From Utricularia gibba (taxonomy: Eukaryota > Streptophyta > Magnoliopsida > Lamiales > Lentibulariaceae), in the NCBI GenBank assembly GCA_002189035.1, contig CM007989.1, positions 6,367,501 to 6,431,500 of the forward strand: 64,000 nucleotides of DNA, given 5' to 3'. Below, one piece after another: positions 1 through 64,000 of the stretch. Within the stretch, counting starts at the first letter, position 1, and every line of letters starts with the position of its first letter. Below the pieces are notes generated by a model, which searched no databases, was not told the DNA's origin, and saw nothing but the letters and a program-made list of their open reading frames with translations. The position numbers and the translations under genes are program-made.

Positions 1-3000
1 TTCTCCAGATAAGACTCTTGTTCATTTGTTCTGAGTTTTGTTGCTTGAGTGTACATGTACTGTTGTTATTCATACGGTGTCGTTTTGAGTTTCCTGAATT
101 GTAATTTATATATCATTCAAAGTTTCCCGATTGGTATAAAAGTGTTGACTTTGCTTCATCCTCCCCATTTTGTCTTACTATTCAAGGGAATTAATGATGG
201 TATTAATCCTTTTAAGCGTTTCAGTCCACATACTATATTAGGAATTACATGCTTAGAAATAAAAGCCCTTTGAAACAGTTTATAGTCACACAATCCAATT
301 ATAATAATCAAAATTGTTAAATATAAACATTTGGGGGTGGGGTCTACCTGGAGGGTGATGGGGCCCGAATAATTAAAGGGTGAATTATTTGATGTAATGC
401 GAAAATATAAAATAAATAATTAATTACAGGGATAGACATTTCATAATTGACGTGGCGAGGGAGTCATGCTACCGTCACAATCATGCAGCTCCCAACCTCC
501 TCACCCTAAATGACATTGCACTCACCTTCAACGCTCTCACTCAAACCCCCAAAAGAAAAAAACAAAAAAAAAGACTTCAACGGTTTTCTTTTCATGTGCA
601 CTCTTTTTATGGCACATGTTTGTGATCGTATATATCTTGTATGATATTGTTCGTGATAACATATGAATTGCATGGTTTATTATTTGCTCGTTAAAATCCC
701 TTCTTATCTTAGTCTAATTCGGTTATTTCACGTGGCATCATTGTCAAAAAACTAGGGTTGATCACATATTTGTTAAAATTAAGGATCTAATAGATCGGGT
801 GGACATACATGAAGGTTAAATAGATAGGAAATATAGTTATAAGATTAAACTCAACCATAACTTATAAGTTTTTATACACTTAAATATTTCAATTTCAAAT
901 AATTATATAGAATTATTTGTTCTAATCATACTTACACATATAATAAGGGATTCCTATTCATTTCATGTAACCCCGTTATTTTATATGATGTTATTGTAAA
1001 AGACGATAGCCATCAGGGTGATTGATTTTAAATTATTTAAAACCGTTAAATTAAGAAATTAAAAAATTGAATGATATTGTAAAATATAATTAATAATAGT
1101 GCCGAAGAATTTACCGCGGTAAATGGGTTGGAGGTGGGGCCAACTGCCAGAGCATTGCATTGCGCACTAAAACGACAGGCAAGTACGCAACTGAAAAAAA
1201 TGGCTGACGCTTTTTCCCCCTTTTCGCCTTTTTATTTTTTATTTTTAATTCTTTTCCCCCCTCTCGCTCAACGAATTTTCCTGCTTTGGCGGATAACGGT
1301 ATGTGGTGTATAGCCATAGCATCAGCGTCACTCTTCCACTGACGTTCTCCAACTTTATTTAGTTTAAACTGAACTGTTATACCAATTCCCTTTTTTAATT
1401 TAATAAACGAAACCATACTTTCAAATTAAATCCCATTATAATGCGAGAAAAATATAAATTTGTGAATTTGTGCCAATACTATTCGAAATGTCTAATATTT
1501 TTTAAATTGTATGCTTAACTTTAGAGTGATGATAAAATCCGAGCTATTTTTTAAATGGTATGATCGCATCCAAATAAAGAACGAATACAGCGTCCATCAT
1601 GTGATTTGAAATACTTAATATTATTTCTAAATGGAATTATTTTTCAATAATTAGAATTGATGCGTATTATAAAGTTCTTCTATTGCACAACGCGTCATTT
1701 TGTTTCGCTGATGAATTTATAATTTTTGCATCGCATTGCAAAGGGAAACTTAATTTTTTTTAAAAAAAAAGGTGTGAAAATGAGTGTAAAATATGGGCTA
1801 ATGAAGAATGTTTTGGGGCTCTACCAGCAATGAGGCCCATAAGATGAATGGGCCCACACCCCATTTCCTAATCTCCGAGTAAAACAGTTGGAAAGTTAAC
1901 TCTAAAGTGAAGATCTTTATTGCAACTGTAGTATAAAATCAATTTATTTACATCATTTTTATTTAAATTCAAAAATCAAATTCTTTTTTTTAATCTCAAT
2001 CTCATCAACGTAAAACACCTTAAGTACATTAGTAGGCGGTGTCTACTCTAAAATTCAGGGTTAGAATTGGATGAAGTAATCCAAGCAAGGCAGAGGGGCT
2101 GTCCGTACATGGGATGACCCTGTTAATATTATTACTAAATATCACATTTTGACAAATGTATTTCATTATTACAATCCCATGAAGCTTACACCTTGATTGG
2201 CATGATTATACGTAGTTAGGAGATAAAGGTATTAATTAGCATTTGATAGTATATTTTAATTTATTTAAAAATAAATTAAAAGGAAATTAATTTGAGAAAA
2301 TTGAGAAATTGAAAAAACTCGAATATGTTTATGTATAATTTTACTACGTTCTGCACGTAATACAAAAAATACTTTAGATTTGGAGTACTAAATAAGTGTG
2401 TAACGCTGGTTATTGAAATCAATTAATTCTATTTTATTAAAATCTTATTATATATTACTTTATAATATTTAAAATAAAAAATAATTTGAAATCATGTAAA
2501 GATTGAAAATAATATCAATATCTCATTCAAATTTAATTTCTATCAGACGGATGCGCAAGTTCAGTTGTATTGCTGAGGGTGATCTTGTTAATTCGGTTGC
2601 AATGAATTATCTATTTCAAATTTTTTCTATAAATCAAATATCAATTCTTATAAATATATGAAGTGATTTATTTTTATGCATTAATTATTTTATTATTGAA
2701 TTAAAAAATTAGGAAATATTTTATTATTTTAACGTATTCGTTATGTATTCATTTTTAATATTTAATTAATATCGTATCAATCTGTTATATTACTTATTCA
2801 CGGAACACCATATCGATCTCGATAAGCCGTAGGTTTTACTTAATAAAGTATTAGTTATCAAAAAATATATTATATAAAATATTAATGATAATTAGATAGA
2901 TAATATTATATAGACTATTATCAAAATATCTATAATTGAAAATTTAAAGTAAAAAAAAAGTCTTTTCATTATACCTTTAAAATTGTATAAAAGTTTTATG

Positions 3001-4589
3001 TTAATCCAGGAAGGAAGAATACAAATCAGAAAGTTTTATGTGTATTATTATGTTTTGGGAGCATGGTATTAGCTAAACCTACATGGAATATGAGATATGT
3101 CGATTTTCATGTGGTGCGCTCGCATGGAAAATCCAACCATACACGCGCAGAGACCTGAAATTCTCTTGGGTAGCACCACATTCAATACTCGCTCCTTCGC
3201 ATTGGGCAATTTTATGTCGAATGTATGAGTGTTTGAGGCCTTGTTACCACAAAATCACACCTTGTCTTGCGCAATCTCATATATGTCAAAACGATATCTG
3301 CTACAGCATTCTCAAACTTGGAGTAAGAATCCGGAGCTCTTTTCATGTTGGCAGGTTGAGTATTCAATCCACCCCATTTTTTCTTGTGGGGAGTTAGAAC
3401 CATTGAAGCTGCTTATCATTGGTTGAGTTAATTATTTATGGCCTAGTTAGCGAAAAAGCTTTTGTTGATTGTGCTGTCATGGAGTTGGATAAGCGTGTGA
3501 TGATTCTGTTCTTTCCCGGAAACTATTGTCAAGATTGCAACTGTTTTTTTTTCCTGCTTCTCAAGTAGGTTTGATGTCTAGTTACTGCTGCTTGCAAAGA
3601 AGTCTGGATTTTTCCTTTTTTTCTTTACAAAAGGATTTTTACGGTGATTATGCTTAACTCCCAGGTCTGGTAATCTACGATTTATGTAAGATTTAGACGG
3701 GATTTATGGTGTAACATGCTAACTTTTAAAGAGTTGTTTGCTGGTGTACTGAGGAAGCCTTGCCCGCCCAAGGAAACTGGAGGAACGCCCTTCACTTGAA
3801 GCACTAAAATACACCGACAATAGCAGGGTATGTCATTTCACCGTCGAAGAAATGAAAAACTTCTGTAACGCGGAGGCAGGCTTGATCTCTTTTTTTTTTT
3901 TTTTTTCCTCCGAGCAAGTTGCAGGAAGTTTCCTTGAATGACGGATACAGAGAAGCGAGCACACACCTAGAAATGACGCTTATACATTTTCATCTCCTGG
4001 AGCTGGAGAGCACATGCTTGATGATAGAGTGTGGATATGCATAACCTCAGCTTGCCTATTGCGGCGAAGAGGAGAAGAGACAGCGTAACTTGCAAGGCAT
4101 GTCTTAGTGCATGTTTCTTGGCAGGAAAAAAAAATAAAAACGTAGTCTGTTCCTTGTCCTCAGATCATTAATATCAGTCTGTTTAGTCATTTCCATCCAA
4201 ATAAATAAGGTTTATTTAGAGGGGATCGAATAGGACAACATCTCTTGATCAGAGAGCTCTTATGACAATGGAAAATGAACAGGCATGCATCGAAAACGAA
4301 ATTCATGTGCTTGAGCAGGATGCCATTGAAAAAAAGTGCTTGAGAAGGATGGAAACAGGTACTCCTTTGGGGATCTTCACAAGAAAGAGATAAAAAGTTG
4401 GATTTGAAGTCTTAAGTCAAGCATTGCCCTGTGGACATGAACTCACAAGACTGCGTGGATGACCTTTGGAGGAGCAAGCATTGATGCAGACCGCTGTTTC
4501 TGCTTTGGTAATGCTCCTGGTGGAGTTTCAAGCACACAGAAACAGAGATAAATGAAACAGGGATTCTGGGTGTAATAAGGACGAAGTTG
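1..4589. other. Intergenic, AT-rich, no gene recognised
   Basis: Mostly AT-rich sequence with only short open frames and no recognisable domain. A more GC-balanced patch at about 3050-4590 looks like decayed genic or transcribed sequence, but apart from the fragment that follows I could not assign it. Confidence 0.5.
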
Positions 4590-4790
4590 CTCCTAACAGA
4601 CCTTCAAGTCTAGGATGACCTGGGGCACGATGTTTTCCTTCAGCAGCGCTACAGCACAGCCTCCCCAGCCAGCGCCTATCATCCATGCCCCTATTGCACC
4701 GTTCTTGCGGCAGCATTTCACCAGTTCTTTCAGTTCAGGACACTGATGGATAACAGATTGGGCAATGGTGCTTTCACATTGATAACACAC
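4590..4790 (-). pseudogene. Galactokinase C-terminal exon fragment
   Basis: The minus-strand translation contains [19 protein letters not shown] followed by [19 protein letters not shown]. This matches the last part of plant galactokinase (GHMP kinase family), where GAGWGGC-A is the conserved C-terminal motif. The homology starts right after a possible splice acceptor (TTATCCATCAG), which suggests a genomic piece and not a processed cDNA. A stop follows soon after the VILDLK stretch, and the usual C-terminal tail is not seen. No other galactokinase exon is visible in the AT-rich DNA on the upstream (higher-coordinate) side. I read it as an orphan relic. A lone live exon of a very long gene is unlikely. 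Confidence 0.6.
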
Positions 4791-6119
4791 AGTTTACAAT
4801 ATTTCAGTATAGGGAAATCATTAGTATTCTACCAAAAAATTCGAATTATATTGTGTATTTCTATATTTTTGTAATTAGTAACATCGTTTATATATTGTAT
4901 TTCTAATTGGGATTAAATTTAAATTTTAGTTTTAATCTTAATTCTAATCTTTTTTTAATCAATGCAACATATGTTAACAATACAAATTTAAGTGAACGGA
5001 AAGTATATAATGAAGATAACATGAAAAGTAGACAAAAGAGAATAAAAAAAGAATAAAATTAGAAGAATATAAAAAATAGATATTTTGGATATAATAAAAA
5101 GAGAGAAAAAGACATATATTTTGAACAACACACAACACACTTTTGGAGGGAAGATAGAAAAAAAAATCACAAAAACTAAGAGGAACACAAATGAGGCTAA
5201 TTGAAGAACCAAGTTTACTATTGTAATTCCCTTTGTTTATTATAAACACTACTCCTAGCTAAGAGTAGTTTTAGTTTTCCGTACGAATTATTTAAAATTT
5301 ATGTTTATTTCCTTATTGTTGCTCTATGAAATGAACATATTCTAGTTGTTATGTTATGAACATATTTCATTTTACCTAAAGATGAATGACTAAACACATG
5401 TAATGTTTTAAGGTAGAAGGATGATCAGTTATTCTTAGACTATCTAGCTCAATAATTACATTAATTCCTTATTAAATTACTATAGATCCATGAGGAGTAA
5501 GTAGTGATATTCATAAAAAAACAAGTTTAATTAGAGGTAAATCAAAAGTTAGGAAAAATAAAGACTTAGGTAGATTTGAACTTTTAATTTGTTAGATGAT
5601 TAGTTAATTGGTTAGATATGACAAGTGTAGTAATGATCATGTCATTCTTAAAAATTTCAAGTTATTGCATCATATTGTTCTAGTTAGTAATAGAATTTCT
5701 CTATCTGTTTCTCTACTATAATTTATAATAATCTGTGTTAGTCCTAACTTAAATTTAATTTTCAATTGTAACAAAAACAACATTCATTAACCTTCATATA
5801 ATAAAAACATAACTTCTTGTATTCGATCTTAATCACTAAATTCATTGTATTACGATTGAGAATATATTACATTTATAAATTTTATTTAATATAAGAATTT
5901 GTAATTTATAATGATTTGCTAAATTTTTCATTTAGCACCCATGAACATATAAAAGGAGGAAAAAGAAAGGGTTATCAGGAGTTCAGTTTCACCTGCACTT
6001 AGCAAAAAAACACAAAATATGTAGCAACAAACACCACATTAGCCTAAAAAAAACAAGAAAATTAGTATTCTTGATCTCTATTTATTCTTTTGATCAAGAT
6101 GAGTTTATGTCTCAATATT
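4791..6119. other. Intergenic, AT-rich
   Basis: Low-complexity AT-rich DNA. The open frames here are short, rich in Phe/Ile/Leu/Tyr and show no domain. Nothing supportable seen. Confidence 0.5.
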
Positions 6120-6560
6120 TAAATTAAAAAAGATGTAAAACTTTGGTAAAAATATTTGATGTTTATATTTTGAATATCACATCTTTTGATATTTTTCTTT
6201 AACAGAATGATATTTAATTGATATATGCTGTGTTTTTTCATGAAACACAAGGTTTATTATCATTGCAATTTCATTCTTTGAATTACAAACACAAGTGTTG
6301 TTTCATTGTCTTCTTTACCTTGATCAATAAGCATTTTTCTTAGTTACACATCCTGATTTCCAGCAACAACGACAATCACATATACTGCTTCTATTGCCGA
6401 TCAAAAAATTTCTGATTTCTTCTTTAAATTTCAACTTACTCCGATCGAAATATACTTGAAGAGATATCAAGAATTATTGAATAATAATAATATTTTCTTT
6501 AGGCTTGAGGTTCCAGATATCCCATAACCTTTATATGCTTCTCTTGAAATATTTTTTAAC
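6120..6560 (-). mobile_element. Ty1-copia polyprotein relic (RNase H end)
   Basis: The reverse strand, read across frames, gives the C-terminal end of a copia pol. A degenerate block resembles the conserved Asp-Asn-Lys-(Ser/Ala)-Ala-Ile segment, followed by HEKTQHISIKYHSVKEKY. This corresponds to the family pattern 'TKHIDIKYHFIRE' of the RNase H/LTR-proximal region. Stops and frame changes interrupt it, so it is a decayed fragment. No flanking LTR pair was found. Confidence 0.6.
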
Positions 6561-8524
6561 AACATATTCAATTTTGGGATAATTTTCACATGGTTTTTTT
6601 ATCTTGAAACAAAAATAGCTCCTTTATTATTTTTTTTACATTTCAATAATATTCTTTATTAATTCATTTTGGTCTTAGTCTCCATTTCATATATTCGTTA
6701 TTAGAAGATTGCTTTATGATGATATTTCGTAAATATTTTCCCAGTTCCTTGAGTAATGATAGAGCTTTGATTGATGTTTTGTTTTTAAAAATTGCAATAG
6801 CTATGGAATCTACCATTTTTTTTTGTTTTTCACCCAACTTCAATAATGGAACATAAACCATCCTTCATCAAGTTTTCATTGTTGCATGGTTGTATTTTAG
6901 TCACCACTTCTCCCACGTTGGCGTTTCATTGAAGAAAGGCATGCTGCAACCATTGGATCAACACACACGTAAATACCTAACTAATGTATATCTATCATAT
7001 ACACAGATATATTAAAATCCCCAATCAACAGAACAACATTATGATAACAAAAGAGACTCATAATTATCCCCTTAAAAATGTGACGCAAATCTATTGATAA
7101 ATAAACAACTTATGAAATAGCGATTATATTCCAAATCAACAAAAAACTCAAACAAATGCAATATATATTGTTTGCATACATCTATCTAATGCAACTCCCA
7201 ATTCCTTCTTAGATCATGTAAAATCAGTTAATTTTGCAGGAGTTTGACAGCACCACAATGAGATTATTGTATCACCAGCGTTTTGAAATTCCAAGGATTG
7301 TTGCAGTTGAATGTCCACAAGATTTTATATGTGGTTTCTAGGGAGCCATTTTTATAATGTAATAAAAATAATGAGGATGTATTAAATAATTTATAATATT
7401 TTTTACAAATAATTATTTCCAAACATATCTATCACACATACAAAATTATTAATTACAAATAATTGCAGATGTGAAATAAATCATCTTTTTAAGGTTTATT
7501 TAAATCATAATAATTTTATTCAAAAGTATTGAAAAAATTTTAGTCAAAAAGTTTTAATATTAAGCTTCTATATTTTAAATAAAATAATAAATTTATATAT
7601 ATTACATATTGTAATGTCTAAAAATTCATACAAAATGTATTGAAAAAAAAATTGCACAATTCCATTTTGGTGTTACTTTTTTGGAAGTTGGTAACTTGGC
7701 ATCACCACTACATGGGCTTAATGAATTAGGGCCCAACAATAGATAAACAGACGAATTCCACAAGGTTACTGAGAACGAGTGGTGTCGATTTCTCCTCTCG
7801 TTGATACGCAAAAGGAATGCGTGGTTTCCCATCTATGAATCTCCACCTCTTATAGCGGGGAAAGAGATGGGGCACACCCAGAATCTACCACTGGAAGTGG
7901 TTTCTAGCCTCGTGTTTTCTTCTTGGCGGCAAAGTGGGAAGGTTGCAGGGGAGGTGTTTGTGATAATGCTTGAATGAAACAAGAGAAACTCAGGGGACGC
8001 CTAGCACAACGACGACATTATCCCGTTGCACCATCTGCAGCTACAAAACCAAAGCTTCAAGTTCACCACCAGCTGCTAGCTTCCCCTCTACTGCATCGAC
8101 TGATTCTAGACCCTTTTAGGTTCACAATGCAGGCATTTCAGGTTCAATTTTGATCCAAGTCTCTTGGGTATGATGAAAACATTCGCCTGGAGTTATGTAT
8201 TCTGTGTTCATCTTTAATTTGATTTGTATGAGGCTGCTAGAGTCGATATTCCAAGCATCGAAACTCAAGATTGTGTTCATGGGGGATGAACACCTGACCA
8301 TTTCAAGTTCCATTCATCGTGATCAGGTAGCTGGACCTGTTTTTCAGTGGGATGATCACCTGAAAATATGAATGTGGGTGATGGATGCACAGAAGAGCGA
8401 GGCTTCGAGTATACAACATTCCTCAGTTTCAATATGTATGTAAATTAACACTCAGGATGGTACGAAGGAAACAGCGAGGTAACCTTCAATGTAACCTACT
8501 CTTTCTAATATGTGATAACTAAAT
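6561..8524. other. Intergenic, plus 3' flank of the TOL gene
   Basis: AT-rich to about 7.6 kb, then a more balanced stretch (7.65-8.5 kb) downstream of the TOL stop codon. That stretch may include the 3' UTR or a lost neighbouring gene. No convincing coding domain seen. Confidence 0.4.
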
Positions 8525-10884
8525 TTAAAACAGTCTGTTTGGCTTAGGTGACGATGACTTTGCCTTGGCAAAGTCGACCAAGTCTTTAAAAAGTATATCT
8601 TCAGGCTTCTCTTGCTTTGATTGTCCAGATGTTTTGATTGAGAGATTCTGTGTCTGTGTAACCACACCATCGTAAGAGGAACCGGATCCACTGCTCGAAC
8701 GGGAGGTTGATCCAGCACCCTGTGTTTGCTGTTGCTCAAAATAATGTCGTCTCTGGCTGTACCTTGAAGGTGGAGGTGGAATGTTGCCCACAGTTGGAAG
8801 GTCCCATGGTGCAGCAGGCAACTTTTCTGGAGACTTGTTTGTCGAAAGCTCATCATATGACTGTTTAGGAGCAAACATCACTGCTGTTGGGTTGACATAA
8901 TCATCAGATTGGGAGGAAGGATGCCCTGGAGTAGATACAGGAATCGATTTTGCTTTGCTTGAATGAGTCAAAACAGCACCATCTCCAGGTTCCGGTTGTC
9001 CTAAGGATTGCTCCCTCTCACGGAGATCACCACTAATATAATCCACAGTTCCCATATCCGAGGCTGCAGCCTTCTCCAAAGATGCTGGTGGAGGACGCAT
9101 TGCACTGATCTGCGAAGGCTCAGTCTTGTTGGCTGCTGATTTACTACTGAACCCTCGAGGCTTATCCCTATTTGATCTGGAATTGTTCATTGCCAAGAAT
9201 GAGAACCAAACTGCAACATGGAGCGAAGAAATGCAACATACCTCCGTGCTAGCCGCAAAAAGTCATCCTCTGGTTCTTCACCCTCATGAACCACATTCAT
9301 GAATGGCGCAACAGGATCATGGTCTCTATTGGTAGCATTCTCGACAGAAGTTTGCTGTTTTCCGTTGGTTATATCATCATGGAGACTAAGAGCACGCTGC
9401 AAGCTATCGTTCAAGGATAGTCCTCTGCATAAAAGATCCTCATCTCTGCACAAGTGAAAAAGAAAGTTGTTGCCTGGACATTGAAATCTTAGACTGAATG
9501 ATGTGAAAATGAGGTTACACTTACACAGTGTTGTTCACGAGAACCATGATGCGCTTTTGGTACGACCGGCACTGATCGACTAAGTCGATAATGATCTCGT
9601 CTTTCACACCCTGTTGTTGTCAGCAAATGCGATGCAATGCCAAACATGTAACAAATCTTGCCCTTTCACAAGCACTGACATGAAAGAGCATCAGGAAGCA
9701 TAAAGGAGAGCCCACCTGAGGATCAGCAGGATCCAAAGCAACCAGCATTTCCATGAGAACACCTGCAATTCCTTCAGCATTTTGAATCTCTGGTACACTG
9801 AGTGAAAACAAAGAATCCTTAGGCACTGAACTAACTTCAACTCCAGGCACAAAAGAGAATACCTAAGGCCGGAAGGATCCAACTCCAACAATGCTTCCGT
9901 AGCAGTTTCTTCATACAAAGGGTGTCCTGAACCATATTATTTGTCTGGGAAGGGGCAAACAATGGCACACTATTTTCTTCTCTTGGAGGAAATATTATCC
10001 CAGCTGACTGATAATTAGATGTCAAAAGAAAGGGTAGGTTTAGAAGAACCTCAGCATTACATGAATCAAATTTTTATGGGATGTGCTACATTTTTAGATG
10101 GGGCTGCTATGGAAGGCAGCCTCATCCACAGTGGGAAAGAAGATACAGCGGTCGATTTTTCTCACCAGCAGTTCCGAATAAGCAGAATAATACTGTGGAA
10201 ACCTCCCCCCACGTCCACCTAAAGCTTCTTGCCAGGTATCTATTAGGTCGAGAATCTTATCCTTAACTATACCAGGCTGCAAATTCACCAAAAAGAAGGT
10301 GAAAATAGAAAACTAAGAGACTGCAGCCAAGAAAAATGATCAGACATAATTATCTACCACCTTCTTCTTTGCGATTTTGACCATATCATGTAAAATATCT
10401 CGCTCAGCAATCTGCTGAAAAATGTTTTCAGCACAATTCTTGGTGAGAGTCTCTAGAACCTGGATTGTAAATAATCGAGAAACTGTTTTGAAGGGTTCAC
10501 TGAACAGAGAAGCGCATAGAAAATACAAATATCTAGAAGTTAAGTCACAGGCCACTGCATCCATTGATAGCTAAAAATGTGCTTTACTTAAGCCACGCGT
10601 ATTCAAGAGTATGACTTACGAATAGCGTGAGATGCTGAATTTTGGGGTTCTTGTTCCCTAGCTTTTTCTTAAGTAACTTCAGGACATCCTTTGCTTGCCT
10701 GGATTATGTTTTCACATTGTTTCATATGAAGGACAGAGTCGAAGAACCACTGCTTCATGTAGAAAAGTAAACTGTACCCTGGATCCGTGTTAATAATGTC
10801 ACATAGTTCAATATTTATTGCCCAATCTGGACCAGGAAGAGCCTCACTAGTAGCCCTTTCAACAACTGCTGTAGCATTCGCCAT
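8525..10884 (-). CDS. TOL: TOM1-like (TOL) protein: VHS + GAT domains, ESCRT-0-like ubiquitin receptor
   Basis: Nine coding exons (minus strand order): 10884-10778, 10698-10620, 10459-10361, 10276-10166, 10007-9863, 9797-9716, 9610-9525, 9445-9242, 9176-8525. The start ATG gives [20 protein letters not shown], the typical plant TOL N-terminus leading into a VHS domain (about residues 9-140, including [16 protein letters not shown] and [13 protein letters not shown]). A GAT domain follows ([16 protein letters not shown] ... [19 protein letters not shown], about 190-290). A Pro/Ser/Gln-rich tail of about 220 residues ends the protein. TOLs bind ubiquitinated membrane cargo and pass it to ESCRT for vacuolar sorting (family knowledge). 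Odd: exon 5 changes frame near 9930-9940, between QTNNMVQD and [11 protein letters not shown]. The exon sum of 1565 nt is one base short of a multiple of three. All introns are GT-AG. A 5' UTR intron is likely. Confidence 0.9.
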
Positions 10885-11716
10885 GATCTTTCTGTTATAT
10901 TTTCCACTATGAAACTCCTAAATAGTAATAAAAAAAGACCAATTAGTAAAGGATACATATCCCCTTTCTGCAGGAAACAGATAATACATCCAAGCACAGA
11001 AAAAGATCGCCAGCACAGGAGCTAAAGGAAATCGTAACGTTATCATCCCATAAATATTATGGCGATCAGCAAATTCAGCTCTGGAACATGAAGAGCAACA
11101 AAGACTCACAAAAAGATCATGTATTTATTGTCCCGTGAAACAATGATTTAACTAAAACTGAAAGATCAAGACATTTATGAACATAAGAATAACCCGATTC
11201 CTAGACCCAAAAAAATCATACCAACAATTAAAAAAAAAATACACCATTGAGGGCAAGACGGTTGAAAATGGGAAATGAAACAGAATGGAGCAACAAAAAC
11301 CTAAGGATCTCCCATTTACGGCACCCCACGAAAACCCAGTTGAGATTTACAATCACGAAGCAAGAATAGACTAAGATCCCTCAAAATTTACATAGCGGAA
11401 GCAAAAGCATCCCGAGAAGGCAAATCAATACCGATCAGTCCCTCAGCTCGAGTCCAACGAAAGAGAAAAGACTATGACTTTCCAGTACATTCCTTGTAAT
11501 CTCAACCACGGGCACCCAGAAAACAAGAAAAAAAAATGGAAAATGAATGGATTAAAGAAGGTCGGAGGAGCGAGAAGATGAAAACCACCACTAGTGAACT
11601 TTTGTCAGATCTCGGCTGGAAAGCGAGTTCAAGGAGAGGTGTCAATCATTAAATCTAAAGTGGGTAAAGCAACAAATGCAACCTGCTGGCTCGGAATCCG
11701 AGTTCTGTATCTCCCC

Positions 11717-11740
11717 CACTCACTCACTCACTCACTCACT
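11717..11740. repeat. (CACT)n microsatellite
   Basis: About six perfect tandem copies of CACT/ACTC, upstream of the TOL gene. Confidence 0.9.
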
Positions 11741-13366
11741 CACTCTCTTATGCAAATGAATTATCGTTGTTCCCGTGGTGTGATGCCTTAGCTTGAGAGA
11801 CACTCCTTGTAAAGTCAAGATCGATTCCCATGGGATTGGAAACTTGTATTTATTGATTTAATAAATAAATACATATACTTTACTATTATAATAATTTAAT
11901 TCATTATTTGAATAATAATATTATTAATAATGTAGATTAAACATAGCAAATTGATAATAAATTACTGAAACAGTTTGTTAAAACTTACAATTTTATTAAA
12001 TGATCGAGTTTAATTATTCCAAGGGTATTGATAACTAAAAGAATAAAAAATTCAACTAATTAATGAATACACTTTCGGGCTCCATGGAAATATTGGAATA
12101 CAAATTATGATAAAAATAATAATTCCATCGAAATAATGAATATTTAAATTATTATATATAAATAAATATATATTATCGATCTATAATTGAATTCATATGT
12201 TATATAAGTTTTACAAATACACAGAACATACATATTTCTCACTATATAAATAAATCTCTCAAACACGAATTGATATATTAACGATAAAATTGCAAAATTT
12301 AACAAATTTTAAAGACGTAAAACTCAATAGCTTTAAAAAAATCATTAATTATAAGAAGGTTTGAAGCGTGACGCACTCAAAGTCTGGATCTATTTATTAA
12401 TGAGTTGATTTCATGAAGAACATTCTTTATGAATGTGGGGGTTTGGGTTTAGGGTGTCCATTTCGGGAGCCAACATCCCAATTAATGACAATTAATAATG
12501 AAAAGAAAACTTCCCCCGTTTTATAATGATGACAAATGTCGACAACACGTTTGATATTATGGAAAATGAAATATCCTGGTTTGGTCTGCAATGTGATTAC
12601 CATAAAGATGATATTTGATAATCCAAATTCCCCCAAAAAATATCATGACAAGTAATCTATTTGATCCCACTTTGTGTAAATAATTTTCAATCAAGTATAT
12701 TATTTAAATATCAATTAAATTAACACACATCCTAAGATGTTTTAGGTTCTTTTTGGCATAACTTTTCAAAGGATTTTATTTTGAAAAAACAGAAGTTGAA
12801 ATTATGTCTCTAAATTTTTGATTTTTTTTGAAATAAAAATCATTCCTATTTTATAATAAAATTGATTTTAAATCATTTGTAAATAAAGATAAGCTATATC
12901 GAACACACAACCTAAATGTCAATTCTCTTCCAACAAGTAACATGGGGCGAGAGAATATGCAAATGTCCGCAGCCCCATTAAACATTTTAAATTATGTTTT
13001 TATGTAAATGGATGGTTTAGCATACTCCAATACGGGGTACAATATTAGATGTAATTTTTATATTTTTTATATGTATTAATTTATTTATATAATTTTAATT
13101 TTTTAAAGTGATATAATTAGGATTAGAAAATTCTCCACTACTACCATCTAAACATGTGCTTGGATGGCGAAATTATGGAGTTTTAATATAAGAATGGTAG
13201 ATTATATCCTCAACGACCAGTTCAAGGGGACGGCCCCGGGTGGGGAGCCAGAGCTTGTGGTGTACAGAAGGAACACGCACGGGGACCCCGACCTGTGACA
13301 GTAGCTTTAATCAATTAAAAAACAAAAAAAAAAAGATTGGAATTGAAAATATTTTGTTTGATGAAG

Positions 13367-13430
13367 ATGGATTTGTTTAAACTTATATGTCTTCCTTCCG
13401 GATTTGTTTAAACTTATATGTCTTCCTTCC
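13367..13430. repeat. 31-bp tandem duplication
   Basis: Two adjacent near-perfect copies of a 31-bp unit beginning GATTTGTTTAAACTTATATG and ending in the pyrimidine tract TCTTCCTTCC. Confidence 0.85.
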
Positions 13431-13761
13431 TTTCTCTAATCCTTCACATGCACCTGTAAACTAAATATTATATAAAAATGTAATTCCTTAACACCATTTT
13501 TTTTTATCTAAATTCACGTAAATTAAATTTTTTTATATAATAATCCAAGTGTGTAGTGTTGTTGGGACTCATTGGGGGTGCTGCTACTTTTGGGCCTCCA
13601 CCTGAATTTAGGCGATGGGCCGTGTTGTGATTATTCACAAAATACCAGAAAAGAGGCATTCCTGATGAAAAGTCGAGATGGCGTGTCTCCGCCTGGAAAA
13701 GTAAAGATAGTTGGAAGAAATTGGCATTGTATTAATAAGGCAGTGACGCTAGTGTTGACAT

Positions 13762-14029
13762 TGTTGAAAAAGTTGACTATAATATAATCATTGAACTTAC
13801 AAGTTTATACTAATATTGCTACACATATAAATTATGAATATCCTTACAATTAGAGATAAGATTTATATAGCTGTTATATCCTTTCGATGAATATTTTTCT
13901 TTCTTCCAAAAGTGCTACGCTACTCAGTCGAATGGCTATGTTTAATTATACAATATCTTTGATGAGTTTTAACATAGTGTTAGAAGTGGGATGTTTCGTT
14001 GTTTGTCTATAATGATTTATTTATTTACA
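13762..14029 (+). repeat. Copia 5' LTR (diverged)
   Basis: Starts TGTTG and ends ATTTACA. It aligns along its length with 22955-23220. Shared landmarks are a TTTTTCTTTCTTCC-like tract, GTGCTACG/ACGCTACA, CAATATCTT and GAGTTTTAACA/AAGTTTTAACG. Confidence 0.7.
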
Positions 14030-14099
14030 AGTTATCTACGGTAGGTTTGTTGTCTCAAATTATATCGATAAGGTTGAATTGTGATAATTATGTAACATG

Positions 14100-14650
14100 A
14101 CATAACATGATGTTTAACTTCATTTTATGTTGATGGATATATTCATGTTCCTTCAAAAAAATTGATTACAAAGATAAATGAAGTTCAAAAAATGAAAGTT
14201 AATCCTCAATTTGAAGATTGAATGCTAATGATATACAAGTTGTAAGTTGGATTTAGTTTGCATTATCTGAATAAGTTCTAGTTCAAATCTTGTATACTAA
14301 TACATCGGTATCATTTTGACATATTTGTACAATGCTTTCATAATTCAAATAAGGACAAAAATTTTACAGTTGAAGTGCAAGCTATCAACTATGGAATAAG
14401 ATGATAAATCAATATTGGTCTTCTATAATGAAGTCAAAAATTTATATGATCACCTTAAACTTATTAATTATCAAATTCCATCAAGAGATTGTGTTATGTA
14501 TTTTCCTAAAGACTTGAAAGATATGTATTAGGAGACAATGAATACGCTTATATTGCATCATCCACTATGAACTTTTAAAAGTCTTTTAGTTATCTTTTTG
14601 ACATGTGAACAACGTTTCAAGGTACAAACTATTTCAAGCAGGAAAATGTA
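14100..14650 (+). pseudogene. Copia gag relic
   Basis: Broken frames match the retrotransposon gag of copia elements: a 'dominant Trp' style N-terminal region, then the segment YQIPSRDCVMYFPKDLKDMY, then a block ending LTCEQRF. That last block corresponds to the family pattern where a 'LLTHEQRL'-like motif closes the domain. Several stops and frame changes show it is dead. Confidence 0.6.
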
Positions 14651-15624
14651 GTGGTGGCCACATTAGGTGTCGAGGACAATAACATGTCAATTGTTACTCC
14701 CATGAGAGAAAGTTTTCTCTTAACTTCTGGTATCATAACTCGCAAAATAATACAATTAGGTATGCATTTCAACCACAAACTCACTACTTCCAGTAACATA
14801 ATACTCAGAATACCTTTTGTATTTATGGAATAGTGTCATCCCAAACTCATTGTCATTAGCAATCGTATGTACGTGATGGGTAACCAAGAAAAAATAGGAT
14901 TGAAACAGGAGTTGTTGAAATTGAAGAGATAGCAATACTTGAGGCAAAAAATGAAGCATCAGAAAATCAAGAAAAATGATAAAGAAAAAACGGTGGAAGA
15001 ATAAAAAAATTAAAAAAATATTTTGGAAAATAAGACATTAAAAATCGTACAATGGTAGAAGAGAAATCAAATGGAATCTCTATATTTTCTAAGAAAAAAA
15101 ATGTTATGTGACATGTATAATATATAAATTCAAAAAGAAAATGCAAAAAAATTGAGATTGAAGAAGAATAATTACAGAATGATATTGGTAATAAAAAAAA
15201 TGTAACAACAAAAAAGGAAATGTATTTACCTAATCTAATCCCATTTTATTTAGAAAGACATTTGTGCAACGAAATAAAGAATTTCAAGCATTATGTAGAT
15301 ATACTCAACATCAAATACCTAAATTTGAAAAATGAGATACATGTTAATGAATATGCTGAGATAAAAGAAGCAAAACTATTATCCTACTATATCATTGATT
15401 TTGAAATTTTGATAGAATTTGACATTGTTGAAAATGTTTACATTTTACCAGAAGGAATTTTTTTATTAACTCTAAAGGCACTTTTAGTCGACAAGTTTAC
15501 ATATATTTAAATGGTTTATTAAACCCTTGTAATGATTTAAACATAAGACTACAATAGATAAGGGACAAAACAAAGCCTAAAGGGAGCTATATAAAAATAA
15601 ATATACTTCTTAAATACACTTTAC
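14651..15624. other. AT-rich interior of the copia element
   Basis: Contains a 96-codon open frame at 15220-15510 with no domain I recognise, and Lys-rich broken frames. Probably decayed element sequence. Confidence 0.4.
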
Positions 15625-16204
15625 ATGTGTTTGCGATCAAAATATAAAATTTCATATTGTATCTATCAGTTGGGAGGGATCATCCATGGATAATATTATA
15701 TTATGTGATGTTATATCTAGGGAAGATGCATTATATGATTATAAATGTAAAGTTGTTTTATTTTCTTAAATTTCATAGTATTAAATTGTAAAATTTCTTT
15801 TTATATTTGATTATAGTTGATTACTATTTATGTGATAATGACTACATATGAAGGTTTTCTAGTTCGTATTTAAGGGTACAATCTAAAAGAATAAGATGAA
15901 GTCACATACTACAAAATTTTTGTGAGTATTTCAATATGAAGTATTGTACAACTTGAAATGTTGTTGATATGATATTTGAACTTTTCAAGACAGGTTGAGA
16001 TATTTTATGAAGTTTGCCATACTACCTTATTCAAATTCATACTGATATTATATTTGCATGTGCACTATTTCACAATTTTATCTATTTACAAGTTAGATAT
16101 GATCCTGTTAAAATTGAAATAGATGAGCATTATATCGAAAATGATAATAATGCTGATGAATATGTGACCATTGTTGAGAGGATTCTGAAATGGTTTGATT
16201 GATG
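15625..16204 (+). pseudogene. PIF/Harbinger (HARBI1-like) transposase relic
   Basis: The plus-strand frames give VSISWEGSSMDN, which matches the DDE-domain block of HARBI1-like nucleases where 'GWEGSAHDSR' is typical. Further on come YYLCDNDY (family 'YYLGDAGY') and a C-terminal segment IFACALFHNFIYLQ (family 'ACCLLHNFIR') followed by an acidic tail ending at 16202. Stops and frame shifts separate the blocks. No terminal inverted repeats were found, so the borders are unknown. It lies inside the copia element and is probably a nested insertion. Confidence 0.6.
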
Positions 16205-19200
16205 TGATGCTTTTGAAAAAACTTTGTATTATGAGTATCATGGCTGATGATTTGAGTACAATAAGTTATATAAAAATATTTTAGTATGTTACTCATTGTA
16301 TTTTTGTATGTTTTTTTGGTTTAAATAAATTTGGTGGTATTGGAAATATGACTTGTATTTGAGAATATATCAATAGTAACTAATGTAACAATCAATCACT
16401 ATTTCATCTATAAATTATGTATTGCTTAATGTATTTTGTACTCAAAAATTTTAATATTTTTGAAAAGCCACAATTGCATAAGTGGAGTATAAATGAGAAT
16501 AAAAAAAGTCATCTTTATAAAAAAAAAATTATTATGATCATCATTTATCAATCATCATTGATGACTTTTAACTTTATTATAAATCCTTGGATATGAAACA
16601 TCATTGAAAATTCAAAGCTATTATTGGTTTAGGACAAAAAAAACACTATTTTTAACTTTTAAATCCTTAGACATGAAACATCATTGAAAATTCAAAGTCA
16701 TCATTGACTTATGACAAAAAACACTATTGTTAACTTTATTCGCCGTTACAATCTGATAAAATGAAACATAATACAATTCAAAAGCTATCCTAATAGTTTA
16801 ATCCTTCAATCCAAGTGCAACTTGGTTCAAAAGAAATCACTTGTACAATAGGAAAATAAGATCACAATATTTGATGCAATATCATATGACATTATTAAAT
16901 GATTAGCATTGGATGCCTTAAGAAATAAGGTAATTTTTGAAGGCTTTGACATTACAATCTCCATTACTTGCCTTCATATTAAATATTGAGATCAACATAC
17001 ATGGTATTCATATAAACTACAACATCTTCTTATTTTTGTATAAATGCAGTCCCATGACCCATTTATATCCTCAACCTATGTTTGTCATTGCTCTCATTTT
17101 AACCAAAGTATTAGTTGATATCTTAGGAGATCTATTCCTTTTCATTGACAACTTGCTTGTTGGTTTAAATACCACAGAGGAAATAGAATCAATATATATT
17201 GATGTGTCATCCATAAAAAAAAAGCATGCATGTGTATATTTATGAGTGAATTTAGGTGGTTTAAATATGATTTTTTTATATTTTATTAATTTAAATATTA
17301 TTTACACTAAGTTGATAATTTAGGTCATATTATGTTTTCTAATATTTTTCTTAATGTTAATTATAGTATAATAGAACATATCATGTCTCATTGATATGCA
17401 TAAAATTCATAGCATGTTATACAAGATGAGAGCACAAAAAGAGGGGTGTAAAAAAATTTCAATGAAAGAAAAAAAATTACAGCAGATAAAAAGTGAAAAA
17501 ATAGAAAGTAAAGTAGACACAATCACCAAAGAGAATAATGAGAAAAGAAAATATTTTATACACATTACAAGAGAAAATTTTGAAAGAAATTAAAAGGTAG
17601 AATTCCCTAAAATGGTGAATTAATTTAGAGTTTAATGTCTTTTATTTCACAAATTAGAATTAATCTATGAGAGAAAATTATGAAACACCTAATTTGGAAA
17701 ATCCAAACTTAGAGGCAGATTAAAGAAGTGAGATATATTTTTATAAATATTTTCTTGATTAGAATCTAATAGAATCAAGTAGATCTAGTATTATTTGTAT
17801 TATAAAATGGTGAACCTTAGTGTATTGTAATTTAGAAAACTTAGGAAAATTGAAAATAAAAAAAATCATATAGTTTGGGTACATCTAAATGGCTTCAAAT
17901 TAATTAGCATTTGTGAGTTATAAGATCAAAAGTCAAGTGGGCACTCTTTTAAATCCTTGAGCCACCCATATTTTAATTATATTAAGATTTTTTATTTTTT
18001 TATTTTTTTTATAATTTTCTATTATATTATTTACTCACTATTATTTTTAATAAGGATTTTAATAGAGATTAGCTTAAGATTTATTATCCTATTTTCACAT
18101 CATAAGTACTAATTACTTGAGTTTGACCTTGAAATGCATTATATATCTTGTTTTTAATTTACATTTTATGAGAATTAGAATTTTATAAATTTATTTGATA
18201 TATAAACTGATTAATCACAATGATATTATAATTTTTTTATGGCAACTCAATTGCTACCATCAACTAATGAGAAACTTGAATTAATGTCTCATTAATGAAC
18301 GTTATAACTTGTTAAATGTTGCGATATAGCATGTTCAACGCATCAAAAAATATATATAAACCTAATTTTCTTCTACATAAATCACAAAAATTAATATAGC
18401 ATGACAAACAAAGATCAAATCTACATGAAATAGTTGCAATTTCTCAAAGTACTTTATATTTACTGAAAATAGGGGTTTCTAGGAGTTTAGGTCTTATATG
18501 CGTAACATATAAAATAACAATAATTAAAATGAATAAGTTGCGGGAGTGAATGAGCATAGAAAAAATGGGAATGCATATAAAACATAAAATGAAGGTGATT
18601 TGGTTGGGTTTACATTAGAATCTAATACTTGTGTCATTCAAGAGAGTACTTAAATCTAAATACAGCATTATCATGTCTGAAAACAAAGGGTTGCTGAAAT
18701 AATAATCATGTTAAACTTAAGAACTAAAGAATTGAAAACTCAAACATAAATAAGTTCATAAACTAAAATAATGTCTACATAAGGTTTTTCGTTCATAGCT
18801 AAGCATTACAATCACAATGAAAGCATGGAAAATGCAGGAAATATAGGGACACATTCAAAGTTGGAAATAAAAAGCCAGAAAATGAAAATAAAACTGTTTA
18901 GCTGCAGCTGTAAGCTATAGATCTACAACATCTGAAAGTTTTGAACGAAAATGTGGTCTATAGACATGGATCTAGAAGCTGGTCAGAGGTGTTCATCAAA
19001 GAACCACTATTCTCCCCTACTTCATGCTCCTCACTACTCGTTCTCATCTCGTTCCTAATTCCTCTTTTCTTTTCCTGCTCAAAGGAAGGGTATCTCTGTT
19101 TTTTCCATGAGTTTTTAGAAGGAAAATCTCTACTCTAAATCTTATCTTTTTAGAAGACATCTAATTTCAACTAAAATCAAATTTTCCTCAACTTTTATGT

Positions 19201-19440
19201 CCATTTTGACTTTTCAACATGAAAAGTGCACTACCAATACTAACTTTTACCCTATTAAAACTTAGATATAGACTAGAAAGAAAAATTAGAGTTTTTGGCT
19301 CAATTGTTGTCAATTAAGCCTATTTTCGCAACAAACATATTCCTAACAATTAAATGCACGAAATGAGACAATTACATATACAAAACAACATTTTACCCTA
19401 TAAAATATACTTAAAAACATATACAAAAATACAATAAAAA
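16205..19440. other. AT-rich interior of the copia element, unassigned
   Basis: Apart from a two-copy tandem repeat near 16.6 kb, I see no domain. Open frames at 16937-17245, 17396-17593 and 18941-19138 are short and look fortuitous. Confidence 0.4.
16560..16737. repeat. Two-copy tandem repeat, about 95 bp
   Basis: Two adjacent diverged copies, each containing AAATCCTTRGAYATGAAACA, TCATTGAAAATTCAAAG, GACAAAAAA-CACTATT and TTAACTTT. Confidence 0.75.
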
Positions 19441-19751
19441 TAGTGTTATCATTCATCCAAAGTTTAGTATGTAGTACTCAATATTGAACTTTAATAAGGT
19501 TTGACATTACTTTTAGTGTCAATCAAGTGTACTAGTGCATGCATGCTCTTACTTGAAAATACTTTGCTATGCTCAAATGTGTATTGTGCAATATTGAAAG
19601 AATATTTTATAAAATAGATATATCCTTTGACATCTCTATCAAATTTTCAAGTTTATTATGATTCTAATTGGGTAAAACTCTATCAATGAATATTGTATTT
19701 ACTTTGGGAGTATTGTGCTTGAAAAAGTAGGAAGCAATGCATAGTTGCAAG
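19440..19751 (+). pseudogene. Copia pol relic, part before the hAT insertion
   Basis: Broken frames give YYDSNWVK (family 'YSDSDWAG') and then a block ending KSRKQCIVA (family 'WKSKKQ-VVSRSS'), the RNase H entry of copia pol. The homology stops exactly at the left target duplication of the hAT element and resumes on its other side. Confidence 0.65.
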
Positions 19752-22621
19752 TAGACCTGGGTTGTAACTCACTGGGTAACAAGTCGGACTCATCGAGTCA
19801 TGGCCCTATTACGGGTTCACGAGTAGACAGGTCGATGGGTTATGACCCCAACTTGTATCGTATTTGAGTTGACTCGTTACCTATCAACTCGTTGAGTCGA
19901 TCGGGTATAGACTCACCAACCCGTATTTTCATCTTATTTTTTAAAATATTATTCTATTTTAAATTATTTTTTATTATATGGGAATGTTTTTTTATATATG
20001 CCCTATTGTATCATTAAATATTCAAGTTTAAAAAATGTAATAAAGTTTTACTTTCTTCTTTACCAAGCTTGGGACTGATACACAAATAGAGTTAAAAACC
20101 TTTTTTTTTTTGTTAGTATCAACTTACAAATATTAAATGAAAAAGATAGAAAAACTAAATTAAGAAAATTAATCAATTTCAAAACTCCCTAAGACGTCAT
20201 CATCATCATCCCATTTATCTATTTTGATATTCTATAATCTCAAATCAACAGCTACCCAATCCTTCAAGTAGATGCACACCTCCAATGTGCTGTCTGCCAA
20301 GCTCTCACGGTGAGGAGTTAGAATGTGGCCATCTAAACAAACTAAGGGCACTCTCACTAAAAATAGTGGAAGCTGGTGATGTAAAAACAGCTTTTACTAC
20401 TATAGCCAATGTAGGATAAACATACATTTGATTCTTCCACCATTCCAATATATCAAATTCATCTTCTTTAGTCTTTTCCTAGTGGATTAAACTTCACTAC
20501 CTCTCGAAAGAGTGCTTGGAGATGCAGACACCATGGCATAGAAGTCCTCTGACTTACATGAAGCATATGCATTCATCTATGTTCTAATGTTTGAGCTACT
20601 AGATTCAGTTTTGAATAAATCATATAAATAATTCAAAGCACTAATAGCTAAGTCATATATAAGTAAAGCATTATGCTTAATATTCAGAAGTCTAAGAGAA
20701 ATAACATAAGCATAATACATTTTTAAACCTGCTTGCAAATCAGAAGCCTTCACCTTTGGATCAAGAATGCTAAACTCAAGAAATAAAATATGAATATTTT
20801 GAAAATATTTTGTAAATTTTTCAACTATAGTACAAATAACTTCTGTAAGAAATCTTGTATTAAGACATTTTTTAAAAACTCTAGATATACTAAATAAAGC
20901 AATCAACATTAAATGAGTAGTGAGATAATATGATCCATTAAACGAATATGTAAATTTTTCAAAGGTAGATAACAAATCACATAAACATTCAAGTTAGTAG
21001 AAATCATAGAATCTAGCTCAATCATAAGATCAACATGCATCGATATAAAAGATGGAATAATATGCTTGTAAGGTAACAAATAATTAATCATGCAAAATGT
21101 AGAATTCCACCTAATTGAACAATCACCCTTAAAAGTCCTATATGGAATACCTTGAGCTTTACAAAGTTGCTTAACCATAGCTCTCTTAGTACTATATTTT
21201 TTCATCAACTTAACTAACTTTCGAAAGGTCCCAAAAACATGACTAAAATCATCTACCACAAAAGCATTTTGGAAACATAAATTCAATATATGGTAAGCAC
21301 AATGAGAATGAAAAAAAGAACCTTGTAGAATGGGATTCATTGACGTTTTTAATATGAAATTGCAAAAGAATTGTTAGAAATATTATCAAAAGTCACTAAA
21401 AAAATATAATCAACAATACAATATTCTATGCAAATATCTGTAATTAACTCAACAATACTAACACCCGAATGAGGAATATCAAATTGTAAATGCCAAAATT
21501 CTTTTTTACATAAGACACTTAATATCAATCCTATTAGCTGTAATTACCATATAATCCTCCTCATTCCCACCACGCCAACAATCCGCTGTTAATCCAAATT
21601 TACATTTCAAAGACTGAAATAAAAAAATTAAACAAGCCTTTTTTTCCTCAAATTGGTTAAATGCAATTCTAACGACTTTTCTTCTAGAAAACGGTAAATA
21701 TTGTGACTGCATACATGTTTTAAAAAATGTTGCATGATTGGATTTTCCACTTCAGAAAAAGTATGTTTACTAGTAATTAAAGTAAGTACATAATCAACTT
21801 GAGTTTTATGCAAGTAAAAAAAAAACTTTGCAGAAGTAGAAAGATTATCATTTAAAACATTCAAAGTACTCTATCTAAGATTTTCCTTCCCAACCTTTCT
21901 TACCCATCTACTAGGATGCTTATCTATAACATGACAATTATAATTTGTAGTTGAACTACCCTTACCATGCTTATAACCCTTATGACAATATTTACAAATT
22001 ACCATTTTTTTTACCGCATCATGCTCGAAATGCTCACTCCACACACCGCTGCCCTTTCTTTTGGTTTATGTAGAATCTGTCTAGTTTTCTCCATGAAGTG
22101 CATATTCATCCACTTCAAGCAAAGGCGACAGAATCGACTAATTCAATGAATCTTGTGCCATTAATTCAAAGAGAAAAGGTGAAATCAAAGGTTAAAACAC
22201 AAAATGCAAACAACTCTTTGATTCTCAACTAGGGTTTCAAAAAAAAAGGGGAAACACATAGATTTAAGATATGGGTATTGTGTTGTTACAAAAGAATGAA
22301 ATATAGATTGAAGAAGAAAATCATTCAAACTTCAAATAGAAAATGAAGAATGGAAAAATGCAAAATTTCAATATTTTTGGAGAAAGAAGAGCGTGAGTGT
22401 AAGGAAAGTTAATTTGAATGAATATATGTTGAATAAATACAAAAGTGATATTAATAACTAAGAAAAATTGTAAGGCTTAGAGTAATTATTGGGTTGGAAA
22501 TAATTTGGCCTACAAATTATTTATTCTTTCATGGGTTGCTCGAGTAACTCTGAATCGAAAATCACCGAATTGACTCAAACTTGTTTTTCACCAAGTTGAC
22601 TTGTGCCCATGTTCAAGTCTA
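19752..22621 (-). mobile_element. hAT DNA transposon, 2.87 kb, with perfect 8-bp target-site duplication
   Basis: The left end starts TAGACCTGGG and the right end, read inverted, starts TAGACTTGAAC. The 8 bases GTTGCAAG occur directly before (19744-19751) and directly after (22622-22629) the element, which is the target duplication length of the hAT superfamily. Both subterminal regions are rich in GACTCG/CGAGTC-like words. A decayed transposase lies inside on the minus strand. The element sits inside the pol region of the copia element, so it inserted later. Confidence 0.85.
20230..22030 (-). pseudogene. hAT transposase (BED zinc finger, RNase H-like core, dimerisation domain), decayed
   Basis: Reading 22030 downward: a BED-type zinc finger (CKYC ... 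NCHVIDKH spacing, about 21.88-22.03 kb), then core blocks including CSIRWNSTFCMI (family 'STRWNSTYLML', about 21.1 kb). C-terminal dimerisation blocks follow near 20.2-20.5 kb: FDILEWWKNQMYVYPTLA and, in a shifted frame, LTPHRESLADSTLEV. Stops and frame changes separate the blocks, so it makes no complete protein. Architecture and order are those of plant hAT/RICESLEEPER-type transposases. Confidence 0.8.
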
Positions 22622-22629
22622 GTTGCAAG

Positions 22630-22954
22630 GTTCAATATCAAAATATATCAAGTGTTCAAAGCAACTACTGTTGAAGTAATATAGATTGGAAAACTCTTAC
22701 ATTTTCCTTGAGGACTTAAAAACGGTAGTCTCAAATTTTTTGTGACAACAAAACTGCAATTGATATTGCTTTGAATGCTATTTTTCATTAGCGTATTAGA
22801 CAAATCAAGATTGATCATCATTTTGTTTGAGAACACATTTATGTAAATTCATAGGAACAATTGAGAGATTTCTTCACTAAGGCTTTGAGGCGACTATGAT
22901 TCGATTATTTAGATAACAAACTTCAGACATATCATTTATCTCGTGTGAAGGGAG
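22630..22954 (+). pseudogene. Copia pol relic, part after the hAT insertion
   Basis: Continues the RNase H homology: a degenerate counterpart of the Asp-Asn-Lys-Ala-Ile block, then RQIKIDHHFV (family 'KHIEIDRHFI') and EQLRDFFTKALR (family 'EQLADIFTKAL'). The purine-rich GTGTGAAGGGAG precedes the 3' LTR. Confidence 0.7.
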
Positions 22955-23220
22955 TGTTGTACCAAGTTAGGGATAATATACTCATTAAATTTATAATGAT
23001 ATATTAATATTTATTCATGTATTCCCTTACGGCCTGATATAAAGTTGGGCGACCACTATATCCATTCAATAACTTTTTTTTTTCTTCCCATAAACGCTAC
23101 ACTGTGCAGTCTAATGACTATTGTGCTTAATCTTGCAATATCTTCTATAAGTTTTAACGCACATTCTCTATTGTGCTACTTTATGCAAGTCTATTTGGCA
23201 TGTTTGTTGTATTATTTACA
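22955..23220 (+). repeat. Copia 3' LTR (diverged)
   Basis: Starts TGTTGTACC directly after a polypurine tract and ends ATTTACA. It is the partner of 13762-14029. Confidence 0.7.
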
Positions 23221-24213
23221 AATATGATCAATCGTATATTCTATCATATATATTAAGTTAAAAAAATACACTATAAATAATCAGATTTATTACACACATC
23301 ACGTTAGATGTCTAGATTTATAAATTGTCGTCCCATGTTTATTAGTAGATTTACAATGAGAATTTAAGCGAAATTTTTTTAAAAAAACCAGAAAAATTGG
23401 GTATTCTGCAAATTAAAAAAAAATAGTCTACTTTACAAACACAATTTAAAAGACGCATTGGAATCAATTGGTGGAAGTGAAAGGAGTTAATGATGATAAG
23501 TTAAATTATATTTAAATTTTTAGAATTAGAATCTAATTCCGTTAAGATTGCTTTTGTTTTTAATTCTTAGGAATCTATAAAAAAATTGTTTATTAACTAT
23601 AAACGTGTAGTGGGTAAGCAAACTTTTGGATGATAGGATTAAGAATTTTTAGGATAATAATTTTGTGTTATATTTTATTTTATATATTTAAATAAATTTA
23701 AAATTAGAGTATTTTATTTAATCGTATCACCTAATTTCGAATATTTTAGTTACTAGTGAAATATTGTACACGAATTTTATCATACCCCGAAAATAAAGTT
23801 ACTTTGCCCCCTCCACCAACGCGTCCGGAAGGACACTTCTGGGAAACGTCGCCTGGGTGCGTTGTGTCGTAGCTGCTAAGAACGTTTGATGAATTCAGAT
23901 TCTGAAGCTGATGGCTGCATCGTCGTTCTTCAGGATTTTCTCAACTAAAAGCTACGGGAGTAAGCTTTGTTTCTAAATGGAGGTCGCCTTCGGCCTTGTG
24001 AGACAACCCAACTTGACACGGCTTCGTTTCTCCACAGATGATTGCTATTATGACACGTGGCACCCACTAGCGTCTGTCTTGGTACCTTGTTTTGGCTCGG
24101 CGTGCGTCCTCAACGCTACTGCTGCACGCTTCTTTTTTTGTTGTCGATCATCGCCTTGCCCAGATGTTAGAAGACTGGGTTTTTGGTTTTTCTGTGCTGA
24201 GAAGAAGAAAAAA
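23221..24213. other. Upstream region of the SKP2A-like gene
   Basis: AT-rich to about 23.8 kb, then a balanced stretch likely to be promoter and 5' leader. An upstream in-frame ATG at 23977 exists (see rejected items). Confidence 0.4.
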
Positions 24214-25691
24214 ATGGATGAGCCAGAGGATTTGAGGTTCAGTTTTGAAAAGATGATGTTAAGTACGCATATTGGTTTTGGGTTTAAGTTAATTGGGTGG
24301 AAAGACACTCCCGTCGAGCTCTTGCTCAGAATCCTATCGCTCGTCGATGATCGGACGGTGGTTGTGGCTTCTGGGGTTTGCCGTGAATGGCGAGATATAA
24401 TTTGTTCCGATGTTACTCGCCTCTCCTTCTCCTGGTACCTTTTTCCTTTTCCTTTTCTTGTAACCGCGATTAGCCCTAATTTTGAAAGAATTAGGTGTGC
24501 CTGTAGTATCGTTTTTCAGGGAGATTATTGACTGGGTCACCTTTGAAAAGGGGAACTTGTCAAGTGTTGAAACTTATACCTGTTTATCAACTCTTGAGGG
24601 TTTGTGGGCATAAAATTGCTTCTGATCATCATGATGCCACTAAATTTCTCTGTTGATTCACAGGTGCAAGAGGAACATGAACAATTTGATTCTGTCCTTA
24701 GTTCCCAAGTTCACAAAACTGCAGGTCCTGGTTCTGCGGCAAAGCATACCACAACTGCAAGATGATGCTGTTGAGAAAATTGCAGACTACTGTCATGACC
24801 TGTTGGAGTTGGACCTGAGCAAGAGCTTTCGTCTCACGGATCGATCGCTGTACGCCTTAGCTCGTGGTTGTCCCAATCTCGTGAAACTGAACATCAGTGG
24901 CTGCTCTGCCTTCAGTGATACAGCTCTCGTATACTTAGCAGGATTCTGCCAAAAGCTCCAAGTTCTTAATCTATGTGGCTGTGTAAAGGCAGCGACTGAT
25001 ACAGCCTTGAAGGTGGGCGATCACAGGCTAGTGGCATAGCAATTTGCAACTGGTAACCTCCTCTTCTGGTTGTGACTGCAGGCTATTGGCCGCAGCTGCC
25101 ATCAACTCCAGTCTCTGAATCTTGGCTGGTGTGAGCAAGTTGGTGATGCTGGTGTGAAGAGCTTGGCCTACGGTTGCCCTGAACTCCAAACCGTCGACTT
25201 ATGCGGCTGCGTTCTTATCACCGGTAACGATCCCGACTTCTCTGTGTTCTTAAACCTCTAGTGATCTGTGTTGGTGGTGGTCATTTTGTGTGAATGAGTT
25301 GCTTGTCAGATGAGAGTGTGATTGCTTTGGCGAACAACTGCCCCGGCTTCGCTCTCTGGGACTCTACTTTTGCCAGAGCCTCACAGACAGGGCGATGTAC
25401 ACATTGGCACATAGCAGGAGGCAGAGCAAGCATGATATCCAGACTCCTCGGAAGGCCGACGGCGGCCTCATGAACCTGAACATCAGCCAGTGCACAGCCC
25501 TCACGCCTCCTGCAGTGCAGGCCGTTTGTGACTCGTTTCCGGCCCTTCACACATGCCCCAGCCGGCTCTCCCTCATAACCAGCGGCTGCCTGAACCTGGT
25601 CTCCGTTCGCTGCAAATGCGCCGTTCACCGCCCCACCGCCGTGATGCCCCTCTCGCTCACTGAGTTTCAGCGTCAGGTGTTGCTCTTTTGA
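24214..25691 (+). CDS. SKP2A: SKP2A-like F-box / leucine-rich-repeat protein
   Basis: Four coding exons: 24214-24434, 24664-25012, 25082-25223, 25310-25691. The N-terminus carries an F-box (GWKDTPVELLLRILSLVDDR, about residues 27-70). Cys-containing LRRs follow (LDLSKSFRLTDRSLYALARG, LNISGCSAFSDTAL, LNLCGCVKAATDTAL, SLNLGWCEQVGDAGVKSLAY, VDLCGCVLITDESV) and a conserved end (NISQCTALTPPAVQAV, ALHTC). This is the plant SKP2A/B family: SCF E3 ligase subunits that target cell-cycle factors such as E2Fc/DPB (family knowledge). Odd: exon 4 loses frame at the C run 25341-25344. Downstream homology (LRSLGLYFCQSLTDRAMYTL) is in the next frame, and the exon sum of 1094 nt is one base short. Restored length would be about 364 residues, against about 360 in Arabidopsis. 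Confidence 0.9.
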
Positions 25692-25851
25692 ACCCCTTCC
25701 TTTCACATTTTCAGGAAAAAAATCGAAGTCTTTGAATGCTTGCGACCGTAGTTCTGTAATGTCAATAGAGACTGTGTTTCTATGGTACACTCACAATCTA
25801 GAAAAAAGAAAAAGAAAATAACGAATAAATTGTGCAAAAGTCAACATCCCT

Positions 25852-26154
25852 TCACCGAGAAATTTCCTGGGTGTTGTCGTCGTTGGTCGTCACCGGCGGC
25901 GGCGCAGACTTCTCTTCGGCGGTCACCGTGGATTCTACATAAGCTTCAATTTTCACCTCCACCCCCTGGACCTGCATTTTGTAATTGATAGCAAGAGTCA
26001 TCATTGGGGATCAAGACTCTACACGGCGTCAATTTCCCCTTTTCAAAATCGCAGGATCTGGCGTTACCTCCGGCGTCGCCGTCGGAGGAGACTTCTCCTC
26101 GGCGGTGATCGTGGATTCCACATACGCTTCCACTTTCACCTCCACCTCCTGAAC
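25852..26154 (-). repeat. Tandem duplication of a coding exon with its acceptor
   Basis: Copy B (26154-26068) encodes VQEVEVKVEAYVESTITAEEKS. Copy A (25971-25852) encodes VQGVEVKIEAYVESTVTAEEKS and then a different end with its own stop. Both begin at a TGCAG acceptor in phase 0, and copy B ends at a GAG|GTAACG donor in phase 0. Confidence 0.85.
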
Positions 26155-27409
26155 CTGCAAATAGAAGGGACTCTTTCCGTTGACGTGAAGATCAAAAAGA
26201 CCAGAGACTTCCACGTTATTGTTCGAGTAAGGTGACCTTATCTATGAATTCATCCACCAGACGTGCGTCTCTGGATGCCCTTTCTGCAACATGTTCCACC
26301 AAATCGAGACTCTCTCGTAGCTTCGACCCCTCCGGCAGCTCCTCGGCGATGTCCTCCGCCACCTTCTCGACCCCCTCCGCCACTTTCTCCACCGTGTGGA
26401 CTATCGCCTCTGTAGTCTCCACCACCATCTCGATCTCATCTATCCGTAAATGAACATGATATAATCCATTACAAGAGAAATAATATATTTTACATTTTTA
26501 TTGAATTATTTGAATTTCATCTCATCTAACTTATTTTAAATTGATATATTATTTAAGAATCAAATTTAATCTCATTTATAACTATCAATTAAATCAAATT
26601 TCATGCTGCTCTTCATTGGAATCGAACATAACATTAAAGTAGTATAAAATATATCAACAAATTAATTACTTGAATTTTGATATAGAATAAATAGTAAAAA
26701 AATATATAAAATAAGGTTGTATTTAGTCCATGTATTTATATCTTCAAAATGTATATGCCAGTAACAATTTTTGTTTGATAAATGCATGCATAATCTCTTT
26801 AATAATATTAATTCTTTTTGCATTTGAAGTTTATTAATCAAGTGAAATTTATTTCAATACATCTACCAAACACAGTTTTTTATTAGTATGAATCTACTAT
26901 CTATACTCAAATAATTTATCTACATAATTAATTAAATTAATTATTTACCTTTAAGCCGGAGAAGTGATCTCCATCTACCCCCTATGACCGGCAGCAACAG
27001 GGTAACAGCGACCCCCACCACCCACTTTCTGCGTGTTCGCAAGTGTTTCGTCAAGAATTCAACTTGGTACACAAAGAAGAACACGCAGCTCCCATTTAAA
27101 AAAAAAAAAACTCACAGCAAATCGAACGACGGCGGCGGGGTTCCGGGGACAGCGCGGCAGACTCCGTGGGTCCCCCTGAAAGCTTCACCGGATCAATCTC
27201 AAGGAAAATTGGCGCCACTTTATTCCGTAAGCGTACCTTGGAGTCCTCAGAGTGTTCCACGGAAAGAGGCGTTGATCAACACCCTTGACGATGGAAGCGC
27301 GGGTTAACGCGGAAAGCGTTGATCTGTTGATCGGAGTCCCTCGATCGCATCGATCCGAGGGCGCGAACCCGAGACTGGGGAATCCGAGGAAGAACCTGGA
27401 GATGGACAT
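25852..27409 (-). CDS. Small predicted plastid membrane protein with amphipathic helical repeats; last exon duplicated
   Basis: Probable exons (minus order): 27409-27237, 27175-27116, 27062-26949, 26439-26237, 26154-26068, 25971-25852. The first exon is Ser/Arg/Phe-rich (MSISRFFLGF), like a transit peptide. The third holds one membrane helix (WVVGVAVTLLLPVIGG) followed by a basic stretch ending LLRLK. The fourth is an acidic amphipathic helix (ETTEAIVHTVEKVAEGVEKV, then LPEGSKLRESLDLVEHVAE). The last two exons are tandem copies. It matches a family of short plant membrane proteins of unknown function that I cannot name. The 3' four exons join in frame. The first two do not join cleanly (one-base phase conflict), so their borders are tentative. 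The donor at 26236 (GTCACC) is weak. Confidence 0.6.
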
Positions 27410-28382
27410 GGCCTGCGGCGATGCAAGTTACGGAAGGATTGAATGCCAACGGCGAAGGTAGCAGTAGGCTTTTATGCACAAGACTACGGCTCGTTGACTT
27501 TTCCAGCAGATGAAATTGTAGACTCAGGATTGTTTCCTTGAGTTCAAAGTTAGGCGTCTTTTTGAGTTCGTGACGCCACTGCAACCTGCTCACATTAGGG
27601 GGCATGGGTTCAACGTGTTGCGCATTAGAAAATGAATCGTCGTCCCGAGCCCATGATACGGTTCATGAGTGAATTGGTTAGCAAATAAATCATGCACCTG
27701 ATCTGCGCATCCTCATCTTGAACGCGCTACAGGCTGCGGGCCTAGTTTGGCTCGCATCTGAAGGGATATACGGCTGGTCCGAGTGCCTGATCTAGGCCCC
27801 TATAAAGCAGGCCATGACTGTTGTGACCCGCCCCCGTAATGGGCACTGGTCCGAGTGTCTGATTTGACCTGCTTCTGCAATGGGCTACGATCCGAGTACC
27901 TGTGGCCTGCCTCTGATTCGGGCTACTGCAGGAGGCCTGAGCCAGGTGGGCTCCGGAGCGTACGTGCACTGGGGCCCGAGCATACCGAACTCAAGATGAG
28001 TTTGAGGAGAATAGGGAATAGTGGGCTAAGTCATTCTAACGATGTTGCCCATTCCAGGGGTAAATGCAAATCCTGATTCTTTTCCCCTTGGAGGACTATC
28101 CGAAACGACAGTTTACAAATGCATCTGAATACCTGACTAACACTATGAGAGGTAAACGTGTTACACGAAACTACATGAGGTCATATTAGTAGTGTAGTAC
28201 ATTTCTTACCCGAGGCTCTGGACGGGCGTAAACACGATGTTTTGGAAAACTCGGCAGCATCTTTGCTGGAAAACAATCTGTGGAGAACGCATTGGCAGTA
28301 GAGAATGCTATAGTCAGTGAAGAAACAAAGCAGAGGGTCGGATGATCTAGCTAACTACGAAAAAAAATTCTAACAAACCTCT
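27410..28382. other. Intergenic; GC-richer degenerate repeat block
   Basis: 27.77-27.98 kb contains three spaced copies of TCCGAGTGCCTG-like words with GGCCTGC/ATGGGC-type words between them: a short degenerate tandem array. The part next to 28382 is probably the 3' UTR of the PHD gene. Confidence 0.45.
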
Positions 28383-30597
28383 CTAAGCTTTTAATCCCGT
28401 TGTGTGGAGACTTTCTTCATGTTTCAGAGTTCTTGCTGCATTTAGAAGCATATCAACTCCACCAGACTTGTTTAGAGCGTTTCCTATCTGCACCTTATGA
28501 TTTCCGTTTCTGTGGCTCCTGCCAGACTTCTCCGTATTTTCATACAGACATTTAGCTTTCTGGATGTGCTTCATATCAGCATCACATCCTTCACAGAACC
28601 ATCGCCCTTTTGGGATGCTATCCCGAGGAGGCTTCATGCAGTAGATATGGTATCCATGATCACAGCCATCACACAGAACAATCTTATCATCATCCTGATC
28701 AACTAGGCAAGCTCTGCATAGACACGAAGGGCAATACCAGCAACGCGCATGGGATAGTAACTCGCTGCTCATCAAGCATTTTACATGGTAGAACTTGTGA
28801 GGGCATAAGGAATGACCACATGTTTTATGGCCTTCATCATTTCCAATTGTATCACGACAAATCTTGCAGTCTGGTAAGTTATTTTCCAGTGATTCCATAG
28901 CTCCCTTGCTCCACATAAGCTTGCCTTCTTCACAATCTGGAAATCCTTGTGAGCTCATTCTTTCACAAGCTACACAGTTTTCATGTGGGAATCCAATTTT
29001 CTTGATGGTGCAGCTAATGCATTGCCAACTTTTCGCAGGGATTTCTTGTACAGGTGGATCAATGCAGGATGTGTGGTAAAACATTTCACAAGAATCACAG
29101 ACAAGACCATTCGTTCCATCTGCCTTCTTGCCACACTGCCTACAAATGTGACGTTCATTGAGAGCGGATTCAGCTCTCACTTCTTCAGGCTTATCAGAGC
29201 TTTCGATAAAGACCTGTCATCATTAGAATAATCGTAAAAAATTCGCATCCAAAAACCCTACAATAGAATAATGAGCTTTAAGATTTTTTAATCAATGTAA
29301 CCTGAAACCTAGTCTTAAATCATTTTTTTTTCTTTTGTAACATCCAAAGTCTAAAACCTTAAACACTAACTGATAAAAAAGGATACCATAAAGCCATTAC
29401 CTCATTTCCCAAATCTGCAGAAAACAAGTTCACGGTCCGCACAACCTAGGATGGTTAAATGGGTTACGTGGATGATGTGGGGAAACACTCTTAAAGAATA
29501 CCTTATGTTAGCAAAGTAATCTACCCTTTGTTGAAAAGAAGCCACTGCTTCATCTGAGATTGATCTGACTAGATTGACTATATCATTTCCAAGCTTCTCA
29601 ATTTGCGAAAACACCTAAGAAGAATCTATTTCTTAGCAGATATATGCGACATGCGGACTGAAGAATAGATTTTAGACGCGCACCTGTTGGATGTCTGATT
29701 GAAAAAGCGAGGGAGAACTTTCATATGTGTTCTCCTGCATCTCAAGATTAATATGGCGGAAATCGAGTAACTTTCCTGCCTTCATGCCATTATCATAGAG
29801 TAAACTACACAACTTTGAAAAATTTTCAGACATGATAATATCAGAAAAAGTGAGGCAACAGTGATCTGCAATTCTGAATCTTTTCGATCCATAAGCTGAT
29901 CTATTACATGGCACTTCCAGGCTCCCCTTCATGGTATTAGTAGAGTAGTCGTTTCTTGAAAATGATTTGATCCGAGGTTCACAAAATGGATTAGATTTCT
30001 GCAAAGGAAACTACCAAAATTACTTAAACCTGCATTTCCTACATTTTTTATTCAAAGCCTTGTCCCTTGTTTATTTGCACAAAGAGCACAAAGAACAAAG
30101 GTCTTCCAAAATCACAAATCGTGCATACCTTCATCAGCGTTCTTGAACCACTTGCAGGATGAAATGCAAGCGCATCATGTATACAGTCCCTAAGTCCGCC
30201 ATTAAGTTCAAGCGACTGACATATTTCCTGAAGAATGATATTTCTTTGGTGGTTGAAAGCGCAAGCACCGGATGTGCTACGAACTTCCTCCTACTCAAGT
30301 TTTATTTTCAAAAAAAAATATCAAGATAACAATTCAAAATTACCAAATCACAAAGAACCACAAAAGTATAGAAATTCACTGAACACAAGGAAGAACTCCC
30401 ATATCTCATTCAATGGGAAAAACAAAAAAACTACAAGAAACCATCACCTGTGCCCCAAACCAAGACTCTCCAGGAGCCAACACGCTTCCACCTTCACTAG
30501 TGTTGGAGAACTTCCTCCTCTTGTATGTAAGCCAGATAACTCTCGAATTGGAAGGCCCAGCTTCGAAATCCATATCATTATCATTTTCCTCGCCCAT
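28383..30597 (-). CDS. PHD-finger protein related to EARLY HEADING DATE 3 (EHD3)
   Basis: Five coding exons (minus order): 30597-30448, 30227-30129, 29998-29684, 29614-29502, 29199-28383, total 1494 nt, 497 residues. The N-terminus has TYKRRKFSN, then CQSLELNGGLRDCI and a conserved block SENFSKLCSLLYDNG ... SPSLFQSDIQQVFSQIEKL. The C-terminal half has three Cys/His zinc modules: PHD1 (about 245-289, CRQC ... CDSC ... YHTSC), an extended PHD-like unit (about 337-385) and PHD3 (about 387-431, CRAC ... CDGC ... YHIYC ... WFCEGC). EHD3-type proteins are nuclear flowering-time regulators in grasses. Function here is by homology. The last acceptor is my choice: using 29213 (GACAG|GTC) breaks the frame, using 29199 keeps it. 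A 14-nt microexon near 29401-29414 is also possible. Confidence 0.82.
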
Positions 30598-32457
30598 CGC
30601 CCAACTGGTTAACTCCGTGAATCAATAATCACATTCCTATAACAAAGAAACTATCACCACAACCACCTGAACTCCCAAGAAGAAACCGAACTCTCCTGGA
30701 GACAGCATCACAAATCGTTCAGTTGGGGATTCAAAAATTATGACCCCAAAAACCCCCAAACAAACACATAATCCAGAATAGACTTCAATAAGTTCCAATA
30801 ACTCGAGCATTTTACCTCCGTCCGAGAACAACTACACATGCGAGGTTTGAACCCTAGAGAGAAGCAAAAAGAGGAGTGGAGAGAGAGCTCCAAGTAATCT
30901 TTGAGAGGGGGATATTCCGAATTTTAAAAAATTTGAAAGACGGGCCTCAAAATTTAAACTTTTTAATATTTCTTTTTGGGCCCCAAAATGCGGCCCAGTT
31001 TTCCCTCATGCCCAGACTAAGCTCACCTGGGCCCACTTTCTATTTTCCCACAGTTGTCCCGACGTCGGGACTGCGTCGCCAGTGTAGATGTACTCATTTA
31101 TTTTGGAAACCAAAATAGATGAGGTTGAGAAAATATTACTGAAATAGATGTAGTTTTTGTTTTGGTTTAATAAATAGATTATGTTATTAAAATATTAAAT
31201 TACAAATGATAAAATCAATTTTTTGAAATAAATGTAATAAGATTATAAATCATTAAAGAACAAATAAATAATTTTTACATTTATTTTAAATTTAAACAGA
31301 TGTTTTATAAATAATAACTTGACTGTTTTTATATTTTATAAATTAGATATATGATTTTATAAAATTATTTATGAAAAAATTTATAGCAATGTTAATTTAG
31401 AGGACGCTCAAATACCGCAAGAGAAGCCAACATTTTGCAGCTTCCTCTTCACACCCAAATTAACATCTCAACTGGGTCAGTGTTTGGTTTACGCCTAATC
31501 ACAAAAAAATCAGAAGATCTGAATAAATGCTTTGTATTAAAGAGTTTTATTAAATATATATATTGAATGGTTTAAATTATGTTAAAATATTATAGAAATA
31601 ATATATAGTTAATTAATTACATTTACTAATATTTACATAACTAAACATATTACTTTTATTTCAAAACTCATTTATTTTACAAATCAAAACTAAAACATTA
31701 TCTAATTTACAAACACTTTTTAATCATCATCTATTCTGGAAACTATAAACAAAAAGTACATCTAAACATGTCATTTACACTCCCGGGACATCAACATTAT
31801 TGACGCAAGTGGCATACACAAATTTTGAGGTGGAAAACAGATAACCTTTATTATTATTATCATAAGAAAAACCTAAAAATCACCATTGAATGAACTTTAC
31901 TTTTCAATTTGTAATGACAAAAGTAAATTTTACATAAGAAAAGAAAAAAAAAACACGTCAAATATGATTACTTTGGATAATTAATATGACCTTAAAAAGG
32001 AATGTAGATATATTATTATTTAAACCAACACTATAAAATTATTTATTAAAACAGAATTTATTACCGTCAAAACTTTGTTCCAAAATCAATGAAAACACAC
32101 CACCACTCACCTCCTTGGAATCGAAGAAATCTACTCACCGCCATCGTTCTGATTGGTCTTATTCCGTACGGGTTGCCTAAATTCTTCCCACTTTCTTCTT
32201 GTCGACGAAGCCCCTACCATAAAGAAGCATTCTTTTATTCGGAATTCACGTGCAACACATCACCTTTGCCCGACGGCTACCTCGGAATCTAACCTTTTGC
32301 TTCTGGATAGTTCTTCTTTCGAGGTTCATTCTTTGCTCCAGATTGGCGTTACTTTAGCTCTGAGTTCAGGTATATGCTTTTCAAGGGTTCGAAAGTGGAC
32401 AAAAGCTCTTCACTTTGTGGTGTTCTGAAAAATTGATGCGGCTGCTGCTTCAAGAAG
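30598..32457. other. Divergent intergenic region between the PHD gene and the GST gene
   Basis: 30.6-30.9 kb is a likely promoter/leader for the PHD gene. 31.1-32.05 kb is AT-rich and featureless to me. 32.1-32.45 kb is balanced and probably the GST leader. Confidence 0.4.
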
Positions 32458-33346
32458 ATGCAGCTGTATCATCATCCATATTCATTTGATAGCCAGAAAG
32501 TGAGGCTTGCTTTGGAGGAGAAAAGATTGGATTATACCTCTTTTCGAGTTAATCCGATCACCGGAAGGATTTTCGACTGCAGTTTCTTCCGGCGGAACCC
32601 GACCGGAAGGCTTCCAGTTTTCCAGAATGGCGCAGTTATCCTACATGACACAGTAGAGATCATCAAGTCGGAGTTGTTTGGATCTTTAACCTTTTGTTTC
32701 TCTTGAATTGAACACTTGACTCACATTTGTTTTCATTGGCTTGAAGTGCAGGTACGTGGACAGGATAGCGATGGTGTCATCTGGAGGGGATGATTCCACT
32801 CTCAGCAATGGAGAAGCCATTGACTGGATTTGCAGAATACAACAATGGGATTCAAGCTTCTTCACAATCTCCCATGTTCCGTCCAAGTATCGTCGATCCG
32901 TCTCGAAGTTCCTGAGGCGGGTGATCATTGCCCGGATGGCAGAATGCCCAGAACTGGCTAGCAAGTATCACTCCAAGCTGAAACAGGAGTATGACACGGA
33001 AGAAAAACTCAAGGATCCGGAGATTCTGAGACAGAATGAAGCATACCTAGAGAAAATTCTTGACGAAGCAGAGAGGAAACTGAGTGAACGAACATATTTG
33101 GTTGGAGAAGAGTTCAGTTTAGCAGATGCTGCATTTGTCCCTGTTCTTAGTCGTCTGGCGATACTGGATCTGGAGGAGAAATATATCATCGCAAGACCAA
33201 AGGTAGCAGAGTATTGGAGTTTGGTGCAGAAAAGGCCTACTTACCAGAAGGTTATAGGGAAGTACTTTGATGGCTTCAACAGACATATAACGCTGCTGAA
33301 GACATGGCTCTTCCTGCAAATTAAAAGCCTGCTGAAACAATACTAG
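32458..33346 (+). CDS. TCHQD: Glutathione S-transferase, TCHQD class
   Basis: Two exons, 32458-32666 and 32752-33346, 804 nt, 267 residues. The thioredoxin-like N-terminal domain begins MQLYHHPYSFDSQKVRLALE, with LPVFQNG (cis-Pro) and HDTVEII. The long all-helical C-terminal domain includes FLRRVIIARMAECPELASKY, EEFSLADAAFVPVLSRL and a basic tail. Order and length match plant TCHQD, the class named after bacterial tetrachlorohydroquinone dehalogenase. It would conjugate or reduce substrates with glutathione. The natural substrate is not known to me. The TCHQD class normally has this single intron position. The donor AA|GTCGGA is off-consensus, while the acceptor TGCAG|GTACG is good and the frame is preserved. 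It converges on ASHH2, with the two stops 375 bp apart. Confidence 0.93.
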
Positions 33347-33721
33347 GGCGTTTTCAACTGTATTTGTTACCGCAACTTCCCCTGGAAGGCAAAATAGGAT
33401 AACTCGGGCGTAATCAAAGGATACCGTCATGAACTTTCAGTAGGTACCTCTTCCGTTCTCTCTGAAATTTTGAGTATTCACCAGACAACAAGGCAGGAAC
33501 TGATAAGAATAGGCAAGTTACACGGAAAATGAAAGAATTCTTGTACATGGGGAATTAATTAGCTAAAAAAGCATACATTGTTTCAAAGGAACTTAAGAAC
33601 CTTGCGGCATAAGCACCCTCGTATAAAGTCCTATTAAATGAAGGAATGTGTTCACAAAAAATGGAATTGAATCTTCTTAGCTAAATGAATGTGTACCCAT
33701 TCACTCCGTTTCTCCTAAACC
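33347..33721. other. Convergent 3' region between GST and ASHH2
   Basis: Shared 3' flank of two genes whose stop codons face each other. Presumably both 3' UTRs overlap or abut here. No other feature seen. Confidence 0.5.
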
Positions 33722-36700
33722 TCACTGAAAACCATCTCCTGCAGCAGCATTATTCCATCCGTTCCGCATCCGAACCCACGGTGGTAACTTAGGCAGTTTC
33801 CTCCCCAAGTTAGGATACCCCTGATGAATGTCATGGCGACTGTTTTCAATGCAGGTGTATTTTTTTGGTGGATAAGTGCTGCATGTACCACTAGTACGAT
33901 AAATGAGATTGCTAGTAGACTGTTCTGGATTTTCCACATCTTCCAGATCTTCCTGGCCCCCAAAGACACAATTAGGTGAAGTCCATGGAGGATATGCATG
34001 AAACGGCAAACCTGGAGCCCTAATCCAATTTTCATCTTTTCTCACCCCAAATAACTGGATAGAAGAGTAGGGAACCCCATAGGATAGAGGAATACCGGCA
34101 TCAAACTTTATATGTGACTCACCAAGTACAGAATTGCAAGCAATCTGCTCCATCTGTGTCTCTTTCTCTTTGAGATTCATAGAGGCACGTGAGACGGGCG
34201 CGGGTAAGCCCTTGCAAGGAGAAGAAAAGCCGGGAGGAGCATCATCATCATCTATGTTCAGGTTGTCTGTAATTCCTCCTGAATGTTGCTGCATGTTCAG
34301 ATCTCTTTGCTGGTGATTAGCATCAGGAGAAGATACGCCTGGTGGAACTAGGAGATAATCAGAAGAGGACAAACTAGTTCTCGGCTGCTGAGACTCATTG
34401 CTGCATAACTCTCTTTCTTGGTAACCAAACGAAGTTGAAGATGAACCACATGGTAGCATGAGAGCCTTACAAGGAGACGAAAAACCAGGAGGCATATCTT
34501 CCTCAGTATTCAATTTCGTATCATCAGCCAAGTTGTTTAGTGTGCTTGAATCCAGGCCATCTTTGATGTGTGCACCCATCACATTGTCCATTAGAGAAGC
34601 TGAAATTGGACCAGCAACTATCATGGGTATATGACGAGATGAAAAACCAGGTGGTATACCATCATTTTTGGCCTCTCCTTCTTGGTTACTAGGAGCAACA
34701 TGAGCTGCAACTGAGACATGTATTGTCCCATTACATGAAGAAAACCCTGGCGGGATATCACTGATGTTATTCCCATTTCCATCATCTGAAAAGCTGGTCC
34801 TGCTTCTGGAATTAGCATAATCCTCTGCTGAGCAATCCCATCGACTTTTTCGCTTCCGTATTCTTGTTCCATCAGTAGCACAATTTCTAACTGAAGAAGA
34901 AAGGCCTACAGTGACAGAAGTTACAGCTGCTCCAGGAGCAGCAATGGGCTGCAAATCACCTCCAGAAGATCTCCCACTTTTATCATTTAAAGAAGATGAA
35001 CCTAGTGCTGCGCTGCAGATTGAGTGCTGGATCCTCCCTTCATACCAATTAATGTGGCACCTTCTTCGTAGATGTTTTGGTATCCACCTGTCTCGAAAGC
35101 TCCTTGCTATTTGATGTACCTGCAAGTGGTAGACAGGTGAAAAATTACATGTCAAAAATGTGCGCAGAACAGGTCAGATGTCTTTCTATATTCCAGTTTA
35201 AAAGGTGGTTTTTGCTTTTGTCTACTCTTTTGTTCACCGTGTTGGTACGACGGGTAGGGTTCAGTGTCATCAATAGACATTATTGAAAGTATGAACCATA
35301 AGAAAGAAAAATTATTCTAAATTTGAAATACACAGCGCAATCAGCTCAGCACTTCCCACGGTGGCACACTTTCTTTAGGATTCCAATGGACTATTGCTTA
35401 AAAGAAAAATGAATGGGCACCAAGAAGACAGTGGGAGCCAACAAAAAGTTGTGAAACACACACAATCCACAAACATGCATTCCAGTTTTTCCTCAATGCA
35501 ATTTCAAATGACATCCTTGAAACAATATTCACTACCTGTTTGTCAGCATGTTCGGTGAGTGTCAAAATTGAATCCTTAAAGCTGCAGCCATAGAATAAAA
35601 AATGAATCAGTATATCATATCCCTAGAAAAGGAAAAACATAGCATACCCATGGTAAACAAGCAATAGAGAATTGGATAAAGATATTATGTAAAGCTAGCT
35701 CGGTTCATGTACTCCTACCTCTCTACTCCTGGGCAAGGTGGGCCTCCAGTTATGTGCTCCAGAGTAAGAATATCTCGCATGGCAAGATACTCCAGTACCT
35801 AGCAATATGAAGACCAAATATATATAATTAACTTTATTATGTATTAGAAAAATATACTGCAATGAATATAACAGACTCTTCTGCTAATAAAGATGTCAGC
35901 GCACAGAAAACAGTGCATGATGCTGCACTATGTTCCAAGAACATAATTTAGCACCACAGTGGAATCAATTACCTTCAGAAGCTTCCGCAGAATAGGTGTT
36001 TTGATAAATTCTTTCCTGTATCGCTTCACTATGTTGTGTAACATCTGCACACCTGTAGATGAACATGATAGGTTTTTAGTCAAAAAAATGATGCTTTCAA
36101 GAAAGAGAACACGGATATCTTCTACTGATAATATTAAATCACCATTTTTATTGATTATATCTAGAAGAACGGAGCGAGATTTTGTCTTCAGCAAAGCATC
36201 CAAGATCATGGAGAGATTCCGGTTACTGCAAAAGATTTCAAAAAATGAAGATAAATATCTCCATATAACATCAATATGCTTCACAGCATATACATCAAGA
36301 TTTTTAAATTATTTTTGAAAGTACCTCTGAAGAGCTTCACCATCACCAACACTCTCTGACGCAGCAGTTAAAAAAAGAAGCTTCAAGTAGCCCCGTGATG
36401 CATCCTATTAACCATAATCAAACATATATGATTTCATACACGTTCACATGGACATAGCATCAGAAAACTGAATATGGTGCAGTAAATTTTAATTCAACAA
36501 CACGATAAAAGGGATTAAGCATAAACACTTGACAATTCACCTTTCTCTTGCTTATTCCCCCTTCAGGATCAAGCAACTCATTAAGCTTTTGCTCAACTGC
36601 AGAAATAAATCACTTGATATGAAGCTCAAGCTTAAACAAAAATATCCAATGAATAGTTTTCAGTTCATACCTGCTTCAAAATGGCCATTCAATGAAAATT

Positions 36701-39700
36701 CAAGCATATTCTTCGATTTGTCCACTGGTGCATTCGACTTTTTTATTTCTGCAATTCCTTTGTCATTCCCAGCATTCAGTTTTAACTTCCTTCTGATAGG
36801 AAAATATGGCAATCTAGGCTTTGTTAATATATTAAGCCTTTCAGGTTCCTCCCTTGCTACAACAGGAGACTGTTCCAATCCCCTCTTTTCAAGTACCACA
36901 GATGATGATGGCAAAAAATCAGTAGACGGTGGAGATGACCACATTTTCTTGCCTGGTTCCTGATATTTAGCGTTCATTTCAGCCCCATCAATGGAATCTT
37001 CAGAAATCTTAACATCCAAATCCTCAGCCTTAGCAGCAATATCCACTCCAATGGAGCTTTTGAATTCCAATGTTTGACTATCAAAACTTACTGCATTCTT
37101 GGCAGAGATAACATCATCAACCTTTTCAGTTGAAGGTGAATTGGAAATGCTCTTAGCACCTGAACTTCTAGATTTCTTCATGCAATATTTTTTTACTGGG
37201 TCTGCTTTTGCCGTTGTTTGGTCTCCTGTCTTTTTATCTTCACAGACCACAACAGATTCTATGTATTCTTCATCTGTATCATCCTGAACAACTAGCTCAG
37301 AGTTTGTTGGATCACCACCAATATAACCACGACAGTGAGCAGATCCACAAACACATTTTTTAGCAGCAGCACCAAATACTCGCACATAGTTATAATCAAA
37401 AGTAACCTCTTCACCCTGCCGACAAATGAGAAAAATATAAAGCGTAATAAGATAGGAAGATAGTATGTGCATCAGAAGGAGGATTACCTTCTTAATATCC
37501 CTTAAAGCAAATAGTCCAACACAAACCTCTCCATTCACCATCCACTGCCAAAGCAGAAAAACATTGTGAGTCACCACTTTCTCCTCTCAATTTGAGCATC
37601 AACACATTCATAAAGCAAGTGATTAGAAAGTTTTGAAACTTTAACATTGCGAAATAACTTCTTTTATTATGAAAAAAAGTATAGCAAATATGCCCAAGTG
37701 TAAACATGCCTTTTCTGTGCGGCAGTTGGGCTCACAGCTATGGTTGATAAAACGGCCCAAATTCCCTTTAGCACAGGCATCGATCACCTGTAACAGATGC
37801 ACAAATAAATCATATAAATAATGAAAGGAAATGAAAACAGTAATAAAAAAGAAGCAAGAGGACCCAAAACATACAAAATCCTCAATACAAGACTCCTAGG
37901 ATGCAGAAAAATTAGCAGGAAAAGGAGATAGGGAAACAAGGATTTAAGAGTAAAATGCTTTGGCCTAAGGGGAAACTACGTGGTTAAGGTGCTCCGTTAA
38001 AGAATAACATCAGTATCACACATCGTGCATAAACATGCCACTAGAGTTTAGATGTATGTTCCTAATCTCTTGAGATATCCAATACTGTTACGCTGCATCC
38101 CACTCGAAATTCAAAATATTGCTTCCCAAAAAGTCTGAAACGACTCATAAACAAAAGTGAAAGATGCATATGGCAAACAAGTGTAATTTCAAGATGACCA
38201 AGTGATCGTATTAAGTATGTCCTGATTCTCTTACATTTCAATAAGACAGGACAATAAAACTAAACTGAGAGCTTGTTAACTGCATCTAGAGATGAAATAT
38301 GACAAGCCATTCTTGTATTTCAAAAAGGGGAAAAAAAATGAAGCAAACAAACACCAACCTCACTGCCATTCAGTGTCATGAAGTAAAAATGCCTATGGCC
38401 CTTCATGGCATACTCTTTTTGCCTTGCTTCATAAGTGTGCATATCCAGAACCTGCAACATTGGCATTCTTTAAAGATCTCGATTTGTTATCAACTACACT
38501 TTTAGAGCACATCAAGTTCTAAGAAAGAAAAGCATGTTCATAATATAGAAGACTTGATGTAATCAGATGAAACAGCCCATGGGATTAAGACTTAATCCAT
38601 GACTTAATAAAGAAAATACTGGATCATATCGATAGCATGGGTTTTATCATTCTAAATTATTCATCTTTGTTTGCGTGAGGAGCTAGCAGTTTGATGTTAC
38701 CAATTATGATGTGCTAAAAAAATTGCATCCAAGTTACCTCGCCAACATATTCAATAAGGAAACGTCCTTCAGATATGTCTTCAACAGCTTGAAGTCCAAA
38801 ACCCTTCTTTCCACATCTTATCCACTTCAACTTAGCATATGTACGCTTTTGAAACTGCAAGAAACAACAAATCAATTGAAGATAAAAACCACATAATGCC
38901 AACTACACCACATGAAAGAATACAAACCTGCTGATTTGAACAAAGATTGCCACAGGGGCAAGTACCTCGGACACACTCAATATTGAGCATCCTGTTCAAG
39001 CATTTAGTTCCACAACCCATTCTACCATCAGATGGAGGTTTGCAATGGCAAACCATTACCTGATAGCCCCATACATCACAAAAATAAATTCAAATAATGA
39101 AGATCCTTTCACATGTGATTAAATGTTGGGACATATAAATGTTGAAAGAGTTCAAGAATTAAAATATAAAAGATACCAGCATTCACCTCATCAATTGTCT
39201 GAGTTTTACGCTTTCTACGCAGAAACAAGTTTGTCTTAATAGGCCACCAAGAGGGTTGATCAGACGCTATAGAAAGTCAATTAAAAGTAGGTGAATCTAA
39301 ACATTGAAGGATAAAGTCAGCAGAAAATCATGAAAAATAGGATACCTTTTGATTCATCATGATTGCTGAGGAAGATGCTGGGTGCATCCTCTTCACAAGA
39401 TCCATCAGATAATTCCAGTTCTTCATTAATTTCTGAATCTGACTTCTCTTGAGGGACTGAGCAATCAGCGAATTCTTTATCCATGTTGTCTTTGCATGTC
39501 CTTATCCATAAAACATACCCAATAAAACAATGAGACCAACTAATAATGCCTAGAGAACAATTTATCATAATCAACCACAGTAAAAATCTGATGAAATTGT
39601 TAGAAGGAACTTTTATCAGTCTACAATGCATACATTCTCTAAATTATAAGACAAACATCAAAGCAAACAAAGCCTTCTTCATTGATAATATTGAATAATG

Positions 39701-41749
39701 CATTTTAAAAGAAAACAATACACAAATTTAAAGTGCCCTCGGCAGACCACAGGGGAAAATTAAAAAAGAATAAGAAACATTATCTAACAATGACAAGGAA
39801 TAAATTTTTTGAATGTTTAGTGTGTTGATGGATTGAGGCCATAGAGAAGCAATTGTAATTATTTACCATCCACAGTCTGTTTCTTCAATTTGATCAGCAA
39901 GTGCTGCTGGTATTCGTCGCCATTTTTGACAGTCATCACAAAGCACCCAAGCATTTCTCACTGTTTTATATTGATTTTCTGCTGCAGCGATAGACAAAAA
40001 ATGGGATACTATGCTCAAGAATATTGTTAATGCAAGAACTTTAAAATGTGAAAAGATTCATAGAAGTTGTCTGCAGCTGCTACCTGCTTTTGGATGAGAA
40101 TCATTTATTAGGTGGGCATTTATGGCACCAGTCTTCTCATTTACAAGATGCTGATCAGCAGCAGTACTACCGTACTCTCCTTTCGTCTTAGATGGTTTCT
40201 CATTCATTCCTCTAGCCTTAATCCTTCCATTGGTTCCATTCAGATCTGGAGACATTTTTCCATTGATACTGGTCATGCTACAGACTTTTGAGGCTGCAGA
40301 CATAACTGCATCAGCAAGTTCCCTAGGGAGGTTCTTTCTGCTGGAAGTTAAATGAGAGTCTATAGTAGTCTTGGTGTCGGCTACTTTGCGAGCTATACGG
40401 TCCTCTCTAATATCAGAATCTAGAAAATCATTCATGCTCTCCATATCATTTTTCTTACTTTCAACACGACCATTGCCTACCTGATGGGGCTTACCCTTGT
40501 TCCTCACTTTCTTACAGCTACTAAGGTGCAAGCTCAAAAAAGAGTTTTTTTCAGATGCTTGAGCATCATCTGTGATTCCTGCGCCCATTGGCTTGTCCAG
40601 AGTATCATTTTCCAGATGAAACAGCTTATCTTTCTTTGTTCCTCTCTTGGGAGTCTCCTTTGGTGGAATAGAATTTGAGATGGCAGCAGGAGAGGCAGAA
40701 GCATCCAACATGCTACACGTTCCTTGAGCTTTGGGTAACCCCTTTTCACACTGTGAAGCATCCGGAACAGAGTTGATAACTTCTGAATCAGGAGAAGTTC
40801 CAACATCTGAGAACTGGTTTTCTGTAGAACCCTGTAAGTTATCCAAAATTTTCAAACATAGGGTTTGATGGACATCTCCTTCACTTTTGACATCAATCTG
40901 TTTACTTTTAGCAGAATCATCAGAGACCATAACCTTCTCCTCATCCTTTGCAAAAACTGAAGAATCATCTCCAGACATGTTTTTCCTGATTCTGATTTCA
41001 TTGTCAAATAATTCAGAAATTCCTTTTTCTGCAGCGCCAGTATACGCATCTTGATTACCAATGACACAGTCTCTATTTCCAAACTTAATCTTCAAGGAGA
41101 TTGGTCGCAAAGGGAGGTTGTTATTCCCAGCTGATGCATGACCTATCTGTAGCCTGGCAGCAATTCCTTTTCTGCCATTAGAATTCTTGCCTGATCGATT
41201 TCTTGAAGATTTTTGCTTCCCTCTTCTGCCTTTTTGTTCACACGTCCAGTTTGGTAAAATCTTAACCTGAGATCCCCAAATTGAAGTTCTAGCAGGTTTA
41301 GCGTATGTACTTCTGGTTTTTCTCAGTATGTTCAAGGATGTGAAATCAAGCCCTGAAGCATTCCCTAGCCTCCTATTATTTGATTTTTCCCAACCCAAAT
41401 ATCTGTTAGATGATTTACATGGAACTTCACAAATCTGATCAGTTTCAACAAAACATACACCTTCAACTCCTGAAAACGGCTCTCTGATATTCACAGACTC
41501 AAAAGAATCTAATTTCATTCCATTCCCATGCACCAAAAGGTGGTTAGATTGGCTTACCACCTCAAAACCAGTGTTTTTATTTAAAACTGTGACTGCATCT
41601 TCACCAGGATTAAGATGTTCAAATATACTCATATGATCTAGATCCAGCAAGTCAGCAGTTGGTGCAATATTTAGTTTTTCCATCTCTAAATCAATATGAG
41701 CAACAGATGGATCATCAATAGCTTCACCTGCAATCTCTGCAGATGCCAT
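33722..41749 (-). CDS. ASHH2: Histone H3K36 methyltransferase ASHH2/SDG8/EFS (CW, AWS, SET, post-SET)
   Basis: Sixteen coding exons (minus order): 41749-40084, 39981-39867, 39500-39346, 39266-39187, 39059-38928, 38854-38738, 38451-38359, 37787-37710, 37544-37488, 37415-36671, 36596-36541, 36404-36325, 36225-35973, 35798-35719, 35581-35536, 35119-33722. Total 5151 nt, 1716 residues. A long disordered N-terminus is followed by a CW zinc finger ([14 protein letters not shown], about 560-610), an AWS domain (CHC ... [10 protein letters not shown] ... CSNQ, about 673-716), a SET domain ([38 protein letters not shown], about 722-845) and a post-SET motif ([10 protein letters not shown]). Helical blocks follow, then [14 protein letters not shown] and a tail with repeated PPGFSS. 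ASHH2 deposits H3K36me2/3 on transcribed genes and controls flowering and branching in Arabidopsis. The intron after exon 8 uses a GC donor. Confidence 0.95.
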
Positions 41750-43192
41750 CTCCGTTAAGGTATTGCCCTATCCACTGAGATTCATAGGATGACAAGGCAA
41801 AGCACTGAGACACTTGTCAAGCAACCTATGAATCTAATCATCCCCCTGACATAATAGATGAATTTCTTTAGGAAAAAGCAAGGAACTGTAAAAAAAAAAA
41901 AAAAAAAAACATGGCATATCACACGCGCATATCAAAACAATTAGTTGTACATTATACAATACAGATGCATTACAGGGTCTCTTAATGGATTCCGTGTTGA
42001 TATACGAGTAGATTTCTGTTCTACTTCCAAAAAACGAACTGATCCTAAGTATTTTCTGACCTAAAAGGAAAACCCAAAGAACTGTGCTTTACAAAGAAAC
42101 CAGAATTAAGCAGGCAGATTGGAACCTACAATTCCTCAATTCTGGGCATCTCAAGCACGGTAACCTAAGTGAAGAAAAAGGAAAAAAAAAAAAGAAGGAA
42201 CCTACAATTCCTCAATTCTGGAAAGATTTCGCGCTAATGTAGGTTGAAACTAGAAACACTAATACAACAACGAGATCGTAGCCGAACTAAACATACCCTA
42301 CTTTCAACATCAACATAAATCCTAAAGTGCTGCGGAATTCACACAAACTCGAATGCAGGATCATCCAGACCCCACGGAATCAGAAGATGAGATCTAACCT
42401 GGAAAAACATGCGATGCAAAACAAAAAAAAAATATTGCTGATGCATCAATTTTACCGAGTGAAGATCAGAAAACGAGCAGATGCTCAAACTTGCGCCCCG
42501 AACCATGAATATTTCATCTGCCTTTCAATTTCAGACACTTTCAAAGAGAGAGAGAGAGAGAGAGATAGACGATTGACGGAGAACCTGGGATTTCTAACTT
42601 GGCTGTTTCACGCAGAAAGACATATAGTTGGGTACAAGCTTCAATGGGAAAAGTACACGCCTTTAGAGCGGCAAGCGAGGGTGGTGTCGACATTATACAA
42701 GTCAAAGGCCTTTTTTTGTAGTCTTTCCAGGGTTTTCACTTAATAAAAGATTTATTTTGGGCAGATTTCCAAAAGGCAGATTTATTTTGGTTAAGATTTA
42801 TTTTGACATTATATAAGTAAAAATAAAAGATTTATTTTGTTTAAATTCCGTTAATCACATATGGATTATAAAATATAAAATTACTTTGATTGATTTTTTG
42901 TTATTTTTCCTTCATCATTCCTAAATAATATAGAATAATATGTTTTGTCGATGACATTAACAATATTTAATATAAAATTATAAATCATATTATATCTCTC
43001 TTGTGGGTTGAAAAAACCCTAAAGATTGAAAAAAATTATATTTAATCTCACAAATGAAAGTTTATTTAAATCTACATTCATTTTCTTTACCTAATCTTAT
43101 TGTTTTATCTAATAATGAAATATCATATAAAAAAACTAATGTATTTAACTTTTTATTATAAAGAAACTATTTTTATCCCCTATATCCCAAAT
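41750..43192. other. ASHH2 leader/promoter region, then AT-rich intergenic DNA
   Basis: 41.75-42.75 kb probably contains leader exons and the promoter. It includes a 25-bp direct repeat (GAACCTACAATTCCTCAATT...) at about 42123 and 42199, and a GA microsatellite. After 42.75 kb the sequence is AT-rich without a gene. Confidence 0.45.
42546..42566. repeat. (GA)n microsatellite in the ASHH2 upstream region
   Basis: Ten or so perfect GA dinucleotides in the probable 5' leader or promoter. Confidence 0.85.
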
Positions 43193-43802
43193 TAGACCCG
43201 AGTATTGGGATGTATCAACTTGGGTTGTTGGTGATTTTCGACTCGATGAGTTATTTGATTAAATTGTGAAAAAAATAAATAATTTGCAATCCAAAGTATT
43301 CATTTATTAATTTAGTTTTTATATCTTTTTTATTTAATATTTATAATTTGATACTAACTAATTATGCTTATATTATATATTGTCAATACTAAATGTTGTG
43401 CTCTTAAGTTAGTACGAGGATGGGAACACTCGACTGAAAGTAGAGGAAAGAAGAAGAATAGGCATCGAATGCTGCTATTAAATGCGCTTTGGTGAGTGAA
43501 TAACCTGAAGGAGGTAAACATTATTATATTTTTTGAACTCAAATATTGATTAAATAGATTATTACACAACAAAAAAAAATAACTAAAAAATTAAATAATT
43601 ATTTAAAAAATAAGATAAAATACGGGTTAACTAGTTCATAATCGGATCAACTCGACGATTCAATGAGTAACAAGTCAACTCGGATATGATACGAGTTGGG
43701 TATCAAAACCTGTCAACCCATCGATTCGTGAACCCGTAATAGGGCCATGACTCGACGAGTCCGACTCGTTAATTAGTGAGTCGTGACCCGTGCCCAAGTC
43801 TA
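43193..43802. mobile_element. Non-autonomous hAT element (610 bp) with perfect 8-bp target duplication
   Basis: Starts TAGACCCGAG and ends AAGTCTA. TCCCAAAT occurs immediately before (43185-43192) and after (43803-43810). The right-hand part, inverted, aligns with the left end of the 19752 element for about 200 bp, sharing TCGAGTCATGGCCCTATTAC and GGGTTCACGA. No transposase coding capacity. It is a deletion derivative or MITE of the same hAT family. Confidence 0.85.
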
Positions 43803-43810
43803 TCCCAAAT

Positions 43811-45009
43811 AAATATATATGTGGTCTTGCTTTTTAAATTTAAATTTTTTATTTAACCTATTATGCAATTAAAATGGCATCAATAAGGAAAAAAGTCTAA
43901 GGTTAACAATTATTTATAATAATCATTACTATTTTTAAAAATTTAACCAATTCTTATTTATAAAAAATAATTTATAAGAATCAATTCAATTTTGTTAGAA
44001 ATTTGGGAGAGTAACTTTTATTAAGAATGCTTTCTTAAAATTGATTTTGAAATATAATTTTTTTCAAAGTCATTTTGAGATATAACTTTATAATTATAAA
44101 TATATTTTTTATAAAGAATTAAAAACATTATACTTATTTAAAATAAACTGTTGAAATATTTTTACTTTAAGCATTTTAAAAATATAAACTATATTATATA
44201 GATTTATATAATATTTTATAATATCAACTATTTATAAAATATGACTTTATAATTTATAAATTTATAAAATATCATTATTACAAATATAAGTAAATATATT
44301 ATTACTTATAAAAACCAATTTTTACACTCCAAATAAATCAATTATAGAATAATTATTCTTAAAAATAATTTAAATATTTTATCAATATTTTTAATTTTAT
44401 TAAAATTAATTTCGGGTTTTTTTTAAATATAAGCTAAATGTGGGCCTTCGTTAGATCCAGTCCACTAAACTGGGCCTCGATAAAGCTCATTGAATTTAGT
44501 AGAGATACTGAGATAATTGAGCGGGAGTAAATTTCAAAATAATGAATAATAAAATTCAATAATTTGCGAATTTAAAACATTAGATTCAGAAAACGGGTTT
44601 AGACAGGAGGGTGGTGAATGCTTGTCTCATTAATGGCGGTCTGACAAAAAATGTGCTAATGGGCTAGAGGTAGATTCATGCGCCTTGTGCAGAAAAATTT
44701 GAACTTCGTTTCTGGGTTTTTAAATCGAGGAATGTGAGTTATTGTTGACTGAGTATCCCTGTAAACGGTGGCTGGGTTTTGTTCATTTTGCTCCCCAGGT
44801 ACGATGACGATGACTACTCTGTTCGTCCTCGCAGCTTTTTTATGATAGTTTTTACTTCACTGTGGGTTAAGCAAAGTTATCATATTGTGAGGCGTGACCC
44901 ATTAAATTTGATGGGATTTAATGGGGAAATGTTTGTTGGGCGAGCTTCGGGTTGTGGTTTTAGAGATGAATATTGTGTAATGGAGGTGAAAATTTAACCG
45001 TGAATTAGG
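43811..45009. other. AT-rich intergenic DNA and FPP upstream region
   Basis: AT-rich to about 44.5 kb. 44.58-45.0 kb is balanced and probably the leader of the FPP gene. Confidence 0.4.
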
Positions 45010-46782
45010 ATGGACAAGAAGTGGCATTAGAAGGGAAGATCCTCGGAGAGAAGTTCATTTGACAACGGCAGCTCAGGGTCATCGCCTGTACATTCCAACA
45101 AGGATTGTGATGACCAGGTTAGCTCTCCCTATTGAGAACCTAAGAATTAAATAGGTCATTGTTTCGAAACTGTGATTCAGCGGTAGTAGAGTTTTTGTTG
45201 TTGTTTTTCTTTGTACTCTATGAGAAATTAGGATGAACAATATGGTGGCTGCAGCAGGAACCGTTTTTTCCGGAAGATAGAATGAGAAAAACTACAAAAG
45301 TTCTTCAAGAAAAGCTATCAGCTGCTCTGGTTAATGCTAATGCTAAAGAGGAACTGGTGAAGCAACATGCCAAAGTTGCTGAAGAGGTCATAGCTGGTGA
45401 TGCATTTCTGTCTGCAACTCAAATATGTTTTTTCTCAAAAAATATTTCGGGGATGAGACTGAAACCGTTTTTTGTATCGTAGGTTGGGAAGCTGCGGAAA
45501 ACCAAGTATCAAGTTTGAAGTTGCAGCTTGATGCAGCTGTAGAGCAAAACATGAATCTGGAATTCAGAGTCACTCATCATGATGCTGCCTTAAGGGAATG
45601 TGTGGCACAACATAGACAAGCGACAGCCAATGCTTGTTGTGATCCCAAATCCTGCCTCACTTTGCGAAGAGAGAACCTGTTTCTGAAAGAAGAGCTTGTT
45701 TCCAGAAGTAAGGACTTACAAGTTATTATATATGAGAGGGATCTAAGCATACAAGCAGCAGAAACTGCAAGGAAGCTGCAATTGGAAGCCATTAAAAAGG
45801 TCGCTAAGCTTGAGGCTAAAGTCCGAAGATTGCAGATTCTTAGTAGCAAACGATCAACTTCAAACGACAATAAGAGCGTAAATGCTGCCTACTTTTATGC
45901 TGATTCTTTTACAGATAGTCACTTGGATTGTGGGGAGGGGCAAGCACGATTGATACTGAAACTCTAGTGACTAGTAATATGGAACTGAACGTGTTGGATC
46001 AGAAATCTGCCAGCATGTGGGCTTCAACATTAATTACAGAGTTGGATCAATTCAAGAACGAGAAGCCTTCCATTGGAAGTATAAGAGCACATCCAATAGG
46101 AATCAATATAATGGATGATTTTCTTGAGATGGAGCGACTCGTAGGCTTACCTGACACTAAGAGCAACACACCGAATTTATCTTCATCTGGATCTCCCTGT
46201 GGAGAATCTGTTTCAATAGATAATCCCTCACTTGCCAACTCTGATGCAGCTTTTTGGAGAGTAATTGAACTGGAAAAGTTGGAGAATGTAGAAATGGAGA
46301 GAACACAGCTTGAGACAGATTTGTTTGAAACCCATGTTTCCTTGGATGAAGCCAAATCAACGTTACAAGATCTGCAAAATGCAGCATCTACAGAATCTCT
46401 ATCTCAGGTACTTGAAACAGAGCACGAAGCAGGGATAATATTAGGAAATGATGTGGAGAAGATAGAGAATGACAAGGAACAGAAGTCATCAATGAAGATT
46501 ATGGTTGGAGCACTAGATGAAGATGAACCACGACCAGCAACCAAAGTTGAGGAATCGGTGACTCATAAAACTGCTGCTGATAAGCTTGCAGAATGTCAAA
46601 AGACAATCGCTTCTCTTGGAAGACAACTTAAGTCTCTAGCAACTCTTGAAGATTTCTTGGTTGACACTTCGAACATATCAGGATTCTCCAGAAGCCAATC
46701 CATCTTAGCAACAAGTATAGCAAGTGATAAGAGTGGGAACCAGGAGAATAGCTATGAGCTAGCAAACCGTGTAACAAGTTGA
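45010..46782 (+). pseudogene. Filament-like plant protein (FPP) gene, short and damaged
   Basis: Three exons: 45010-45117, 45258-45396, 45483-46782. The opening reads MDKKWH, then TAG (45028-45030), then KGRSSERSS. Known FPPs start 'MDxRSWxWKKKSSEK', so the stop replaces a conserved Trp. Exon 2 gives the hallmark MRKTTKVLQEKLSAALVNAN. Exon 3 gives GWEAAENQVSSLKLQLDAAV, ERDLSIQAAETARK, SFTDSHLDCGEG, then in the next frame SMWASTLITELDQFKNEKP, FLEMERLVGLP, and near the end LAECQKTIASLGRQLKSLAT followed by EDFLVD. FPPs are long coiled-coil proteins of 600 residues or more. Here much of the central coil is missing (about 480 codons in all). The frame step lies near 45926-45940, and the exon sum from exon 3 is one base short. 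A protein could start at the ATG at 45282. I think it more likely non-functional. Confidence 0.65.
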
Positions 46783-47555
46783 ATACATTGAATTCTTTAC
46801 ATCATTGTGGAAGGGATATGCAAGTTCGATTCACAAAAGTAGAATATGGTAACTTCAAATTTGTTTCTTACATGATCACCATGCTGAAATGAACTGCATT
46901 AAAGATACAATTAACTTCTTTTGGTAGATCCTGTTTTGAATTCATGAAGCGTAGAGGCATGCATCTTGCTCAGATTGCTTTTTGCATCTTACATTTAAAG
47001 TGTAAATTGCAGCATCATTATATCAGTGTTTTAGCCGTCCCCTGTTTCAAGAATTACTCAAGGAAAACATAAAACAAGCTGTACTGAAAACACTGCCTCA
47101 AATGAAGATATCAACAAATTTTCATAGGGGAGCTGCGATGAGTGTTCAATGTTGCAGGGAATCAAGTTCATCTTTTTACAGAAGCATTTATCACCTTTTT
47201 CCCTTGATAAAAACATCTCCACTGGGATGCCTGCTGAACTTCTATCAATCAATAATATTAGAGATTTCAATGAGCTTGTGTGATGGTTCTTTCATAGGGG
47301 CCCATTTCTTGTTCAATACTGTTTTTATGTCGGCTATTTCATGTTCATTGCTTATCCTCATGAAGCAGATCTCGACCGACTGATGGGGCGTAAATCTCAT
47401 CAGATTCATCTTCTATGGATAAGCAGAGATGAACCTCTTTAGCTAATGAAAAAGCACTTGTTTTCCATCTAAGATGAAAATTCGTACTCATTGTTATTAA
47501 ATCAAAGCCTTTGAACTAAGGATTCTGCACATTGTTATTTATGTAAGGCTAGAAG
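46783..47555. other. Convergent intergenic region between FPP and the stress-protein gene
   Basis: Likely 3' flanks. A 93-codon open frame at 47102-47383 has no recognisable domain. Confidence 0.4.
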
Positions 47556-48355
47556 TTAGGCCAAGAGCCAGAAGTTCTTATGCCATCTGGTGCTAACGAG
47601 GTATCCACCGACACTACTGCTCTGCTTCCTCACTCCAATTGTTAAGCAATCGAATTTGTTGATGCACTGCTCGACAAAGTCATCCGCACTGCTCTTCAAG
47701 CACAAGCTGCCAAAGAAACAAACCAAAAGGATGTTGGCTTGAAAATTTGGGCTTTGGGAGTGAGCTCAATTCAAAGCATCAAATACTAACCATTTTAGGA
47801 AGAAAGAAGACTTCTTCTGACGCAAAACCAGCACCTTCACTTCCAGCTTCTTCACTTGGCTGATAACAGTAGCCATTTTTTGTCCTTGAATTACAAGTGC
47901 TTCCACTTCAACCTGCAAAAGTGTCTCATTTTTCAACCTCTACAAACAGGGCACAAGTAACACACTTGCAGCGTCAGATCCTTCTACAAGAGACCCAAAG
48001 TTAACCGAAAAACAGGACTGACCTCAGGCTTACAGGTCTTACAGAGTGAGCATAGCGAAGTAGCAAGCTGAGACGAAGACGAATCCTCAGAAGCAGAGAT
48101 GATCTGAAGAAGTGTCAAAATATCACCCCTTGTAGCAACATGAGTGAGAGCCCACATCATGGCTTGCTTAGAATGTGAAGACTGATCCACCAACACCATT
48201 ACTCTTTTCTTTGTCAGAAAACCAGTACTTCTATAGCTCCCATACATCTCCTTCATCCCTTCAAGAGTAGCACCACATTTTCCATCCTTATCCCATCTCC
48301 TGGATGCTGATTTCCATCTTTGGTTGTTGCTCAGTTGCCTTAGCAGTGAACCCAT
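47556..48355 (-). CDS. Universal stress protein (USP) domain protein
   Basis: Three exons (minus order): 48355-48023, 47912-47791, 47706-47556, 606 nt, 201 residues. The N-terminal 50 residues are basic (MGSLLRQLSNNQRWKSASRR). The USP fold then begins with RVMVLVDQSSHSKQAMMWAL and VATRGDILTLLQII, continues through EVEALVIQGQKMATVISQV and ends with CLTIGVRKQSSSVGGYLVST plus RWHKNFWLLA. The classic ATP-binding G-x2-G-x9-GS motif is not evident, so it is the plant adenine-nucleotide-alpha-hydrolase-like type without a clear nucleotide loop. Role in stress signalling is family-level knowledge only. A very long GA run lies 180 bp upstream of the start codon. Confidence 0.85.
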
Positions 48356-48530
48356 TTTCCCCCACCACCTGAGTTCTTTCTCCCTCTGCTCATCAGTTCA
48401 TTTGCACTACGGCGTATTTAAGCATGTCGCACCTCCTCTGAGTGATGATTCGGAAGATAGAGACAAAAAAATATCGGGCGCTACAAGAATGAAAAAAAAA
48501 ACAGGCTCCTTTCAAACGCAATTACAGATT

Positions 48531-48606
<76 letters not shown>

Positions 48607-49098
48607 GGATTACTTAAACACAACCCAACGGGATTACTTAAACACAACCCAACTTTTTTATTTACTTTGCAACCCACATGGATGAAAAAATCGAGGAACT
48701 CAGTTAGAATTACTTAAACACTCAACCTCTTGAATAATCCTCCCAAGTTAGGCAAACATTCTTTTAAAAATGGGATTACATTTTAAACCATCACAAGCCT
48801 TGGAATCCGTGTGCACACGTGAAAGTAGCAGAGCAGAGAACGGGAATCCGCATTGATGTTGTATTGTATCTCTTGCATGTAGCATGGCAAATGGACCCAA
48901 AGTTTCATGTAGTTTTTTTAGGAGCTTTCGATTCGGAGTACAGATTTAAAAAAAAAAAAAGTGGCGCCCTCTACTCTATCATTGCTACGTTGAAGGTGTT
49001 GCCAATTGCTGTGGGAAACTTAAGATAAGAGACTTTTGTCTGGTTTTCTCATCAGGACCAACGAGAAAAATGACAGGAACAAAAAGCCTTCTACCTTT
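48356..49098. other. USP upstream region
   Basis: Contains the GA microsatellite and a 24-bp tandem duplication (GGGATTACTTAAACACAACC...) at 48605-48652, with a partial third copy near 48710. No gene recognised. Confidence 0.45.
48534..48602. repeat. (GA)n microsatellite, about 34 units
   Basis: An uninterrupted GA/AG run of about 69 bases upstream of the USP start codon (on the other strand, a CT run in the probable leader or promoter). Confidence 0.95.
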
Positions 49099-49388
49099 AC
49101 GAAGCATCTCAGTGAACCCATACCCGTAATATGCTGCCGAGCAAGTGTAGACAGCTCGAAGTTCAAAGCAGAAGCCTAGTCACCGGAAAGCCACCACAAT
49201 CTATTCTGGGGCACGAAAGATCATGTGAAATGAACCAAATTCCTGAGAGTGCATCATCTGATGGCGCAACGCAGCTAAAAATAACATTCTTCAAATGCTT
49301 ATTCAAGATCTTGTCTCTCTATCCCGATTATGTTTACCCAGTAAATTTTGAAATATGAGCATTTGTCTCCATCCAAATTTGAGAGATG
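49099..49388 (+). repeat. Left direct repeat flanking the minisatellite (290 bp)
   Basis: Begins ACGAAGCATCTCAGTGAACC and ends CAAATTTGAGAGATG. It aligns end to end with 52709-52992 in direct orientation. The only length differences I find are two 3-bp gaps. Confidence 0.9.
49131..49358 (+). CDS. Hypothetical 75-codon open frame in the left repeat
   Basis: Starts MLPSKCRQLEVQ and ends YVYPVNFEI. I recognise no family. The matching frame in the right repeat (52741-52962) is also open, and both length differences between the copies are multiples of three. A stop lies a few codons upstream of the ATG in both copies. It may be a real short gene, a former exon, or chance. Confidence 0.25.
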   Translation: MLPSKCRQLEVQSRSLVTGKPPQSILGHERSCEMNQIPESASSDGATQLKITFFKCLFKILSLYPDYVYPVNFEI

Positions 49389-49611
49389 ACTAATTTGAGG
49401 ATATTCCTATATTTATTCTCGCAATTGATTTAAAAATAAAGATTCAATTTTCAAATCACCCCACCAAACCCATTTCAGAATGGAGTAGATGTTGATTCAG
49501 ATGCTCATCAAAACTCGATTACCTGAACTACTTCTCCCTCATACTAACCAATAGGATTCGATAGTGGCCTTTAAAAGGGTATCTAGACCACAAGATACCA
49601 ATGGGGTTGGT

Positions 49612-52600
49612 GGCTACCCCGCCCAAACCACACCTTCCAACATGGCCAGCCCGCAACATCTAATCGGATCCAGCCCACACCTACAACCGGCCCAAATCAC
49701 ATCTTCTAACCGGCTCAACACACACCTTCAAATCGGCCCCGCCCACACCCTCTAATCAACCCAGCCCAAACCATTTACCGGATCCAATCAACACCTTCTA
49801 CCCAGCCCAACCCATACCTTCTGACAGGCTTAAGCCACACCATCTACCAGGATCCAGCTCACACATACAATCGGCCCAACCCAAACCTACAATCGGCCCA
49901 ACCCACACCTACAACCCGGCCCAACCCACACGTTCTAACCGGCACAACACACACCTTTTATCTGGGCCAGCCCACACATTCTAACCGGACCAAGCCCACA
50001 CCAACAACCGACCCAACCCAAACCTTATAACCGGCCCATTCCACAACATCTAACCAAATCCAGCCCACACCTACAACCGGCCCAACCCACACCTTCTAAC
50101 CGGTTGAGTTCATACGACCAGCCCAACCCATACCTTCTACAACCAGCCCAATCCAGACCTACAATCGACCCAACCCATACCTTATAACCGGCCCAAACCA
50201 CACCATTTAACCGATCCAGCCACACCCACAACCAGCCCAACCCACACCTACAACCAGCCCAGCTCACACCTTCAAAAAGGCCCACTCCACACCATCAAAA
50301 AAGATCCAGCCCACACCTACAACCGGCCCAATCCATGCCTACAACCGGCTCAACCCACATCTTCTAACAAGCTCGACCCACACCTAAAACCGGATCCAGC
50401 CCAACCCACCTACAAACCGGCCCAAAAAAACAGCTTCTGACCGGCCCACTCTACACCATCTAACCGGATCCAGCCCACACCTACAACCGGCACAACCCAC
50501 ACCTTCTAACCGACCCAACCCACACCTTCTAACCGGCTGAGCTCACACGACCAGCCCAACCCACACCTACAACCAGCTCAACCCAAAACTTCTACAACCG
50601 GCCCAATCCACACTAAAACCAGACCAACCCACAACTACAACCAGCCCAGCCCACACCTACTACTAGGGCCACTTCACACCATCCAACCAGATTCAGACAC
50701 ACCTAAAACCGGCCCAAACCACACATTCTATACGACACAACCCACACCTTTCAACCGACCAACCAACATCTTCTAATCGGCCCAACCCACACATACTACC
50801 GGCCCAACCCACACCTTCTACAACCGACCCAATACACACCAACAACCGACTCAACCCACACCTTATAACCAGCCCAGCCCACACCATTTACCAGATCCAG
50901 CCACACATAACACCAGCCCAACCCACACCTACAACCAGCTCAGCCCACACCTTCTAATAGGCCCACTCCATACCATCTAACAAGATCCAGCCCACACCTA
51001 CAACCGGCTCAACCCACACCTTCTAACCGACTCAACCGATACCTTCTAACCGACCCAGCCCACACCATCTAACCAGATCCAGCTCGCACCTACGACCGGC
51101 CCAACCCACACCTTTTAACCGACCCAACACACACCTTCTAACCGGCCCAACTCACACTTACACTTACAACCGGCCCAACCCACACCTTCTACCCGACCCA
51201 GCCCACATCTTCCAACTGATCCAACCCACACCTTCCAACCAACCCAGCACACTCCTTCTAACAGGCCAAGCCCACACCTTCTAACCGAATCAAGCCCAAA
51301 TCATCTAACCGGATCCAGCACACACCTACAATCGGCCCAATAAAAGCCTACAACCGGCCCAACCCAACACGAAAATCTTTGAAATATTCTGAATCATTCA
51401 TGAACATCACCAATAAAAAAAAGAAAAACATGTTGATTCGGCATTTTCTCGTGGGGTCAAATAAAGAAGAATGTCGGCCCAACCGACACCTTCTAACCGA
51501 CCAAGCCCACACCATCTCCGAATCCAGCCCAAACCTACAACCGGCCCAGCCCACCCCTACAACCGGCCCAACCGATATCTTCTAACCGGCCAAGCCCACA
51601 CCATCTCCGGATCCAGCCCACACGTACAACTGGATCCAACCCACACCTACAAACCAGCCTAACCCACACAAACTAACAGGCTCAGTCCACACCTACAACC
51701 GGCCAACCCACCTTCTAACTGGCCCACGCCCAAACCTTCTAACCGGCCAAGCCCACACCATCTACCGGATCCAGCCCAAGTATACACCCGGATCCAGCCC
51801 ACACCTACAAACAGCCCAACCCACACCTACAACTCGGCCCAACGCACACATTCTAACCGGCCCATTCCACACCTTCTAACCGGATCCAGACCACACCTAC
51901 AACCAGCTCAACCCACACCTTCTATAACCGGCCCAGTCCACACCTACAACCGACCCAGCCCACACCTTCTAACCGGATCAGCCCACACCATTTACCAGAT
52001 CCAGACCACACATACAACCAGCCCAACCCACACCTACGACCAGCCCAACCCACACCTTCTAAGAGGCCCAGTCCACACCATCTAACCGGATCCAGCTCAC
52101 ACCTACAACCGGCCCTACCCATACTTTCTAACCGACCCAGCCCACATCTTCTAACTGACCCAACCGACACCTTCTAACCGGTCAAGCCCACACCAGCTAC
52201 CGGATCCCGCCCACACCTACAACCAGCCCAACTCACACCTACAACCGGCCCAACCCACACTTTGTAACCGGCCAAGCCCACACCATCTACCGGATCCAGC
52301 TCACACTTACAATCAGCCCAACCTACAGCTACAACCCGGCTCAACTCACACCTTCTAACAGGCTCAGTCCACACCATTTAACAGGATGCAACCCACACCT
52401 ACAACCAGCCCATCCCACACCTATAACCCCGGCCCAACCCAAACCTACACTACGGACCAGCCCACACCTCCAATCCGGCCCATTCCACACCATCTAATCG
52501 TCCCCGCCCACACCATGTACCGGATCCAGCCCACACCTACAACCGGCACAACCCACACCTCCAATCCGGCCCATTCTACACCTTTTTTCCGGCTGAGCCC

Positions 52601-52708
52601 ACACCATGCACCGGATCCAGTCCACACCTTCAACCAGCCCAGCTCACACCTTCTACCCGACCCAACCCACCCCTACAGCCGACCCAGCCTACACCTTTTA
52701 ACCGGCCC
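49612..52708. repeat. C-rich minisatellite array, 22-24 bp units, about 3.1 kb
   Basis: Well over one hundred head-to-tail variants of a unit such as CCCAACCCACACCTTCTAACCGG, alternating with CCCACACCTACAACCGG- and CCGGATCCAG-containing versions. The plus strand is rich in C and A and poor in G, giving strong strand asymmetry. Units differ by substitutions and small length changes, so the array is old or exchanging unequally. It is broken once by unique DNA at about 51371-51475. It generates many open frames on both strands with no biological look. Confidence 0.95.
51371..51475. other. Unique AT-rich insert inside the minisatellite
   Basis: About 105 bp unrelated to the repeat unit, from CACGAAAATC to GAATGTCGG. 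No target duplication that I can define. Possibly an insertion or a remnant of the pre-array sequence. Confidence 0.6.
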
Positions 52709-52992
52709 ACGAAGCATCTCAGTGAACCCATACCCGTAATATGCTGCCGAGCAAGTGTAAGCTGGAAGTTCAAAGCAGAAGCCCAGTCACTGGAAAGCCA
52801 CAATTTATTCTGGGGCATGAAAGACCATGTGAAATGAACCAAATTCCACATAGTGCTTCATCTGGTGGCGCAAGGCAGCTTAAAAGAACATTCTTCAAAT
52901 GCTTGTTCAAGATGTTGTCTCTCTTTCCGGATTTTGTTTACCCGGTAAATTTTGAAATATGACCATCTGTCTCCATCCAAATTTGAGAGATG
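52709..52992 (+). repeat. Right direct repeat flanking the minisatellite (284 bp)
   Basis: Direct copy of 49099-49388. It follows the last repeat unit without a gap (…CCGGCCC then ACGAAGCATC). Confidence 0.9.
52741..52962 (+). CDS. Hypothetical 73-codon open frame in the right repeat
   Basis: Counterpart of the frame at 49131-49358: MLPSKCKLEVQ ... FVYPVNFEI, one residue shorter at each of two places. No family recognised. Confidence 0.25.
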   Translation: MLPSKCKLEVQSRSPVTGKPQFILGHERPCEMNQIPHSASSGGARQLKRTFFKCLFKMLSLFPDFVYPVNFEI

Positions 52993-54654
52993 CCTATATA
53001 TCGAATTGACCCTTGTTTAACGTCCCTCTGCTAATCATTCTTGGAATCTTAGTTTTAATCAATTAAATTCCTTAATATTTTAAGTATAATTTTTTTTATA
53101 TAAAAAACAGAAAAATACATATGATAATCTTGAGATATTTAACAAGATAACCAACTGTCAAAAAGGTAATTAGAAAATGCTTAACTTTACAAAGTTCATT
53201 TATAAACAGCTATCTTTTTCTTTATTAATTCATGAGAAATCATTTTTTCAAATATAACCTCAAATTTTTTATTTTCATAAAAAGATATATACTAATATCA
53301 TAAGAATCACTCTTGGCATCCAATATGTGTATATATTAAATGTTTCTCACATTTAGAAATCAATTGATATCTTTTTATTAAATAAATTATTTCGTATGTA
53401 CTTCAATTTCTTTCACATCTTGAAAAAGAAAAGACATGATAAAACAATTTTAATGATATTTCTTGAATTATTAGAATTTTTCTACCATAACTTATCCATA
53501 ATTAGATTGATGATAACTTTGATTTTGTTAAAATAGAATCTAATTTACCAAAATCTCCTAAAAATCTATAAATTTTACAAGCTCACCTTTTTCAAAAATT
53601 AAATAATCTATATTATTGAAAAAACATATGAAAAACACATCAACAAGTATATCAATATTTTCATAAACTTCTAGTGATATCAAGTGAGGATGTTCTTTTT
53701 TGTATTATGGTGATGCAATCCTACAAGAAATAAGTTGCAAGTTTATGACTAAACATCAAGTAAATAATAAAAATAATTTGCATATCTTGGGTTTAAAGTA
53801 TGGTCAACAATGTATGCTTTAGTCAAACTTTGTTTCTTTATACACAACAAAAAATTATGTATAGTGTTCTATAATATATTCTTATCATTACTAAAAGATA
53901 TAAATAGTTTTTCCAATATTATAAATCATCAACCCATATATAATAAATCAAATGAAGACATGATGCATTTGTATCAGAATCTTTATATCTTAGATGAATA
54001 CCATTGGTAATGAAGTTCATAAAAATAAAAAATAAACAAAAATAATGAAACAAACAAGGTAAAACTTTTATATTTTTATTTATATCACTTTTATGTTTAT
54101 TAGAGTTTATAAAAAAATTCCAATCAATTAATTAGAGTTTATATATTAAAAAATTATTAAAACTAAAAAACAGAGGATACTCATCCGATACTCTTAAAGT
54201 TAGGGTATTTTAACAAACTGTTTTGTTGTTTTGACTTAATAACATTAATAATGAAATTGACAAATATTAATAATTAAATAATTAAAATAAAAATGTTTAT
54301 ATCCTAAATGGATTTAATAATAATTAAAATAACGGATAAGAAAAATAATTAACAATAATAAAAATTAAAAGTTTTATATGTTGATTTTATACTATTTATA
54401 AATATTTAAATTCAAGTATTTTTAATTTCTAAATATGATTTATAATTCGAGCTTGAAATATCAATGTAAATATCTAATGTAAAAAATATATTATTTTATT
54501 GGATTTTTTTTAATGCTTCATATTAATCTAATATTTCAAAACGAAGGAAAAATAGGTATCTTATGGTCAAAATTGCATGCCGTCCGTACGGGTTTTGCTT
54601 ACAGCACTGGGCTATGTACGCGCCATTGACCACCAGTAACCTCAGCACTTGAAA
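52993..54654. other. Intergenic, AT-rich
   Basis: Strongly AT-rich. An open frame at 53810-54010 shows no domain. Possibly decayed transposon DNA, but nothing I can support. Confidence 0.45.
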
Positions 54655-57600
54655 TCAACTGATGAGATCGCCCGGCTGCCACCGTGACGGAGCGCTACAT
54701 CCAGTAGATTCAGACGCGTGTGTATCTGCATAGGGCTGTCGGAAACACTGCGCATCATCCATTCTCGCGACTGAGTTCGGAGGAACTGCCGCCTGCATAT
54801 CATCATCCATTATCGCGACCGAGTTTGGAGGAACTGCCGCCTGCATATCATCATCCACTTCTTCATATGGAGGAGCTGCAGTGGGGCTGCGAGCTTCGGC
54901 AGCGTCTTGCTTTTGGACATCGCAGTGAAAATTCGAATCAGATGCAGGCGTTCCTCGCATCGATTGTCCGGCCAGAATAGGCTTCTGCAACATGTCGACT
55001 CCTGGGAATGCAATGAGGCTCATATACTTCATTTCTAGCCTCTTGGATTCCTCAAGTGGGACGAATCCGAATACGTTGGTCCATGTATCATTGAGCTCGG
55101 ATATTGCTGGGATAACAAGTTTCTCTACGCCAAGTGAGCTGAGAACCTGATGACAATTTGAGCAGATGTTGCAGTTGCTGAGATGAAGCGAGAAATCATG
55201 AAGACCTTGGAAACATAATGAGAAGGCGTACCTTTTCAATGGCACCTAGAAGCCGACTGCACATCCCTTGACGGCGGTAGATATGCCGAGTTCCTATGAA
55301 CGGCATCTCAGCCAGTGGACTCCCGTGAATTCTGTTTCCAGTATCATGGAACAGGGTCAGTGATTACGGCCCTCAGAATGCAGGAATTTGCAGCACAAAA
55401 CCCAGGAGTTTCTTTTGATTTTTCGAATGGAAGCACAAAGAACTCAAACTAGAGAGCCTTTGAACTGGAAAAGCAGCAGTGTCAAAGAATGGAAGTGGTA
55501 ATAAGAAGGATCCTGAGAGTAAGTTGACCTGATAGATGCAGCAGACACAAATTCATCGCCCTTCTCTAGGATAACAGTAAGAAATCTCTCAAAGTTTAGC
55601 CTTCTAATGTTTGACCTGAGAGCAAAAATGAAGAGATATCACTGCAATTTAAGCTCCCACAAAAACAGAGGAGATACGGCAGATTTTCGACGGTGAACTA
55701 CTCACCCACAGCTGTACACTACGTTGTGAATTACGCTAGAACCACTCCGCTCATCTGTTATGGGTTGAAAGCATTCATCCATGATATTGAAAGCAACAGC
55801 TAACTTTGAATTATTCTCTAAGGATGAGATGTCACCATCCAGGGACACCTTGGGAGTGAAATTGCGAAACTGAAGGACTGTGTAGGAAAAACCTTCCTCG
55901 AGTTCAGTTCTGAAGCCAACAAGATCCTTCAACTTCTGGGAAATCTGTATGCAAAAGATAAATATCGGTAACAGGAGAAACTATAGGAAAATTGTACGAG
56001 GCAAACATGCCCTTATGAGAACTGCTAGATCATACCTGAGCAGCATCTAAAACAGATCAAAGTAACAATACTAAAAAACTCGAAAGATAAGTTTTTTAGA
56101 ATTCGGGGCAAGAAGAATACTCCCTTTCCATGCGTAAGATCACACAAAACTCATACCTTATAGCATGCCTCTCCACAAAAGGACAGGCTTCCTTCCTCAG
56201 CAGTCATCTCGATGGTGCAATCCACATGAACTAGAGAAGTAGACAGTTCAATATATTTATTGTTGGAATCTTAAGAAGGGTGCAAAAACTATAGACCCTT
56301 GATGACCAAGGGAATAAAGCACAGGCTCACATTTCTCATCACACATATGGCACCCAATTAACTTATTCCTATCTGAGGGTTCTTCTGCAGTCCCGCAGAA
56401 CTTGCAGGAACAGTAAACGCAGTGCCAATCTCCAGATGGAACCTGCAGCCAACAATATAGAATTCTAAGTTAAGGGTGTATTTCCATAGTTGCTTAGCAC
56501 CACGAATGCATACGTTATCACATTCAAAGAATTAAATAAATCTAAAAAAATAATCTTTAACAACAACGGCCAAAGCAACAAAAAGGCAATTCGGTGCGCA
56601 ATGCATACATCAATGTGTAAACAGCCATGATGGAAGGTTGATGGACAACTATCGCAACAGATAAGGTTGCCACCATCGCCACAGACATTACATGTGTCAT
56701 CGTTGGGATCATCACCATCCACATCAACATATGCAAACCCAATGTCATCAGCTTCCACGTGTTTCTTCCAGGAATCAACAAGGCATTGGTACAGAGAGTT
56801 ACCAGAATCCAGATAAATGTTCTCATACGGTTTTCCATGCATGCTTCCGGCATGAGACTCAAAACCCTTGATCGTATGCAATATATTACAACAATTACAA
56901 CGGATTCCATCTTGTTCAATTGTCCCTTCACGCAGCATCTTTTTACACCTTCCTCTCATATATTTCACTTTTCCACTAACAGGAACAGTTCCATGATCAA
57001 TCATCCAAGATAGCAATGAGCGCTTTCCATGATATACCCCAAAACCATCGTTGTCAGATACATCTTTGGGTCTACGGGCCAACAAAGTTCGTTGTTTGCC
57101 TATGGTACATCCTGATGTGGTCTTGATACTTTTTTTGTTAGCTTTCTTGCCTCTCCCATCGGCTCTAAACAGCAAGCTAAGCGTCTCCTCTGGTATTGGG
57201 ACAAATGCCAAAATATCTTCCTCATTTGCATTTCCATGATCAATCTTCTCTTTGAATTTTTTGTAGGCCAATGTAATTGACCAGTAGCATTTTCCCTCGC
57301 GATCAACATAAACAGCATCATGGTAATCTTTGGATTGCCTTCGCCTGTATTCCACAGACCACCCAGCACTTTTGAGCATAGCAAGTATACTGTCCCTCAA
57401 AAGTTGTTTCTCTTCATTACGCCTCAAATTCGTTTGTTTAGCAAATTTAGCTCTTCCCGGTTCCCCTGTCATGGTGCCATGCTGTGAAGCGTCTGAACTG
57501 CGCGTGAACATCTTCTTTGGTCCAGTTTTTGCAGATTCTCGATTATCACAATATTTCTCATCATCATCATCCTCAGTCATCGACCTCACATTTTCTTTCA

Positions 57601-58315
57601 AAGCCTTGGGAGGCCTTCCTAGCTGTCGCTCCCACTTAAGCTTTCCTGGATCTCTGCAGATGCGGTTACTCTTCCGATAGGCCTCCAGCTGCCCCACTTC
57701 AATATCCTCACAAATTAAAACGGAATCCACAAGTTTATCTTGCTTTTTGGGAGGTCTCCCCCGCTTATGATTAACTGGTGCATTTATATTAGAAACATCC
57801 TTTCTGGAATCCAATTTTGGAGGCTTTCCCCTCTTATTCTTTTTCATCTTCCTGCGAGGTAGTATGGGAGCCACCTCAGTATCAGACATGACTTTTCGTG
57901 GTCTCCCCCTTTTTCTCTTCTCTCTATGAACTAGTGGTGAAGCCTCAGCCTCAGGCCCAGGGTCAGGCTCCAGTTTAGAATCTTCTTTTTGAGGCCTCCC
58001 CCTCTTACCCAATATCTTTATCTCACTCAGTGGATCAATTATCACTCTTTCATCCCTATCCTCTAATCCAGAAGCCTCATTTGCAGGCTTATCCTCCATA
58101 CTAACTATCTCCATCTTAATCACTTGCTTTTCCCCGTCACTCATAGCCACCGTCCTCGATCTCAAAACCCTGCCTTGCTTAACTACACCGTCCGGCCGAT
58201 CCCACCCACCATCACCCACAACGTTTCTCTCCATCTTCTTACGTTTTCTCTCCACCGGCAGTTTGTTCAAGTCGATCGACTCATCTTCACCTTCAGGGCT
58301 ACTATCCGCACTCAT
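54655..58315 (-). CDS. IDM1-like chromatin protein: AT-hooks, PHD finger(s), GNAT acetyltransferase fold
   Basis: Seven exons (minus order): 58315-56609, 56442-56331, 56230-56157, 55944-55706, 55615-55529, 55331-55232, 55146-54655; 2811 nt, 936 residues. The start [12 protein letters not shown] is chosen over an in-frame ATG 51 nt upstream. The N-terminal third has five AT-hook-like cores (KRGRPQK, KRGRPRK, KRGKPPK, KRGRPPK, LGRPPK). A conserved block follows ([31 protein letters not shown]) and the segment [23 protein letters not shown]1 starts near residue 543 ([16 protein letters not shown]). A second Cys/His unit (CKFCGT ... CHMCDEKFH) follows, then a GNAT region with [23 protein letters not shown]1 in Arabidopsis acetylates histone H3 to guide active DNA demethylation. 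By homology this protein would read and acetylate chromatin. The C-terminus holds a 16-residue tandem repeat. Confidence 0.88.
54753..54856 (-). repeat. 48-bp in-frame tandem repeat in the IDM1-like C-terminus
   Basis: Two full copies plus the start of a third (offsets 54753, 54801, 54849), encoding [13 protein letters not shown]-type units of 16 residues in the coding strand. Confidence 0.9.
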
Positions 58316-61300
58316 TCTCCCCGATCGACACATAAAACACCCACCCCAAATCGTGATTCCTACCAAATAAACCCCAAAGTAAGTTATCCAGAAGCGAAAA
58401 CCTAAAACAATAAAGGGATGCTTGATCTGGAGAGAAAAAGAAAATATATATGATGTATCACCTACGCCTCAAGCAAGAGCAACCGTCACCAACATTGCGG
58501 CCTCTGCCGTCCTACACCCTGAAGTAGCCAGAGTGTGTATCCACTTCATCGTACAGCCTCGCACAATACCAAAATCCGAAGCGCATTGAGCGAGAATCCG
58601 ATCAGGAAACAGGGTTTTATGGCGGCTTTTTGGGGAAGAAAATCATTCTCATAGACACGGTTTCAATTTTGCCTTCCCTTTTATTTGCTTTCTTTTATCC
58701 TCCAAGGACAACGGGGGGAGTCCCTCGCAGGAACGCTTTTATCGTCGAAATTTCCCTCCAATTTATTCTTTTTCTCTAAAGAAAAGAAAACTTTTGAATT
58801 ACGGTACCAGTTTTTTAAATATTATTTATTTGACATGGAATTACAATTCGTTATATTATTTTATTCCAGAAATAAAATAAAGGAAAAACTTCAACTGTTA
58901 TTCATTAAATTACAAAGTATTTATGTAATAAAATTTAATAAATTTAAAAATAATATACACAATTTCATATCGTTCTGAAAAATCAAACAGAATCTTCACT
59001 AGACAAATCAGCAATATAATAAAGTCATATACTAAATATCTCGTAGTCGACATCTTTGCAAGAAAATGATAAAATTGGAAGATTATTACATGAGTAAACC
59101 AAATCCAATTTATTTGTTGTTGTGAACTATGAATCAATTAGCGGTAATCTTTGTCGATTAGTGAAATATTCTCATTGCTTTGAAAATATGGTGACATTCA
59201 ATATAATTCATTGGTTCTTCTTTCATCAATATTTTTCTTTAATGATCAGGATAATACTCTTTTCAAAAGGTTGATTTCAAATTTGAAAAATGTCAAGCTG
59301 TAAATGAACAATTGTGAGAAGATGATTAACACAAAAATATAGTAGTATTGCATTATATTAGAAAATTTTCATTGAAGGATGAAACAACAATATACATTAG
59401 ATTCAACAAATGCATAATAGCATGTAGAAGATGATTAACACTTTATAGTCCCAACAACATCTCAAAAAACTATACTACCTTGTGTTGTTTGATAAGGATT
59501 TATTGAAAATCTAATATACTGTGCTATCAAGGTATCTCATATTTCATAAATTAAACTAAAATATGTTAATTTATGGGTATGGATTCGACTCCTCAACTTA
59601 TGGGGTGAATCAGATGAGTCAATTTTTAAACATATATGGCTTGTTATGTAAACATAATTTCTTGACATGATTCCGTTTAATTTTTTAAGATTCTAATCTT
59701 TGACTCTTTTATAGTAAAATCAGAAATTCAAATTCTGTGATTAACTTCAAAAATTGTTGAATATATGTTTCAGAGATTAAATAAGAAATTAATTATAAAA
59801 ATTATATTGTTCACTTTTTATTTATTCTAAAAATACATTTATATCATAATATTAAATTATATAATAATATAATATATTAAACTTTATAATATATTTTATT
59901 TTATTAATACTTATAATATAATTTTATTTTATCCTACAAAAAAATTTACAATCTAAAACTGATTCTATTCAAACAATCTCAAAACTTAGTCTATTCTACA
60001 TCATCTGAATCAAAAATTTAAAACACAGAACATGCGCATAACTCAATTGGGAATTCATTCCCTTACAATTGATCTTGGGCTAATTGATATGGGCCAGGAA
60101 GGTCTGCGCCAGGCTCATGCTCCATTAGCGCTCATGTGGTCATTCTCTTCAATTCCCCACATCATTTCACTCCTACTCCCATCCATAAAGCGTCGACCCA
60201 TTACTTCTAGACGGGGGCCCCGATCCTTATTAAGTATTCACCTTTTTGTCTCCAAATTCAATCACTCATTCATATTTAAAAAACTACTGTAATTAAGAAG
60301 CACATGTCACATAATTAAAATCATATCATATTTAATAAATGTATTTAGAATAAATACAAAAACAATCAAACTCATAATTGAAAAAAAATCATGTGAAAAA
60401 TGAACATTAAAAAACATCATTAAATAAATTATATCTTTAACAGATACTTATGGATAGGCATAGACAAATTCACCAACACACACGAACTTATACTACAGAT
60501 TAATCATGTTCAGTACAAATCCTAAAATATTTTAAGCTATTATTAGAATACGTCGATTAATCAGAAAAAATTAAAAACAATTGGCACCACACCGATCAAT
60601 GTGCCGGTCTTCACTTCCACCCTAGGGATCAATTTGCCCAACATTCCAATAACAACGACATGTTTGAATTTTCAAGTGTGAAACCTCAGGCAGCTGAGCA
60701 ACCAACCACTCCCTATGGGACAAAATAATGCAGCCCAATGAGACCGATGCTTGTCGACCCTGATTTTTTATTGCTACTTCAATTTGGGTTGGTGACCCAA
60801 CGGCTGCATAACGACAATCAGGCATCACTGGCCTCACACAATCAATAGGCCGTTCGCAACTCCCCGGTTTAAAAGTTCAGTTATTATGAACTGCCCTTGC
60901 ATCTTCACTATTAATATGAGGATTAAATAACAAACGAATTATTTACCTCATCAGGCCTCCATGCCACTAACAGAAGCAATGTCTTGACAAGATGAAGAAG
61001 AAGATTCAGAATGGACATAAGCAAATGCATACGAGCAGTTTGCAGGGTATTCAATCAAAAGGCGTGAAACATGCTGCACATATTAGCTTTACGTGTAAAG
61101 ATAAGTATGGAGGCATGGTGGGGTTGGGTTGGAGCATGATTAGAGTCCTAGAAGGAGGATAATGCGCAACCCCACCACAGCCAGGCATCGGACGGAAAGC
61201 GGCAAGCTTGCATCACATATCTATTCGTGTTCAGATAGGTGATGGCATTGTGTGGCAACATTGGTGTGTTAATGGGTGCAAGTGAAAAGAAGTTGCAAGC

Positions 61301-61673
61301 AATGGGAAAAGGAAAACAGGAGGAGTATAAGGCGTACATTGAATGTGGGTTCCTCTTCAAGCACAAGGTTTGGAGAATCTGCTCCTTTTCCAATGCTTTT
61401 TCTTGTCAAAAAAAGCGAGCGAGCGACTCAGGCCCTACACATGATTGCTGTTCTCTGACGTTACATTCAAGCCAAAATTTGGTGAACTGAAATGAAAAAG
61501 AGTAAGGAAAAAACTCACTGTTACCATTTCTTCAGTGGCAGAAAAGTGTCAACTTGTACACAGAACTGATTCCACTACCACCACTCGGCTCAACTATTAG
61601 CTTCCCCGGGGAGGAGTGGAGGTGAAACTTTTTATAGATTGCCAGTCGGCAAAATATGGCTGACGAGCAATCT
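58316..61673. other. Intergenic region between the IDM1-like and MORN genes
   Basis: 58.3-58.65 kb: leader/promoter of the IDM1-like gene. 58.75-60.0 kb: AT-rich, no gene. 60.0-61.67 kb: balanced stretches with open frames (60622-60837 minus, 61239-61490 plus) that show no domain. The end next to 61673 is probably the MORN 3' UTR. Confidence 0.4.
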
Positions 61674-63129
61674 TCAAAGGTTGTCAACGTTGCAAAATTT
61701 TCCATCAATTCTATTCTGGACAGCTTTGATGGCTGCAACTCTAGCAGCAGTAGCTGCTTTGTTTGCTGCCACAACTGCCTTGCTAACTTGGTCGTCTACA
61801 CGGGGAAGATGAATGGCATTTTCTGATGTTGCTCTTGCAGCCTAAACGGTAAGATGAACTTGAGTCATTGGATAATCTCAAGTGCACGAGGGATTATTAT
61901 AAAGGGTCATTGGGATGCTGGATTGTTACCTGAACGGCAGAGAAAACAGGTTCCGACAGTGCAGGATGTGGCACCTTGAGATCACCGGAATCCCATTCAC
62001 CGCATCTTGTGTCACCAGATCGGAAAGTGTACATACCATAGCCTTGTTTACGGCCTTCATGCCATGAACCTTCATAATAATGACCATTTGCGAAATGGTA
62101 GACTCCGAACCCATGCATTTTGTCTTCAAAATATTCCCCAGCATATCTATCTCCATTTCTGCATAACGATCAATCGATAAATCCAACAGAAAACCACATC
62201 AATCTGTCAAGTTTCAAATAGCTAGTATCAAACCTGAAATGGTAGCAACCAAGGCCATGTTTTACCCCAAACTTGAACTCCCCAATATAGCAGCTTCCAT
62301 CGGCACAAGTTTGAACTCCAATACCATGACTTTGCCCATTAAACCATTCTCCAGCATAAGTATCACCAGTGTAGAACTTAAAGATGCCATATCCGTGTCT
62401 CAATCCTTCCCTATACTGCCCTCTATATCGGCTTCCCTTAGTCCAACTCTCAATCCCAAAACCATCATACTTCCCATCAATCCAATCCCCTTCATATCTA
62501 CCACTGGCGAAGTAATTGTACACACCACTGCCACCAGCTCTCCCTTTGTGGAACTCACCTTCATAAAAATCACCATTGCCGTGCAGCTGCACTCCTTCAC
62601 GGACAATCTTGTGACTATTCTTCTTTACTTTCTTTCTGTCAATTTCATAGGGACCGACTTCTCCGATGTACCATTGAACAGAATCCGAGTGACCTCTAGA
62701 AAAAAGAAAAGGAGCCCTAAACCTGAATCTCTGAGCACACTCATCGCACAGCTGCTTGCAGACGTGAACTCCCCTGGTTGCTAGAGCTTTGTTTTTCGCA
62801 ACAATACAAAGCAACACCGCGACGAAAATTAAAGCTAAAAGTAAGGTCTCAGACGTAGGTATGCTATTTCTATTAAAAAAGGAAACTAAAGTGTATACAC
62901 AAAGCACAATTAGGGCAAGAACCGACGCCAAGCGCGTCGATGAACGCCGCAGAGACGGAGGCGCCGGTTTATCGTGAGGCTTCTGCTCCTCCACATCCGA
63001 AGTCTCCCGATCAGCATCAATCTCACTCACAGAAGACAAACTGTGAATTGACGACCGTATCGTCGGAGATGAACGGAGGAGCGAAGAGTTCGTTCTCGTT
63101 AGCCTCCCCTGGCTCTTTTGTGACTCCAT
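61674..63129 (-). CDS. MORN-repeat membrane protein
   Basis: Three exons (minus order): 63129-62234, 62158-61930, 61841-61674; 1293 nt, 430 residues. A Ser-rich cytosolic N-terminus (MESQKSQGRLTRTNSSLLRS) is followed by two hydrophobic helices (ASVLALIVLCVYTLVSFF and TLLLALIFVAVLLCIVA). Then come about eight MORN units, e.g. GNGDFYEGEFHKG, SGRYEGDWIDGKYDGFG, GDTYAGEWFNGQSHGIG, NGDRYAGEYFEDKMHGFG. The end is a short Ala-rich helix (SKAVVAANKAATAARVAAIK). MORN repeats often bind membranes or phospholipids. Similar plant proteins have been labelled as PIP5K-like or SET7/9-like from the repeats alone, but no kinase or SET domain is present here. Exact function unknown. Confidence 0.9.
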
Positions 63130-63257
63130 TTTGGATCTTTCCGCCAGTTATCGCTGGGCCAAAGCCCTGTACGGAAGGACTATCATGAATTGTCCGGCAC
63201 GGCGGCGCAGTGGAGGTTTTCAAACAGCAGACTGCAGAGGGGGCGATGTTGTCGCGT

Positions 63258-63300
<43 letters not shown>

Positions 63301-63785
63301 AGGAGCGGTTTTTTCTGAGCTAAATTACAGATTAGGACCAAGTTTTGGTGTGGGTTGTGGGGAATACTGATTCATATGTTGGACGGAAAGCGCGATGACG
63401 TGAACCCAAATCTCAGGGCATTTTTGACCGTCGATGGTCGATCACGTACGCTTCATGACAGCCGTTGGATGGATGTGTTCGAGAGTTCTAGGCGTTGACC
63501 GTCTTCTAGGATATGGACCAGCTGCACCCCACAATTCATGTGGTGATGTTTTGGATATTGGGCTGTTGGGCCCAAAAGCAGTTAGACTAATGGGCTTGTG
63601 GCCCAGCCCAATTGTATAACGGAAATCGTTTGGGAGCGCCAGAAAGAACTTCAAAATTATTTCCAGTTCTCGGGCAAGGGCACCAGTTGCAAAGCTCGTC
63701 AATGGCGGTAGTATCTGCTTCTGCTTGACCTCCTATGGTTTACTAATTTTTCGTGTAGCCCTAGAAATGCTCAAGCTTATTCCCG
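63130..63785. promoter_or_regulatory. Head-to-head intergenic region, possible bidirectional promoter
   Basis: 656 bp separate the divergent start codons of the MORN gene and the gene at the right edge. It contains a GA microsatellite on the MORN side. No specific element was proven. Confidence 0.4.
63260..63302. repeat. (GA)n microsatellite upstream of the MORN gene
   Basis: A GA run of about 43 bases, with one AA and one GG interruption near the end, about 130 bp upstream of the MORN start codon. Confidence 0.9.
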
Positions 63786-64000
63786 ATGGAGCGGCAGTTT
63801 GACGTCCCGGAGGCACCGGCGGAAGCACGGTTCTTCAAGCCTAATCAGAGTCGCCCAGTCAACATTAACCCTGATTCCATTAATCTTAGCCGCACATTCA
63901 ACAGCTCTATTACTTGCACCTCCAGCACCTCATCGTCGTCCTCGTCTCCTCCTGACTTGGTCAGGCATGTTCAGGCTGCCTTCAAACGACACCGTCCTGT
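63786..64000 (+). CDS. 5' end of a gene running off the window
   Basis: An ATG opens a frame that stays open to the window end (71 codons): MERQFDVPEAPAEARFFKP, then a Ser-rich run, then PPDLVRHVQAAFKRHRP. The segment DLVRHVQAAFKRHRP reminds me of the N-terminus of plant MPS1/TTK-like kinases, but this rests on memory of a short motif and no kinase domain lies in the window. The Ser/Thr-rich, charged composition fits a disordered N-terminus. Confidence 0.6.
   Translation, partial: MERQFDVPEAPAEARFFKPNQSRPVNINPDSINLSRTFNSSITCTSSTSSSSSSPPDLVRHVQAAFKRHRP

Follow-up and report, generated by a model that had tools for sequence, protein, structure and literature searches.

How does a large array of short tandem repeats come to stand between two genes, and does it grow in place or arrive from outside? 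This question is raised by a C-rich array in the nuclear genome of Utricularia gibba, which lies within the 64,000-nucleotide stretch analyzed here (the window; contig C1:6367501-6431500) and for which we searched 100 Mb of the plant's genome sequence in 516 contigs. The array occupies the spacer between a universal stress protein-like (USP) gene and an IDM1-like gene, and it is framed by two copies of a sequence of about 0.29 kb, here called F. The order, proceeding from USP to the IDM1-like gene, is the left copy of F (F_L), a patch, the left part of the array, an interruption, the right part of the array, and the right copy of F (F_R) (Table 1). F_L is located 0.74 kb from the USP start codon (ATG at 48355), and the IDM1-like stop codon, which was checked at 54655, lies 1.66 kb past F_R. 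An earlier, sequence-only reading had described a C-rich array of 22-24 bp units with a direct repeat of about 0.29 kb on either side, one of the two abutting the array, and this description is both real and accurately placed: decomposition yields about 130 units and F_R is the abutting copy, while 227 bp stand between F_L and the array. That reading did not include the copy of this 227 bp spacer found on contig C451, the break in the array at 51369-51478, or the three unit types described below.

Table 1. Features of the spacer between the USP and IDM1-like genes and of the genes themselves (positions are those of the window).
Feature	Position	Strand	Basis
USP-like gene, first coding exon	47984..48355	-	Pfam Usp PF00582, E 3.5e-6
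F_L, left copy of the putatively duplicated break-site sequence	49099..49391		90% to F_R, 70% to F of C412
Patch, 227 bp	49392..49618		91% copy at C451:955974-956200
C-rich array, left part, ~75 units of 22-24 bp	49619..51368		TRF and decomposition
Plastid-derived scrap, ndhG antisense	51369..51431		87% to contig C516
Non-repeat DNA inside the array, 47 bp	51432..51478		No second match in genome
C-rich array, right part, ~54 units, ends exactly at F_R	51479..52709		TRF and decomposition
F_R, right copy of the putatively duplicated break-site sequence	52709..52992		Direct repeat of F_L
IDM1-like gene (PHD finger / TDBD / IDM1_C)	54655..58468	-	Pfam TDBD E 1.5e-17, IDM1_C E 6.4e-17

Several smaller observations concern the surroundings of the array. 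Directly 5' of the USP coding sequence, 48534-48653 combines an uninterrupted (GA)35 repeat with an exact 24 bp duplication, and close to the IDM1-like C terminus there is a 48 bp in-frame tandem duplication (54753-54857), of which the IDM1-like copy on contig C412 seemingly has one unit. No Rfam families were found at 44000-60000 and no tRNAs in the window.

By TRF, the repeats form a single array at 49670-52709 with a period of 23, 134 copies, and 64% matches, whereas decomposition resolves 133 pieces, 130 of which are near-full units, with a mean match of 81% to the consensus CCAACCCACACCTTCTAACCGGC. The modes of unit length are 23 and 22 bp, which places the array among the minisatellites (tandem units of ~10-100 bp). 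Three unit types recur, and the distances between units dip slightly at lag 4, i.e. there is a weak four-unit periodicity. The plus strand is 45.5% C, 31% A, 13% T, and 10.0% G (GC skew -0.64); consequently, the strand bias toward C noted previously is borne out, but "almost free of G" overstates it. In its short unit and tandem arrangement, the array resembles ordinary degenerate plant minisatellites. It differs from examples such as the Beta vulgaris families, as outlined in PMC2820488, in being confined to a single locus in the sequence searched, strongly strand-biased, and flanked directly by duplicated sequence of that locus. A proposed search for the unit elsewhere in the genome came back negative, as all 29 matches to a 24-base unit core (at most three mismatches) fell at this locus and a DNA search found no other copy of the array, and hence no donor, in the 100 Mb and 516 contigs. 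The 10% difference between the flanks, the 19% deviation of the units from their consensus, and the unique plastid scrap are not what would be expected of a duplicated or collapsed assembly segment, as judged from this one assembly. Two other identities were considered and rejected for the array. As for coding potential, the long open frames are attributed to the C-rich composition, and with units of 22-25 bp the reading frame shifts along the array. Likewise, a weak 70% match to a haloarchaeal plasmid, covering 9% of the query, is taken as compositional.

The most informative comparison is with a paralogous block on contig C412, which preserves the order of the window across FPP, USP with the region upstream of it, F, and the IDM1-like gene. 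There, F is present once, with neither the array nor a second F, and the IDM1 stop codon is separated from the USP ATG by 1.15 kb as opposed to 6.3 kb here. As read from the two blocks, the flank did duplicate locally, since C412 has one F and the window has two; to this extent, the earlier suggestion of a segment duplication holds. The 49022-49099 segment, which adjoins F_L on the USP side, is also kept in C412. This conserved border indicates that F is old locus DNA rather than the terminal repeat of a mobile element. The last ~100 bp of F are not recognizable in C412, and on the IDM1 side beyond F the two blocks no longer align, except just beside the IDM1 gene; C412 thus serves as an array-free arrangement rather than as the precise empty site. 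F differs from its C412 counterpart by about 27-30%, whereas F_L and F_R are separated by a K80 of only 0.085 +/- 0.018, so the duplication took place after the blocks had separated.

What lies between the two copies of F is of mixed origin. The insert starts exactly at the end of F_L and stops exactly at the start of F_R, and its first component, the patch, begins at the base right after F_L. The patch is shared with an unrelated nuclear locus on C451, upstream of genes for tRNA-Ala and kinesin, from which it differs by a K80 of 0.094 +/- 0.021. AAATTTGAG is present near the end of F and again close to where the patch begins in C451, which is possibly microhomology between the junction partners. 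The polarity of the copying was sought in paralogs of C451; the best kinesin paralog, on contig C304, shares only coding sequence and is uninformative on the patch. Within the patch, near-perfect 13 bp inverted ends, CACCAAACCCATT and AATGGGGTTGGTG, were seen by eye at 49464-49613, which may point to an old MITE-like piece in the patch.

Further along, the array is interrupted by non-repeat DNA that includes a fragment of plastid ndhG (E 2.7e-13). Its source is represented by C516, a 172,489 bp plastid contig with intact ndhA, ndhI, ndhG, ndhE, and psaC, and the alignment of 73 columns contains 3 transitions and 5 transversions. Being a significant match to the same plant's plastid genome, the fragment is a NUPT. 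It may have been added in a separate, later event. The same ndhG stretch has further nuclear matches at C244:1331156-1331205 and C321:135581-135636, apparently independent plastid-derived insertions. For the adjoining 47 bp no source was found, and a 29-mer from them, allowing up to three mismatches, had no second match in the genome.

If the array had expanded recently, or were still exchanging between its flanks, at least some of its internal duplications should be younger than F. This is not what the divergences suggest. Arbitrary registers of the array yield pairwise K80 values of about 0.22-0.33, and even the youngest long internal duplications yield 0.144-0.155, which contradicts the idea that the array grew by unequal exchange between the flanks. 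Among segments of at least 200 bp, no pair reaches 92% identity ungapped and none is less diverged than the flanks; ungapped matches of at least 92% are only 60-100 bp long. Since no long duplication within the array clearly postdates that of the flanks, neither recent growth nor ongoing exchange between the flanks is supported. The excess divergence of the array lies mostly in transitions, as might be expected for methylated cytosines, and with transversions only, the young array duplications (0.05-0.067) are comparable to F (0.046 +/- 0.012). The best reading is that the array is now static, with no detectable growth since insertion and with point changes accumulating; the absence of recent duplicates in this one assembly also predicts low variability in array length.

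Based upon these features, we consider the locus to be an old break-repair insertion between the IDM1-like and USP genes, in which the break site was duplicated and ectopic filler was captured (a probability of roughly 60%). This is supported by several observations: 1) C412 has one F and no array, 2) F is old locus sequence that is directly repeated on either side of the insert, 3) the borders of the insert coincide with those of F, 4) the insert contains ectopic as well as plastid DNA, and 5) the divergences of F and the patch agree (0.085 and 0.094), such that a single event fits both the duplication of F and the arrival of the patch. Mechanistically, two staggered nicks ~290 bp apart, or an equivalent overhang, would have been followed by fill-in on both sides of the break, thus duplicating F. 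Ectopic segments would then have been copied or joined in as filler before ligation, in a presumed order of capture, with C451 the putative donor of the patch. As for the array, it could have been ready-made filler from a donor elsewhere, or short filler could have been expanded into it while the event took place or shortly afterward, both routes being conjectural. The stronger version, that a complete and already diverged minisatellite was transplanted as break filler and the array was born without any local growth from a seed, is a possible but tentative proposal.

According to a rival scenario, which is unlikely despite some points of agreement, a tandem duplication of F came first, and slippage and unequal exchange subsequently enlarged a short seed into the array between the two copies. 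The flanks are direct, the three unit types and the lag-4 minimum speak in its favor, and internal multi-unit duplications of 230-320 bp demonstrate that unequal multi-unit steps did occur. However, no seed resembling the unit was detected above the level of shuffles in F, the patch, the surroundings of the C451 copy, or the spacer of the paralogous block. The interior also begins with DNA that recurs at an unrelated locus, and the interior expansion that had been proposed originally is thus unsupported. The array register pairs are also far more diverged than the flanks. In its plainest form, a tandem duplication of F plus spacer, this scenario is rejected, as it would require the DNA after F_R to resemble that after F_L, whereas the right-hand sequence has no match to the patch and the similarity between the two is reached in 164 of 200 shuffles.

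It is more doubtful still that the array first arose beside a single F and that the patch and a further copy of F were gained through a later break at its edge. The greater divergence of the array relative to the flanks would be explained in this manner, but C412 lacks an array, two events are needed where one suffices, and the excess divergence is mostly due to transitions, with the transversions of the youngest duplications matching F within error.

That the array functions upstream of USP in regulation or structure formation, either through TCP/site II motifs or through quadruplexes or R-loops on the G-rich strand, appears very improbable. The array contains 83 TGGGCY motifs (site II / TCP-like), or 26.9/kb as compared with 0.70/kb in the rest of the window (38x), yet this count follows from the copying of one unit. 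Another 16 motifs are GGATCC; both motifs owe their great excess over shuffles to the repetition of the unit. The unusual DNA structure anticipated by the sequence-only reading finds partial agreement, as 62% of the G-rich strand falls within two-G-tract quadruplex motifs, versus 39% +/- 3% in shuffles, and the orientation of both neighboring genes is the one in which RNA of the array would be G-rich. However, three-G-tract motifs cover only 18 nt, which makes the quadruplex potential modest. Moreover, the array exhibits no sign of homogenization or conservation and is absent from the paralogous C412 locus. On sequence grounds, a functional claim for the array is not supported. Lastly, a transposable element carrying the array, with F as its terminal repeats, would account for direct repeats around an interior but is most improbable, given that F is found twice here and once, diverged, beside conserved neighbors in C412, and that the array occurs at one locus only. 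An LTR retrotransposon specifically was rejected, as the ends are ACGAAG..GAGATG rather than TG..CA, no short target duplication is visible, and F is single in C412.

Break repair of the kind proposed here has precedents. In rice, patch-repair tandem duplications are common and mostly <125 bp, with a tail extending to kilobases (PMC7971508), and small tandem duplications have been demonstrated to arise in cells of mouse and human when overhangs are filled in ahead of end joining (PMC8355091). Foreign filler at rice transposon-excision breaks averages 13 bp with a range of 1-123 bp (PMC4423477), polymerase theta makes templated insertions in Arabidopsis (PMC10923293), and organellar DNA has been documented as break filler (PMC7037861). 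Measured against these precedents (mostly <125 bp in PMC7971508 and at most 123 bp of filler in PMC4423477), a 290 bp duplication and a 3.3 kb insert are large. The locus resembles patch-mediated tandem duplications (Vaughn and Bennetzen 2014; Schiml et al. 2016, as summarized in PMC7971508) in the duplication of a break site around new DNA and in its origin independent of a transposable element, while differing in its ~290 bp unit (usually <125), its 3.3 kb insert with a minisatellite, and its age (K80 0.085). To the extent summarized in PMC4423477, ectopic fillers (Wicker et al. 2010) are paralleled by the 227 bp shared segment located exactly at the junction and by a decayed DNA transposon remnant nearby, although the patch exceeds the 1-123 bp range of such fillers and its copying from C451 to C1 is putative. 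Similarly, the joining of a short plastid fragment to unrelated DNA is comparable to NUPT filler (PMC7037861), except that the fragment is only ~63 bp and is found inside a minisatellite. The transposon remnant is a decayed hAT-type sequence at 53262-53976, beyond F_R. Related sequences occur at C2:3201680 and at C451:5122877, the second of which has DUF659 and a borderline hAT dimerization match. The remnant shows that a break-making element was once nearby, and no more than that.

Thus, the locus is an example of a known process and not a new kind of element. Its cause is likely ordinary in kind, and what is unusual is its size and the material captured. The origin of single-locus minisatellites is usually unclear, because the state preceding the array has been lost. 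Here, C412 displays an array-free arrangement, the duplicated flanks provide a clock, and two identifiable scraps of outside DNA point to break repair. If confirmed in related species, this would constitute a dated instance in which break repair brought a large repeat array into the spacer between two genes.
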